Shown here in pieces: positions 1 through 64,000 of a stretch of DNA of 64,000 bases. The position numbers and the translations under genes are program-made. Each line of letters starts with the position of its first letter. Positions within the stretch are counted from its first letter, which is position 1. This DNA comes from Amanita rubescens (Eukaryota; Basidiomycota; Agaricomycetes; Agaricales; Amanitaceae), in the NCBI GenBank assembly GCA_015039365.1, contig WION01000103.1, positions 62,001 to 126,000 on the forward strand, given 5' to 3'. The notes below the pieces were generated by a model. That model saw nothing but the letters and a program-made list of their open reading frames with translations. It did not search any database and was not told the origin of the DNA.

Positions 1-2667
1 TTCAGACGTTGAGCTATTACTTGATTTCATCCTTTGTGTGCGTAATTTTCCCAATCGGCTAGTTGGTCTCTGTTAACGTCGCATTTACTTTAGCTACTCC
101 GCGACGATGGTATAGGGAACTTTGGCACTCAAGATGCAAGGCAAAAGGCCAGGAAGCTGATGCATAAACTATCCAAAAATCGAAAGCACGTCTTACCTAG
201 AACTCTATTTATCAGCGATGTCAAGACAAATCTTGACAAGATCGATGAGGGAGGTTTTGGAACGGTTTATAAAGGCGAACACAACAGACGGTTGGTCGCG
301 CTGAAAATGCTGTACAAACCTCTTCATGCCCAAGTCAGTCCAATGCGATCTATACCCTTCGGCCATCCTGATGTGCTGGTGAAGGATTTACTACGAAAAG
401 ATTTCTGTCGTGAAGCCCTTGCATGGCGGTCCTCTCTCACACCAGTTTATCCTTCCTCTCCTAGGAATATATGAAGAGAAGTCGCGACTTTTTCTCGTAT
501 CACCATTTATGACGAACTGGAACTCTGATTCAATGGAGGAAGAATCGGCAGCCTGGCGTAACTGATATATACAGAATGGTAAGATTACTATGCTCGTAAC
601 AAAAAACAAAATTCCTAAAATCTGTTAGATGCTAGAGATAGCTCAAGGCGTTCATTATATTCACTCGGAAGGAATTGTGCATGGTGACTTGAGCGGAGTA
701 AGTATCAACGTCATTTTTTTTTTCGTGATCATTTCATTCCATCATGCACCAGGCGAACGTTCTCCTCGATTCCGAATCACGCTGCAAGATTGCTGATTTT
801 GGATTGTCCCGACATGTTGAGATTACCATTACCCGAACCGTTACTGCGCAGGCGCTTCATTATACTGCCCCAGAGCTGTTTGGTTTATGCAGTAAATGCT
901 CTCGGTCCGATTGTGTCGGCTGCGGTGAAAATGAGCAAAATACAACGAAAACGATGGAAGCAGACGTGTATGCCGTCGGTTGCCTTTATTATGCCGTGAG
1001 TTTCCCTCGCTTATTTAGAGGACTTGTTGTTGTTGTACCTGTGCAGGTATTTTTCGGTATCGTACCTTATGAAGGGGTTCCACCATTTCAAATTATGTGG
1101 CGTGTTGCGACTGGAAGATACCCGATCCGTCAAGACAATCCGAAAATGAGTGATGAAATTTGGGGTCTTATCATGCATTGTTGGTCCCGAAATCCTTCTG
1201 GCCGTCCGACAATGACGGAGATTATCGAGAAGTATTTGGCCCGTACATTACTCACTAATCTTATGAATGAGGTATGCATCCCTACGATACCAACTCGGAT
1301 GGCCACTAATTTACGTTTGTTAGCTAACGCTCAGTGACTCGATGGTTAACGAGAAAACCCTTGATCTCGTGCGCCAAGCGTCGGATCTATCTGATGATGC
1401 TATTGCCTTTGAACTGAAGTCCGTATCCAACCTCGAGTTATTACTTGATTTTGTCTTTGGCGTACGTGTAGTTTCGATCAACTTTTTTCATGCCTGAAAA
1501 CCTCTTGGCAGATATTCAAACACCGCAAAAGTACCCCGACAAATTCAGCTATTCAGGATGCAGGCCGAAAGGCCAGGATCTTGATGTCCAAACTAATATC
1601 GGCAATAAATATCGTACCAAGCTCTTTATTTATTACGGATGTTAACATAGTAGATCTTGATGCCGCTTCAACGGCAGGATTCGGATACGGTTTTTACAAA
1701 GGACAAGAAGTCGCGGTACAGAGGCTTTACAAAGGCAGTCATAAGGAAGTCTGTTGATTTACATCTTGGCCTTCCTATAGCACTGATTCCGTTTAGCCCG
1801 GAAAGGATTTACTCCGAAGAGACCCCCGTCGACTCCAAGAAATCCTTGTATGTCGGTCGCTCTCGCATCGCTTTATCCTTCCCCTACTGGGAATACATGA
1901 AGAGAAATCATACCTGTTCCTCGTAACACCGTTTATGGCAAATGGGACGTTAACTCAGTGGAGAAGAGACTCGACGCAGCAGTCACCCGCTCTGGAAGAT
2001 ATGATTCACGATGTGGTAAGATTACAATGCTTGTTGGAATAGTTAAGGGGGATCATTGAAAAAACTGTTAGATGTTGGAGGTAGCCTTGGGTGTTCAGTA
2101 TATGCACTTGGAAGGTGTTGTACATGGCAATTTGCACGGAGTAAGCATTTTGACACATTCTTCTTATCCGATTGGCTTATCCGGTTGTCTACCAGGGGAA
2201 CGTCCTTATCGATTCTGCTCTCCATTGCCAAATCACTGGTTTCGTATCATCTGAGCAATCAGATATTTCTGTTACACCTTCCTCCTCGACATTGTTGACA
2301 AACTATGCGGCACCGGAACTATTTGACGACGTCGAGGGGGACCTCGATGTGCAGAAGAGGATGCAGATAGACGTGTACGCGTTTGGTTGCCTGTACTACG
2401 CAGTGCGTTTCAATCGTTCCTTGACTCGTTCAGTCCATTGATTGATGACCGGTACAGGCATTCTTTGATACAATACCTTTTCATGGGAAAAACAACTTTC
2501 AAATTATGCGACTCGTCAAAAGTGGAAGACGTCCAGATCGACTCGAACAGCCGAGAATAGATGATTGGACATGGAATCTTATTCAGAGCTGTTGGGAATC
2601 GGATCCTTCGAAACGCCCGACTTTGGAACAAATAGTGGAAACATTAAATCGACGGTCGTGGGCGTAA
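1..2667 (+). pseudogene. GTPase-kinase family gene, 3' part (tandem kinase domains), damaged
   Basis: This is the 3' part of a GTPase/tandem-kinase gene; the G domain lies outside the window. It opens with the DVELLLDFIL linker helix, then kinase 1 (about 160-1270) and kinase 2 (about 1340-2667), joined by an intron that skips the in-frame stop (acceptor at about 1319). Kinase 1 shows a glycine-rich loop, VALK lysine, HGDLSG catalytic loop, DFG and a four-cysteine insert after APE. Two one-base insertions relative to its paralogues (near 430-433 and at 518) break the exon between the C helix and the hinge. Kinase 2 is degenerate: VAVQ replaces the ATP lysine motif, HGN replaces HGD, GFV replaces DFG, and the glycine loop is shortened. 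It ends at the TAA at 2665-2667. Family membership is certain from the paralogues. Whether the frameshifts are real or assembly errors is not. Confidence 0.75.
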
Positions 2668-4109
2668 TCCATTAGGGACTCGTCAACTCGTCATTACGGA
2701 TATGTTTATTTACCACGACCGTTGATCGGTGGTGCATGAAATGATGATATGTACATTCCGAGGCTGAAGTGTAAGTAGCACGAACTCCGAATACAAGTTA
2801 TACCGTGGTTAGCGGTGCTCGGAATGTGATGTGATGAACCTTCCAAAATAGGCTAAAACTAGTAAAAGCTCCGAGTCTGACCGTGACGGTCGTCCAAATT
2901 TCCTTGCGCTCGAACATGTTTTATATATTGCTGCGCGATACTCCAGACATTGGCATGTCGTCAAGAAACACAAGCACCTGCAAAGTATGTATACTGGTAA
3001 ATCTAGACATCACGAAAATTGATCATCTGCCCGTTATCATAGAAGCCTTCCCAACCGTGCTGCCAGTGCACCACCCCCGGAAGAACTCCGCCCGTGATGG
3101 CGGGTCATCCCATCACTGCTGGTCGCGCTGGCACCAGCACCGTGGCATTGCCCCCACCGGCACAACAAGAATTAGCTTAGGCCCGATGGCGACATATCGA
3201 TGTTCATTTATCATGCAAAGTTTACATGTAACCGACGTCGTCAACCCTGCTTGGTTGATATCCACTGTCGGCCCCGTTGCGCTGCCGCTCCCCAGTCTCT
3301 GTTGCTTAAACATGCTCTTTTTTTTGTACGCGATACTTTCATCCACGCGTCCCGGCACCGATTATCGCTACTACTGGTACCAACCACCCAGTCGCTACGT
3401 TGGCATACTCTAGAGTTTTTCATCCGACATGCCTCCCCGTTTGTTCTGCCGTTGTCAGTCCAACGATGCCACTGATTACTGGCCTGGGTACCGTCGGATG
3501 TTTTTTCCCTGCCTTTACCCTTTGTGATAATGGCCCGCAAAACAGGCACGTACCATTCTTTCTTCCGTGAGTACCTTCAATAATATCAACCACCATTCTT
3601 CGTTTTGATGCCATACTGGTACATTGGTCAGGATAATGGAGATGAGCTGCCATATGTCAAGTTTTACGAACAAACAGCTGGTGCGTGACTCTTTTCAGTT
3701 GCAATGCTGAAGTTCTGATTGTACTACTCAATATAGATCGTCGGCATTGCTGATGGATCCTCCCTCATCATTTACAAGCAAAGTAGGGAAGACTGGCCGC
3801 GCTTGCCAAGGCATGTTACGTGAATCTCCACTCAAACGTGAATAAGTATCACCGACCATAGGGTGCACCTGAGGCATGGAGAGGATGCTATGTCGATCCA
3901 AAGCGATATCTACAACCTGGGCATGACTTGCATTGAACAGGTCAGTTTCGGGATTAACAAGAAGCAAGTTAACTGGCTACCCAACGACGCAGGGGACGAG
4001 TGTGCCGTCAAGCGTGGATTCGATGATAATCGGGATATACTGTACGCTAAGAGTGTCGATACTACTGTAGCCCTGCTCAACACACTGCCTCCCTCACTTT
4101 CGCCAACAA
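2668..4109. other. Intergenic stretch with repeat copy and kinase-like debris
   Basis: No intact gene is seen. About 3035-3365 is an inverted, diverged copy of a sequence at about 15458-15860. On the plus strand around 3840-3950 a short stretch reads like the APE to DxYxxGM part of a protein kinase (APEAW, then SDIYNLGM), but stops and frame changes surround it. This may be a decayed pseudokinase related to the MLKL-like genes of the window. Open frames here are short and share no frame or splice consistency. Confidence 0.4.
3035..3365 (-). repeat. Dispersed repeat copy B (inverted relative to copy A)
   Basis: This is the partner of the repeat at about 15458-15860, in the opposite orientation. 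Similarity starts abruptly around 3365 and fades around 3035. It lies downstream of the first kinase gene. The open frames here on both strands are not conserved between the two copies, so the element is probably non-coding. Confidence 0.55.
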
Positions 4110-6217
4110 TCAGAGAAATTGTCCTTTCACAGATTCCCAAGCCCATTGTTTCGCGATTAATCTCATCCCATTATCCTTATTCCACAGATTATCAAGCGTC
4201 TGGATCAAAGACCTGACTTTCTTGTAATTAGGATATTCCTTCCACCACTGGACAACTTCATCGTTTACATCGGGACTTGCAAATACAGAGGTAATCCGGA
4301 AGACGTGTTCTCGTGCTGGTGCCTGAGCATCCTTGGCAAGCTGTTCTTGTATCTTTTGGCATGTATTGAACATGGCCTCCGTAAGTCTATCCTTCATGGG
4401 GCCCGGGAGCTTTTTGCCCTCACACTTATTGAGTGATATGCGTGCCAATGTGGACACAAGCAAGGTGAACATTTCATCTATGTCCTTCAGCTCAAGGTCA
4501 CTGCCCCTGTCCATAAGGCGACCAATGCATGTAAAGGCTTGGTATATGATATCATGTGGGACTAAGTAACGCCAAGTCTACATTTCATTCAGAAGATTTT
4601 GGGTATGAATCACTCACTTTCAAGTACCTTTTCGATATGTTTACGTGAGACTGGAGGCAAGAATTGAACAAGAGCACCCTTGTCTGGGGCTCTACCATCC
4701 CTGAGAGTGAGGGCAGTATTATTGATTCGAATGGCAAGTTCCCAGTGACTCTTGATTGCCTCTGGACTAACACGAGTGGCTGGATCAGGAAGGTACCTCA
4801 AGCTAAGCATGTCCAGTGAATCCTTAGCTTTCTCAATGGATAGCCTATTAGATGTAAAATAGATTTGATGATGTTGCTTGTCAAAGACTTGCTCAAGTGG
4901 GGTTGGTTCCAACCTCTTTTCCTCCAAAGCTGCATTCTGACCCATGCATTGTAAAGCATAATAAAATGCAGGTGATCCAGGCACAACCATTTTCACAATG
5001 TTTTTCAGCCCATCGATGAAATCACCATTGGACTCTGGGGACCAGGCACCAAGCTCCTGGCACTTGTCTATTTGGCATGCCCTTCTGCGATACCAGTGTC
5101 TGTCAAAACTATACCAAGATGTGAATTCCAAAGCTTGTTTTCCACATTCAAGACGACGTCTGACAAATTGTCAGCTCTATGATTATCTTATATAGGTTTG
5201 TTACTGACCTCCGCTCCATCCAAGTTATATCATGGTGATTCCAATGCATCAAGATTTAGGGGCATGATATGTGAAAGGAGTTTAGACAGGTGAAAACAAA
5301 GTTGGCAGAATGCCCATGCTTGAGGAGACTTGTAAGGACATTGTGGTGTGTGAAGGTGGTCACTGGGATGGAGTAGAAATTGAAGAGCAGGGGAAACAGT
5401 GGTTGCAGCAAGGAATAAGAATGCTATGCCACAAAAGATAGAGATGACAGTTGCAACTGTTTTTGCACCATTGAGGTGCCAAAGAAAATCCAAGAGGCCA
5501 ATAAAGAACAACAGAAGTGCCAGCTGTAGGAAGATGGATACCAAAGAGAGTATGGCAGGCACCTGCCACTTCTCCAAGCCCTCCCTGCGCATCTGGCGTA
5601 TGGCAAAGGTCTCCATGCGTGGAAGACCAGTAATTTCATGCTGATATTCATGCAGCCATTGCATGCACAGCAAGCCAACTATGGCTGTCATCAAGGAAAC
5701 TGACAGACTGAGGAACCATAGGATATTGACTCGGATGGCATAAGGTGGAGGAGTGAAATCTTGCAATCCTGACACTATTGACAAGAGTTGCTGTTGCTCT
5801 GTGGATGAAGAGCTGCCAATAACTTGCTGTTGGACCATTATTGCAAGCAACTGTGCTGTGACCAAATTAGAGTTTGCCAACAATAACTGATAGGCTTGAG
5901 TGGTAAAGCCTGTCACTACGGCAGAGAAAAGACCAGCCTGTGTTAGCAGTTAGTAATACATTAACATACTGATGCCATTCATAATATATGCTTACGAAGA
6001 TTAGCATCTTTTCTACATCATCCTTCCATCCTTCATATCGGCTTTCATCTGTCTTCTGCGCTAATTCATCGCACGCTTCCCAAGACTTTTCATTATCTGG
6101 CCGGAGGGAATATATGGCTGGCGGGCCACTGAGCCAAGGACCCCGATCCCCTTCAACATCAGCTCCAACGGCATGGTCCATCGTATCCAAGGGTGAGATG
6201 TGCGACATGGCAGGCAA
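4110..6217 (-). CDS. DUF6535-family membrane protein (frameshift near exon 2 end)
   Basis: This is a four-exon gene read on the minus strand: 6217-5996, 5937 to about 5209, 5159-4618 and 4561-4110. Exon 1 to 2 carries the typical DUF6535 start (WEACDELAQKTDE, then DVEKMLIFAGLFSAVVT). Hydrophobic membrane segments follow in exon 2 (VNILWFLSLSVSLMTAIVGLL and two more). Exons 3 and 4 encode the soluble helical C-terminus usual for this fungal family. At about 5230-5245 the exon 2 frame hits TGA, while the reading that joins cleanly to exon 3 continues in another frame. This is a one-base-scale frameshift, so the gene is either mildly broken or misassembled there. DUF6535 has no established biochemical role. 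The start is the first ATG of the open frame; two internal ATGs (near 6205 and 6181) are also possible. Confidence 0.8.
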
Positions 6218-7847
6218 TCAGAGGAATGCGTGATGCGTGATGAACTGATGCGCGTGACGCTCTACATCCCCCCGAAGTTGACGCTCATTGTGCTGTACTC
6301 CTTCCTGCCAGGCTACCACGCTGGTAACAAAGGCCTGTGTCATAAATCTGACATTCGCCCCCCCTCCCCCTCTTTGTCTCCTGCCTCTGGTTCACTACCA
6401 TCCGGCGAGCAATTCCTCTGTCCCCATTTATTTCGCGCCCGCTTCGCACTTGGCACTTTCATTATCAAACCGACCTCATAGTCTCGGCTGGCCGCTGGCT
6501 CCTGGTTTATCTGACCGTTCGAAAATCGTTGAAAATCGTAAAATGGCCCGTTCCTGCACCCCACTGATTCCCGGGATTTTCCCTTCATAACACTTGTGGA
6601 AGAAACATGTCACCGTCCTCGGCCTGGCGGCATCTAGATATCCGGGATCTGCATTGGTCGATGCATTTGTTTGGGGACCAGGCCAATTTGAACGATGAAT
6701 TTACACGTAGGGTGGACAGACGCCTGGAAAAGTAAAGTGGCAATGTTCGTAAGCTTTTCTTGGTATTAGACGACACGTATACTGATATCGTTACAGCGCC
6801 CCTCTCAGCAAAGCTTTCTGCATTGAACCGATCTGCACCGTTTTTGTCGAGATGCGCACTCGCTTAAAACTTTGTGAGTGAGCGTGACCGAAGGTCCCAG
6901 TGAGTTTACTGTAAATCAAATTGTCATTATGTTGACTATACCTTACCTTCCTATTAACCCATCTACACCTGAAATGATTCAACATATGCTAACGCAAGGA
7001 ATTATCGTCTGCAACGCTCGTCTTGCAAAGTATCAAGCATTACAAATGCAACGTACCATCACTCTTATTCCCTGAACATTTGTTTGTCATGAATTCGATT
7101 ATTCGCAAGTAGCGTGGTATCAATGGACTCTTTCCGTCTCAACCTTGCATGCAAATTCAACGGGGCACATAATCAGGTGCGTACGACGCAGCGTTTTACT
7201 CGTGATTGCATGATACAACCTCATGAAGGCAAGTGGCCGGCGTCTACTGGTCGCTTCAAACACGTACGCATCGATCCTCTCACGGTGCAATCAAGCATTT
7301 TAATTTGTTGACAGGAGCACTGCACGCTGCCCAGCTTGGAGATGTAAGAACCTGTGTACTTCTCCCTTGCAGGCCGATATCATCTGGGAGAGTCGCTATT
7401 GAGCGTCCGTACAGTTGGCGCTCACTGCGTTGTAAAGCCGACTTGGTCCGTACACGTCCGTTGGGGTCTCGTCACCTGTGCCAAACAGGTCGGGGCGCAA
7501 AGAACCGACTGTCGCACGGAACCTGAGTCACTGTCCCGCGCCTATCGAATCGAGTTGTTCCATTCTCGAGAGCCGTTGCCCGTGTACGACTCTTCAAGGT
7601 CAAATTGCGCCTGCGCCATAGGCTCCTCGTGGGAGACAAACGAACTGTCATACTACCTGATCACGAGACTGTTTCGGAGGTCGATACGGACTATGCAATT
7701 ACCGTCGTGAGCGAAGGTGCTCAAGCGAGTATGCGAGGGGAAGGTTAGCGGTAACCGAATTAGCTCAGGCTAGCCGAAGTCTGACAGAATTCTATTGCTC
7801 TCTCTCGACTAGTATCAATCATACAAACTCAATTGGTACCTTAAGTA
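6218..7847. other. Low-confidence region between the DUF6535 and kinase genes
   Basis: Several short plus-strand frames occur: an ATG at 6607 with about 42 codons, a frame ending at 7075 with a 65-codon reading, and an open stretch of about 70 codons ending near 7748. They could be exons of one unknown spliced gene, because plausible donors and acceptors exist (for example an acceptor ending at 6796). No domain is recognisable and no consistent model could be built. The 6360-6480 part is C/T-rich on the plus strand. Confidence 0.25.
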
Positions 7848-9820
7848 TCACAATACATTCGAGAGTTCCGGTATTAGCTCATCTATCGAAGGTCTGCCCT
7901 CCGGATCCCTCCACCAACATCGACAAAGAAGGTCCCACATCTTGTCATCCAGCCCATGCTTGGTAACAAGCAGATCTCCCGGGCGATCAGGTAGCGCACC
8001 CACTACCTTTTTATTGAGCACTTGCAATGTTTTTCGATTAGCATATGGTTATCATGTGTGAACAACTAAGCAAAATCAGCGCCCCAATGTCACGCACAAG
8101 ACTAAGCTGGACAAACCTGCAAGATTGTCATGCCAAAGCTGTAGATATCGCCCTTGCACGATACCGTAGCTTGTTCTTCAAACATCTCTGGTGCACTCCA
8201 TCTACAACTATCCGACACGCCACTGGTTTGGGTGATCAAGTTCCCGTCAAGCTACAACAGCAGGGTTTAGCGATACATCTGAACGTAGATTTAACGTAAC
8301 TTGCCTTGGCGAGCGCAAAGTCCGTGATCAGCGGTTGGCCCTCGTCTCCAATAAGTACATTTTCCTTGCCAAGATATTAGTCTGTTGCGTACGTGATTGT
8401 AATGAATGGCAGACTACGAACAGCTCTCAAATTTCCATGGATAATAGGGGGATCCATACAGTGTAGAACTTTTATTCCTTCAGCAATCCCGATGATCTAC
8501 GATAGCATAATCAAGATTTGTGCATGAAGACAGGGCAAAGCAACACACCAGTTGTTTGTAGTCGAGAAACTCGTTTGCCTTGACATATGCCAGCGCGTCA
8601 CCATTTTTCATCCATGGGCTAACCAGAGCACTAGCGTGATGACAACATCAATGACAGTGCATCACATTGTCAAGGGTACTCACAGGCGAAGACCGTCAGG
8701 GGTAAAGAAACCATAAAACGGTATAATATGCTTTCCATGGTCCTTTTCTTGCGCCGTTGCCCATAGTTCAACCTCCCGCCTAACTCTCTGAACACCCGTT
8801 AGTGACAGCGATGGTTCGGCGTTAGGGAGACGTGCCTTTATACTCTTTTTATCTCCAGCATTGACCGAGTGGATGACCTTGATTCTCACGTCCTGACTGT
8901 GGAGGTATCGTCCCTTGTACATATCGGCGTTCTGGCCACTCGGGGTGGCTTCACCCGACCACTCGACCATTCCATCCAGCTGGCAGTCAGGTGGAAGTTG
9001 ATTGGACAACTGAAGCAGATCGTATAAATTCTTTGCCATACGCTTTTGCTCCTCTTCTGACACGATCCCATGCCCTGCTAAGCCCTGGTCCATTGTTAAC
9101 TAGGCCAGGCCCCTGGGTATGGATAACGCACTCTTTGCATCATCGTTGATAGGGCCTTTATATCATCGCGACACTCTGTAAGATTACTTTCTACAACGCG
9201 TTGTTTGAACCCTACAGCAGAAAGCTGTCTCATGATATCTTTGTGGTCAGCATCCAGGCTCTCTTCGAGATTTCTCTGCCACTTTTCGTCTTCCTTTTGG
9301 TGTACTGGGTCTTCTATATGTAACGCAGTCTGGCAGACCGTCGTCAAGGAAACGGGTCATTAAAACCGAGGGTGCTTACGGTGAAGACAGCCAAGCAATC
9401 AGATATACCGTCATCGCAGTCCTTGAACTCTGCCTCGAAATCGCTTTGATGCACTATCATAAAGAACCAACTTTTGTCCGACCACTTCTGCATGGTATCC
9501 TTGACTTGTGAGAGACATCTACACGTCATCAGCGGAGTCTTATCATTGAAGAACTAACAACCGACTTTAATATCTTATCCCTGTATTGAACCGTTTGCTG
9601 TGGAAGAGGTAGCTGCTCAAACTGCTCCAAAGACATGCACAGTTGCCCACATCTCTCAGTCAAGCAGCGAACGGTATTCCTGTCAACGGATTAGAAATAA
9701 CTAAAGTGTGAAAAATAAGACGTGCTTGTTTTGAGGGAGGCTGTCGCATAGGGTAATTATGGCGGACAGAAGATCTTGAACAGCATCTAGGCCTGGAATT
9801 GTCGTTGAGTTCGCTTTTAA
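7848..9820 (-). CDS. MLKL_NTD-like helical domain plus pseudokinase, in frame with the upstream kinase gene
   Basis: The N-terminal region matches the other two MLKL-like genes of the window: an IPGLxAVxDLLSAII motif followed by LCDSLPQN (about 9800-9720). Amphipathic helices follow in exons at about 9675-9575, 9526-9390, 9330-9130 and 9080 onward. This is the pattern of the fungal four-helix-bundle domain related to the MLKL N-terminal domain, which in MLKL binds and permeabilises membranes. The C-terminal kinase fold keeps an IKVI lysine but has HGN in place of HRD and DFA in place of DFG, so it is probably a pseudokinase. It ends LIPELSNVL with TGA at 7850-7848. No ATG precedes the helical domain: the frame continues upstream without a stop from the kinase end of the next entry. 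It is therefore either the C-terminal part of a very large fusion or a gene that lost its own first exon. Confidence 0.65.
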
Positions 9821-12800
9821 GTCGTTTGGCCGCTCCGTAAGGGTGGCAGGCGAAGTCAACTTCGTAATTATTTGTTCCATCGTTGGACGATTAGAAGGAA
9901 TCGATTTCCAACAGCTTTGAATGGCATCCCATGTATTGTCTTCCATTTTTGGACTTTCCAATCGATTTGGACGTTTTCCATTTATGACGAGTCGCATGAT
10001 TCGAAAGTCGCTGGTTCCATGAAAAGGAACAGCACCAAAGAATATCTATGTTAGTAGGTCACAAGTTGCTCGTAATTCAAGGAAAACCTGAAGCGCACCG
10101 CATAATAAAGACAACCGAATGCATAAACGTCGGTTGCCATTGTTTTGCCTCTATGATGGTCTTCGTGACCTTTATAGCATCCTACGCACTCAGGCAGGCC
10201 GCACTTGATGCATATACCAAATAATTCGGGCGCGGCGAAACTTAAAGAAAATACTGCTGTAGATCGGGAAACAGCAGCTTCAGAAGGTCGACCTAATCCA
10301 AAACCAGAGATTTGGCAATGGAGATCAGCGTCAACGAGGACGTTTCCCTGAAAGGAAATGGGATGATCTGACTGGGAATCTATCAAAATACTTACTCCAT
10401 GTAAGTCACCATGCACAATCCCTTCCGAGTGAATGTACCGGATGCCCTCAGCTACCTCTAACATCTAATAGATACTAGCGTCATTATCGGACTCTCCTGA
10501 TGACTACTGCAGCAATCTTACCAGCCTATATATATCAGCTACAGTGGGTAACCGGTTGTTTCTCCAATCTCCTAATGTTCCATTTTTCATGAAAGGTGAT
10601 ACGAGGAACAGCTGTGGTCTATCCTCAAATATACCCACTAGAGGGAGGATAAAACGGTGTTCCAGTGATCGCCATACAAGCGCTTGCCGACAAAAATCTT
10701 GTCTGATCGAATTCTTACAAAATAAATTAGTACTATGACGAGAAGACAAACGCGAAACGAGCTAACATCATTACGGCCTTTGTCCACCACCTTAAGCGCT
10801 ACTTGCTGCCCTCTGTATTCGCCTCTGAAAACACGTCCAAAGCCTCCCAGGCCAATTGCTCCAAGATAAGGCTCAGCTTTAACATCGGTAATAAATAGAG
10901 ACTTTGGTAAGACACTGGTCATAGATATCAGCCTGAACATCAACTTTCTGGCTTTGCGATTTGCATCAGGGAAGCCTGAATCGACCAGGCTACAATTGCG
11001 GAGTAACTAGATGAAGGAAAAGATAGTGCACAACCGCAAATATGACTCATGCAAACTTCGACGTACTTGGAGGATGAAATCAAGCAATAACTGAACGTCT
11101 GATGTAATTCTGAGTTGGGAGGTAATACTATCAAATTCAGGTAGATCCAAGAGTTTACGCATACAATCAATGGTATGCGGGTTAACCATTGATTCGCCGA
11201 GCGCCTTTAGCTAATAACTATTAGCAGCAGTATATCGATGACCTGGAAGAAGTACATACCTCAATTATGAGGGTGGTAAGTAATGATGCAGGGCGAGTCA
11301 TATGGCTCGTCACAATTTCATCCATTGATGGACGTCCAGATGGATTATGGGACCAACATTGCTGTACAAGGTTCCAAGTGTCATCGTCCATTTTTGGACT
11401 GTCCAGACGACTTGGTCTTTTCCCATTAAGGATGTACGGGATGATTCGATATAGGGTTTCCCCTTGAAAAGGCATGGTGCCAAAGAATACCTAGACAAGT
11501 CATCATTAAGCACGTCAAGTGAGTCGGAGGCTTACCGTATAATAAATACATCCGAATGCATATACGTCTGTTTGTGTCGTTTTTCCCTTGTTTTCCCCGG
11601 GACATCCCGATCCGTCGCACTGGGTCTGGTAGCATAGGGTGCACATGCCTACCAACTCCGGGGCGGCATAGTTAACTGAAATTGCCGCTATGGATGGCGA
11701 CAGAGTGGATTCAATATGTCGGGTTAATCCAAAATCAGTAATTCGGCAATGGAACTCAGAATCGAGAAGGACATCTGCCTGGAGGACGAAGGTAGGACCG
11801 GTCAGGAAACTATGACATCAGAATACTTACTGCACTCAAATCCCCATGTACAATACCTTGCGAGTGAATATACTGAAGCCCCAATGCTACCTCGAACATC
11901 TGAAACCTATCAGCGAATCTATTCTGTTACCTTCACAGAAATCTTACTATTCTGCGTATTTCGATTTCGCCAGGCCAATGGTTCTGCCTCCATTGAAACA
12001 ATGTCCCGTTTGTCATGTATGGTGATACGAGGAACAGGTGTGACTTCGTTTCATATATCCCCAAGAGAGGAAGAATAAATTTGTGTGAGAGTGACCACCA
12101 TGCGAGGGCTTCTCGACAAAAATCTGTTCGAAGTGAATCCTTTACAAACTGATCAGCGTCAGAAAAGTAAAGACTATCAGCACTGACTTCGATATTGCGA
12201 GCTTTGTACAATACTTTCAGCGCGACCGGCTGTCCTCTGTGTTCGCCTTGGAAAACACTACCAAAGCCACCCACACCGATGGTACTAAGATCAGTCTTGA
12301 CATCACTGATAAATAGAGTTTTCGGCAAGACATTCTTCTTAGACAATTTGTCCAACAACCTCCTGGCCTTACTGTTCGCGTCTTCAATGCCACGATCCTT
12401 CAGGCTACCGTTGCGAAGTACCTAATTTTCGGGAAAGAATATTAAGGGATAAACAAGTCAATTAAAACTACGCACACAGAGGGTGAAGTCAAGAAATAGC
12501 GCAACGTCAGAAGCAGTTTCTAATGCTGAAACAACGGAGAGACGGGATAGGTCTGACTCTGACAATTTGATCATAAAATCAATGGTAATATGATTAATTG
12601 CGTTCAACGGGGATGACTAGCAGTTTTCAATAGTTAGCGGTAATCTCTTGATGCGCGAGATATTCACACCTCTACTCTGAGTATCGTGAGTAATGATGGA
12701 AGAGGAGGTCTCGTTTGAAAGAATTGCACATCTTTCTCCGTGATCTGCCGTGAAATGTGTCTAATCAGCGATGAGTTGATGCCAAGCTATAAATTTCACA

Positions 12801-14701
12801 CCTCATTCTCCTTCAACAAAGCATTTACCTTACTCATCATCGTATTACTCGCGGGCGAAGGTTGATCTCTAACAATTGCGGTTATTGTGTTGTGAACCAT
12901 TTCCATCCGTTCCGAGCAAACGAACTCGTAGACAATTTCATTTACACTGTCTGGTGTTACCTTTCCTTTAAATCGAAGGAAAATCTGGAAGACCGCTTGA
13001 AGGATCAATATGAGGTCCACTAAATATCTCATAATATACTCTGATCTATTGAGAAGCTCAAAACATCTGCTCGAATGACAAGCTACAGATGCTCACCGCC
13101 CTTGATTGGCATTTTTTGTCCATCCGCCCCCTACACCAGATGCCACTGTTAACTCAAGTTGCCTTGTAAACAACATTAGCTGAACCCGCACATCTACATG
13201 ACCTCAGGATCACCTACGTTGTACTGATATCGGTTCCATTTCTATCGGGATCCTCAACGATGGACATCATTCGGCAACGGAATGCGTCGCTAAGAAGAAA
13301 CTAAGAAAATGTGATGATCAAAGAGACGTTCGAGATACACTGTTTTGCACACCTCGTCCAAACTCCAGATGGTAGCAATCTCTTTGTGTATTGCACGAAC
13401 GCGCTTGTCAAGGGTAATATCGAAGAAATGCTTGTCAGATGTTATTGCATTCCATGCTATGAATTTCAGTAAGAATGGATGAGCATAGGAGAGAGCTACG
13501 GCAGCTGTACTTACTTTTTCCCCCTATTCTGATATACGATAAATACGATATTCTTAGTACTTTATTCTATATAAAGAGCTTACTTTATCGATGAGGCAAC
13601 CTTGGCCTGTATATCGACACGTTGCGCCGCAGCTAGAGCGACTTGGGCGGTATACGATATATCTTCAGGTAATGTTGCTTGTCGATCGTTCTTGCTATTC
13701 GCATTGAAAATACTTCTCATGGTGATGTTGACCAGCCGCTGTAAAGTTTCAGGCTGCGATACTACGCAGGCAATCAACACAAACTAAGTGACACTAAAGA
13801 TAGACTTACTCGCAACGAACGTGTAGGGTATCCCGCCTGAGCCACTCTTGATCGAGGCTTCAAATTTTTGACCATATCTTTTCTGAAATTCTTTTTCGGC
13901 GAATTCCTGGATACTCTCGCCATTCTGTCTGCCTTGCTTAGCCATCTGCGACACGAAAAGATCAAATTTGGTAAACACGACAATTATCGGCACTGTTGTG
14001 ATCATAACTCTGATTTTGGGAACAGCGATTGGTGTACTTACCATGTTTTTGAATCATCTTGAAAATTCCTTTGTCCAATATTAGGTCATCCGAGGGAGGG
14101 GTAGCGATGCAGATCCTGCAAAGTAACATGAATCGGACTGATGGTTTCGAATCATTTACGAAGTTACCAAATAGCATGAAGCCTCTCAGCAACCGGCTTC
14201 TTCTGATTCCGCCATGCGACAAAATTCTTCAAGATACCGAATTCCTCCCCACTTCGTAGTACATCATCATGAGAATAGTGTACAGCTAGACGTTCGTTAA
14301 ATTGCGATGTGATTTCTTGATTGATATCGGTAGTTCCTCTTTGGACGTCCTACATGTCGTTCAGCAATTGAAGCCTGATAAGCAAATCGGGAAGTATACT
14401 CCAAGAGAAGGCTCGAATATGGCTTCGATAAGCGACATTTTCCCTGATCCACGCTGAAACGACATCCATCAAGATAATACATTCGGCGGGAACGACAACA
14501 ATTCTTACTGGACCAATGACAAGAACTCTAAACCTGCAATACATTCAGCCCGATACTTACGATTGATTCAAAGTAATGTCACCTTGGGCACTCCTCAGCA
14601 TTCGGATCAATTATACTAAGTTCAGGGGACGTCTTGGAGGAATGGAGAGACAACTTTCGGGAAACCAGAGAAGCCAAAGCTGACTTCCTGATGAAGTCCA
14701 T
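9821..14701 (-). CDS. GTPase-like / tandem kinase protein (degenerate G domain)
   Basis: The start ATG at 14701-14699 opens a frame ending in EECPR before the first intron, as in its paralogues. The G domain reads FRVLVIG then PRGSGKMS: the P-loop serine is replaced by methionine. The G3 DxxG is absent, while G4 TKFD and the G5 region remain. A helical region (about 13032-12796) follows, then kinase 1 (about 12500-11240) with VALK, HGDLSA, DFG and a cysteine insert; its catalytic-loop Asn is Asp (ADVLLD). Kinase 2 (about 11200-9850) has VALK and HGDLHG, but SGFG replaces DFG. The two kinases are joined by a phase-0 intron (acceptor CTA at about 11218). The final kinase exon has no stop and runs straight into the MLKL-like domain. 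The protein is likely cytosolic. Which kinase is active, if any, is inference: kinase 1 is the better candidate. Confidence 0.75.
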
Positions 14702-16159
14702 TTACGCCCGCACAGTTCTGCGTCACTGGAGTTGTGAATGCCAAATTGGTGAATGACTCCTTGAATAGGTTATTGTGGTTGGCACGTGCCATGCACCACG
14801 CCCAAGTCGCTAACTACTTAGTCGAATACCAAATTATTCATCCAGGGCCATCTTGTTAAGCTCTAGCATTACTCCCGACTGCGGATGCAACCCATGGGCG
14901 CTAGCTGAGAAACGGCGGAACTTCTATCCTTTATATTTCCTTCATGTGTACAACACTAGTTTGTGCCTGGCCGATCTTGCGTCTGACGAAGGCCAAACTT
15001 GCTTGTAGAGATGATGGAAAGGACGCTAAACCTCATCGATTTCCTGACGATATTCCCTACTGACCATCATGTTGATTTGGATGTCACTTGTGTTGACCGG
15101 TGCTGAGTGCTGGGCCCTGGCAGAAATTTGTCGACATTAACAGAGAGAAAATAGGCAGCGACACATCAATAATGCTATAAAACCGCTTTTTCTGATAACC
15201 GATTATCATTGCAGAGGACAAAAGCATCATAAGATGTCAAAATAGAACGAAAGGGTTGTAAAAGGGTTGTGTCCGTCGTGCAAAACAAGGAAAATGGTAA
15301 GATACACATGATATATTCTTCTCCTATACTTAATCGTTTCATAGACATTCGTGAAATTGAAGATACCTTGCAAATTATGATGTTAGCCATGTATGTCTAC
15401 TTGGGTGGAGGCGTGGGGGGGCCTAATGAGCGATAAGGGGAGTAAATTGCTGTCAGGGTACCGGGAAGCATGGATGAAAGCATCGCGCACCAAAAAGACC
15501 CGGTTTAGGTGGTGGGGACTGGGGAACTGCGGCCGCGACGGGTGTAGGTGCCAATAGCGGGTTTGCTATAGATAATCAACCAAGCAGGATTAACGACATC
15601 AGTCAGTTCCATCTAACAAATGAACACGCACGTCGCCACTGGGCCCAAGCTGGTAATTCCTGTCGTGCTGGTGGAGGCGATGCGACGGAGACTGGTGCCG
15701 GTGCTGGTGCTAGTGACGGTGCGCCTGGGCCAGCGGTGATTGCTTTAGGCTTTCGTTTGTGAATGACCCGCCATCCTGGGCGGGCTTGAATGAGTTCTTC
15801 TGGGGGTGGCGCAAGCGCAGGTGCAGGAGTGCCTACTGGGTCGGGAGGCGCTTCTACGGCCTTGAGATGAACCGTCCATAAGCGCCCATGGATGAGAGGA
15901 TAAAGCAAGGCGACACAGACCTTCAGATTACTAGGCCGCCAATCTGGGGAATACTCGCCACCCGCTCCATGTTTCGATTTGACGGCCATCAATTCCGCTA
16001 TCTCGCTGGATAATGATTGAGGACTGAGGAAACAATCACCCGTTCATTTTACGCACTATTGCAAGGCTCGTCGTTCATCTCTTAGTTTCCCTACTTCGGC
16101 TAGGAGTATACGGACTTCGCTTGCCAGGGCTTTGCTAAAGTCATTAATGTACCTACAGG
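14702..16159. other. Gene-poor stretch with a repeat copy
   Basis: No convincing gene is seen. An open frame on the minus strand (15992-15603, 129 codons, Pro/Ala-rich) overlaps the repeat copy at 15458-15860, which is shared in inverted orientation with about 3035-3365. Its composition and repeat nature argue against a conserved protein. The stretch just upstream of 14701 resembles that upstream of the paralogue starting at 21349, so promoter sequence was probably duplicated with the genes. Confidence 0.4.
15458..15860 (+). repeat. Dispersed repeat copy A
   Basis: Alignment by eye shows that this stretch and the reverse complement of about 3365-3035 share many blocks in the same order. They include GCATGGATGAAAG-ATCGCG, ATCAACCAAGCAGG-TT-ACGAC, CGTCGCCA--GGGC, ATGACCCGCCAT and TTCTTC-GGGGGTGG. 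No terminal repeats or transposase frame were seen. It may be a decayed non-autonomous element or a fragment of a larger one. Confidence 0.55.
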
Positions 16160-16812
16160 ATGGCAAGACGATAACGTCAATTTTTGTGATGTAGAGATCG
16201 ACTACCCGGAGACGTACTTTGGAGGCGGAGTGAACGTGTTTGTGTTTCTTGACGACATATCAGTGTTGGAGTGGGATATCGCAACAGCCTTATGACTGCG
16301 TTCTCGTTGATATAAGGTTTGAGTGCAAGAAATTCTGGAACGAGGCAGACAGTCAGAGAACACGAGGCATTTAGCCTATTTTGGAAGGTTATCAATATTG
16401 TCCTGGTCCGAATCTCAGTGTCAGTAAGTGCGCGCAGTTCAAGCAACTCTATTTGGATATGTAGTCACCAGTCCAAGATCAGATTAGGTTAGGTTATGTA
16501 CATGCACGTTCCTACCACTCGGGTCACTAGTGTCATTGGCGGTCCGCAGACTCGCCTACTACAGCATGCTACCCTATGATGCTCAGCCTGATTTATATAT
16601 CATATATACAGGACTACTTTAAAGTTTAGGCCTTAAGGTTTCCACTATTTCTGCCATGGTGGGACGTTCAGAAGGAATAGATTTCCAACAGCTCTGAAGG
16701 AGCTTCCAGGTCATATCATTCATTTCTGGCCTTTGTAGTCGAGCTGGGCGTTTTCCACCTGTGATTGGCAGGACGTTTTGGAAGTCATCAATGTCATAGA
16801 AGGGAATGGTAT
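16160..16812. repeat. Segmental duplication, copy 1 (3' end of kinase gene plus flank)
   Basis: This block holds the last exon of the kinase gene and about 450 bp of downstream DNA. It recurs at 21812-22434 in the same orientation with high similarity and small indels, including the distinctive GACGTACTTTGGAGGCGGAG stretch. It ends within the last kinase exon (shared GGGAATGGTATTA). Confidence 0.8.
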
Positions 16813-19800
16813 TAAAGAATATCTGTGCAGGTGATGAATCGGTCACTATCTGTGTAAGTTAAGGAATGGCTGAAACGCACCGCATAATAAAGGCAGCCGA
16901 ACGCATAAACGTCGGTTTTCGTTTTGTCATCAGTTTCCATTGTTTTGTGGTTATTCCGTTCCTTGTGATAGTCGCACCCGTAAAAGCCACACGTAGTGCA
17001 CATACCAAATAGCTCAGGTGCACCGAACCTTAAAGCAAACATTATTGCGGGTTGCGTCTCAGAGGCTTCAGAACGTCGAGATGTCCCAAAATCAGCGATC
17101 CGACAGTGGGAATCGTCGTCGAGGAGAATATTCCTCTGTGACGGGACGAGATGAGATGATTGGGAACGTCTGACATCCAATTACTCACTGTGTGTAAATT
17201 GCCATGCACAATCCCTTCCGAATGAATGTACTGTACGCCCTCAGCGACCTCCAGCAGCTAACAATAACGAGTATTGTCACTTGACTGCTCTCGAAATAGT
17301 TATAATCTTACCCGCTTAAGTATATCGACCACAGCAGGTATCTGATTCCTTCTCCAATCACATAATGTTCCATTTGTCGCGAACCGCGATACGAGATATA
17401 GCTCTGAATCGTGTTTAAATAATCCCTCTAGAGGTAGGATAGAAGGGTGATCGATTGATCGCCACCCTAGTGCTTCCCGACAGAAGTCTTGCCTGAGTTG
17501 ACCCTTATCAAACAAATCAGTGCCATGACGAGGAACAAAACAGCAATGAGCTGACTTGTTTACACCCTTTGTTCACCACCTTCAGCACTACGTCTTTTCC
17601 TTTGTATTTGCCTACGAAATTACGACCAAGGCTTCCTATACCAATCTTTCCGAAACGTTCCTCGGTCTCAACATCAGTAACAAACAAAGGCTTTGGTATG
17701 TGACTTGTTTTAGATATCAACTTAAACATCAAATTTCTGGCTTTCCGATTTTCGTCTTGGGAGCCTGGAGCGGCCAGGCAATGGTTGCGGAGCAGCTAGA
17801 CAGAGGAAAGGATATAGTACAGGTGTAGCAGTAAAACTGGACTTCACGTACTCGGAGGATAAAATTAAGCAGTAACTCGACATCTGACGGAACTAGTTGG
17901 GAGATAATATTATCTGAATCTAAGTCAGATAGAGCCAACAGCTTGCGCATGCGATTAATGGTAGGTTTGTTGGCCCGACTGAGTCCCTTTAGCTAGCGAT
18001 TATGAGCAACAGGACATTGATGAATTTAGAAGTTCGAACCTCAGCCATGAGAGAAGTAATTAACGATTCAGGGCGAGACATGGGGCGAGGCATGGGGCGA
18101 GGCATTAGCATATGGCTCGCCACAATCTGCTCCATTGTTGGACGTTTGGATGGATCGGGGGACCAACAATCTTCTACCAGCTTCCAGGTGTCGTCATCCA
18201 TTCTTGGACTATCCGGACGACATGGTTGTATTCCGCTCGAGATGAGCTCAAGGATCTGAGATGGTTTTTTTCCTTCAAAAGGCATGGCGTCAAAGAATAC
18301 CTGGATGGTCACCATCAAGCGTGCCAGATGGGTAGCGGGACTTACCACATAATAAAGACGTCCGTATGCATACACATCTGTCTGTGTCGTTTCCCTTTTG
18401 AACATGCCCACCAGCTCTGGGGCAGCGTAATTGATTGAATCGGTCATGGCGGATGACGATAGAGTGGATTTGATTTCTCGGGTCAATCCAAAATCAGTTA
18501 TATAGCAGTGGAATTCGGAATCAACGAGGACATTCACCTAGGAGACAAAATTATCGACTGCTAGTCGGGAAAATATCAAAATACTTACTGCGCTCAAGCT
18601 GCCATGGACAAGACCTTCCGAGTGAATATACTGAAGGCCCTGCGCTACCTCCAGCATCTAACGCGTATTAGAAAATCCCTTCTGCTGAGCACGGCAAACT
18701 TACTAATCTGCGTATATCAACTTCATCTAGCTGATAATTCCTCCTCCAATCAATTAATGTTTCGCTCTCCATATACGGTGATACAAGGAACAACCACGAT
18801 TTCTCTTCATATATTCCTAAGAGACGATGGATGGACTTGTGTGAGAGTGACCACCATGCTAAGGCTTTCTGACAGAAGTCCTTTGAGAGTGAACTTTTTG
18901 TGGACACATCAGCTCTGTAAATCACTTGCAGCGTAACTGGCCGTCCTTCGTGTTGGCCTTTCAAGACACTACCGAAGCCACCCGCGTCAATTGCGCTGAG
19001 ATTTGTCTCAACATCATAAACTTTCGGCAAGGGGTATTTCTTAAACAGGCTTTTTAAGATCTCCGTGGCCTTGTGGTTCGCGTCCGGAATGCCATAATTC
19101 AAGTTCTCCAGACCACAGTCATCACGTAGCTGAATTGGGGAAAGTAAATAACGAGAAAGAACTGGGATGAAAATACACACATAGCGGGTGAAATCGAAGA
19201 ATATTTGAACATTTGCAGCAGTCACTAACTTTGAAATAACATTCAAGTAATCTTGCGAATCCAATAGTTTACTCATAAAGCCAAGTGTCATCCGGTTTAT
19301 TGCGTTCCGTGGAAATAACTAGTGTTTTCTATGATTAGTGGCAGTCCATTAATGCGTTAGATGTTCGCACCGCAATTCTGAGGATTGCGAGTAATGATGG
19401 AAGAGGAGGTTTTGTGTGACTGATCGGGTCATCATTCTTGATCTGCAACACGTGTATTATTAGCAATAAGCCGACGCCGAAATACGAATTCCGCACCTCA
19501 TTTCTGTCTATCAACAACCTTATCTCATCCGCCATACTATTGCTTGTGGGCAGATTCTGATTTCCGTGTTGATCCCCTACCAACGTAATTATCGCATTAT
19601 GGATTGATCCCTCCCGTTCCGAGCCAAAAAATACGCAGACGATTTTATCTACCATGTCTGGTGTCACTTTCTGATCAACAGAAATTTGAAACACTGCTTG
19701 TAGAATCAATACGAGGTTGACGAAGTATTTCAAGATAAGCTCCTGCCTATCGAGGAGTTCAAAACAGCTGCTGGAAGAAAAGCAAAAGATGTATACCGTC

Positions 19801-21349
19801 CTTGGTGCACGTCCTGCTGTCCCGTATCCCCTACCCTACATGTTGTATCACGTTGCCGCCATTAGCTGTGAGTGATGCATAATATTATCTCGCGATCACC
19901 TACGTAGTACTGGAATTGCTTGGAGGTTCGTGATCCTTCGTGATAGACTTCATCTGGCGGCAGAATGCCTCGCTGAGAAGGAACTGTCAAACACAGTGAA
20001 TCCAAAAATACGTTCTGGATACACTCTTATGCATACCCCGTTTAAACCTCGGATATTCCAGATGGTCACAACGTGTTCGTGTATTGTACAAAGACGCTTT
20101 TCGAGGTCAACATCCGAACAGTGCTCGCCGGGTGCTATTACATTCCATACTGTGAATTATTTGTCAAGTATCGAGAGAAAACCACCATGAGGAGACTTAC
20201 TGTTTTCCCCTACTCTGCTAATACAATGTCAAATACGTTAACAAATATACGGGGAGCCTACTTTATTGACGCGGTGACCTTGATCTGTTTGTCAACACGT
20301 TGCGCGGCAGCTAAAGCAATTTGCGCCGAATGTGACATATCTTCACCTAATCTCGCCTGCTGGTTGCTCTTGCTAGTCCCGTTGAAGAGGGAGCTCAGAA
20401 CGCGCTCGAACCTACTCGACGAATCTAGAATCCCGATGCCTATGCCTTTCACCGTGATGTCGACTAGTTTTTGTAAAGTTTCAGGCTGCGATGCTACACG
20501 GCTAAATCAACGCGACGAAGGAGTGAACGAGGTAGACATACTTGCAACGAATGTGTATCGTTTCTGGCCTGCGACGTTCTTGGTTAATGCATCTAGTAAT
20601 TTACCATATCTTGTCCTTATCTCTGTCTCGGCCAATTTCTGACTACTCTTGCCATTCTGCGTGCCCTGCTCGCCAAGCCTGTTTTCGAACACATCCAATT
20701 TTGTAAACACGACAATTATCGGCACTTTTGTAATCGTGACTCTTGATTCAGAACAAATATCGTGGATAGCTACCTTTGCGATTAAACTTGAAGATCTTTT
20801 TGTCAAATGTGATGATTGGGTCACCTGAGGACGGTGTAGGGACGCAAAACCTGCAAAGTAACATAAATTGGAGTGATTGTTCCACAATATCAACGATCTC
20901 ACCAAATAGCATGAAGCCTTTCAGCAACTACTTTCTTCTGATTCCACTCTTCAAGAGCTTTCTTCAAGATACGGGATTTCTCTAGATCAAGATCGCGGAT
21001 GTCTAGACATTCGTTGTCCGATTGGACGATTTCTTGAATCTTATCAAGCACGCCTGCCTGATCGCAAGAGATGTCCTACGTGTCGCTTAGCTGTCGAAGC
21101 CTGATAACTAAGTCAGAGAATATACCTCAAGAGAAGTCTTGAATACAGCGTCGATAAGCGACAACTTCCCTGGTTCACCCTGTGAAACATCCAATGAAGA
21201 TAACACGCATATACAGCGGGGACAGCAATAAGGCTTACTCGACCAGTGACAAGGACTCTGAACCTGCAAGACGCTCAGCCCGAAGCTTATGACGATTCAA
21301 ATCAATGTCACCTGGGGCATTCCTCAGCATTGAAGTCTGTAGGGGTCAT
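16619..21349 (-). CDS. GTPase-like / tandem pseudokinase protein
   Basis: The ATG at 21349-21347 (MTPTDFNAEECPR, then intron) is the only start in the open frame. The G domain reads FRVLVTGR then GEPGKLS, so the P-loop Ser/Thr is Leu; G3 is missing and G4 TKLD is kept. The helical block is at about 19733-19500. Kinase 1 (about 19290-18050) reads VTLQ for the ATP lysine and HGS for the catalytic motif, keeps DFG and lacks the cysteine insert. The intron that normally splits the N lobe is absent, and a short MPRP-type repeat precedes the inter-kinase intron. Kinase 2 (about 17990-16619) keeps VVLK and DFG but has HGN and only a partial cysteine insert. Both kinases are therefore probably inactive. 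The protein ends EIVETLRPKL with TAA at 16621-16619. It is divergent from the NLR gene, with about 1.5 kb between starts. Confidence 0.8.
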
Positions 21350-21811
21350 CTCCGCCGAGCCGACAAACAACCGAGAAAACAGAAGGGTCCAAGGCGACTT
21401 CGTGGTGAGAGGCGAGAAGTAGCTTAGGCGCCCAGCTCTGTTTCAAGATGAATGCCCGAAGAATACACGGTTGTCAATCAAATTTGTGATAGTCATTGAC
21501 GCAACTGGTCATCAGACGGGATGTGACAAACTCTGGGAAATCATTGGGATTGGCCAGAAAAGTATACTTCTTCCAGAAGTAGAGTAGAATATCCCGTGAT
21601 GTACAAAAGATTGATGCAGCTTCAGAGTTCAGACTAGCGAACCACGTTGCAATGCATATTGATTGCGTGAAAGTTTCTCAGGCCGCAGTTCCATAGGGAT
21701 TCGTCAACCCACACCGGTTGCAGATACGTAGTGACGGGTTTGGTTTTCTCAACGGGGCGGGAAGCAGACTCCTACCCAGTCTCGCCGGTGCTAGCTTGAC
21801 GTTATGTAAGC

Positions 21812-22434
21812 TAGGATGGCAACACGATAACGTCAATTTTCGTGATGTATAGATCGACTGCCCGGAGACGTACTTTGGAGGCGGAGTGAACGTGTTTGGA
21901 TTTCTCGACGACATGGCCCGTCAGTGTTGGGGTGGTATATCGCGACAGCCTTATGACTGCGTTCTCGTTGATATAAGGTTTGAGTGCAAGAGATTCTGGA
22001 ACGAGGCAGACGGTCAGAGAACACGAGGCTATTTTGGAAGGTTGTCAATCTGACATGACATTGACTTTCCTGGTCTGAATCTCAGTGTCAGTAAGTGCGT
22101 TAAGTCATACGCAGTTCAAGCAACTCTATTTGGATCTGTGGTCACCGGTCTATGTACATGCACGTTCCTACCACTCACTACAGAATGCTACCCTGGACAT
22201 GATGTCATCCTGATTTATATGTCATATATACATGGCTACTTTAAAGTTTAGGCCTTAAGGTTTCCACTATTTTTGCCATGGTGGGACGCTTAGAAAGAAT
22301 AGGTTCCCAACAGCTCTGAAGGAGCTCCCAGGTCATATCATTCATTTCTGGCCTATTTAGTCGAGTTGGGCGTTTTCTACCCGTGATTGGCAGGACATTT
22401 TGGAAGTCGTCAATCTCGCAAAAGGGAATGGTAT
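21812..22434. repeat. Segmental duplication, copy 2
   Basis: This is a second copy of 16160-16812, placed upstream of the parent gene's start and immediately before the NLR gene. The breakpoint inside the kinase exon is sharp: after GGGAATGGTATTA at about 22434 the sequence is unrelated. No target-site duplication was recognised. Confidence 0.8.
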
Positions 22435-22440
22435 TACAGC
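22241..22440 (-). pseudogene. Truncated kinase C-terminus (duplicate of the 16619 gene end)
   Basis: The frame reads from an IPF-type start of the last exon through a CW-containing C-lobe helix, a RPTM motif and EIVETLRPKL-like end, with TAA at 22243-22241. Only the last exon is present, so this is a duplicated fragment rather than a gene. Confidence 0.75.
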
Positions 22441-22875
22441 TGGATCCAGAACGATGGCCCCTCCCCCGAAAAATACAGTGAGCCTCGCCGACCCGGATGA
22501 TGCCGTTACGTCAGGCTTTTCGGACTTGAAAATCAGGCCCCTGCGTGTGTATTTTTCACGGCAGGGGGCGCCTATCGTTCTGAATCCAGCTGTAACAACG
22601 AAAAAGCGATCTGCAACCAGGATACGACATGCTTTCCGCTGCAGCCTACCCTTCCGCAAGTGCGGTGGCCGGTGGTAGCAAGGGCAATCCGAGCGTGGAA
22701 ATTGTGTTTCGCCACGGCCCACGACTCTCATCACAGCCTGCTATCTATGTTATTCCAGGAGAGACACAATTCGTCGTCGAAGTGTTCCGAAATCGGATAT
22801 TTGAGAGGATAAAATTAGACAGACCAGGCATGCATCCATGCATTCTATCACACGCTCTTATCTTTCCTCTGAGAA

Positions 22876-25800
22876 ATGAGCACCAGCTCTGGCACCGCTC
22901 CTGCCTCAACGTGACTATAACTTCTTCTTCCTATATTTGTGGCTAACCGTTTCACAGCTCCATATCGGCGAGTATCAAAGGTCAGATACGCGTCGTCATT
23001 GATCCCGAATCGATCTGACTATCAAAGACAGATATCAGAGGCCGGAAACTCCCAATCGATGGAATAAAGCGTCTTGACAAATTTTACGTGGAACTGGTGA
23101 TCGACGGGGAGTCGAAACATAAGACTGGAGTGGCAAAGGGAAATATGGCTTCGTGGACGGAGAGTTTCTATTTGTGAGTATACTTGAAGCCCTCTACATC
23201 TCACGGCGTTACTGATGCTTGTGGTAGTGATGCATTAAGCTCTTCCATGTTGGAGTGTCGGCTCTATGCCAAAAATATCCTCAGGGACAAGTTTATCGGT
23301 GGAACAAAAGACGCGATCGAGTTGCTTCTTGCTGAGGGCACGGCTGGAGGTCTGTATGATGCCATGTTGATCCCCTTCCACTAATAATCTTTACTCTTAG
23401 TTATCACTCGGGAGCTATGCATATATGATTCCCAAGGGAATCAGCGCAAAACACAGATCGTCATCGAATTCACGATTGCCGTTACGTCGAAGGGCTCCGA
23501 TGCAGCAGGATTGAACATGGAAGAGGCCGTTGCAGAGGCAAAGGATGCACTTGCCCACATGAAGCTGGCGCCATCGTCGATCAAACCAATGCAAGGCGCA
23601 GTCAATACTTCTGTTGCGGTAGTAGCTAATATCAACTCCTTGACAACTACCTGGGGACCGTTCCTACAGAAAATTAAATTGTTCACCGAACTTGTCGATG
23701 GAGTCGCACGCGTGAGTGGTCGAACTCTCCGTTGTCTCTAATTCACGAGGCGATCGAATATCCAGGTTCACCCATACGCTAATATGGCGTGGAGCATCCT
23801 CTCCGTTGTGCCTAAGGTTCGTTCTTCGTACACTTTACATATTCATTTTGATCTAAACCTTTCGCAGACCATCTTGGCTCAAGTTGATCGCGACAGCTGC
23901 ATCGTTCGGCTCGTCGAGATCATGGACGATGTTTTTTCGTTTGTCAAGGAGGCCGAACCCATCAAGAAAATTGAGTCACACGGTCCGATCATTGAACTCA
24001 TGTCACAGCAAGCCACTGAGTGCGCATATTTTATTCGCGACTACGCCATGAACAAGAGCTTATGTAGGTCATCATCTATACTTCACGTCGGAGTGTCTCA
24101 CTGTTGCGTTCCTTACCAGGGAAACGAACCTTAAAAAATAGTTTTATGTCAGACGCTGATAGCAAGATCAAACAATATGAGGACAAGTTCAACGAACTCA
24201 AGTCAGCTTTTCAAGATCGTGCCATTCTTCAGACCGAGATCATCGTCTCCCGCGTGTTCGGCAATCTCAATAATCTTGGTCAGAGACCTCATATCATGTA
24301 CTTCCACTTTAATTAATGTTTACGAAGCCACGGATTTCAACCTCCATGACATACCCTATGCCAATGGTGCACGTTTCGACCCCGCCAAGGGATGTCTTCC
24401 TGGGACCCGCGATATGATCATCAAAGAGATCATTCAGTGGGTCAATAGCCCCAACGGAGACGACGTCCCTCGCATTTTTCTCTTGAGTGGTGTAGCAGGG
24501 TCCGGAAAATCCGCTATTGCGCACACCATCGCAAAATTGTTCTATGAGCAAAAACGACTGGGATCGTCCTATTGCTTCGCTCGCGCGGACCAAGCCAATC
24601 GCCGCCCTGACAACCTCTTCAGTACAATTACATTAAACATCGCCGATATCGATGACCATTGGAAGATGTCTCTTGGTAATATCGTTAAGGGGGATCGTTC
24701 CCTTCGAACAACCGTCTCAGCTACCGAGCAATTCAAAAAATTTATCCTGGAACCTGCGATGGCACTGACGACCGTCGGGCCTATTCTTGTCGTTATTGAT
24801 GCTCTGGATGAGAGCGCTGAAGGGCAGTCCCGCGAAGATCTTCTTGAGACGCTGGCCAAGGGCATTTCGGATCTTCCTTCCAATTTCCGTATTCTCATGA
24901 CGGCACGTCCGGAGCCGGACATCGTTAATGCCTTCAAGAATAATCGTCATACTTTATGGAAATATATGGACACCATCGATGAAGCATTTAATAAAGCTGA
25001 CGTCACTCTATTCGTCGAGACACATCTGTCTGATGTGAGTAGCTTAGAAGAAGAATGGCCTAACAAACGTTGGTGTCAGATGCTAGTTGAGAGCTCAGAA
25101 GGGCTTTTCCAGTGGGCATCTACGGCGTGTCGGGCTATCAAAGACCCCAAAGGAGTGGTTCCCCAGACAGAACGCCTTAGTAGCTTCGTGAAGCCGTCAG
25201 CAAGCAAGCTAGATGGATTGTACTCAGAAGTGCTTCGTCAAGCGTTCCATGGGCGAGATGATGATGCCGTGTCCCTTTGCAAGTTGGTAATGGGCTGGAT
25301 ATTGGCCACGAAGGAGCCCCTTTCTATAACCGCTCATTCAAATCTGCGAGGCGATAAGCTTGTAGAATCAATTCTACCGCAACTGGGGTCATTTTTGAGC
25401 GGAGTCGATCAGCAACACAGCCCCATTCGACCTCTCCACGCTTCGTTCTTTGAATTTTTGACAGACCAAAAGCGCAGCACTGAAACCTATTACGTAGACC
25501 CATCGCAGCAAAACCGTAGCCTCACGCTATCATGCTTGCGAGTTATGAAGTCCGGTCTACAATTCAACATTGCCGGTTTGGAGACATCTGATTGTCGAAA
25601 CGCTGATGTTCCTGACCTCGCCACACGCATTGAAAAGGCAATTCTTCCTCATCTATCATACGGGTGCCGCTTTTGGGCTAGCCACCTTGGTGCAACTGCA
25701 TATGACACCGATATTCTCAAGGAAGTTAAAGATTTCTTGCATCTTCGCCTTCTCTATTGGCTAGAGGTTTTGAGCCTTATCAAGAAAGTGAATATGGCCT

Positions 25801-28800
25801 CCGGGATGTTGCTGTCAGTGCTGCACTGGAATCAGGTTCGTCAAAATGCTGAGACTGTTGTTCCCCTCGCAAGTAAATTAACCATCTTTCAGGAGAATAT
25901 TGACGATATTGCATCGTTTGCAAGTGATGCGATGAGGTTTGCCTTTGTATTCGGACCCCCGATTTCACAAAGTGCACCACACATTTACCTGTCAGCACTA
26001 CCATTTGCGCCGAAGAATTCACTGGTTGCAAAGCAATATCTACCGCTATATCCGAACACTTTGTGCTTGAAGACAGGCAAGGCGGACCATTGGCCTGCGT
26101 CCATAAGTGTATTTGGGGGACACGCCGATGCAGTCTCCTCTGTCGCATTCTCACAGGACAGTAAGCGCATCGTTTCTGGCTCATATGACCAGACAATCCG
26201 AGTCTGGGATGCAGAGACCGGAGAAGTTGTTGTAGGGCCGCTCAAGGGACACACTGAAGGGGTCAGCTCTGTCGCATTCTCGCAGGACAGTAGGCGCATT
26301 GTTTCTGGTTCGTGGGACCAGACAATCCGAGTCTGGGATGCACAGACCGGCAAAGTTGTTGTAGGGCCGCTCAAGGGACACACCGATGCGGTCTCCTCTG
26401 TTGCATTCTCGCAGGACAGTAAGCACATCGTTTCTGGCTCGGAGGACCAGACAATTCGAGTCTGGGATGCACAGACCGGAAAAGTTGTTGTAGGGCCGCT
26501 CAAGGGACACACCGATTCGGTCGACTCCGTCGCATTCTCGCAGGACAATAGGCGCGTTGTTTCTGGCTCATTGGACCAGACGATCCGAGTCTGGGATACA
26601 GAAACCGGAAAAGTGATTGTGACGCTCAAAGGACACACTGCAGGGGTCAGCTCCGTCGCATTCTCGCATGACGGTAAGCGCATCATTTCTGGCTCGCAGG
26701 ACCAGACAATCCGAGTCTGGGATGCACAGACCGGAAAAGTCACTGTTGTGGGGGGCCCCAAGGGACATGCTCAAGAGGTCAACTCCGTCTCATTCTCACA
26801 GGACAGTAAGCGCATCGTTTCGGGCTCTGAGGACCAGACAATCCTAGTCTGGGATGCACAGACGGGAGAGGTTATTGGAGGGCCGCTCAAGGGACACACC
26901 GACGTGGTCTATTCCGTCGCATTCTCGCAGGACAGCAAGCGCATCGTTTCTGGCTCGGAGGACCAGACAATTCGAGTCTGGGATGCAGAGACCAGAGAAG
27001 TTGTTGTAGGACCGCTCAAGGGACACACTGATGGGGTCATCTCCGTCGCATTCTCGCAGGACAGTAAGCGCATCGTTTCTGGTTCGTATGACCACACAAT
27101 CCGAGTCTGGGATGCGGAGACCGGAGAAGTTGTTATAGGGCCACTCGAGGGACACACCAATGGGGTCCTCTCCGTCGCATTCTCGCAGGACAGTAAGCGC
27201 ATTGTTTCTGGCTCATTTGACCAGACAATCCAAGTCTGGGATGCAGAGACCGGAGAAGTTGCTGTAGGGCCGCTCAAGGGACACACCTCTTTTGTCAACT
27301 CCGTTGCATTCTCGCAGGACAGTACGCGCATTGTTTCTGGCTCAGAGGACCAGACAATCCGAGTCTGGGATGCAGAGACCGGAGATGTTATTGTAGGGCC
27401 GTTCAAGGGACACACCGCTGGGATCAACTCCGTTGCATTCTCGCAGGACAGTAGGCACATCGTTTCAGGCTCGTCGGACCACACACTCCGAGTTTGGGAT
27501 GCAGAGACCGGAGAAGTTGTTGTAGGGCTCAAGGGACACACCAAAGGGGTCAACTCCGTCGCGTTTTCGCAGGACAGTAAGCGCATCGTTTCTGGCTCAG
27601 CGGACCAGACAATCCGAATCTGGGATGCAGAGACCGGAGAAGTTATTGTAGGGACCCTCAAGGGACATACTGAAGGGGTCAACTCCGTCGCATTCTCGCA
27701 TGACGGTAAGCGCATCGTTTCAGGCTCGGAGGACCAGACAATCCTAGTCTGGGGTGCAGAGACCGGAGAAGTTGCTGTAGGGCCGCTCAAGGGACACACC
27801 GCCGTGGTCTGCTCCGTCGCATTCTCGCAGGACAGTAAGCGCATCGTTTCTGGCTCAGAGGACCAGACAATCCGAGTCTGGGATGCAGAGACCAGAGAAA
27901 TCGTTATAGGGCCGCTCAAGGGACATACCGATGGGGTAATCTCCGTCGCATTCTCGCAGGACAGTAAGCGCATCGTCTCTGGTTCGTATGACCACACAAT
28001 CCGAGTCTGGGATGCAGAGACCGGAGAAGTTGTTGTAGGGCCACTCGAGGGACACACCAATGGGGTCCTCTCCGTCGCATTCTCACAGGACAGTACGCGC
28101 ATTGTTTCTGGCTCGTTTGACCAGACAATCCAAGTCTGGGATGCAGAGACTGGAGAAGTTGTTGTAGGACCGCTCGAGGGACACACCTCTTGTGTTAACT
28201 CTGTCGCATTCTCGCAGGACAGTAAGCGCATCGTTTCTGGCTCGGATGACCAGACAATCCTAGTCTGGGATGCAGAGACCGGAGATGTTGTTGTAGAGCT
28301 GCTCCAGGAACACACCTCTGGGAAAGTTAACTCTGTCGCATTCTCACAAGACAGTAAGCGTATTGTTTCTGGCTCAGATGACCAGACAATCCGAGTCTGG
28401 GATGCAGAGACCGGAGAGGTGGTTGTAGGACCGCTCAAGGGACATACTGAAGGGGTCAACTCTGTCGCATTCTCGCAGGACAGTAAGCGCATCGTTTCTG
28501 GCTCGTGGGACCAGACAATCCGAGTTTGGGATGCAGAGACCGGAGAAGTTGTTAGAGGGCCGCTTAAGGGACACACCGATGGGGTCATCTCCGTCGCATT
28601 CTCGCAGGACAGTAAGCGCATCGTTTCTGGCTCGGTGGACCAGACAATGCGAGTCTGGGATGCAGAGACCGGAGAAGTTATTGTAGGGCCGCTCAAGGGA
28701 CACACCTCTGGGATCAACTCCGTCGCATTCTCGCAGGACAGTAAGCACATCGTTTCTGGCTCGTTTGACCAGACAATCCGAGTCTGGGATGCAGAGATCA

Positions 28801-29042
28801 GAGAAGTTGTTGTAGTCGATCATAACCTCACAAATTCATTCACAGATACCTCTACCCTGGCAGATGGATGGATTCATAATTCCTCCTCAGAACTACTTTT
28901 TTGGGTGCCACCTTGGACTCGTCCAGGATTGTGCTGGCCAAGGAACCCTTTCGTAATTGCTTTAGGTTCCCCCTCTACACATCTTAGTCTGGATAATTTT
29001 GTGCATGGCAATTCATGGCAGCAATGCCATGAACATCTGTAA
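22876..29042 (+). CDS. NOD-like receptor: C2-NACHT-WD40 (21 repeats)
   Basis: Nine exons: 22876-22910, 22958-22980, 23032-23173, 23228-23349, 23401-23711, 23766-23816, 23868-24063, 24120-24278 and 24328-29042. They give 1917 codons plus stop with all phases matching. Residues about 18-130 form a C2-like domain (IRGRKLPIDG start), followed by a helical region to about 345. The NACHT NTPase follows, with Walker A GVAGSGKS near residue 401 and Walker B ILVVIDALDE near residue 500. From about residue 943 to 1844 there are 21 WD40 repeats, fitting three seven-bladed propellers. The C-terminal tail has the FWVPPW and WPRN motifs. This is the HET-E/HNWD-like STAND architecture: the WD40 array senses a ligand, NACHT oligomerises and the N-terminal domain signals, here possibly at membranes through C2. 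It is flanked on both sides by GTPase-kinase genes. The nearest one upstream is divergent and the next downstream is convergent. Confidence 0.93.
26115..28820 (+). repeat. WD40 coding repeat array, 21 units of about 129 bp
   Basis: Each unit encodes GHTxxVxSVAFSQDSKRIVSGSxDQTIRVWDAETGEVVVGPLK or a close variant. Nucleotide identity between units is very high, which points to recent amplification or concerted evolution. Variation is concentrated at a few codons: the two after GHT, the one before SVAFS and the one inside SGSxDQT. Units 6-10 (from about 26764) and 13-17 (from about 27664) are offset by exactly 900 bp and match unit by unit, so a seven-unit block was duplicated. Confidence 0.93.
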
Positions 29043-30309
29043 CATTTTGATATTATTGGTTTAGTGTCAGATGACATGTCATTGTTCTGTACTACCGAGC
29101 TATAAGTCCGCAAGAAGAATAAAAAGTCGAGCAGCGTCACGGCTCGGCGTCGTCACCACCGCCATGGCCCATCGCAGCTCCACATAAATTAGCGGTTGAA
29201 AATGATATACATTTTGAACTGACTGAAATACTATGGCAGGTGGGCAGTTGGCTATACTCACTATTTTTAGGATAATCTTCACCACAAACGAAAAGACACG
29301 TCGAGTTCGGACAAACGTGACAAAAGCCCGAGTGTGGATTAATTGGTCTTACATACTTCGTACCCATCTGGCGAAGTATAAAGACGGAATTGATCCCGGG
29401 GTACGCAAGGGTACGCTGCAGCTCCCATGTTGATCCTAGGTCTGCATGGGTCGAACCAAGTTCTATCTGCACCCGGTCCCCAAAACCAAGTACGTGTCAT
29501 TCTTCAAACTATAGATTTCATTCCACTGAACTCCTTCATTCGCTTTCAAGAATGCTATTCGTCTCCTGGTCGAGATATATGTCCAAATCTTCTAGACAGA
29601 GGGTTCCGTTCAGTATCGGAACATGTTCAAGTTGATTGTCGTTGCCTGAATGCCGTTGAAAAACTCTTACCCGAAGAAATGGCATCTGTGACAGTATCCA
29701 ACGATCAGTACAACGCGGCATGCCAGAACATCTCCGTTTACTGTGAGCACCTTTTGTTTCAAAAGGGCGTCTCGCTAATGATCCCTCAGGCTACTTCGCG
29801 TACGAAAGGGCTTGTACACCGAAAAGTAGACCAGTCAGGATACCAACCGTAAAACATCATGAAACAGTTTTCTATGTCAATTCGGAACATGAGGGCCGTC
29901 TTAACGATGATGCAAAGAGTGCGTTGACTGGAACACTTTCTTTGAGCTGCTCTAACTACTTGCCAATAACGCACCTACGTTCAGATTCTAAGGCACAACG
30001 TTGAGCTGCGGGTAAAAATATACGAGGCAGTGGTGCATATATCACGCCATTCTCTGATTGGACATACCTTTCATTATCGCGGAACCTGTCAGGTCATGGT
30101 TGCGGTCCGGTGTTTCTCAAGACTCCGATTCGGCGATACAGCGTATTTCCCATAAACCGTACCAAGTAGTGATTGCGGTACATGAACTGGTGGACGAATC
30201 ATAGAATAGCGCTCCGGAGAAACCAATGCTACATACGTAGTTACTTCATAATTGGACTAGAGAACAACAAAAATCGTGGTTTCAAATAAATGACCAAGGG
30301 ATCAACATA
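29043..30309. other. Region between convergent NLR and kinase genes
   Basis: The plus strand holds a 141-codon open frame (29427-29852). The minus strand holds a 111-codon cysteine-containing frame (29472-29137, HSGFCHVCPNSTC). Neither shows a known domain, and splice-like sites interrupt both. One may be an exon of an unknown small gene. No repeat shared with the rest of the window was recognised. Confidence 0.3.
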
Positions 30310-33300
30310 TCAAGATCTGGACTGCGCAAATGAAGTTAAAGTCGTCACTATTTGCTCCATCGTCGGACGTTCAGAAGGACGGGCTTTCCAACAGTCCTGG
30401 ATCAGATTCCATGTATTATCTTCCATTCTTGGATGTTCTAAGCGGTCCGGGCGTTTTCCACTTGTAATGAGTCTCACGATCTGGAAATGGCTTTTCCCAG
30501 AAAAAAGAAAGGTATCGAAGAATATCTGTTTACCCCATCGCTGAATGAGTCAATAATTTAAAGGAAACTGGAAACGCACTTCGTAATAAAGACAACCAAA
30601 TGCATACACGTCCGTTTTCATCGTTTTACTTCTATGTGTATTTGAGCCTTCGTCGCATCCGCCGCATTCCAGCAAACCACAGTTGGCGCAGATGCCAAGT
30701 AGTTCCGGTGCAGCCGAACGGACCACAAATGCCGTAGCGGATCGTGTAACAGTAGATTCAGAATGCCGAGTTAATCCAAAATCAGTGATTTGAACGTGTA
30801 ATCCGGAGTCAAGGAGCACATTCCCCTGATAACCAACAGGATGAGTTGTTTGAAAAAATAGGGCTGTATCAGATAGCTACGCCGTGTAGATCACCATGCA
30901 CAATGCCTCCCGAATGCAAATAACGAACACCCTCAGCTACCTCCATTATCTAACCGATATCAGCCGATTTCTTCTACCATTCTAACAAGAAATGGAATCT
31001 TACCAGCCTGTGTATATTAGCCACATCTGGCCCTTGCTTTTTTCTCCACTGATGAATTGTTCCGTTTTCCATGTAAGGAGAGACAAAGTATGAAGCCAAT
31101 TTGTCCCCAAATACGCCCAGTAGAGGAAGGATAAAGCGATGCGAAAGGGATCGCCACGCCAGGGCTTCCTGGACGAAGTGTTCGAAGAGATAATACTTCA
31201 ATATCAAATGAATCACTATTATCCCAATAAAAAGAAGGCAATGGGATGCACGAACCTCTTTACTCATATCCACTAGCTTCAGCGCTACTGGCTGCCCGTT
31301 GTATTCGCCTCGGAAAATATGTCCAAAGCCGGTTACACCAATTGCCCCAAGTTGCGGCTCAGCCTTCACGCCAGTAATAAACAGAGACTTCGGGATGAAA
31401 ATTATTGTTGACAATAACTTGAACATCAACTTTCTGGCTTTCCAATTTGCATTGCTGGTACCTGAATTGGACAGCATATGGTTGCGGAGCAGCTAGATGA
31501 GGGAAAGCATGGGTACAGACATTCTAGCTCGAGCAAACTTGTACGTACATGGAGTATGAATTCAAGCAGTAGCTCAACATCTGACGCGCTAGTCAATTGG
31601 GAGGTAATACTATCAAATTCAGATAGATCCAACAGCTGGCGCATGAGACGAAGAGTATACTGATTGTCCATTGAACCGCCAAGCCCCTTTAACTGATGTT
31701 TATTAGTAGAAACTCATTGACGACTTGAAAGCGCATACCTCACTTAGGAGGGCGGTAAGTGGCGAATCGGGGTTGGGCATATGGGAATCCACAATCTTCT
31801 CCATTGTTGGACGTTTAGACGGATCGCAGGACCAACATTGCTCTACGAGGTTCCAAGTGTCATCATCCATCTTTGGATCGGGAAGACGACTTGGTTGTTT
31901 TCTTCTCAAGAATAGAAGGAGGAATTGATTTTGCTGTACCCCCTGAAAAGTAATGACGCCAAAGAATACCTGGATGGGTTACCACTTTCAGGAACGCCAG
32001 GTGCTTTCGGGAAATTTACCGTATAATAAAGACATCCATACGCATACACATCAGTCTGAGTCGTTTTGCCTTTCCTTTGCCCAGGACATCCGTCGCACTC
32101 CAACCTCCAACATGTGGTACACAGACCTACAAGCTCTGGGGCAGCATAATTGATCGAATATGCCATGGCAGATGGCGATAGAGTGGATTCAATGTGCCGA
32201 GTTAACCCAAAATCAGTAATTTGACAGCGGAATTCAGAATCGAGGAGGACATTCGCCTGAAAGATGACGAAGGTATACATAAATCAAAGTGTATGACACT
32301 AGAATACTTACAGCGCTTAAGTCGCCATGCACAATACCCTCAGAGTGAATATACTCAAGGCCTCGTGCTACCTCTATCATCTAATGTACATTAGCAAATC
32401 TATTCTGCTGCATCATACATGAATCTTACCTTACTACGTATCTGAATTTCACCTGGCCATTGTTTTTTCCTCCATTCAATCAATGTTCCATTCGTCATAT
32501 ACGGTGATACGAGGAATAGATGTGAGTTCTCTTCATGTATTCCTAAGAGAGGCGAAATAAACTGGTGCGAGAGCGACCACCATGAAAGGGCTTCTCGACA
32601 AAAGTCTTTTCGGAGCGAATTCGAGTCCTTGTAAACAGATCAGCGTCAGAAGGATAAAGATAAATAGTGCTGACTTCGCTATTACGAGCCTTGTATAAGA
32701 CTTTTAGCGCAACTGGCCGTCCGTGATGTTCGCCTTTGTACACACTGCCAAAGCCTCCAGCACCTTGAACTGAGCTAAGATCTGACTTGACATCACTAAT
32801 AAACAGAATTTTCGGCAATACATCTTTCTTAGATAGCTTATCCACCAGCCTCCTGGCCTTTCGGTTTGCATCTTGAATGCCACGATTCTCCAGGCGTCCA
32901 TTGCGCAGTAGCTAGATTGAGATAAGGACATTGGACGCGCAAGATAGGTAGAAACTCTACGCACACAAAGGATGAAATCAAGAATTAGCTCAATGTCTGA
33001 AGCAGCTTCTAATGCTGAAATAGTAGTGAGATAATCTGGCGAATCCAATAGTTTACCCATAAAACCAAGGGTAAATTGGTTTATGGCATTCTGTGGAGAT
33101 GTCTAGCAAATTTTTAAACATTATCGGTGGTCCTCTGAACCCTCGCAGATGTTCGTACCTCAAATCTGAGGATCGCAAGTAACGATGGGAGGAGTCTTGT
33201 TTGAGCGAGTGGCGTATCAGTCTTCTTGGTCTACAGTGCAGCAAGTAATTAGAGTAAATCGACGCCAAGACATGAATTTCGCACTTCGGTTTCCTTTATC

Positions 33301-35160
33301 AGTGACTCAATTTTATCCATCATCATATCGCTTTTAGGCAAATCATGATCCCCGACAAATGCAGTTATTGCGTTATGAATTGATTCCTTCCGTTCCGAGC
33401 AAATAAACTCGTAGATGATTCCATTTACGTCATCTGGCGTCATTTTTCCTCTATCTTCAAGCGAAATTTGGAACACTGCTTGTAGGATCAATATGATATC
33501 CACTACGTATCCCATGATGCAACGAATATGGTCTGGCCTGTTGAGAAGTTCAAAACATCTGCCAGAATAACAAACGGCATATGCTCACCGCCCTTGATAA
33601 ACGTCTTTCGTCCACTCGCCTGCTACCCTGGATGCCTTGATCACATCACGATGTCTTACAACAGCCGTTAGTTGTACTACGCATCAATCCCAAATCCACC
33701 TACGTAGTACTGGTATTGGAAAGATTGAGATCATTCACGACGGCAGTCGTTTGACAGTAGAATGCGTCGCTGAGGAGAAACTACTCGGACGCGATGAATT
33801 CAAATACACGTTCGAGATACGCTGCTGTACGTACCTCGTTTAAATTCCGAATATCCCATATAGTAACAATGCCTCGATGTATCTTGGATATACACTTTTG
33901 AAGGCTAACGCCAGATCTTATTGCACGCCAATACCCTGTTTGTGGATGTAAGAACATGGAACGTTGACAGTAACCACGTATCCACTTTACTTTCTTTTAC
34001 AGCTCTGGAAGGAAAAGTTAAGTCTAACTTTATTCATTTTTCTTTTCATTCCGATACTTACTTTATTGATGCGGTGATCTTGTTTGGTATATTAACACCT
34101 TGGGCCGCAGCTAAAACAATCTGGCCTAAACCCCATGAATCGTTATGCGATCTTGTACGTAGAAATTTCTCGCTAGTCTTATAAGTATTGAATATATGTT
34201 TCTTCAAGCACACAAGCCCCATCCGCGGACTTGAAATATTGGTGTCTACACTTCGCATCGTGATATTCACCAATCGATGCAAAGTTTCACACAGCGATAC
34301 TGGATGAAGATGGTAGTTTATATGGAGGAACGCGACACAAACGTACCAGATACCAGAGCGTATTGTGCCTGATCCAAGTCGTTCTTGGTCGCATTCTCGA
34401 ATGCTTTGCCATATCGTTCCTTGAATTTTTTCTCAGCCAACGTTTGGATTTTTCCTTGCTCTGTTCCCGCATTGTTGAGACTGGCTATGAATAGGTCAAA
34501 CTTTGTGAATATGACGATTATTGGTACTACGATCACGATAAGTCCAGAAATGCAATTGGATAAGCAGGTGGTTGCCTTTGTTTCGATTCAGCTTGAAAAT
34601 TCTTTCATCGCCTTCGAGTATTTTGCCACCGTCAGGAGGCACGGTAATACACAACCTGCAAAATAGCACATGTTAGAGCAATTCCATTCGCGACACTACG
34701 AGCGCACCAAATCGCGTAGAGCCTCTCGGAAAGAGACTCCTTCTGACTCCGCTCTTCGATAAATTGCTTTAAGATATCGAATTTCTCCACGCTTTCTGGA
34801 TCGTAACGTTGGAAAACATGAAGAATAAGATGTTTATTATGCGGTGAGGTGATTCCTTCGTTGATATCGGCTGCATAGCCTCGATCGCGTTGAACATCCT
34901 AAACCTTATTGAGGGATTAAAGAACAGTCATAACAGAAGACATACCGCTAAAGAAGTCCCAAATACAGCGCCGATGAGAGTCGATGTCCCCGTTCCGGGC
35001 TATTGAAAGTGAAGGACGTCTGGATTGCTCGTGTGGGAAAGGTGGTAAGTCTTACTTTGCCAACGATAAGAATCCTGAACCTGTGATGCGTGAATTAGCT
35101 TGATGTCATTGATTGGTTGAACTTCCGTCACCTTGGACATTCCTCGGAATCCAGGTCCAT
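30310..35160 (-). CDS. GTPase-like / tandem kinase protein, both kinases with intact motifs
   Basis: The start is ATG 35160-35158 (MDLDSEECPR). The G domain reads FRILIVGK then PGTGTST: the P-loop lysine is replaced by Thr. The G3 position reads HVFQRYD instead of HDSEGYE, and G4 TKFD remains. GTP binding is thus doubtful. The helical block is at 33515-33249. Kinase 1 (about 33050-31750) has GAGGFGSVYKG, VALK, HGDLSA, ANVLLD, DFG and a CxxCx4CxxC insert. Kinase 2 (about 31690-30310) has GFGHIFRG, VALK, HGDLHG, GNVLLD, DFG and the same insert. The kinases are joined by a phase-0 intron (acceptor TTAAAGGGG). One G-domain intron has a GC donor (AAAG, then GCAACC). The gene ends with TGA at 30312-30310. 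Of the tandem-kinase genes, this one most likely retains two catalytically competent kinases, although both lack the Arg of the HRD motif. Confidence 0.83.
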
Positions 35161-36173
35161 AAGAGTTACAAGCGTTGTCTCGTTGGAACCGACAGATGGC
35201 TGCAAGATGTACACGTTCTATGGTGAGAAGAACTGTGAGCGTCTAAACACGGACCTAACGAACCGGCTTGCATATTGAGAGTTTTGAACAGCGTCACTGA
35301 TTGTTACCAGATTTATTGGTAAGTACATGAGCGTGATGTGAACGTGCCGAATCAGAGGTAGTGAGCGAGTATTATTAGAAACGCTATTTTTATCATTTGA
35401 GGCTGCTACTCATTCTTTGCGGGCCGCGGCACGGTAGGGTTGGAGCTTAGCTTTAAGTTATGATTTTATCAGAAAAAAAGCATGGGGGTACAAAGAATTT
35501 ATGTTCTGTAGCTCAACCAAATATCGGATCGATAGACCAGTCTCTGCGCAACGTCACGTAGACGAAATTCGGGGCCGGTCCTGGAGTGAGATGACTGAAT
35601 CGACTTTAGCGCCGACGAGACAATAGAGGCGTTACCACCATCTGGTCGACGCGAGATCACCGTCGTGTTGAACTTGAAAGCCGGGAGAGATTCCAGCAGA
35701 TTCCAGCCCACGCGCGGACTTGCAGTAGTAGGATAAATTAAAATAGAGATCGAGGCAGTCGGGGGTGGGGGTTCCTGAGCGTAGGTCTAAATGACGTGGA
35801 GATGCCATCAGAGGCAACCACTCCATCTAAGCGTATCTGTTCAATGGTTCCTCTGGATTAACGTCTGGATTAACGTGCGGGGCCGAGGGGCAGCGGGACT
35901 AGATTAAGGCGTGACAGCACTATTATGACAAGGGGTTCAGTGGTATATCGCACAGGAAATCCGTGGACCGTTTAGGCGGTTATCATCAAATGGGAGGTAA
36001 CGCATGGCGTAAATAAGCATTTAGCTGGCAGAGTAATGTAGTAAACGCCAAGTCACCTCGTGCCGACGCTGGGACGTTTACCCATAATTATATAACCGCT
36101 TTTCCTGCTGTTTCCGCATAACTTGTTGTCTCGGAAGCATCGATGCTGCGCACAACGCAATCACCAAGCTACA
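35161..36173. other. Intergenic region
   Basis: No supported gene is seen. Short frames on the minus strand (35711-35499, 35826-35632) lack domains. A short direct repeat (GGATTAACGTCTGGATTAACGT) occurs near 35860. A TATA-like ATAATTATATAA lies at about 36086, but no gene start is found after it, only the kinase remnant. Confidence 0.35.
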
Positions 36174-36510
36174 AACGAAGACATAGGTATCCGCCAGCTA
36201 CCTCGCAACGATAGCCTGTCAGATTATGGGATTCGAGATTCCAACCGAAAACCCAGGGGAGTCGAGTTGAAATTGGTATCCAAGATTCGCTACCCAGATC
36301 TTTGTTTATTACCAACGTCAAGGCAGAGCTTTCCTTAGTGCCATTGGTCGGGGCGACTTTGGCAATGTTTTCAAAGGCGAATACAGGTCGCGCTGAAAGC
36401 GCTTCACAGCGGTAAAGACAGGTTAGTGCCTTGTTATTCTTTTCTCCTGATAATACTGATTTGTTCTGGAAGAATTTATTCAGGAAAAGCTTCCGTTGCA
36501 AGGGTATAGC
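36174..36510 (+). pseudogene. Kinase N-lobe remnant of the GTPase-kinase family
   Basis: This stretch aligns with 44935-45240 of the intact plus-strand paralogue. It covers the CTxCGCAACG exon start, the SNRKPRG region, a damaged LFITNVKAELS segment, a glycine loop (GRGDFGNVFKGEY), a VALK-like site and even the following intron. Frameshifts split it, the QPxA part before the lysine is deleted, and nothing of the C lobe follows. It is a dead fragment, opposite in strand to the MLKL-like gene next to it. Confidence 0.8.
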
Positions 36511-36559
36511 ACTAGACCACTACTATATCTCACCCTATATAGTATGAATCGAATAACGG

Positions 36560-38610
36560 TTATCTCAGGTAGCACACCATCTCAAGTTGTGTCACTAGGT
36601 CATCAATCGAAGGTCTGTCCTCCGGTTCCTTAGCCCAGCACCGGCAAAGAATCTTCCACATTTCATCGTCCAACCCACGTTCAATGACACGCTCGTCTAC
36701 CGGACGCTTCGGTAACTCATCCTTCTCCATCTTCCTGAATATCACCTGAGGGTTTTTCTTGATATGACTAAATGGCATTTCGTGTGTAAACAGCTGAGAT
36801 CGCATTTCAGTATCCCGTTGCCGGATACAAGTCAAATTCGAACTAACCTCCAAGATAGTCATGCCGAAGCTATAGACATCACCCTTGGTCGAGACGAGAC
36901 CTCCTTCACCCCACATCTCAGGGGCACACCATCTACAACCATCCGTTGCACCTGTAGTTTGGGTGATCAGGTTTCCCTCAAGCTATATAACCGAGATTTA
37001 GCAATGCATATAACTTTAGATCGAGGATAACTTGCCTTGGCAAGCGCAAAGTCCGTAATTAGTGGTTGACCTTCATCTCCGATAACCACGTTTTCCTGAT
37101 CGTGATAAAATCAGCGCTCCTATCGACTGTCTGTACAATGGATACGAACCCCTCTCAAATTTCCGTGGATGATGGACATAGAGTGGAGGACTTTAATCCC
37201 TGATGCTATGCCGAGGATCTATGATAGGACAATTAAGATTTTAGCGCGGGAACTTGAAAACGACGCACGAGCTTTCTGTAATCGACCTCCGTGTCATGCT
37301 TCTTGACATACGCCAACGCGCTTCCATTATCCATCCAGGGGCTAACCAAAGCACTAGCGCAACATTAACATGGTGGACAGTGCATCACAGCATTGGAAAA
37401 TGCTCACAGACGAAGGCCATCAGGGGTGCAGAAACCATAAAACGGGATAATATGTTTTCCTTGGTCTATTTCATGTATCTTCGCCCACAGCTCAACTTCA
37501 CGCCTAATCCTCTGACGATACGTGAGTCACAACAAGAAATCAGTGATAGAACGGGCGGACCTGTATGGATCTCTCATTCTTCGAATTGACGGAACGGATA
37601 ACCTTGATCCTCACATCCTCACTTTGGAGGAATCTTCCCTTGTACACATCAGCGTTCCTATTGCCCATGGTGGGCGCCTCCCCCAACCATTCGACCTCTC
37701 CAGAGTCTAGCTGGCACTTGGGCGGCAGCAACTTGGACAACCGAAGAAGACTATAGAGGTTCTTTGCCATCCGCTTGCGTTCTTCTTCTGACACGATTTG
37801 GTGTTCCGCCAAGCCCTGATCTCAAGTTAAGTAGAGCAAACTACCGCTTGCACCATTTACGTACTCCTTGCATCATCATTGAAATTGTTCGTATGTCATT
37901 CTGATTGTCGCTAGGCCCGCTCTCTGTCACTCGCTGCACGAAATTGGGAGCGGCAAACTCTTCCATAACGGCTTTACGGTCGGCATAAAGACTTTCTTGG
38001 AGACCTCTATGCCACATCTCGTCTTCCTTTTGCCGTGCCAGCGTTTCCATATGAGCCGCAAGCTGAAAGACAGTTAGAGACTTATTTCCTTATACACAGA
38101 ATGCTTACCATGAAGGTAGTAAGACAGTCCGACAGCCGTGTGTTGCAATCGTTGATTTGTGCCTCGAACAAGCCTTGATTGACCAACATGTAGAACCAAC
38201 TCTTATCTGACCATTTCCGCATCATATCCCTGACCTGTACAAGACATCTTCAAGCCATTAGCCTCATAGAATCCATGGGGGAAATGACAAGACAACTGAC
38301 TCAAAAACGTCAGTCCGATATTGGACCGTTGAATTAGGGAGAGGCTTCTTCTCGTATTGCTTTAAAGATTTATACAGGTGTTGACATCTTTGAGCCAAAT
38401 GACGAGCAGCATTCCTGCGGAAAGAGTTGGATAAGAATTTCGCCGAGAATAGAGAGAGAGATAAGGCACGCACTTGTTTTGTGGAACGGTGTCGCATAGA
38501 ATGACAACGGCAGCGAGAACGTCCGCAACAGCCCCCATGCCCGGAATTGGCACCACAGCAGCGGTAATTTGAACAACTGGCTTGGCAAAGGCGGAGAAGA
38601 TGGCACCCAT
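36560..38610 (-). CDS. MLKL_NTD-like helical domain plus pseudokinase
   Basis: The start is ATG 38610-38608 ([10 protein letters not shown]). Exons run about 38610-38474, 38414-38301, 38247-38109, 38063-37865, 37815 to about 37553, then further short exons to 36560. The N-terminal part has the [24 protein letters not shown] motif region. Heptad-like helices follow, with [19 protein letters not shown], the [20 protein letters not shown] helix and a [13 protein letters not shown] helix. This is the arrangement of fungal MLKL_NTD-like four-helix bundles. The kinase part keeps lysine (RIKVI) but has HGN and DFA at the catalytic positions, so it is a predicted pseudokinase. The intron after DFALAK has a GC donor (AAG, then GCAAGT). 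The last exon carries [12 protein letters not shown] and RPSIDD motifs. The gene is in tandem with the next MLKL-like gene on the same strand. Role by analogy: a membrane-acting cell-death executioner; not tested. Confidence 0.82.
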
Positions 38611-39073
38611 GTCGGATATAAAATGCGGGGTATTGAGAGGCGGCATCAAGACCAGCAGACTCATTATATATATGCTGCATGGCAGTGGTCTGTGATAGGC
38701 GCGTGGGCCATAGCCCCGTACCAAGTACCACAACTATTTGAAGAATGAGCAATCGAAAAGTCGTTTGTCACAGTGCGGCGTCACAGCCACTTAATTTAGT
38801 ACCACCCTCCGCAGCTAGCAGACGGGCCTCGTAGCCGATACAGAGCCTCCTCATCGTACGCTCGAGATAATGGCACAGTCCATGGCTGTGCCGTGAACAA
38901 CACGTTCCTGATCCTACTTTTTTCACTAATCCTGACACTGCGCGCGAGTTTACTGTCTATTGCTTGCTTTCTACTCTTATTACACTTTGTTCTAAAACGT
39001 TCAATGTTCATGCGAGGTAATGAGCATCTGATACCCTAGTCAAGGCGTAGATCAGCTTCTTGCCAGGCAAACT
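38611..39073. other. Intergenic spacer between tandem MLKL-like genes
   Basis: About 460 bp with no supported gene. It should contain the promoter of the 38610 gene and the 3' flank of the 41099 gene. No clear motif beyond A/T-rich patches was seen. Confidence 0.5.
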
Positions 39074-41099
39074 TTAGAGTTGCGTCAGAAGCTCGTCAAT
39101 CGAAGGCCTGCCCTGCGGATCCCGGGACCAGCATACACAGAGAAGCTCCCACATTCTGTCATCCAACCCACGCTCAAAGGCAAGCACGTCTTGGGGGCGG
39201 TCAGGGAGTCCATCGTTCTCCAACTTCTTCGTAACCACCTGGGGGAGGTTTTCAGCGTCGTCGTAGGGCATCTTGTGCGTGAATAACTAAACAACGTTCA
39301 ACGTCCAATTACAAACCGCAAAGAAGTCGAGCTTACCTCCAGAATTGTCATACCAAAGCTGTAGATATCAATTTTCGCCGACACGGTGCTATTCTTTAGC
39401 CACATCTCCGGTGCGCACCATCTATAACCATCTTGCGTGCCAGTGAATCGGGTAACGACATTGCCTTCAAGCTATAAGGGTATGGTTTAGAAATAGATGC
39501 AGCCTGAGGTTATGACGTACCTTGGCAAGCGCAAAGTCCGTAATCAGCGGCTGGCCCGCGTTTCCGATGAGCACTTTTTCCTTGTAAAGATATGAGTAAT
39601 CTGATACGTGAGTGTTATAATCAACAAAAGACCCACTCCTCTCAGATTCCCATGGATGACAGGGGGGTTCATTGAGTGGAGAACTTTCAACCCTTCGGCT
39701 ATGCCAAAGATCTGCGATGGCACAATCAATACTTCGCCATAGAAACTGAACGTAGCAACATACAAGCTTCTTATAGTCGATAAGCCTGTCATGATTCTTG
39801 ACGTATGCTGTCGCGTTTCCGTTATCTATCCACGGGCTAACTAAAAGACTGGTATATTGTTAACGGGGTAGAAAATGCATGACTATACCGAATATTACTC
39901 ACAGTCGGAGGCCATCGGGCGAATAGAAACCATAAAAGGGTATGATATGCCTTCCCTGATCTATTCTATGTATCTCTGCCCACAGTGCAGCCTCACGCCT
40001 GATCCTCTGGATGCATGTGAGTTACGGACAAAGATCCTGCCAAGACGGCGTACCTCGACATTCTTCTCATCCCTCATATTGACAAAGCGGATGACCTTGA
40101 TCTTCACGTCTTCACTGCCGAGGAACCTTCCCTTGTACACGTCTATATTATTGGTGCTTATTGTGGGTATGTCGTCCGACCACTCGACTTCTCCAGAGCT
40201 GAGCTGGCACTGGGGTGGAAGTTGTTTGGACAACCGAAGTAAGTCGTACAGATTCTTGATCATATGATTGCGTTCATCTTCTGGCATGATCTGGCGTTCT
40301 GCTAACCCCTGATCACAAGTGTTTAGTAGTTTAGAACTTCAGGCGTGCAATGGACTCACTTGTTGCATCGTCATTAAGATCGTCCTTGTGTCATTCCTGC
40401 TCTCTATAAGCCTAGCCTCCATTGCCTGCTGCACGAAGTTGACATCGGAAAGCTGTTTCATAACAGCTTTGTGGTCAGCATCGTGGCTTTCTTTCAGGTT
40501 CATTCGCCATCTTTCGCTTTCATTTTGGTACGCCAGTGATTCCATTTGAGCAGCAGTCTGAAAGATTCCTCAGCGACAGGTATCTCCTTGACACAGGGTG
40601 CTCACCATGAAGAGTGTGAAGCATTCAGATAGGTCAGCTTCGCAATCGTCGAATTCGACCTCGAAATCGCCTTGATGTACTAACATATAAAGCCAGTTCT
40701 TTTCAGACCATTTCTCCATCAAATTCTTGACCTTTTCTAGACAGCTACAAATCCATTAATGGAATCCTTCATTGGAAAACAGACAACTAACGTGAACACT
40801 TTAGTCCGGTATTGAACCGTCGGATCAGGGAGAAACCTATTTTCGTACTGCTTCAGCTCAGTGCACAACTGCTCGCATTTCTGAGCCAAGCGACGAGCGG
40901 CGTTCCTGTAGATGTCGCAGTTGGAGAGCAGTTTCACCCAGAGAGGGACGGCACGTACTTGTTTTGGGGGACGCAGTCACAAAGGGCGATGATAGCGCCT
41001 AGAAGATCACCAGCAGCCCCCAGGCCCGGAATAGCCACGGAAGCCCCGGTGGACCCTGACCTAACAAAGGCTGAAAACAAAACCCGCAAGAAATGCATC
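39074..41099 (-). CDS. MLKL_NTD-like helical domain plus pseudokinase
   Basis: The start is ATG 41099-41097 (MHFLRVLFSAFVRSG). An in-frame upstream ATG at 41182 is less likely, because the sibling gene starts at the matching place. The helical domain shows IPGLGAAGDLLGAIIALCDCVPQN, RNAARRLAQKCEQL, a CLEKVKNLMEKW helix and a MESLAYQNESERW helix. The kinase part reads KIKVI at the lysine, HGNLRG for the catalytic loop and DFALAK for DFG, and ends RPSIDELLTQL with TAA at 39076-39074. The intron after DFALAK uses GT here, unlike its two paralogues, which use GC. Gene length, exon layout and substitutions match the gene at 36560-38610, so the pair arose by tandem duplication. Confidence 0.82.
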
Positions 41100-42573
41100 G
41101 CAAGTCTGGAATTTAGAGGCAGGGGTGGACGTGAATATCGCGTGCGACCAGCTCTTATAAGGTCCAACCTCCTGCATCGCACTGGTCCATGATTGGCCTA
41201 GAGCAGGTTCTGCACAGCTTCCCTTGTCATGCTATGAGTGCCATTGTCTTTCGCTACAGCATTTGAGGGACAATTAGTTCACCCGCCCAACGTTTGTGGA
41301 GGACGTGGACGTAAGGTGTATGCGGAACAGGAGTTGGCGACTCGGAGCTTCAGAGGAAGAGAAATTAGCCAGAGTCCAGAGTTGCCGTATTATATTTGGC
41401 CTCTGAGCGGTCGTCTTTGATGGATTTCAACCATCGTCGAACGTTGAGCGTTGAACAATCTTGTCAGCAGTTTCAACGGAATGGGGCTAGCGGAAGAGAG
41501 CAAGACATCCGAGTTTTGTCACCGTCACCGTGACGCGCATCAACCACTTGCGACTTTACGCGCGCCCACCACTACGCGGGACTACTTTGACAGGAACAAT
41601 AATCGGCACGGCATCAGTCAAAGTTTAATTCGGGATGCAGGCGCGTAGTCCAGCTGACTTCTACGGCTGTGTCTCACTCCGGTGATCCTACTTCTGAATG
41701 TCAGTTAAGCGTGCCAATTCAATCAACCTCATTACTTACATTGTCCATCCAAAGGATCCAAATGAAGTTACAAGCTGTATAGCGGCGCAGTCCTTGCCAT
41801 TTTCAGAACGACAAGAATAACCTGGCGGTTGTCGGTGATCCCCGCGTCCAGTTGGCGACTCCACGCGCATATTCATGCTCGATTCTTATTGCGATTGGTT
41901 GATCGAAGCCTGGTGCGTCTAACAGAAGAAGTCTGCGTCGTATAAGCTCTGGACAATGTTTGATAGATCGAAGACGGGATCAACAACAAGAACATGCTAT
42001 CTGGCTATCCCAACCAAGACGCGGCAGTCTCAGAATCGAAAATAAAGGGAGGTTGTGAGAAAACACAGGATGTTTATGCGGTAAGTAAATAGAAGCATAA
42101 ACTTTCAGTATACCGATGTTTCAACGGCAGGTTCTCGATTGTGTATGGTTCTCGAGTATGCAGAGTTCCTACCACGCGCCTAGATCCTCAATAATGATTG
42201 TTTTGCCCTATCTCTTGTGCGCTTTTACGCTACGGTAATTGTAATCAAGCTGTGGCGAAATTGACCGCGTGTTCCCGAGTTGGACTGCGTAGTAGTGTGT
42301 TAGGAGCATGTGAGCCGGGCAACATTATAGTGTACCACTTGCCGGGTAACTGGTGCTGTGGGCGCGAATGTGCTGATCGTATAGTGCTCAGCGATTTGCA
42401 GTCTGATCCGGATTCCACAGCTACATTGTGGTACATGTATGCTTCATCTGCAGGGCCGCGGACAACATTGATGTTAACAACTTTTCTTGTGTCAGTTCAG
42501 ATTACATACTCACCATCAATCCAGCACAGTGCGGGCGCTCAAGCTGGTTTGAACATTATTCTCACCACCTGTC
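41100..42573. other. Divergent intergenic region
   Basis: About 1.5 kb lies between divergent starts (MLKL-like gene to the left, GTPase-kinase gene to the right). Short open frames exist (for example 41451-41648) but carry no domain. The 42198-42632 frame overlaps the first exon of the right gene in a different frame. No shared repeat was noticed. Confidence 0.4.
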
Positions 42574-45500
42574 ATGGATCCCCCCTCTCAGATGACATTG
42601 CCGTCTGTCCGTCCCTCCGGGGCGGACCTTAGGCCAACGACAGAGCTACTTGGTGAAGAGTGTCCAAGGTGAGATTGATATTAATTCAAGCGATCGGTAA
42701 AATCCCAACATGCATTTCAGATTCCGGATCCTCATCGTTGGTCGAGTAAGATTTGTCGTCTTCCAAATCGCGTTTAGTTCATGGTTGTCATTTGACAGTC
42801 AGGCACGGGGAAATCCTCACTTATCAACGCTATATTCAAGGCCTCACTCGCGGTACGCGGTCTAATACCGATATTCTTCCACTGCTCAATAGTGTTTAGG
42901 AGGTTCGACATGATGAAGCTGGCAGGGCCGATATCGACAAAGGAATCACCTCACCTCACAATGAACATTTGATTATACATGATTCCGAAGGTTATGAGCC
43001 AGGAAACGAAGAGAAGTTCCGTGTCTTGGAGAGATTTATCGCTGAGAGAAGTCAGAAGGATGCCATCGCTGAGAGGCTTCACGCGATTTGGTGCGCACAT
43101 GGATGACGTGAATTCAATACCTCTCATTTCATGTTGTTTCACAGGTTGTGCGTTACTGTACCTTACGCTGGTAATCGGATGTTCGAAGAAGGCGACGAAA
43201 AGATTTTCAAGCTGAATCGAAACAAAGGCAAATACCCGCAATTTCAAAACCGGTTTCTGACTCGCTAACCAACAACAGTACCAATAATCGTCGTCTTTAC
43301 AAAACTTGACTTGCTCGTAGCGAGTCTCGACAAGTCGGGGGTAAGGAGAGGAGAAAACAGCCCAGAGCTGGCAGAAAAAGACTTCAAGGAAAAATATAGT
43401 CAAATATTCGAGAGATCAACTACCAAGAATGCGGGGGGTCACATACCATACGCTCTCGTCGCGAGTACGTTTGTATATCGATGTTACCTTTTCCTTACTG
43501 AAATCTTCATGAAGCGTCCCTTCCCGAAACGTTGCAGCATCTGGTCGATATCACGATGACAAGTATACGCGTCGAGACACCGGGTCCAGCCAAAGGGCTC
43601 GCGCGCGTTAAGGGATTTTTCAATAAATCTGCCGATAACAACCGGCTGACAAGGATTGATGAAGACGTGTTAGATTCGGCGCAAATTGCCTTGGCAACTG
43701 CACAGCGCGTTGACATGCCGGCCAAGATTATTGCATCGGTAAAGTAAGTAGCCCGTCAGCAACGGATAAATCTGACATCTGACATTATTACAGAGTGGGA
43801 AAAAAGAGTAAGTCGAACCCGCAACTCCGTTTTGACGTTCTGCGTTCTTACGTCTATCAGAATATTGGAGAGCAATAGCATCTGGCTTATACTTTCTCGG
43901 TGTCAGCCTTGACAAGTGCTTATATGCCATACATAAAGACATCACCACGATTTGGAATATCCGAGGTTTGGATGAGGTATGTACAGGAATTGGTATTGAG
44001 TCTATTCATCTTCACAATTGCAGTTCCTTGATAGCGAGCCATTCCGTCGCCGAATGATGACTATCGTTGAGGATCTTACTCATCAAAACCCGAGGAATCC
44101 TGATAACATGTGTGTGGAATTGGGGATATTGACGAATATCACAGCTAATGCCCATTGCAAGACAAAGCAAAATAACGATAGCATCGGCAGCGGCGGGCCT
44201 AGCAAAGAACGTGTGGGCGAGCGGTGTTTACCAAAAATTGTGAGTATGCCTTGCTTTTTATATAAGCAGACATGTTGAGCTTCTCAAAAGGCCTGAGCAT
44301 GTTCGTTGTCTCATGGGATATGTAGTGGACCTTACACTCATCCTACAAGCCGTGTTCCAAGTTTCACTTCAGGATCGGCTTGAAGGAAAAGTCACACAAG
44401 ACCGCGTCAACGAAATCATCTACGAGTTTCATTGTTCAGACAAGAAGAAACGTATTCATGATGCAATTCGGTCATTCGTTGTTGCTCAACACCCTTTTGC
44501 GAAGGACAACGTGGTGAACAAGATCGAGTCTTTGATAAAGGATAACGAGGTCTGCAGCTCAAACCTCACCGTCAACCCATTGCTAACCATACATCCCCCG
44601 TGTTCCATTACAGATGACAAGGGACGATATTCAATTTAATGACAAGAGGCCACACCTTCCATCATTGCTTACCATCCTTAGATTCGAGGTTTGGCGTCTT
44701 CTGGGCCATCAATGATCTATCGCTAATAATTGATAGTTAACCGCGAACGGCACCTCCATTATGATTGTGAACCCAACTACGCTTAGCTTTACGGGAAGAC
44801 TATTAGTGCTACCCGACTTTCGCAATCTCGTACACAACCTCGATGCTTTAGACGTTGAGCTATTACTGGACTTCATCCTCTACGTGTGTATATGTATTCC
44901 CCGCCTCTATACTATTATCACTTACTTTCTGTAGCTACTTCGCAACGGTAGCCTATCCAATTCCGGCATTCAAGAAGCCAACCGAAAAGCCAGGAGATTA
45001 ATGTTCAAACTGATATCCGAAAAAGATGCCCTGCCCAAATCTCTGTTTATTAATGGTGTCAGGACCGAGGCGGAACTTTCCTCTAGCGCCATTGGTACGG
45101 GAGGTTTTGGAAATGTCTTTAAAGGCGAACTCAAGGGAGAGCCGGTCGCGCTCAAAGTGCTATACAGAGGCCAAAAAAAAGTTAGTGCCTTACCATTCTT
45201 TTCTCTCGGTAATACTGATCTGATCTGTAAGGATTCACTCAAAAAAGACTTCTGTCGGGAGGCTCTTGCATGGGGATCACTCCCACACCGCTACATCCTC
45301 CCTCTACTGGGCGTGTTCGAGGACAGATCAGCCCTGTTCCTCGTGTCACCGTACATGACGAACGGAACATTATCGCAATGGAGGCACAGGAATCAGCCAG
45401 CCGTGGCTGATATACATAGGCGGGTACGTTTTCGATGCCTTGCAGTCCAGTCGGGTGACTTTCTGATGCCTGTTAGATGTTTGAGGTAGCCCAGGCCATC

Positions 45501-46110
45501 GAATATATTCATGCAGAAGGAGTCGTACATGGCGACTTGAAAGGGGTGCGCATTTTGATGTTGTATCTCGTCAATCTGTTCATTTCTTTTTCTGTTAGGA
45601 AAATATACTGCTCGATCCCAAGTTCCGCTGCCAAATGGCTGACTTTGGATTAACACGACACCTTGATGCCACCGTTACAAAGTCCAATGCACCATGGACA
45701 TTAAATTTCGCCGCCCCGGAGCTATTCGGTGTGTGTGATCAATGCAGTAAGCCCGAGTGCGATGGATGTCACGACGGCCATGAACCTGTGCAGAGAAAGA
45801 AAACTGCACAGACAGACGTGTATGCTTTCGGGTGTCTTTATTATGCGGTAAGTCTGCCACCGCGTCCAGTCTTGCGCATATGGTGACTCGTATACAGATT
45901 TGCTTCGATTCCGCGCCTCTTCAAGGGAAAAGTGAATATCAAATCACCAGGTTCGTGACAAGTGGTGGTCGCCCACCCCGAAAGGAGAGCCCCGTAATAG
46001 ACGACGACGCTTGGGACCTTATCCAGGATTGCTGGAAGCACCATCCTTCCGATCGTCCGACAATGCAACAAGTTGTGAAAATCATGGGATCGTGGGCCGC
46101 ACACGTTTGA
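42574..46110 (+). CDS. GTPase-kinase fusion protein, all motifs intact
   Basis: Eighteen exons give 884 codons including stop with consistent phases: 42574-42668, 42721-42745, 42799-42852, 42900-43090, 43145-43227, 43279-43464, 43515-43743, 43794-43807, 43861-43976, 44024-44239, 44298-44549, 44614-44688, 44737-44883, 44935-45180, 45232-45423, 45477-45545, 45599-45847 and 45898-46110. The G domain has G1 GRSGTGKSS, a G3-like HDSEGYE and G4 TKLD. A helical region (YVVDLTLILQAVFQ) and the ELLLDFIL linker follow. The kinase has GTGGFGNVFKG, VALK, HGDLKGEN, DFG, APE, a four-cysteine insert and a C-lobe RPTM. The intron at 43228 has a GC donor. The TKL-like kinase is single. This copy is the best candidate for a working ancestor-like form: a GTP-switched kinase, by inference. 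Confidence 0.9.
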
Positions 46111-46502
46111 TTGGTTCTTGTATTCCTCGAGGCACTCGTCACTTGCAACATTTCTCAATCGAATAGCTGTTGTCTTAGCAGACAACATGTATTACTATTT
46201 TTAAATGTATGATAATGCACTACTGCTCTTGTTAAGCGTAGTAATGGTCGATCCCAGAAGTAATCGATGTTGCATTCTATTTCAAAGCTTAAGCACCTTC
46301 GGCACAACAGCCTAAATGCTACCGGTAGGAAAGTGCGGCCATGCGGAGCTAAGAGCAGGTAGAACAAAATATGATTTTACAATTTACAGTGGTATTACAG
46401 TTATTTGATACGTACTCCCTGCCAGAGTTGGTGGAGCGAGCTTCTGACCGGATACAAATTACATTAATGACATTTGACAGATTGGAGTATTGATAATCAA
46501 GA
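46111..46502. other. Convergent 3' spacer
   Basis: About 390 bp lies between two convergent GTPase-kinase genes. It must hold both polyadenylation regions. No gene or repeat is seen. Confidence 0.5.
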
Positions 46503-49500
46503 TTAGACTTGAGCACCCGGAGAAGTCAGCGACTCTGCTATTTTCTCCATCGTCCAACGTTCAGAAGGCTTGGCGGGCCAACAACTCTGGATTATACCCC
46601 ATATATTATCGTCGATTGTCGGATTCTTCAATCGATCTGGACGTGATCCACTTGTGACGAGACGAAGAATTTGATATTCGTCTCTTCCTTGGAAAGGAAA
46701 GGTATCGAAAAATATCTACACAAGTTATCACCAAGCGCTTACATTGTGTTGAGGTACTACTCACCGTGTAATAAAGGCAGCCGAATGCATATACATCTGT
46801 CTCCTTCGTTTTCCTTTTGCCTTTCGGCGCGTCACGATCCGTACGGCATGTATCGCAACCGGTCCCGTCACATTTGTCGCAAGTGCCAAATAGCTCGGGA
46901 GCAGCAAAATTTAACGAGATTGACGAGGCAGCTTGCGTAAAGGTGGCGTCAAGATGACGAGTTAATCCAAAGTCGGCGATTTGGCAGTGGTGATTGGCAT
47001 CAAGAAGTACATTGTCCTGGCATACAAAGAAATGAACAAGGTAACGATATGGGCATTAAAGTACGCACCCCTTTCAAGTCTCCATGTACGATCCCTTCTG
47101 TGTGAATATATCGAACGCCTTCGGCTACTTCAAGCATCTAGCAGATATCAGGGATCTTGTTCAATGACCTGGCAAGCATCAGAAACTTACCAGCTTATGT
47201 ACATTAGCCACGTCTGGCGTCAGTTGACTCTTTCTCCATTGCGTTAACGTGCCATTCATCATGAGCGGCGAAACGAGAAATTGCTGTGATTTTTCTTCAA
47301 AGATTCCCGTTAAAGGAAGGATAAAATGATGATCGAGCGATCGCCAAGCTAGTGCTTCCCGACAGAAGTCTTTCTTGCGCGTACCCTTACCAAATAGGTC
47401 AGTTTTGTTGAAGCAAAGGCGTAATTGCTAACCTCTTTGTCCAGCATTTTTAGCGCAACGTGATGTCCTTTGTGTTCACCTTTGATAACACGTCCATAGC
47501 CGCCAAAACCAAGGGTGTCACGATATGACTCAATCTTAACGTCGGCGATAAATAGGAATTTAAGTGTGACATCCGTCTTGGATATCAATTTGAACATTAG
47601 TCTCCTTGCCCTTCGGTTGGCATCTGGAATGCCGGAATCCAACAGGCTGTGACTGCGGAGCGCCTGTAGAAATTAAGCAACTTTATCAAACAATCGGATC
47701 AAAGGTGGACGAACGTAGAGGATGAAATCGATCAACAGCTCGACATCGTTCACAGGATCCTTCAATTCGTCGACAATAGTGCCATAGTCCGGTATATCTA
47801 ACACTTGGCGGAAAAGGTTAAGGATAACCTTGTTCGCCACTAGGCCGTTTACACTTTGCTAAAATTCATTAACGATAGCTCGGCAATTCCTCCAATGTCC
47901 GCACCTCAAATCTGAGGATAGAAAGTAATAATGGAAGAAGAGGTCTCGTTTGGTCGAGTTGCCTATCATGCTCCGTCATCTGTAGTATAGTAAGCGAAAA
48001 ATGTGATTAGCATAAGCTCACGCTAGAATAAGAGACTTTGTACCTCATTTCCCTTTATTAAAGACATGATCTGTTCCACCATGCTAACCTTTGCAACGAC
48101 GTGCTGGAGCCCAATGATTGTTTCGTGAATACGTTTCTTCTTTTCCGACAAATGAAACTCATAGATGATTTCAGTTACGCGCTCTTGTGTTACTTTCCCC
48201 TCTGTTCGGTCTTGTAGCGAAACTTGAAACACGACTTGTTGAATAAGTGTGAGGTCCACTACGTATGCCATGAGGAACTGAATATGTTCAGGTCTGTATC
48301 AGACACCTAAGTCAATTGTCTGGATCACAGCCGGTATATGCTCACAATTTTTTGTAAACAGCACTCGTAAACTTGCTCAGTAGGCCAGGCGATCCAATCG
48401 CTCCCTTGTTCTGACTAACGACAAGCGTCAGCTTTTCTGATCTATAATTGAACAAAGTACACCTACATAGTGTTGGGAGACTTTGGATTTCCATGGCTGA
48501 GATCGCCAACGACGACGGTCATTCGGTTAGAGAATTCCTCACTGAGAAAATACTATCAAACCATGATGAGTCCAGTGACGTATCGAAATACGGTACATAC
48601 TTCATCAAGATCACGAATGTTCCAGACGGTGATAATGTCTTTGTGTATTGCGTATCGGCACTTTTGAAGGCTAAAACCTATGAAGCCTATGCCAGACCCT
48701 ATCGCGCTCCAATATTCTGGTAATTTATTAAATGATGGAACGTTGACAAAAAAAGCTGCAGCCTACTCTTCTCTCCTACTCTGTTATAATACCAGACGTT
48801 AGGTCTATCCTACTTCAAAAAAAAAGTCCTTACTTTGTCGATGCGGCAATCTTGGCAGGCATATCGACACGTTGCGCTGTTGCTAATGCGATTTGTGCTG
48901 AATCCGCCATATCCTCGTCTAATCCTGCCGGTCAGTCATTTTCTATATCAAACCTGTGACCCCTACCGCGTGTAAGACGACTACCGGAACTCTCGGCTAT
49001 GCTTTGCATCGTAATTTCGACAAGCCGCTGCAAAGTATTAGGCATCGAAACTATGTGAGGATATCAATACGAACGAAACACCCCCAGATGTAAACATACT
49101 CGCCACAGTCGTGTATGGGATCTTGCCAGAGATGTTTTGCGTCGCCTTCTCGAACGCCACTCCATGTTCATCTCTAAACTTTTTCTCAGCTAAATCCATA
49201 CTAATCTTTTCCTTCCCCCTATTCCGCCTGCTCAAGCTCGCTATGAAAAGGTCAAACTTTGTGAAAACGACGATTATAGGCACTGTTGTCACGGTAAGCG
49301 TGGCATTAGGCAGGGATTGAGGATGTTTATTACCTTTGTTGCGATTCAGCTTGAAAATCTTTTCTTCTCCCGTTTCAAATATTCGACCTCTAGAGAAAGG
49401 CGCAGTAATGCACAACCTATTTGACAACTTGAGTTGAAAAGATTGATTAATATCATTGAACGCACCAAATTGCATGGAGCCTCTCAGCAATGGGCTCCTT

Positions 49501-49971
49501 CTGACTTCGTTCTGTGATGAATCTCTCCAAGATACCAAACTTTCCTATGTCCCCCGGCTCATAACCTTGAGAATCATGAAGGATTAGATGTTTGTTGTGA
49601 GGTGAGGCAATTCCTTCGTCGATGTTGGCGGAACCGGCTCGGTCGTGTTGGACATCCTAGGTTCGGGTGAGCAGAGGAAAGATACCCGATAAAGAGATTA
49701 TACCGCCAGAGAGGTCTTGAAGATTGCATTGATCAGAGACGATTTCCCCATTCCAGACTGTTATAGAACGACCATGAACACAGCGTGTAATAGAAATAGT
49801 AGCTGGTCGTACCCGACCAATGATAAGGATTCGGAACCTGGAATTACACAGTCAGGTGGATGTTATCGATAGCTCTAACTAACGCCACCTTGGACATTCT
49901 TCGGCAATGCGGTCTGTAGTGGGAACAAGAAATTGCTCAACGGCAGCGACAGGCGACATAGGGGGGGCCAT
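46503..49971 (-). CDS. GTPase-kinase fusion protein, single kinase
   Basis: The ATG at 49971-49969 (MAPPMSPVAAVEQ) opens the frame ending EECPR. A longer frame upstream to 50088 is not conserved in paralogues. The G domain is intact: FRILIIGR then SGMGKSS, HDSQGYE and TKFD. The helical region is at 48271-48040 (VDLTLIQQVVFQ). The kinase N lobe (47642-47430) has GFGGYGRVIKG and VALK. The catalytic loop is HGDLKG, then DNVLLD and ADFGLTR. The insert after APE is CDKCDGTGCDTC, a clean CxxCx4CxxC. The gene ends SPGAQV with TAA at 46505-46503. It is convergent with the 42574 gene, and the two are the most alike in architecture. Confidence 0.87.
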
Positions 49972-50099
49972 GATGAAGTGAAGATCGTTTAGCGCCGTGC
50001 TTATCTGGATTGATTTGGATGAATAATCACTATGCAAGCGAAGGCTAATAGATGGGAAACCGAAACCTAAGCTGGAAACGGGAAACAAAAGACACTATG

Positions 50100-50245
50100 A
50101 ACATTACGTCAACTCAAACGTTCATCGCGCGGATCGAAATGGATATCGTTAGTATCCCAACAATCCACCGGACATTCGGCTGATCGTAGTGTGTATAATA
50201 TAATAATGTATCCAGACACGAAAAGCTGGATAGGTGTCGTAAGAA
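50100..50245. repeat. Promoter-proximal dispersed repeat, copy 1
   Basis: This stretch shares ordered blocks with about 56800-56960: ACATTACGTCAAC, ACGTTCA, GGATCG-AATG-ATATCGTTAGTA-CCCAA-AATCC, CGGC-GATCG and AAAAGCT-GATAGGTGT. It lies just upstream of the 49971 gene. Confidence 0.6.
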
Positions 50246-50269
50246 TAAGCACATGCCACGTCATATACT

Positions 50270-51200
50270 CAAGCTACAACGAACCGAAACTCTCAGCGTT
50301 GTCAAAGGAGACCAAATCTTGAGTGTTGGGATTGTATACGTAGGCGAAAAGCTATGAAGAAACAATCAGCTTATGGAATAATCATCAAGTAATGGAGCAA
50401 CTCACTGTTTCACCACAGTTATCAAAGGTGTAGTACATCCCAGAGTGTCATAGCGAAGGTGGGAACTGGAAGTGCGAGCTGTAGCTCTACCTTCTGCGTA
50501 CATGAGGAGGTTGTCGTCTGGGCTGGTATCGTCCTTAGCCGGGCAGCGTTGAAGGGGATGAAGAATGCTTGATGTCAATAGACGTCCTACGCTTCGCTCT
50601 CGCCATCGCCCGGCGTTGCCGAGGGCTACTGGCTGGTCTCGGGTTTCCCGCCTGACGGACGCAGGCACGGGAGCATCACGCTCCCTATCGAACTCAAGCA
50701 GCCCACCCTTCGGGTCCGCCTCACAACGGAGCTCGAAGCGTTGAAGGCGGTGCTGGATTGCCTGAGGGCAGGAGCAAGCTTGACGTTCTGCGCAGACACG
50801 AGCATATGATCCGGAATCATAGCGGGAACAGAAGAAGTTGTGGTGGTGCGTGAAAAGGTTTGTGGGGCTGACAGGTGTAGCGCTAGGAGGGGGAACGTCG
50901 ATTTGAGAAGGTATCATGGAAACGAACGAACGAGGGAAGAGACATCAGCTGGGGAAAGTGATGGGATCGGGAGGAAGGAGGTAGTCGTCAGCCGGTTCTT
51001 CCTCGATTTGGGCCATGGAAGAAGATCGGTAGGCCGAGCTGAAGGAGTTGTTGGTAGAGGCACATTTGACCAAGCGCGCATCGCTGAGGTAGTGGATTAG
51101 ATATCATCCATTGTAGGAGGAGGCGTGAACGACTCGAGAAGGTCGTCATCGTCTTGACCACTTGACATGAATATCTCCTGGACGAAGACTAGCAGTTTGT
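50270..51200 (-). pseudogene. Possible GH18-like glycosidase 3' remnant
   Basis: After an acceptor at about 50352 the final exon reads YVYNPNTQDLVSFDNAESF with TAG near 50275. Before the intron a GMYYTFDNCGET segment is seen. This YTFDxC ... VYNPxTQxLVSFDxxxSF pattern resembles the C-terminus of fungal GH18 chitinases. The catalytic DxxDxDxE motif was not found, and the upstream frame breaks near 50450. It may be a truncated gene, or an unrelated protein with a chance match. The long 50917-50402 frame is in another register and is probably not coding. Confidence 0.35.
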
Positions 51201-51214
51201 GACTAAGGCTGACG

Positions 51215-51835
51215 TCAACTTGGTCCGAGTTTTCTTTTAGGGACAGGAAAAAAAGAGAGTGCATAAACAAAATGGAATGCGCGAGAGGCGCAAGAAGTGC
51301 CGGCCGTATGACGAGAAGGAGACCCTGGTAGCAGTATCTGCAAATGAAATGCGAGATACGGGTTCTCCGGAAGTAATAGCCTGTATTTCGCAGACCTGTA
51401 CCTCGACAGGGATCTGGCCACGTCGGGTGAGGGGGAAGTAGGGTCTGTAATCATGCGGGGGACGAATCCGGATGCAAAAGCTAGCTGACAGCTGTGGAGC
51501 GCCAGACGGCAGCCTGGGCACCAAGCATTACCAGTTTGTTGATGTGGTCTGCATGCGCTTTTTGTACTGGCGCTACTGTTTTTCTTTGCTTTGGGTCGTT
51601 TGATCTTGTCCCAAATCACGATGGCGCCGATGACGACGAGGAGATAAAGGACGGCAGTGGTGGCATGACGGGGGTCAGGTGTAGACTTTGAGCGCAAGTG
51701 ATTGAAAATGTCACAGTTGTCACGCTGACTAATGTAACTGTTATGATCCTCGTCGATGCTCCATCCTCTGCACTTAACCTCTGAATACGTCACCTGGCGG
51801 TTCCGTCTTAATACATTCTTTAAATTGCCCACCAT
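51215..51835 (-). CDS. Hypothetical small single-pass membrane protein
   Basis: A frame from ATG 51835 has a polar N-terminal part with cysteines (about residues 22 and 39) and one strong hydrophobic stretch (TTAVLYLLVVIGAIVIW, about residues 59-76). A Lys-rich flank follows, predicting one membrane span. The later part is Ser/Pro-rich and may be an intron or another exon set, so the true 3' end is uncertain. It is divergent from the next gene by only 65 bp, which suggests a shared promoter. The family is not recognised. Confidence 0.4.
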   Translation of the reverse strand: MVGNLKNVLRRNRQVTYSEVKCRGWSIDEDHNSYISQRDNCDIFNHLRSKSTPDPRHATTAVLYLLVVIGAIVIWDKIKRPKAKKNSSASTKSACRPHQQTGNAWCPGCRLALHSCQLAFASGFVPRMITDPTSPSPDVARSLSRYRSAKYRLLLPENPYLAFHLQILLPGSPSRHTAGTSCASRAFHFVYALSFFPVPKRKLGPS

Positions 51836-51899
51836 CCAAGTGTAAGGTAGAGAAATCTATGAAACGACTCCATCTACTTTACATATCACCATTCCAGCA

Positions 51900-52373
51900 A
51901 TGGCACTTCCTCCTCGCTTTCTGAACAGTGTCTACGATACGTATCCGGATGATGACTCCGTGAAAGAAGTGTTCCTCTATGCCCACGGTCTCACCTACAG
52001 TGGCGTCGGCGATCGCCACGTTCTCCTCCAGTGGGACAATGCCACAACTGAGATGGGTCTAGTGACGCAGATAATCCAGCTCACAGGACAGTCCGGCAAC
52101 TACTCATATTACGTCCCCGTTGCGAATCTTTGCTCCGCACAATCCATGCTCAACAACCAGCCTTTTTCTCTCGGGGAGTTCTCGCGAGCGCAGAGAGACG
52201 TGATTCTTGATCTTGCACGTCAGGTCACCTTCTCAAAGACTTCGACCACAAATGGGTGCCGGGTGTGGACGAGGGACCTGCTGGCAGCGATGGTACAGGC
52301 TCATCTGATCTCGCAAGCAAAGTTCAATGAGATAGATATTGGTGTCCCGCTGGTTAAACGCGTTGATGCTTAG
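51900..52373 (+). CDS. Hypothetical protein, 157 aa, intronless
   Basis: A complete frame opens at ATG 51900. It is moderately acidic, with no signal peptide or membrane span. A central QIIQLTGQSGNYSYYVPV block is followed by CRVWTRDLLAAMV near the C-terminus. A Cys/Asn-Trp-Arg-Asp-Leu-Leu helix at this place is seen in several small fungal proteins with papain-like or PPPDE-like folds, but the match is too weak to assign. Codon usage and unbroken length support a real gene. Confidence 0.6.
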   Translation: MALPPRFLNSVYDTYPDDDSVKEVFLYAHGLTYSGVGDRHVLLQWDNATTEMGLVTQIIQLTGQSGNYSYYVPVANLCSAQSMLNNQPFSLGEFSRAQRDVILDLARQVTFSKTSTTNGCRVWTRDLLAAMVQAHLISQAKFNEIDIGVPLVKRVDA

Positions 52374-52963
52374 TTGTCGGTATGCCAGAGTAAAGGTTCA
52401 CCTCCTTCTCCGTTGAACTGTGTAATTAGCACTACACCGCCGGATCTCGTGTTCCCGTCCAATGCATCGTCTAACTCTTATTACAAAAGACTAGGCAAAT
52501 CTCTCAGTTCCCTACCCTTAAAGCTTTGTCGCGTGCCAAGTCCGTCGCATCGTTGACCCACTGAACATGCTCGACCTTTTGTTGCCGGCGTCTTGGTTCT
52601 TGATCTGCGAGGCTCAGGCCTACCCGCCACGCGGCTCACCTCTCCATCGGCGTGTCACCTTACATACATACGCCATTGTCAGTCGAAACCCCAAAAAAAT
52701 TCTATTCAATCTTCACACTGTTATAACAATGCTGAGGTCCCGCTAGATTTACCAAATCTATGCAGACCGCGCCAAGGTTCCTACGAACCGACTGATAGTC
52801 GCTCCATACTCTCTTCCGAAGCAGAATACGAGTTATGGATACTCTCATAAAGTGCATCATCTATCATTATCTATCTGAGTTATTGTGTGATACGATAAAA
52901 TAACGTTGCGGGTTCCCGCAATGCAAGCGACAAAGGCAGACAAACATTCAACGCCTCAAAGCC
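52374..52963. other. Intergenic spacer
   Basis: About 590 bp. An 85-codon plus-strand frame (52593-52850) has no domain and a non-coding feel. Nothing else is supported. Confidence 0.4.
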
Positions 52964-53872
52964 TTGGTGGAGAGTCGCCGGAGACTGCGCCCTAAAACCC
53001 CCCAAAACCCTTCACCTTCACTGGATATCATTCCTGATACTGTATCCTCCCTGATGGGTCACATGGATAGAGCCCTCTGGCTCCCGAAATCATTTTGGGA
53101 CTTAAGAATGTTGCCACCTACATCTATCATCTATAAATCACTTTCCTGTGGTATTACCGTCGTTCAAACCGCCCCCAAAGTCGTCATCAACTATGGAGCT
53201 CCATTTTCGGAAGAGATTATCTGTACGCATTTCGCTCGTCGCAAGACTTCGTTACCTGTCCCACGCATCATTCACCATCCTCCCTTCAGACGAATTGGTG
53301 CCTGGTATATTTGTATGGAGAAGATCCCTGGCGTCTCGCTGGACAAAGTAATCGATACGTTGACTGTGGAACAACTCAGTCACATTGCCTCCCAGCTGAA
53401 GTCCTTCTTGGCACAGCTACACTCTGTCGAGTCGTCGAAAATGCTAGGGTCCGTTTCCGGGGGGCCTTATCGCAACGAATTTTTCCCATCACATCTGGCC
53501 CCGAAACATGCCTTCTCCAGCGCCGGAGAGTTTCTCGATTATTACCGCCAGATGTTGATGTTATTTTGCACGGAAAAGTACACAGAGTCCTTGCTGTCCC
53601 GGATCCCACGAAACGCTGCCATAAAATTCACGCATGGTGATCTACTTCCCAAGAATATCCTTGTGGAAGGATCTCGCGTTACGGGCATTATAGACTGGGC
53701 AACTGGCGGATTTTATCCTGCATATTGGGAGTATTGTCGGATGCACGATCCGAATTTTATGACGCCAGGGTGGAAGCTGGTACTTCAAGAAGTCTTTCTG
53801 GGCGAGCCCCGCGAAAGGGAGATAAATGCAGTCTGCGAACTTGTGAACGCCATCGCGTATAATCTCGCGTAA
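52964..53872 (+). CDS. APH-family phosphotransferase-like protein
   Basis: A 302-aa intronless frame. The catalytic loop HGDLLPKNILV (residue about 223) and the metal-binding IIDWATGGFYPAYWEY segment define an aminoglycoside phosphotransferase / choline kinase-like fold. The N lobe has VVINYGA and a VPRIIHH region. An ICMEKIPGVSLD hinge is present. Length is close to the usual 280-350 for fungal members. Substrates of fungal APH-like proteins are mostly unknown; drug resistance should not be inferred from the fold. The gene stands apart from the GTPase-kinase family. Alternative downstream ATGs exist at residues about 31 and 34. Confidence 0.85.
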   Translation: MVESRRRLRPKTPQNPSPSLDIIPDTVSSLMGHMDRALWLPKSFWDLRMLPPTSIIYKSLSCGITVVQTAPKVVINYGAPFSEEIICTHFARRKTSLPVPRIIHHPPFRRIGAWYICMEKIPGVSLDKVIDTLTVEQLSHIASQLKSFLAQLHSVESSKMLGSVSGGPYRNEFFPSHLAPKHAFSSAGEFLDYYRQMLMLFCTEKYTESLLSRIPRNAAIKFTHGDLLPKNILVEGSRVTGIIDWATGGFYPAYWEYCRMHDPNFMTPGWKLVLQEVFLGEPREREINAVCELVNAIAYNLA

Positions 53873-54035
53873 CAACCATGCGAAGGAGGAGCATCCAAAC
53901 ACTGTGGGAAGTAAGTGCTCTGATGAACAATAAGTCGGTACTAGTATTCTGCATGTACTTTGACTATCAACTCACGATAGGGTGAAAATATCATTTTTCT
54001 AAAACATTCTTCAATCGGAGTTCAAACATACGGAA

Positions 54036-56205
54036 ATGCGCCCCTGTGTTGTCTCAGACTCTATGCAATCAAGCGACAACGCCATTCGCACATTCTTCTG
54101 CCTCATCGAAGGCGACAATGTAGTATTCGATGTACAAATTGCTGCCGACAAGACGATAGCCAATTTGAAGGATATCATTCACGAGAAAGGCATCATCGAG
54201 CGCCCGATTAGGCTTGCCAAAAACCCAACCCTTCTGAAGGTGACTACACCTGGCGTCCAGCGTAAACACTCACATTTCTGTGTTTTTTTTAGGTCGATAT
54301 AGATCTCAATACGCATCCTAGGCGTTCTCTTAGTCAACTCGCAATCACTGGCAAAGGGGGTGATGGTATTCAGATGTTGGACTGGACGTCCGTCTCCGAG
54401 AACTGGCCGATCCAGCCCGCCGATCGAAGACTCCATATCTTCGTGAAGATACCCCCTACTACTGGTGAGTAGAGCCTTTTGTTCTTCAGGACGACAATAA
54501 TTGATGATGACGCTTTCTTTTCCCCTGACGTCCACTTTAACTGGTTGCCCACGTTGCCCCCCGACCATCCATCGTACATTCCAACTAATGGCTTTTCAGG
54601 CAACAGTCGCGTACTCGCGAGACTCCGCGAGCTCCACACGCACTTGTGGGGTGAAAACCGGATTGTCCACAGAGGTGAAATGTCCTGCTCAATTCTCGAC
54701 CTTGCGCTTTTCGACGCCCTCAATCTAAATATTCGTCCGGATAACATCCTCCTCGTCCGTAACGAGTATGTCTTAGCATACGACCATATTCTTAGGGATA
54801 CGCTCAAGAACCCGACCATGAGACGGTGGAGGTCTGCAACGATAGTCACAGGCCAACCAGGAATCGGTGCGTCAACTCTTGAGTGCATGACCCAGGTTAA
54901 TCTAGCTCGATAGGAAAGACTCTATTCTTATTTTACGTTTTGGCCCGTCGACTCCATGAGCGGAGTCCCGTCGCTTTCCAGATCGATAAGCATAAATTTG
55001 CCCTCTTCAATCAGGACGGTGTAACTTTGCATTCAACAACAACCTATAGTCACGTTCCAGAACGCACCTGGGCACTTTCCGATTCCAATGTATCAGATCG
55101 ACGCGGCCTTTGCATGGCCTTCCAGCAGCCAGCATTCCACATCATACACACGAGCTCGCCGTCTTCCTCTCGTTGGAAGAATTTGGGAAAGATTGGCGCT
55201 AGTAAGTACATCATGGACGTGTGGTCGCTGGAGGAGCTTCAAACATTGCTGTGCGTGGTATCGTGTACTACACAGTTATTCCACTGACGTATTCATACCA
55301 GTGCTCTCAACAACCTCGATTTTCGGGAAGGTAAGGACCTCTTTGAGAAATATGGACCGAGCCCCAGGATCATCATCGACATTCTCACCAAGACGATCAA
55401 GGAGGATACATACGAGAGCGAAGTCATCACAGCAGCCGCCACGCTTGCAGGCGATTTCTCATATGGTTTTCTGCAGCTCGAAAGTCTGGATTTCGGTGCT
55501 GATATTTCCTCCAAGATATTTACCGTCAGGCCGAAGATGTCACGATGGGATCGATATTTGGAGATCCCAACGTCATTTCTCTGTCATATCTTTGGCTTAG
55601 CTATGTCCCGTCAGGAGGCTGCTCAACAACTTGCTTTTTTTAGGATATTCAACGGTCATCCATCTTTTCGCGATGCTGGAAGATGGCTGTTTGAGGATTA
55701 TGCCCATAACCGCCTCTCTGATTCGGAGCGTAAGCCACTTGAAGCATATAGCCTCGACGGCACAGTACGCCACATTCCTGTGCCTGATAAAATGATCGTA
55801 GGCTCCACCACACTAAAGCACATCCAGCCACCGCACAATTTCTATTGGCGACCTGTAAAGCCCAACTTCAAAGGTGTCAATGCTATCATTCGCTCTGGCG
55901 ACGATGTTTGGGTGCTACAATACACTGCGATAATCGGAGAACATAAAGCTTTGACAGATGGCCTTGTCGAGATCCGTGATGGGATGAATCACAAAAGAAA
56001 TGTCAAATGGCACCTAGTTATCATAGGCTCGTACTTGATGAATGCGTTGGATGCCCGGGATGAGCAGAAACTGGGGGATGATTGGAAGTGGACAACTGAA
56101 GTTCAAGTTTATGCAAGTGAGCTGCCGTTGGGCCAGTTTAATGAATTACATGCGCGGCGCCTTGAGACTGTTTTGAATGATGCGGGATTAATTGAATGTT
56201 CATAA
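54036..56205 (+). CDS. Crinkler-type protein: Ubl-like header, P-loop NTPase, REase-like C-terminus
   Basis: Exon 1 (54036-54239) and exon 2 (from 54293) encode a header like those of CR/Crinkler proteins: a TFFCLIEGD start, a DKTIANLKDIIHE helix and a LLKVDIDL junction. The middle has Walker A GQPGIGKT split by an intron (54867-54913), then an NTPase body (exon from 54914, intron 55251-55301). The last exon ends with a segment (DDVWVLQYT, later KWHLVIIG) consistent with the REase-like nuclease fold of the CR-NTPase-REase class. Such proteins are eukaryotic effectors thought to act on nucleic acids, in conflict or in host interaction. Around 54465-54487 the implied intron would be only about 21-25 nt, far shorter than any other here, so this copy may be damaged or misassembled. 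An alternative start is ATG 54063. Confidence 0.75.
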
Positions 56206-57873
56206 ACTTTAGTATACAAATAGACCAATAAAGAGCAGATCTGATGGTTGCGTACGGGAATGTGTAGCCGGTTGCGCCGGCCCGTTCAGTTGCACGCGTC
56301 CCCTCCTCCCTCATCTTGTGTCTCCTTTCCACCCAGTATCTATCTTTATATTGTCATGGCACTTCTCAGACGGCTTTAGCGTTCCAATCAAATGCAGCTG
56401 GTTCGACAGATGGCTCCCAAGGCTGTGGTCCGCGAGAAGGAATTGAAGTTATTACTTGCTACTACTCCTGAACCGATTCCTATCCATTCTCCTCTATGCA
56501 TACCGGCAGTTCCTACCGCTTTGTCGTTGTCTGCAGACACGCCTAGTACCATTGCAGTCGCGAGTCCGGAGAGTTGGAGGATGGAATGTTGGAGGACTCT
56601 GACGTCGGGATCTTTTTGTCCTCGGTTGGTCTTGACAACGGTGTGCCCACTGGTACGCACACATCTACAAGTTTATTTATATTCAATGCTACGATTCTTT
56701 GACTCTTATGAACATAGACTGCGCCCGACTCCGAACATGTTCCAAAGGGTATCAAGACGGCGGATACGTCTGATGACAAGTGGATGAGGCAAACAAAAGA
56801 CATTACGTCAACGAGTCAGACGTTCACCACACTCTACAATTCCCCTAGACAGCGCACACATGACAACATCGGGTCTGGATCGGAATGTATATCGTTAGTA
56901 CCCCAATAATCCGGACTTCGGCCGATCGAAAAGCTTGATAGGTGTTGCTGTGCAGTCCTCCCATCCTGGGACATCTCCTTCCAACCCAGGATGCATTCAA
57001 GGCGCTGGCTGATAGCTGAAGCGCTGATGGCTACCATGCCGCTTTTGCTTCGCCGTCTACGGTACTATGAACCGCCTGCTTCATATTGTATTCGGCAGCA
57101 TGCGTAGTTTCCTGCACGAAAAGACGGAAGCATACTTCAATAAGTATCTTGGTCCATCGGCCTTAACGTCCACCACAGCGCCATGGTGAATACGCAAAAA
57201 GTTTGATGTTCCCGGGATTCTTCAGCAAGAATAGCAGGTAATTGTCATGGATAACGGAAACAAACTGGCCTCTCAGTCGCCGACGGCGCCCAGGAACATC
57301 CTAATTCGGAGGCTTCAGGTATTCTAGCATTGGATTCATTATTGCGTAGAGAATGCAAATTTCAATGCCGACATTGGTACCTGACAAGGCCAATCAAATC
57401 GCTGGAACGGAGTTGAATTGATGCCACCCTACGCGAAATGTCTCCGTTTTCACGATGTGTTCTAGCTGTCGGCTGTGGCTAGCTTGATGCTTCTACGTTC
57501 CCTTTTTTCTGTACATGTGCAGCCATTTCCTTTAACCTTAAGTTAGTACGTTGCTAAATTCATTAATAAATAAATAAGTATAAATAAAGTAAAAAGAGAG
57601 TTACGAAGTGAGCGCATGCTATGCAAGCAGTGCTTCCAAAAATAAGAACAATAAAGTCAACGAGGACGTTTAATCCACTTGACTTATTGCTAAATAAGTA
57701 CAATTGCTTGAACAAAACATCCAAGTGCATTTGGCAATACGCTAGTAGTGCCTACTAATAGTTGGGCGTTCAGACTAGTGATTGATGATGATCAAGCAGC
57801 GCTGATATCGATATGGCCACTGGCGCCCCAAACACTTTATCTAAATTGGCTGGTCATCTTCTCACAGTCAAGC
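56206..57873. other. Gene-poor region before the next GTPase-kinase gene
   Basis: Short overlapping frames at 56390-56800 on both strands have no domain. About 56800-56960 repeats the sequence at 50100-50245. About 57540-57720 is notably A/T-rich (runs such as AATAAATAAATAAG). The longer frame opening at 57748 leads into the first exon of the next gene in the same frame, but its 5' part is not conserved. Confidence 0.4.
56800..56960. repeat. Promoter-proximal dispersed repeat, copy 2
   Basis: Direct-orientation partner of 50100-50245 with small insertions (for example the part around 56835-56870). No coding capacity is shared. Confidence 0.6.
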
Positions 57874-60800
57874 ATGGCTTCGCCCCCAGGCTCTCCAATA
57901 GCTAGCAGTCCTTCCACTGGTCCCATGGGCGAGACGAGACCTGTTGACGAATCGGAATGTCCCAAGTGACGTAGTTTGTGTCATCCATGAATCCAACTCA
58001 ACATCCTACAGGTTTCGGATCCTTATCGTTGGTCGCGTAAGATTCCTCACCGTCATCAATACATGATCTGCTTATGAATACCATTTGGCAGTCTGGCACG
58101 GGAAAGTCATCCCTTATCAATGCCATATTCGGGGCATCCCTCGTGGTAGAATCTATGTCACAAGTCATTTCTCAAACACTCAACGGCTCTTAGGATATCA
58201 AGCATAATCAAGCAATATCAGCAGATGTTAATAAAGGAATTACCTCAGCTCATAACAAACATCTAGTCATCCATGATTCGGAAGGTTACGAGCCAGGAAA
58301 CGGGGAGAAAGTTCGTGTTTTAGAGAAATTTATCAAAGGGAGGAGCCAAAAAGAGCGCTGTGATAAGCTTCATGCCATCTGGTGCGCTAATACATGGGAT
58401 CGATTTTTCCAGCTTACATTATTTACTAACAGGTTATGTGTTACGATGCCATCCTCTGGTGGCCCCACCTTGGACAAATGGCACGAGAAGATTTTCGAGC
58501 TAAAACTAAACAAAGGCAATCTTGATCTGCAATTTCATAAGTTCTGACTCCCGACTTACTACGACAACAGTGCCGATCATTGTCGTTTATACAAAATTTG
58601 ACCTTCGTGCCGAAAGATTGGATGAAGATGGTAAAGAATTCACTGAATTAAGTTTCAAGGAAAAATATGGTCAAAAGATCGAACAGCGAACGAAGCACTG
58701 CATCATGCGCCAGATACCATACACTGTTGTCACGAGTATATTTATTCTAATTACTCTCGCCTTGAAGCTTCGTTAACATCTTCTTTATAGCCTTGCGGCC
58801 TGAAACTATGCAGCAGCTGGTCAAAATCACGATGGAAAGTATACGGCATGTAAATGTAGAGATTCCTAGTCCATATATTGGCTTCGTCCTCCGCGATAAC
58901 GGATTAGGGAATGGTGGATCAGCAGCATCAGAAGAAGATTTAGCACAAGATGCTTTTGCAATGGCACAACGCGTTGATACGACCTCCAAGATCTCCGCGT
59001 CGATAAAGTAGGTTACCTTAAGGTATTAATTTATGATGTCTCACGACTGTAGACGAGGAAAAAAGAGTGAGCTGGACCTGCAGCTTGTTGTCAACAATCT
59101 GGGCCTTTGACCGCTATTTACAGAGTATTGGAGGGCAATAGCATCCGGGATCCACTTCCTCGGCCTTAGCCTGCGGAAGTGTTTATACAAGATGCACAAA
59201 GATATTGTCGCTATCTGGAATATCCCGAATCTAGACGAGGTATGGCACCGGAGCGTATCTTAAGCGTATTTTTGGACTCGTGATGTCTTGATAGTATCTT
59301 CTCAGCGATGACTTCTGTCGGCGTATGATGGCCGTCGTGGATGACCTCGTCCATCAAACCCAAACGAATACCAATATGAAGTGCGTGGACCGGATGTCTA
59401 CAATCGTTTGGAGCTGATGATCGCTTGAAGGCAAGGCAAGATTCCGAAACAGGGGGTGGCATATCTAGCAATCGCATGGGCGAACAACCTTTACAACAGA
59501 GTGTAAGCATGTCTTATTTTGATCCTGTGCAAGTGTTGAACTTTTCTTAGGCCTGAGCATATTCGTTGCCTTATAGGTTATGTAGTGGACCTCACGCTTA
59601 TCCTCCAAGTAGTGTTCCAAGTTTCACTTCAGGATGGTCCGGAAAAAAAGATAACACCAGACCGCGTAAACGAAATTATCTACGAATACCATTCTTCAGA
59701 AAAGAAGAAGCGTATTCATGACGCAATCTGGGAGTTTACAAAGACTCATTCTCCGGCGACAAAGGATGACGTTGCGGATGTAATCGAGTCATTGATAAAC
59801 GAAAACCAGGTGTGATATTCGAAGCCGCCGTGAACTTATGCTAACGGTACATTATCGTACGGCACTGTAGATGAAGAAGAATGATATTCAATTTGGTCAG
59901 GAGAAGCCAGCTGTTCTGTTATTACTTGCGATCATTAGACTCGAGGTGTGCGGTCTAGTGGCGTAACCTCACCGTCGCTAATAGCTGTTAGCTATCCGTA
60001 AAGGGGAAGATAGTAAACCGAACTACCCTTCGCCTCATGCGCAAGCTATTAGATTTACCGAAATATGATAGTCTTGCGTCTGAACTGAAAGCTGACGCAG
60101 ACACCGAGCTACTGCTCGATTTCATCCTCTACGTACGCGTACCTCCGCTCGTTTGTTTGGCTTGATCGTTTACTCCTCGTAGCTTTTCTCAAACAATAGC
60201 CTGTCGAATTCTGACATTCAAGATGCCAATAAAAAAGCTAGACAGCTGATATTCAATTTGACATCCACAAAAAATGTCATACCCAAGTCTATATTTATTA
60301 CCGACGATGTTACAACCGAGGTGGATTCCCGTGACTTTGCCGTTGGAGGTCTCGGACGTATTTTCAGAGGAGAGCATAATAAAAAAAAGGTTACCCTGAA
60401 AATGTTCAGCAGAGATCATAAAGAAGTTGGGACATTACTTTCTTATTTGTCGCCATACTGATTCGCTTGGTAAGGGTTCAGTTATAGAAGTCCAAAGGAT
60501 CATAGCGTGGCGGTCGCTCGTGCACCGTTATATCCTTCCTCTACTAGGAATATTTGAAATGAAACCACAGCTATTCCTCGTGTCGCCGTACATGGCGAAC
60601 GGAACACTAACCCGGTGGAGAGAAAATAATCAAGAACCAGGAATTGCAGATAAGATACACAGGATGGTAAGATTCTGGCGCTCGTCAACACAATTTAATG
60701 TAATATACATACGTTTAGATACGGGAAGTGGCGGAGGGCATCAAGTATATTCACTCAGAGGGAATTGTACATTGCGACTTACGTGGAGTACGTGTTTTTT

Positions 60801-61328
60801 ATATTGCGCCTCGTCGATCAATTCATATCTTCAATAGGAAAACATCTTCCTCGACTCTAATCTCCAGTGCAAGATCGCTGACACTGGATTAACTCAATAC
60901 ACTAATACGATCATCACATTATCTGGCTCAGATTATAATTTCAATTATGCAGCGCCGGAACTATTTCTTGCATATCCTGAGAGCCATGAAGATCATGATA
61001 CGCGTGGGGGAAGGAAGACGGTGAAAACGGATGTCTATGCTTTTGGTTGCCTTTATTATGCAGTATGTTTCTGGTGTTCCATTTGCACAACGTATTTAAC
61101 AAGTGACATGCACAGATATTCTTTGACACTGTCCCTTTTAAGGGCAAAGTTGAATACCAAATTATGCGACTCGTCGCAAGTGAGGAACGTCCAGATCGAT
61201 TGGAAAGCCCAAGAATGGAAGATAGTACATGGAACCTCATCCAGGACTGCTGGAAAGGGGATCCTTCGCAACGACCGTTAATGAAACAAATAGTCGAGAA
61301 ATTGATTTCACCTGGGAGTGGTGGTTAA
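57874..61328 (+). CDS. GTPase-kinase fusion protein, single kinase with altered DFG
   Basis: The start is ATG 57874 (MASPPGSPIASSPS). Exon 1 ends at 57965, and exon 2 from 58012 reads FRILIVGR. G1 SGTGKSS, G3-like HDSEGYE and G4 TKFD are intact. The helical block is at 59580-59810, and the linker and kinase follow from about 60040. The kinase has GGLGRIFRG and VTLK. The catalytic loop is HCDLRG, not HGD, and DTG replaces DFG; the cysteine insert after APE is lost. Activity is therefore uncertain, even though the G domain looks functional. One G-domain intron uses a GC donor (AAAG, then GCAATC near 58517). The gene ends SPGSGG with TAA at 61326-61328, convergent with the next gene. Confidence 0.83.
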
Positions 61329-61740
61329 TGTTGACCTGTAACGTTCGTCGTTTGTATTTCATCGAGCCCGCGTTATCTATGCGATTAAACGGCTATTATT
61401 ATGCAGTGTACCAAATAACGTATGTATCGTGTACCAATACCAATGTACCATTAGATCCCTTATACCACCTGCGATATGTGTAATTTTATTCCTTATAAGA
61501 CCCAAATTGCGGCATTAGTGACCTAAATCCCAACTTCCTGGGAACGTTTGTTGCACCTGCGAATGTGGCGGCCCTGGTTGCACCCGTCTAGGTGCCAGCT
61601 GCACTTTCTAATCCGACTGGGGGCTCGACCCAGGTATCTTTCCTGGCAGGGGGGGCGGTGATATATTTAACCTTGGTAAAGTATAATATACATGTTAATT
61701 GTACATCCATGAATTAACGAGTTACTGTGAATCTTGAACG
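61329..61740. other. Convergent 3' spacer
   Basis: About 410 bp between two convergent family members. A G-rich stretch (GGCAGGGGGGGCGG) lies at about 61645. No gene is seen. Confidence 0.5.
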
Positions 61741-64000
61741 TTACAAATTACGAGACAGGATAGGCAAGTTTTGCTGAGGTGCGATGAACGGCGTCATCTT
61801 TTGCACAATATCGTCCATTTTCGGACGTTGAGAAGGGCTGGATTCGCGACAGCTCATAATGAGATCCCATGTATTGTCTTTCATCGTTGGACTATCCAAG
61901 CGAGTTGGATGTTTCCCGTCTGTGACGATCAGAGAGATCTGATACACGCTCTTCCCTTGAAAAGGTACAGTATCGAAATATGTCTGCACGAGTCGTTATT
62001 AAGCGCACTATAGTAACTTGAAGTACTTACCGCATAAAAAACGGAGCCAAAAGCATATACGTCTGTCGCCATTGTTCTCTTCTTCTGCGCATCAGAATCC
62101 CCTTGGCACCCTTCGCATTCTGGCCGTGAACAGGTGCACTTGCCAAATAGTTCTGGAGCGGCATAATGTATTGAGAATGCCGTGGATTTCGTAACAGTGG
62201 CATCTGAATGTCGTGTGAGCCCAAAGTCAGCAATTTGGCAGCGGAGGTTAGAGTCGAGGAGGACATTTTCCTAGTAGATGAAGGAATAAGCTACTTGACG
62301 AAATGTGGCATCAAAGTACTTACTCCCTTCAGGTCGCCATGCACGATTCCTTCTGAATGAATATACTGAACCCCTTTGGCCACCTCGTGCATCTAACAAT
62401 GTATGGATCATTCCATTTGATTATTCTGACAAACGCAGAAACCTTACCAGCCTATGTATCTCGTGTATTTTGGGCTCTTGGTTTCGTCTTCTCCAGTCTG
62501 TTAATGTTCCGTTGGTCATGTACGGCGACACGAGATATAGTTGCATATGATCCTCGAATATTCCAAGAAGAGGCAGGATAAAGTCATGTGTGAGCGATCG
62601 CCAAGCTAAAGCTTCTCGGCAAAAGTCTGTTCGTTGCGCATCCTACCATACGAATCAGAGTTGTCAAGGACAAAATGGGCAATGCGCTCACTTGAACTTG
62701 GTACAGCACTTTCAGTGCGACCTGTTTATTTCCCTGTTCTCCTTTCAAAACACGTCCAAAGCCTCCAATGCCAATGGTTTCAAGGATGTTGATATCACTA
62801 ACGAACAAAGACCTGGGTAGGATGTTTGTCTTAGATATCAGCTTAAACATCAGCCTCCTGGCTTTTCGGTTGGCATCTTGAACGCCAGAATTTGACAGAC
62901 GGTTATCGCAGAGTAGCTACAAAAAATAAGATATGATATCGAACAAGCAGAACGAAGGGCAACGCACATAAAGGATGAAATCCAGCAATAGCTCAACGTC
63001 AGAGGTCTCCTTCGTTTCAGAGACGATAGTACCGTAATCGGGTAAATCTAATAGTTTACCGACAAGCCCGAGGATAACTTGATTTACCAGCATGCCGTTG
63101 GCGGTTAGCTGGAAGTCATTAGCAGCGGAACGGTATTACTTCGATGACACACACCTCAAACTTGAGAATTGTAAGTAATGACGGAAGCGGGGATCTCTTT
63201 TGGTTAAATTCGGTATCACTTTTCGTCATCTATTGTGCAGCGTAGGAGGTGAACTATTAGCAACTAGTTGACGTCGAGGTACGGGACGCACACCTCGTTT
63301 TCCTCTATCAATGACTCGATTTTTTCTATAACGCTATCCTTTGCAAACGGGTGCTTCATCCCGACAAATTCCCAAATTGCGTCATGAATGCGTTTCTTTT
63401 TTTCCGAGCAATAAAACTCGTAGATGATTGCGTTAACCTGATCTTCCGTCACTATCCCCTCGAGTCGATCTTGAAGTGATACTTGGAATATGGCCTGTAC
63501 GATGAGCGTGAGATCGACTACATATCCCATGAGACAACGAGTATGCTCAGGTCTGTGGTGAGGTTCAGGATCTGCTAGAATAAGAAGCGTTACACCCTCA
63601 CCCCGCTTTGTAGATATTGTTCGTCCACTTTGTTAGGCCTGCCATCGACGATGTCATCGTTATCTTATTTTGCCTTTTTATAGTCATCAGTTATGCTAAT
63701 TTCAACAAGGCTTGTCCTCTCACGCATTGCCATTATTCTTTTGACTCTGACTATTGAGGTCTTCGACGAAGGCCATCATTCGGCGACAGAATGTATCGTC
63801 GAGAAGAAACTATTGGGAGCAATATATCAAAAGATACGTCAGGGATGTGTTCCACCACATACCTCATCTAAATCCCGGATATTCCAAACAGTGATAATAT
63901 CCTTATGTATTGCATATAAACAAGTGTCGAGGCTAAAGCCGAATATATGTATCCCGGATGCTATTGCGCTCCAATATTCTGTATATCGAGATAAGGACGA
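61741..64000 (-). CDS. GTPase-kinase fusion protein, 5' part beyond the window
   Basis: The 3' end of the gene is inside: the stop lies at 61741-61743 after a RPKMDDIVQKM C-lobe end and a short tail. The kinase has GGFGRVLKG, VALK, HGDLKG, ENVLLD and ADFGLTR, then a CTCSRPECEGC insert after APE and a TDVYAFG motif. The helical block is at 63530-63264 (YVVDLTLIVQAIFQ). At the right edge an exon encodes the YWSAIASGIHIFGFSLD segment that in paralogues follows the G domain. The G1-G4 motifs lie outside, so GTPase integrity cannot be judged. The kinase is single, because no linker helix follows it. Confidence 0.83.

Follow-up and report, generated by a model that had tools for sequence, protein, structure and literature searches.

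The minus strand of the window, the 64,000-nucleotide stretch of Amanita rubescens DNA analyzed here, carries the end of a GTPase-like tandem-kinase gene and the beginning of an MLKL-type gene with no stop-start boundary between them. This raises the question of whether the two genes are genuinely joined, whether one protein could be made from them, and what an MLKL-type module would do in the middle of such a protein. The window is part of contig C6, one of the 786 contigs of a 75.7 Mb assembly, in which further copies of the locus were found on contigs C1 and C334. The coordinates of the features are collected in Table 1.

Table 1. Features of the fused locus and of the stand-alone MLKL-like paralogs (positions in the window)
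Feature	Position	Strand	Details
Fused gene	7849..14701	-	35 exons, 34 introns of 45-61 bp; hand-spliced models
G domain, degenerate	13584..14533	-	GPRGSGKMS; YSHDD at the G3 place; TKFD kept
Kinase 1	11260..12421	-	VALK, HGDLSAAD (Asp for catalytic-loop Asn), DFG; Pfam Pkinase stretch 556-819
Kinase 2	9847..11006	-	VALK, HGDLHGGN, GFG for DFG (Asp lost); terminus RPTMEQIITKLTSPAT
Junction exon	10045-9726	-	kinase 2 end and first helix of MLKL-type bundle in one exon; in frame, open
In-frame ATG within RPTM	9880-9878	-	candidate internal start; A at -3, G at +4
Breakpoint interval	9802..9846	-	about 15 codons; homology to neither parent detected
MLKL-type four-helix bundle and brace	9085..9801	-	PF22215 stretch 1221-1346
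Junction intron	9725-9680	-	GC-AG, phase 2, 46 bases; donor AACAA/GCACGT
Second GC-AG intron	8788..8835	-	donor AAG/GCACGT
Third GC-AG intron	8252..8304	-	donor AAG/GCAAGT; common to paralog C
Pseudokinase	7849..9084	-	IKV Lys kept; HGN for HRD; DFA for DFG
Paralog A	39074..41098	-	stand-alone MLKL-like gene, own ATG, 505 aa
Paralog C	36560..38610	-	stand-alone MLKL-like gene, own ATG; public allele P0051, 509 aa

The junction exon and its copies on three contigs

The junction exon runs, stop-free, from the kinase 2 sequence IFFGAVPF...RPTMEQIITKLTSPAT into IPGLDAVQDLLSAIITLCDSLPQNK of the MLKL-type bundle. An earlier sequence-only reading had given the last exon of kinase 2 as 9997-9719; these boundaries were found to be wrong, while the observation that a single exon carries both motifs was upheld. 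As that reading had also reported, no stop follows RPTMEQII, and the stretch from there to IPGLDAVQDLL, which spans 22 residues in the frame of the revised exon, contains no in-frame ATG; the methionine within RPTM itself had not been weighed. Kinase homology was found to extend to 9879-9854 in 17 fetched kinase loci and to 9939-9847 in the kinases of the window, 9847 being the farthest point, and at the DNA level MLKL homology begins at 9801-9799, so that the two parents are as little as 45 bp apart. In eight other terminal-kinase exons of the window (one of them a fragment), the genomic frame meets a stop 7-20 residues past the same motif, as against a run of 54 at the focal exon; the open run beyond the kinase motif is more than chance would give. 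The 1,161 bp surrounding the junction are identical among C6, C1, and C334. The in-frame fusion of a tandem-kinase gene to an MLKL-type gene is thus genuine at the DNA level.

The three copies do not end alike. The last exon (8065-7849) has lost its frame in the window copy, with a stop at 8005-8003, and is intact on C1 and C334; the gene end at 7848 proposed from the sequence is therefore correct for the latter two and incorrect for the copy in which it was read. Over ∼7 kb, C6 and C1 differ by no substitution and by two one-base length differences, one of which is the last-exon break. Such a one-base difference in a substitution-free stretch could be an assembly error, and a true break on C6 is possible. 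The C334 copy carries one coding substitution, R1016W. Comparison in 400-bp bins showed 0-2 differences per bin between C6 and C1/C334 over 7.2-14.4 kb, with 0.5-11% in the flanking bins; C1 and C334 hardly differ over 2.8-14.4 kb, at 0-1 per bin, and the block common to C6 and C1 extends to ∼15.6 kb. The fused gene was at first suspected to have undergone a selective sweep, an idea dropped owing to the near-identity of C1 and C334 and the longer C6-C1 block, a pattern that looks like descent of the segment in common among the three contigs. Hence, they represent one allele rather than three witnesses, and the junction is still proven.

Gene structure and domains of the predicted chain

Hand splicing of the fused gene, guided by the paralogs, gave 1,696 open codons on C1 and C334 and 1,644 in the window copy. 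In this model, the 24 introns of the upstream part all have GT donors, and the 10 introns of the MLKL part follow the phases 2,2,0,0,0,2,0,0,0,0, the same order as in paralogs A and C at all ten positions. The public models P0106 (904 aa) and P0063 (410 aa) divide the locus into separate proteins. P0106 has its start, MDFIRKSALASL, in common with the hand-spliced model and agrees with it at 99% up to residue 889, apart from a different splice choice near its residue 311; it terminates after kinase 1, inside a stretch modeled by hand as an intron. P0063 begins at an internal Met, lacks MLKL exons 1 and 2, and makes use of no GC donor as placed in the hand-spliced model.

The motifs of the G domain and of the kinases were read at the positions expected for them. 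By this motif reading, the G domain has lost the P-loop Ser/Thr and DxxG, and the Pfam search detected no GTPase family above the cut-off in the focal chain. Three kinase stretches were recognized by Pfam, two of them upstream of the junction, and the chain thus has two kinase domains in tandem, as tandem kinase proteins do. A C-terminal kinase fold without catalytic residues is present, and all 18 relatives examined match Pkinase. Neither NACHT nor NB-ARC, which with repeats mark a fungal NLR, was found above the Pfam cut-off (nSTAND1 scored 12.9 bits against 27.1). For PF22215, with a cut-off of 27, the scores were 25.7 bits for the focal chain, 28.0 for paralog A, and 27.0 for the public paralog A allele P0050, and matches at E <= 0.01 were obtained in 7 of 18 relatives. 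A profile of the bundle built from eight sequences retrieved MLKL chain 4btf first from the PDB (E = 0.017, chain positions 9-155), the next match having E = 0.6. These searches lend modest support to a predicted MLKL-type fold of the bundle.

If the predicted chain is translated, the bundle does not stand at a free N-terminus, as kinase 2 precedes it in frame. The linker before it has a mean hydropathy of -0.61 and three acidic residues, versus -0.14 to 1.42 and at most one acid (0-1) in 17 leaders of relatives; the hydrophobic leader of the MLKL unit is lost in the predicted chain. The sequence-only reading had proposed one chain comprising a G domain, two kinases, a four-helix bundle, and a pseudokinase. 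The sequence and the intron phases bear out the single open chain and its domain order, to the chain end on two of the three contigs, with the qualifications that the G domain is degenerate and the MLKL label moderately backed.

Relatives and the origin of the fusion

The two other MLKL-like genes of the window were confirmed to begin with their own ATG; a public Amanita rubescens protein is 97% identical to paralog A. Of 101 matches to a query spanning the junction, the three focal copies alone covered its first 22 residues. A separate search with the MLKL middle part also gave 101 matches, among which alleles and split exons are counted. In the 30 best loci of this second search, exon 1 could be identified in every case: 27 have their own Met ahead of the domain, and the three with a kinase ahead are the focal copies. 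No other kinase-then-bundle join was present among these 30 best loci. Judged by family lists and BLAST layout, no fused homolog was recognized among 49 matches of 904-2877 aa or among the 120 matches listed of 218. Pfam analysis of eight of the matches detected PF22215 in P0001 only, near the N-terminus and with a score of 19.1 versus the cut-off of 27. A Leucocoprinus protein, P0142, may carry a bundle-like stretch before two kinases; none was assigned there by Pfam. Literature searches of open-license papers showed no tandem-kinase/MLKL fusion of this kind among the papers listed. Among the loci examined, and only among these, the focal fusion, a predicted single protein, is unique of its kind.

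A tree of 21 proteins, in which 9 of 18 inner branches were poorly supported, placed the focal MLKL unit as sister to AX14_000497 (P0056) of A. brunnescens (100/99). This protein has its own Met and leader, starting with MPRAASIFAAIVAPTLQVASAATLIPSL. AX14_000496 (P0107) is a GTPase-like tandem kinase with a normal terminus, RPTIDHIVKALIPST. The two genes bear consecutive tags, and a contig size of 39,608 is given for both; from the tag numbers and the contig size, we infer that they are physical neighbors. A. brunnescens thus has a related tandem kinase and the closest MLKL unit, but as two proteins with their own stop and own start. As the closest relative keeps its start and leader, the simplest account of the fusion is that the A. 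rubescens line lost the boundary as a derived change. Whether the focal kinases are orthologous to those of AX14_000496 was considered as well and was not clear, the best matches being scattered over several genes of the window.

The dN/dS values of the focal MLKL part against paralogs A and C were 0.12-0.24, at a dS of 1.2-1.6, which is near saturation; the value between paralogs A and C was 0.17. Lineage-specific changes, counted over the exons ahead of the last one, were found in the focal unit and the unfused A. brunnescens protein in ratios of 28:24 for bundle and brace, 19:13 for the helices alone, and 15:17 for the pseudokinase, and are not clearly raised in the focal lineage. The rate data argue against long decay of the MLKL part, with the limit that they span time both before and after the fusion.

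Splicing of the junction and possible roles of the fused chain

The junction intron has a GC donor in the focal gene; at the same position, the donor is GTACGT in paralog A and GTGCGT in paralog C. Retention of this intron would end the frame at a stop at 9703-9701, after QNKHVLFFTL. Three of the ten MLKL-part introns in the focal gene have GC donors, compared with one of ten in paralog C and none of ten in paralog A, and the presence of the third GC-AG intron in paralog C suggests that GC donors are in use in these genes. For fungi, the available text of one survey gives 98.7% (PMC7072748), taken here as the share of GT-AG introns; so read, three GC donors in ten are an excess over the 1-1.3% expected (binomial 1e-4 to 2e-4). 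Such an excess can mean either weakened splicing or regulated splicing; in human, nematode, and Arabidopsis, alternatively spliced genes are described as enriched in GC donors (PMC2490688, in the part available).

The reading that we tentatively favor is that the fusion yields one predicted chain of ∼1,700 residues, and that the MLKL module inside it would probably be a bait, scaffold, or brake and not a killer. A rearrangement would have joined the last exon of the GTPase-like tandem kinase in frame to an MLKL-type gene, leaving the latter without a stop-start boundary, a start codon, or a hydrophobic leader. The promoter of the tandem kinase would then drive a single transcript, from which the GC-AG junction intron would be spliced out. 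Membrane insertion of a central, leaderless bundle would be difficult without help. Contacts of the bundle or the pseudokinase could pair the chain with the stand-alone MLKL paralogs, either holding these in check or recruiting them once the kinase part is engaged. Since several nucleotide sites are degenerate and a central HeLo domain is argued, in the part of the source available, to require either an additional membrane segment or that the preceding part be translocated (PMC3531502), a role as bait, scaffold, or brake appears more likely than self-contained execution. Against a single chain stand the three GC donors in ten, as splicing may be weakened, the division of the locus in the public models, the broken last exon of the window copy, the three contigs counting as one allele, and the failure to recognize a fused homolog among the 49 long proteins compared.

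Somewhat unlikely is a locus with two products, a tandem kinase that stops at 9703-9701 through intron retention and an MLKL-like protein that starts at the ATG within RPTM from a promoter inside kinase 2. The sequence around this ATG (Table 1) and its distance of 27 residues ahead of IPGL, against 14-26 in 17 relatives, speak for a start; retention of the junction intron yields a clean stop; and the public models are separate. However, the would-be leader, made up of the kinase end and a linker rich in acids, would not resemble the 17 leaders; with 45 bp between the homologies, no intergenic DNA remains for a promoter; and the start of P0063 lies elsewhere, at a later internal Met. Slightly less credit is given to a recent, non-functional fusion, in which the short-tailed tandem kinase would be in use and the MLKL part would be a decaying passenger. 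The share of GC donors, the broken last exon of the window copy, and the lost leader and start fit decay, but the frame is intact on C1 and C334, the break on C6 is possibly an assembly error, the rate is not increased, dN/dS is low, and all ten intron phases are kept.

An improbable possibility is a splice-switched death receptor, in which the weak junction GC donor would decide, transcript by transcript, between a short-tailed tandem kinase and an MLKL-bearing chain. If this were true, the fungus would arm or disarm a sensor through retention of one 46-base intron, and a HeLo/MLKL bundle would be functional in mid-protein.

The sequence-only reading had gone further and called the chain sensor, relay, and executioner in one, such that a kinase signal would free the bundle within its own molecule for cell killing. 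The order of the domains and the open frame are in agreement with this, and the bundle core is kept, as its alignment to 4btf indicates. The description was nevertheless not sustained and is considered improbable, with G1 and G3 degenerate, no DFG Asp in kinase 2, Asn changed to Asp in kinase 1, the bundle's own start and leader missing, and a leaderless central bundle argued to be topologically restricted (PMC3531502, as far as available). An assembly artefact joining two genes, to which the one-base length differences among the contigs lend the suggestion of some sequence error, was rejected as scarcely credible, the junction being identical on three contigs with differing flanks.

Several known systems can be compared with the predicted chain. 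Animal MLKL, the necroptosis executioner, has the four-helix bundle, brace, and pseudokinase in the order predicted for the focal chain, but its bundle is N-terminal, whereas GTPase-like and kinase domains spanning ∼1,200 residues would precede the focal one. Paralogs A and C resemble the basidiomycete MLKL-like (BaMLKL) class of the HeLo superfamily, and their extra N-terminal stretch may match helix hG, as far as the accessible description of that class goes (PMC9815663); the focal copy differs in being internal and in having lost this stretch. The HeLo-NLR "all-in-one" receptors likewise carry an executioner-type bundle within a larger chain, but there the bundle is N-terminal and accompanied by a NOD domain, according to the available text, which also describes HELL domains linked to a kinase or pseudokinase domain (PMC12881547); the focal bundle is internal, and the chain has no NACHT/NB-ARC Pfam match. 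Among plant tandem kinase proteins, from which the focal chain differs in lineage (basidiomycete, Amanita), wheat Lr9/WTK6-vWA also combines tandem kinases with an extra C-terminal domain, and the part of its description available proposes kinase 2 and the extra domain as a decoy (PMC10260399). By analogy, this is a precedent for a fused tail as a proposed decoy and may bear on the bait reading of the focal chain, with the difference that the extra domain of this plant protein is a vWA and that no G domain is named in that part (PMC10260399). MLKL-type Pm13, also from a plant, has an N-terminal bundle in the available account (PMC10951266), in contrast to the internal one of the focal chain, and that account names no G domain either.

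HeLo/MLKL bundles are thought to require a free N-terminus for membrane attack, and the few exceptions with an internal HeLo domain were suspected to be artefacts of ORF prediction or annotation, as stated in the accessible part of the source (PMC3531502). In A. rubescens, an internal HeLo/MLKL-type case is seen in the DNA of a single exon, and the rule of the free N-terminus becomes directly testable. The fusion of sensor and executioner into one chain likewise becomes a testable idea, and the predicted chain would parallel the tandem-kinase fusions used by plants in immunity.

Motifs of the G domains

Motif comparison showed that G1 and/or G3 were degenerate in all three genes of the window that were seen to combine a G domain with two kinases, including the focal gene, and that SG(T/M)GKSS and DS(E/Q)G were retained in all three single-kinase GTPase-like genes examined there (see table). 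Amanita brunnescens AX14_000496 possesses two kinases, yet its G1 and G3 motifs are retained; hence, degeneration of the G motifs in the presence of two kinases is not a general rule.

G domains and degenerate second-kinase motifs in the window
Feature	Position	Motif
G domain, two kinases	20534-21268	G1 and/or G3 degenerate
G domain, two kinases	34321-35082	G1 and/or G3 degenerate
G domain, two kinases (focal)	13584-14533	G1 and/or G3 degenerate
G domain, single kinase	42719-43478	retained
G domain, single kinase	49098-49839	retained
G domain, single kinase	58010-58737	retained
Second kinase	2117-2199	HGN
Second kinase	17212	HGN
Second kinase (focal)	10344	GFG

Other joins and the spread of the cluster

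The public protein P0064 (783 aa) carries an MLKL-class pseudokinase followed by the pre-kinase linker of the tandem-kinase family, which is opposite to the order in the focal fusion; the position of the bundle is taken by a stretch rich in Ser/Thr/Pro. P0064 may represent another join, or its gene model may be wrong. RasGEF domains are joined to kinases in P0001 (Crucibulum laeve), which gave a weak N-terminal match to MLKL_N (19.1 bits), and in P0172 (Candolleomyces aberdarensis). In P0142 (Leucocoprinus birnbaumii), two kinases follow a bundle-alignable stretch that found no match in Pfam.

Members of the kinase/MLKL cluster were present on up to five contigs, with varying content (among C6, C1, C74, C129, C22, and C334). 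Approximately 7.4 kb of C6, the contig on which the window lies, is absent from C1; this stretch is located between 21.8 and 29.6 kb of the window.

Second kinases of the tandem-kinase genes

By motif comparison, the second kinase lacked a catalytic residue in three of the four tandem-kinase genes in the window; that of the fourth gene, at 30.3-31.5 kb, appears intact. A kinase paired with a pseudokinase is reminiscent of plant tandem kinases.
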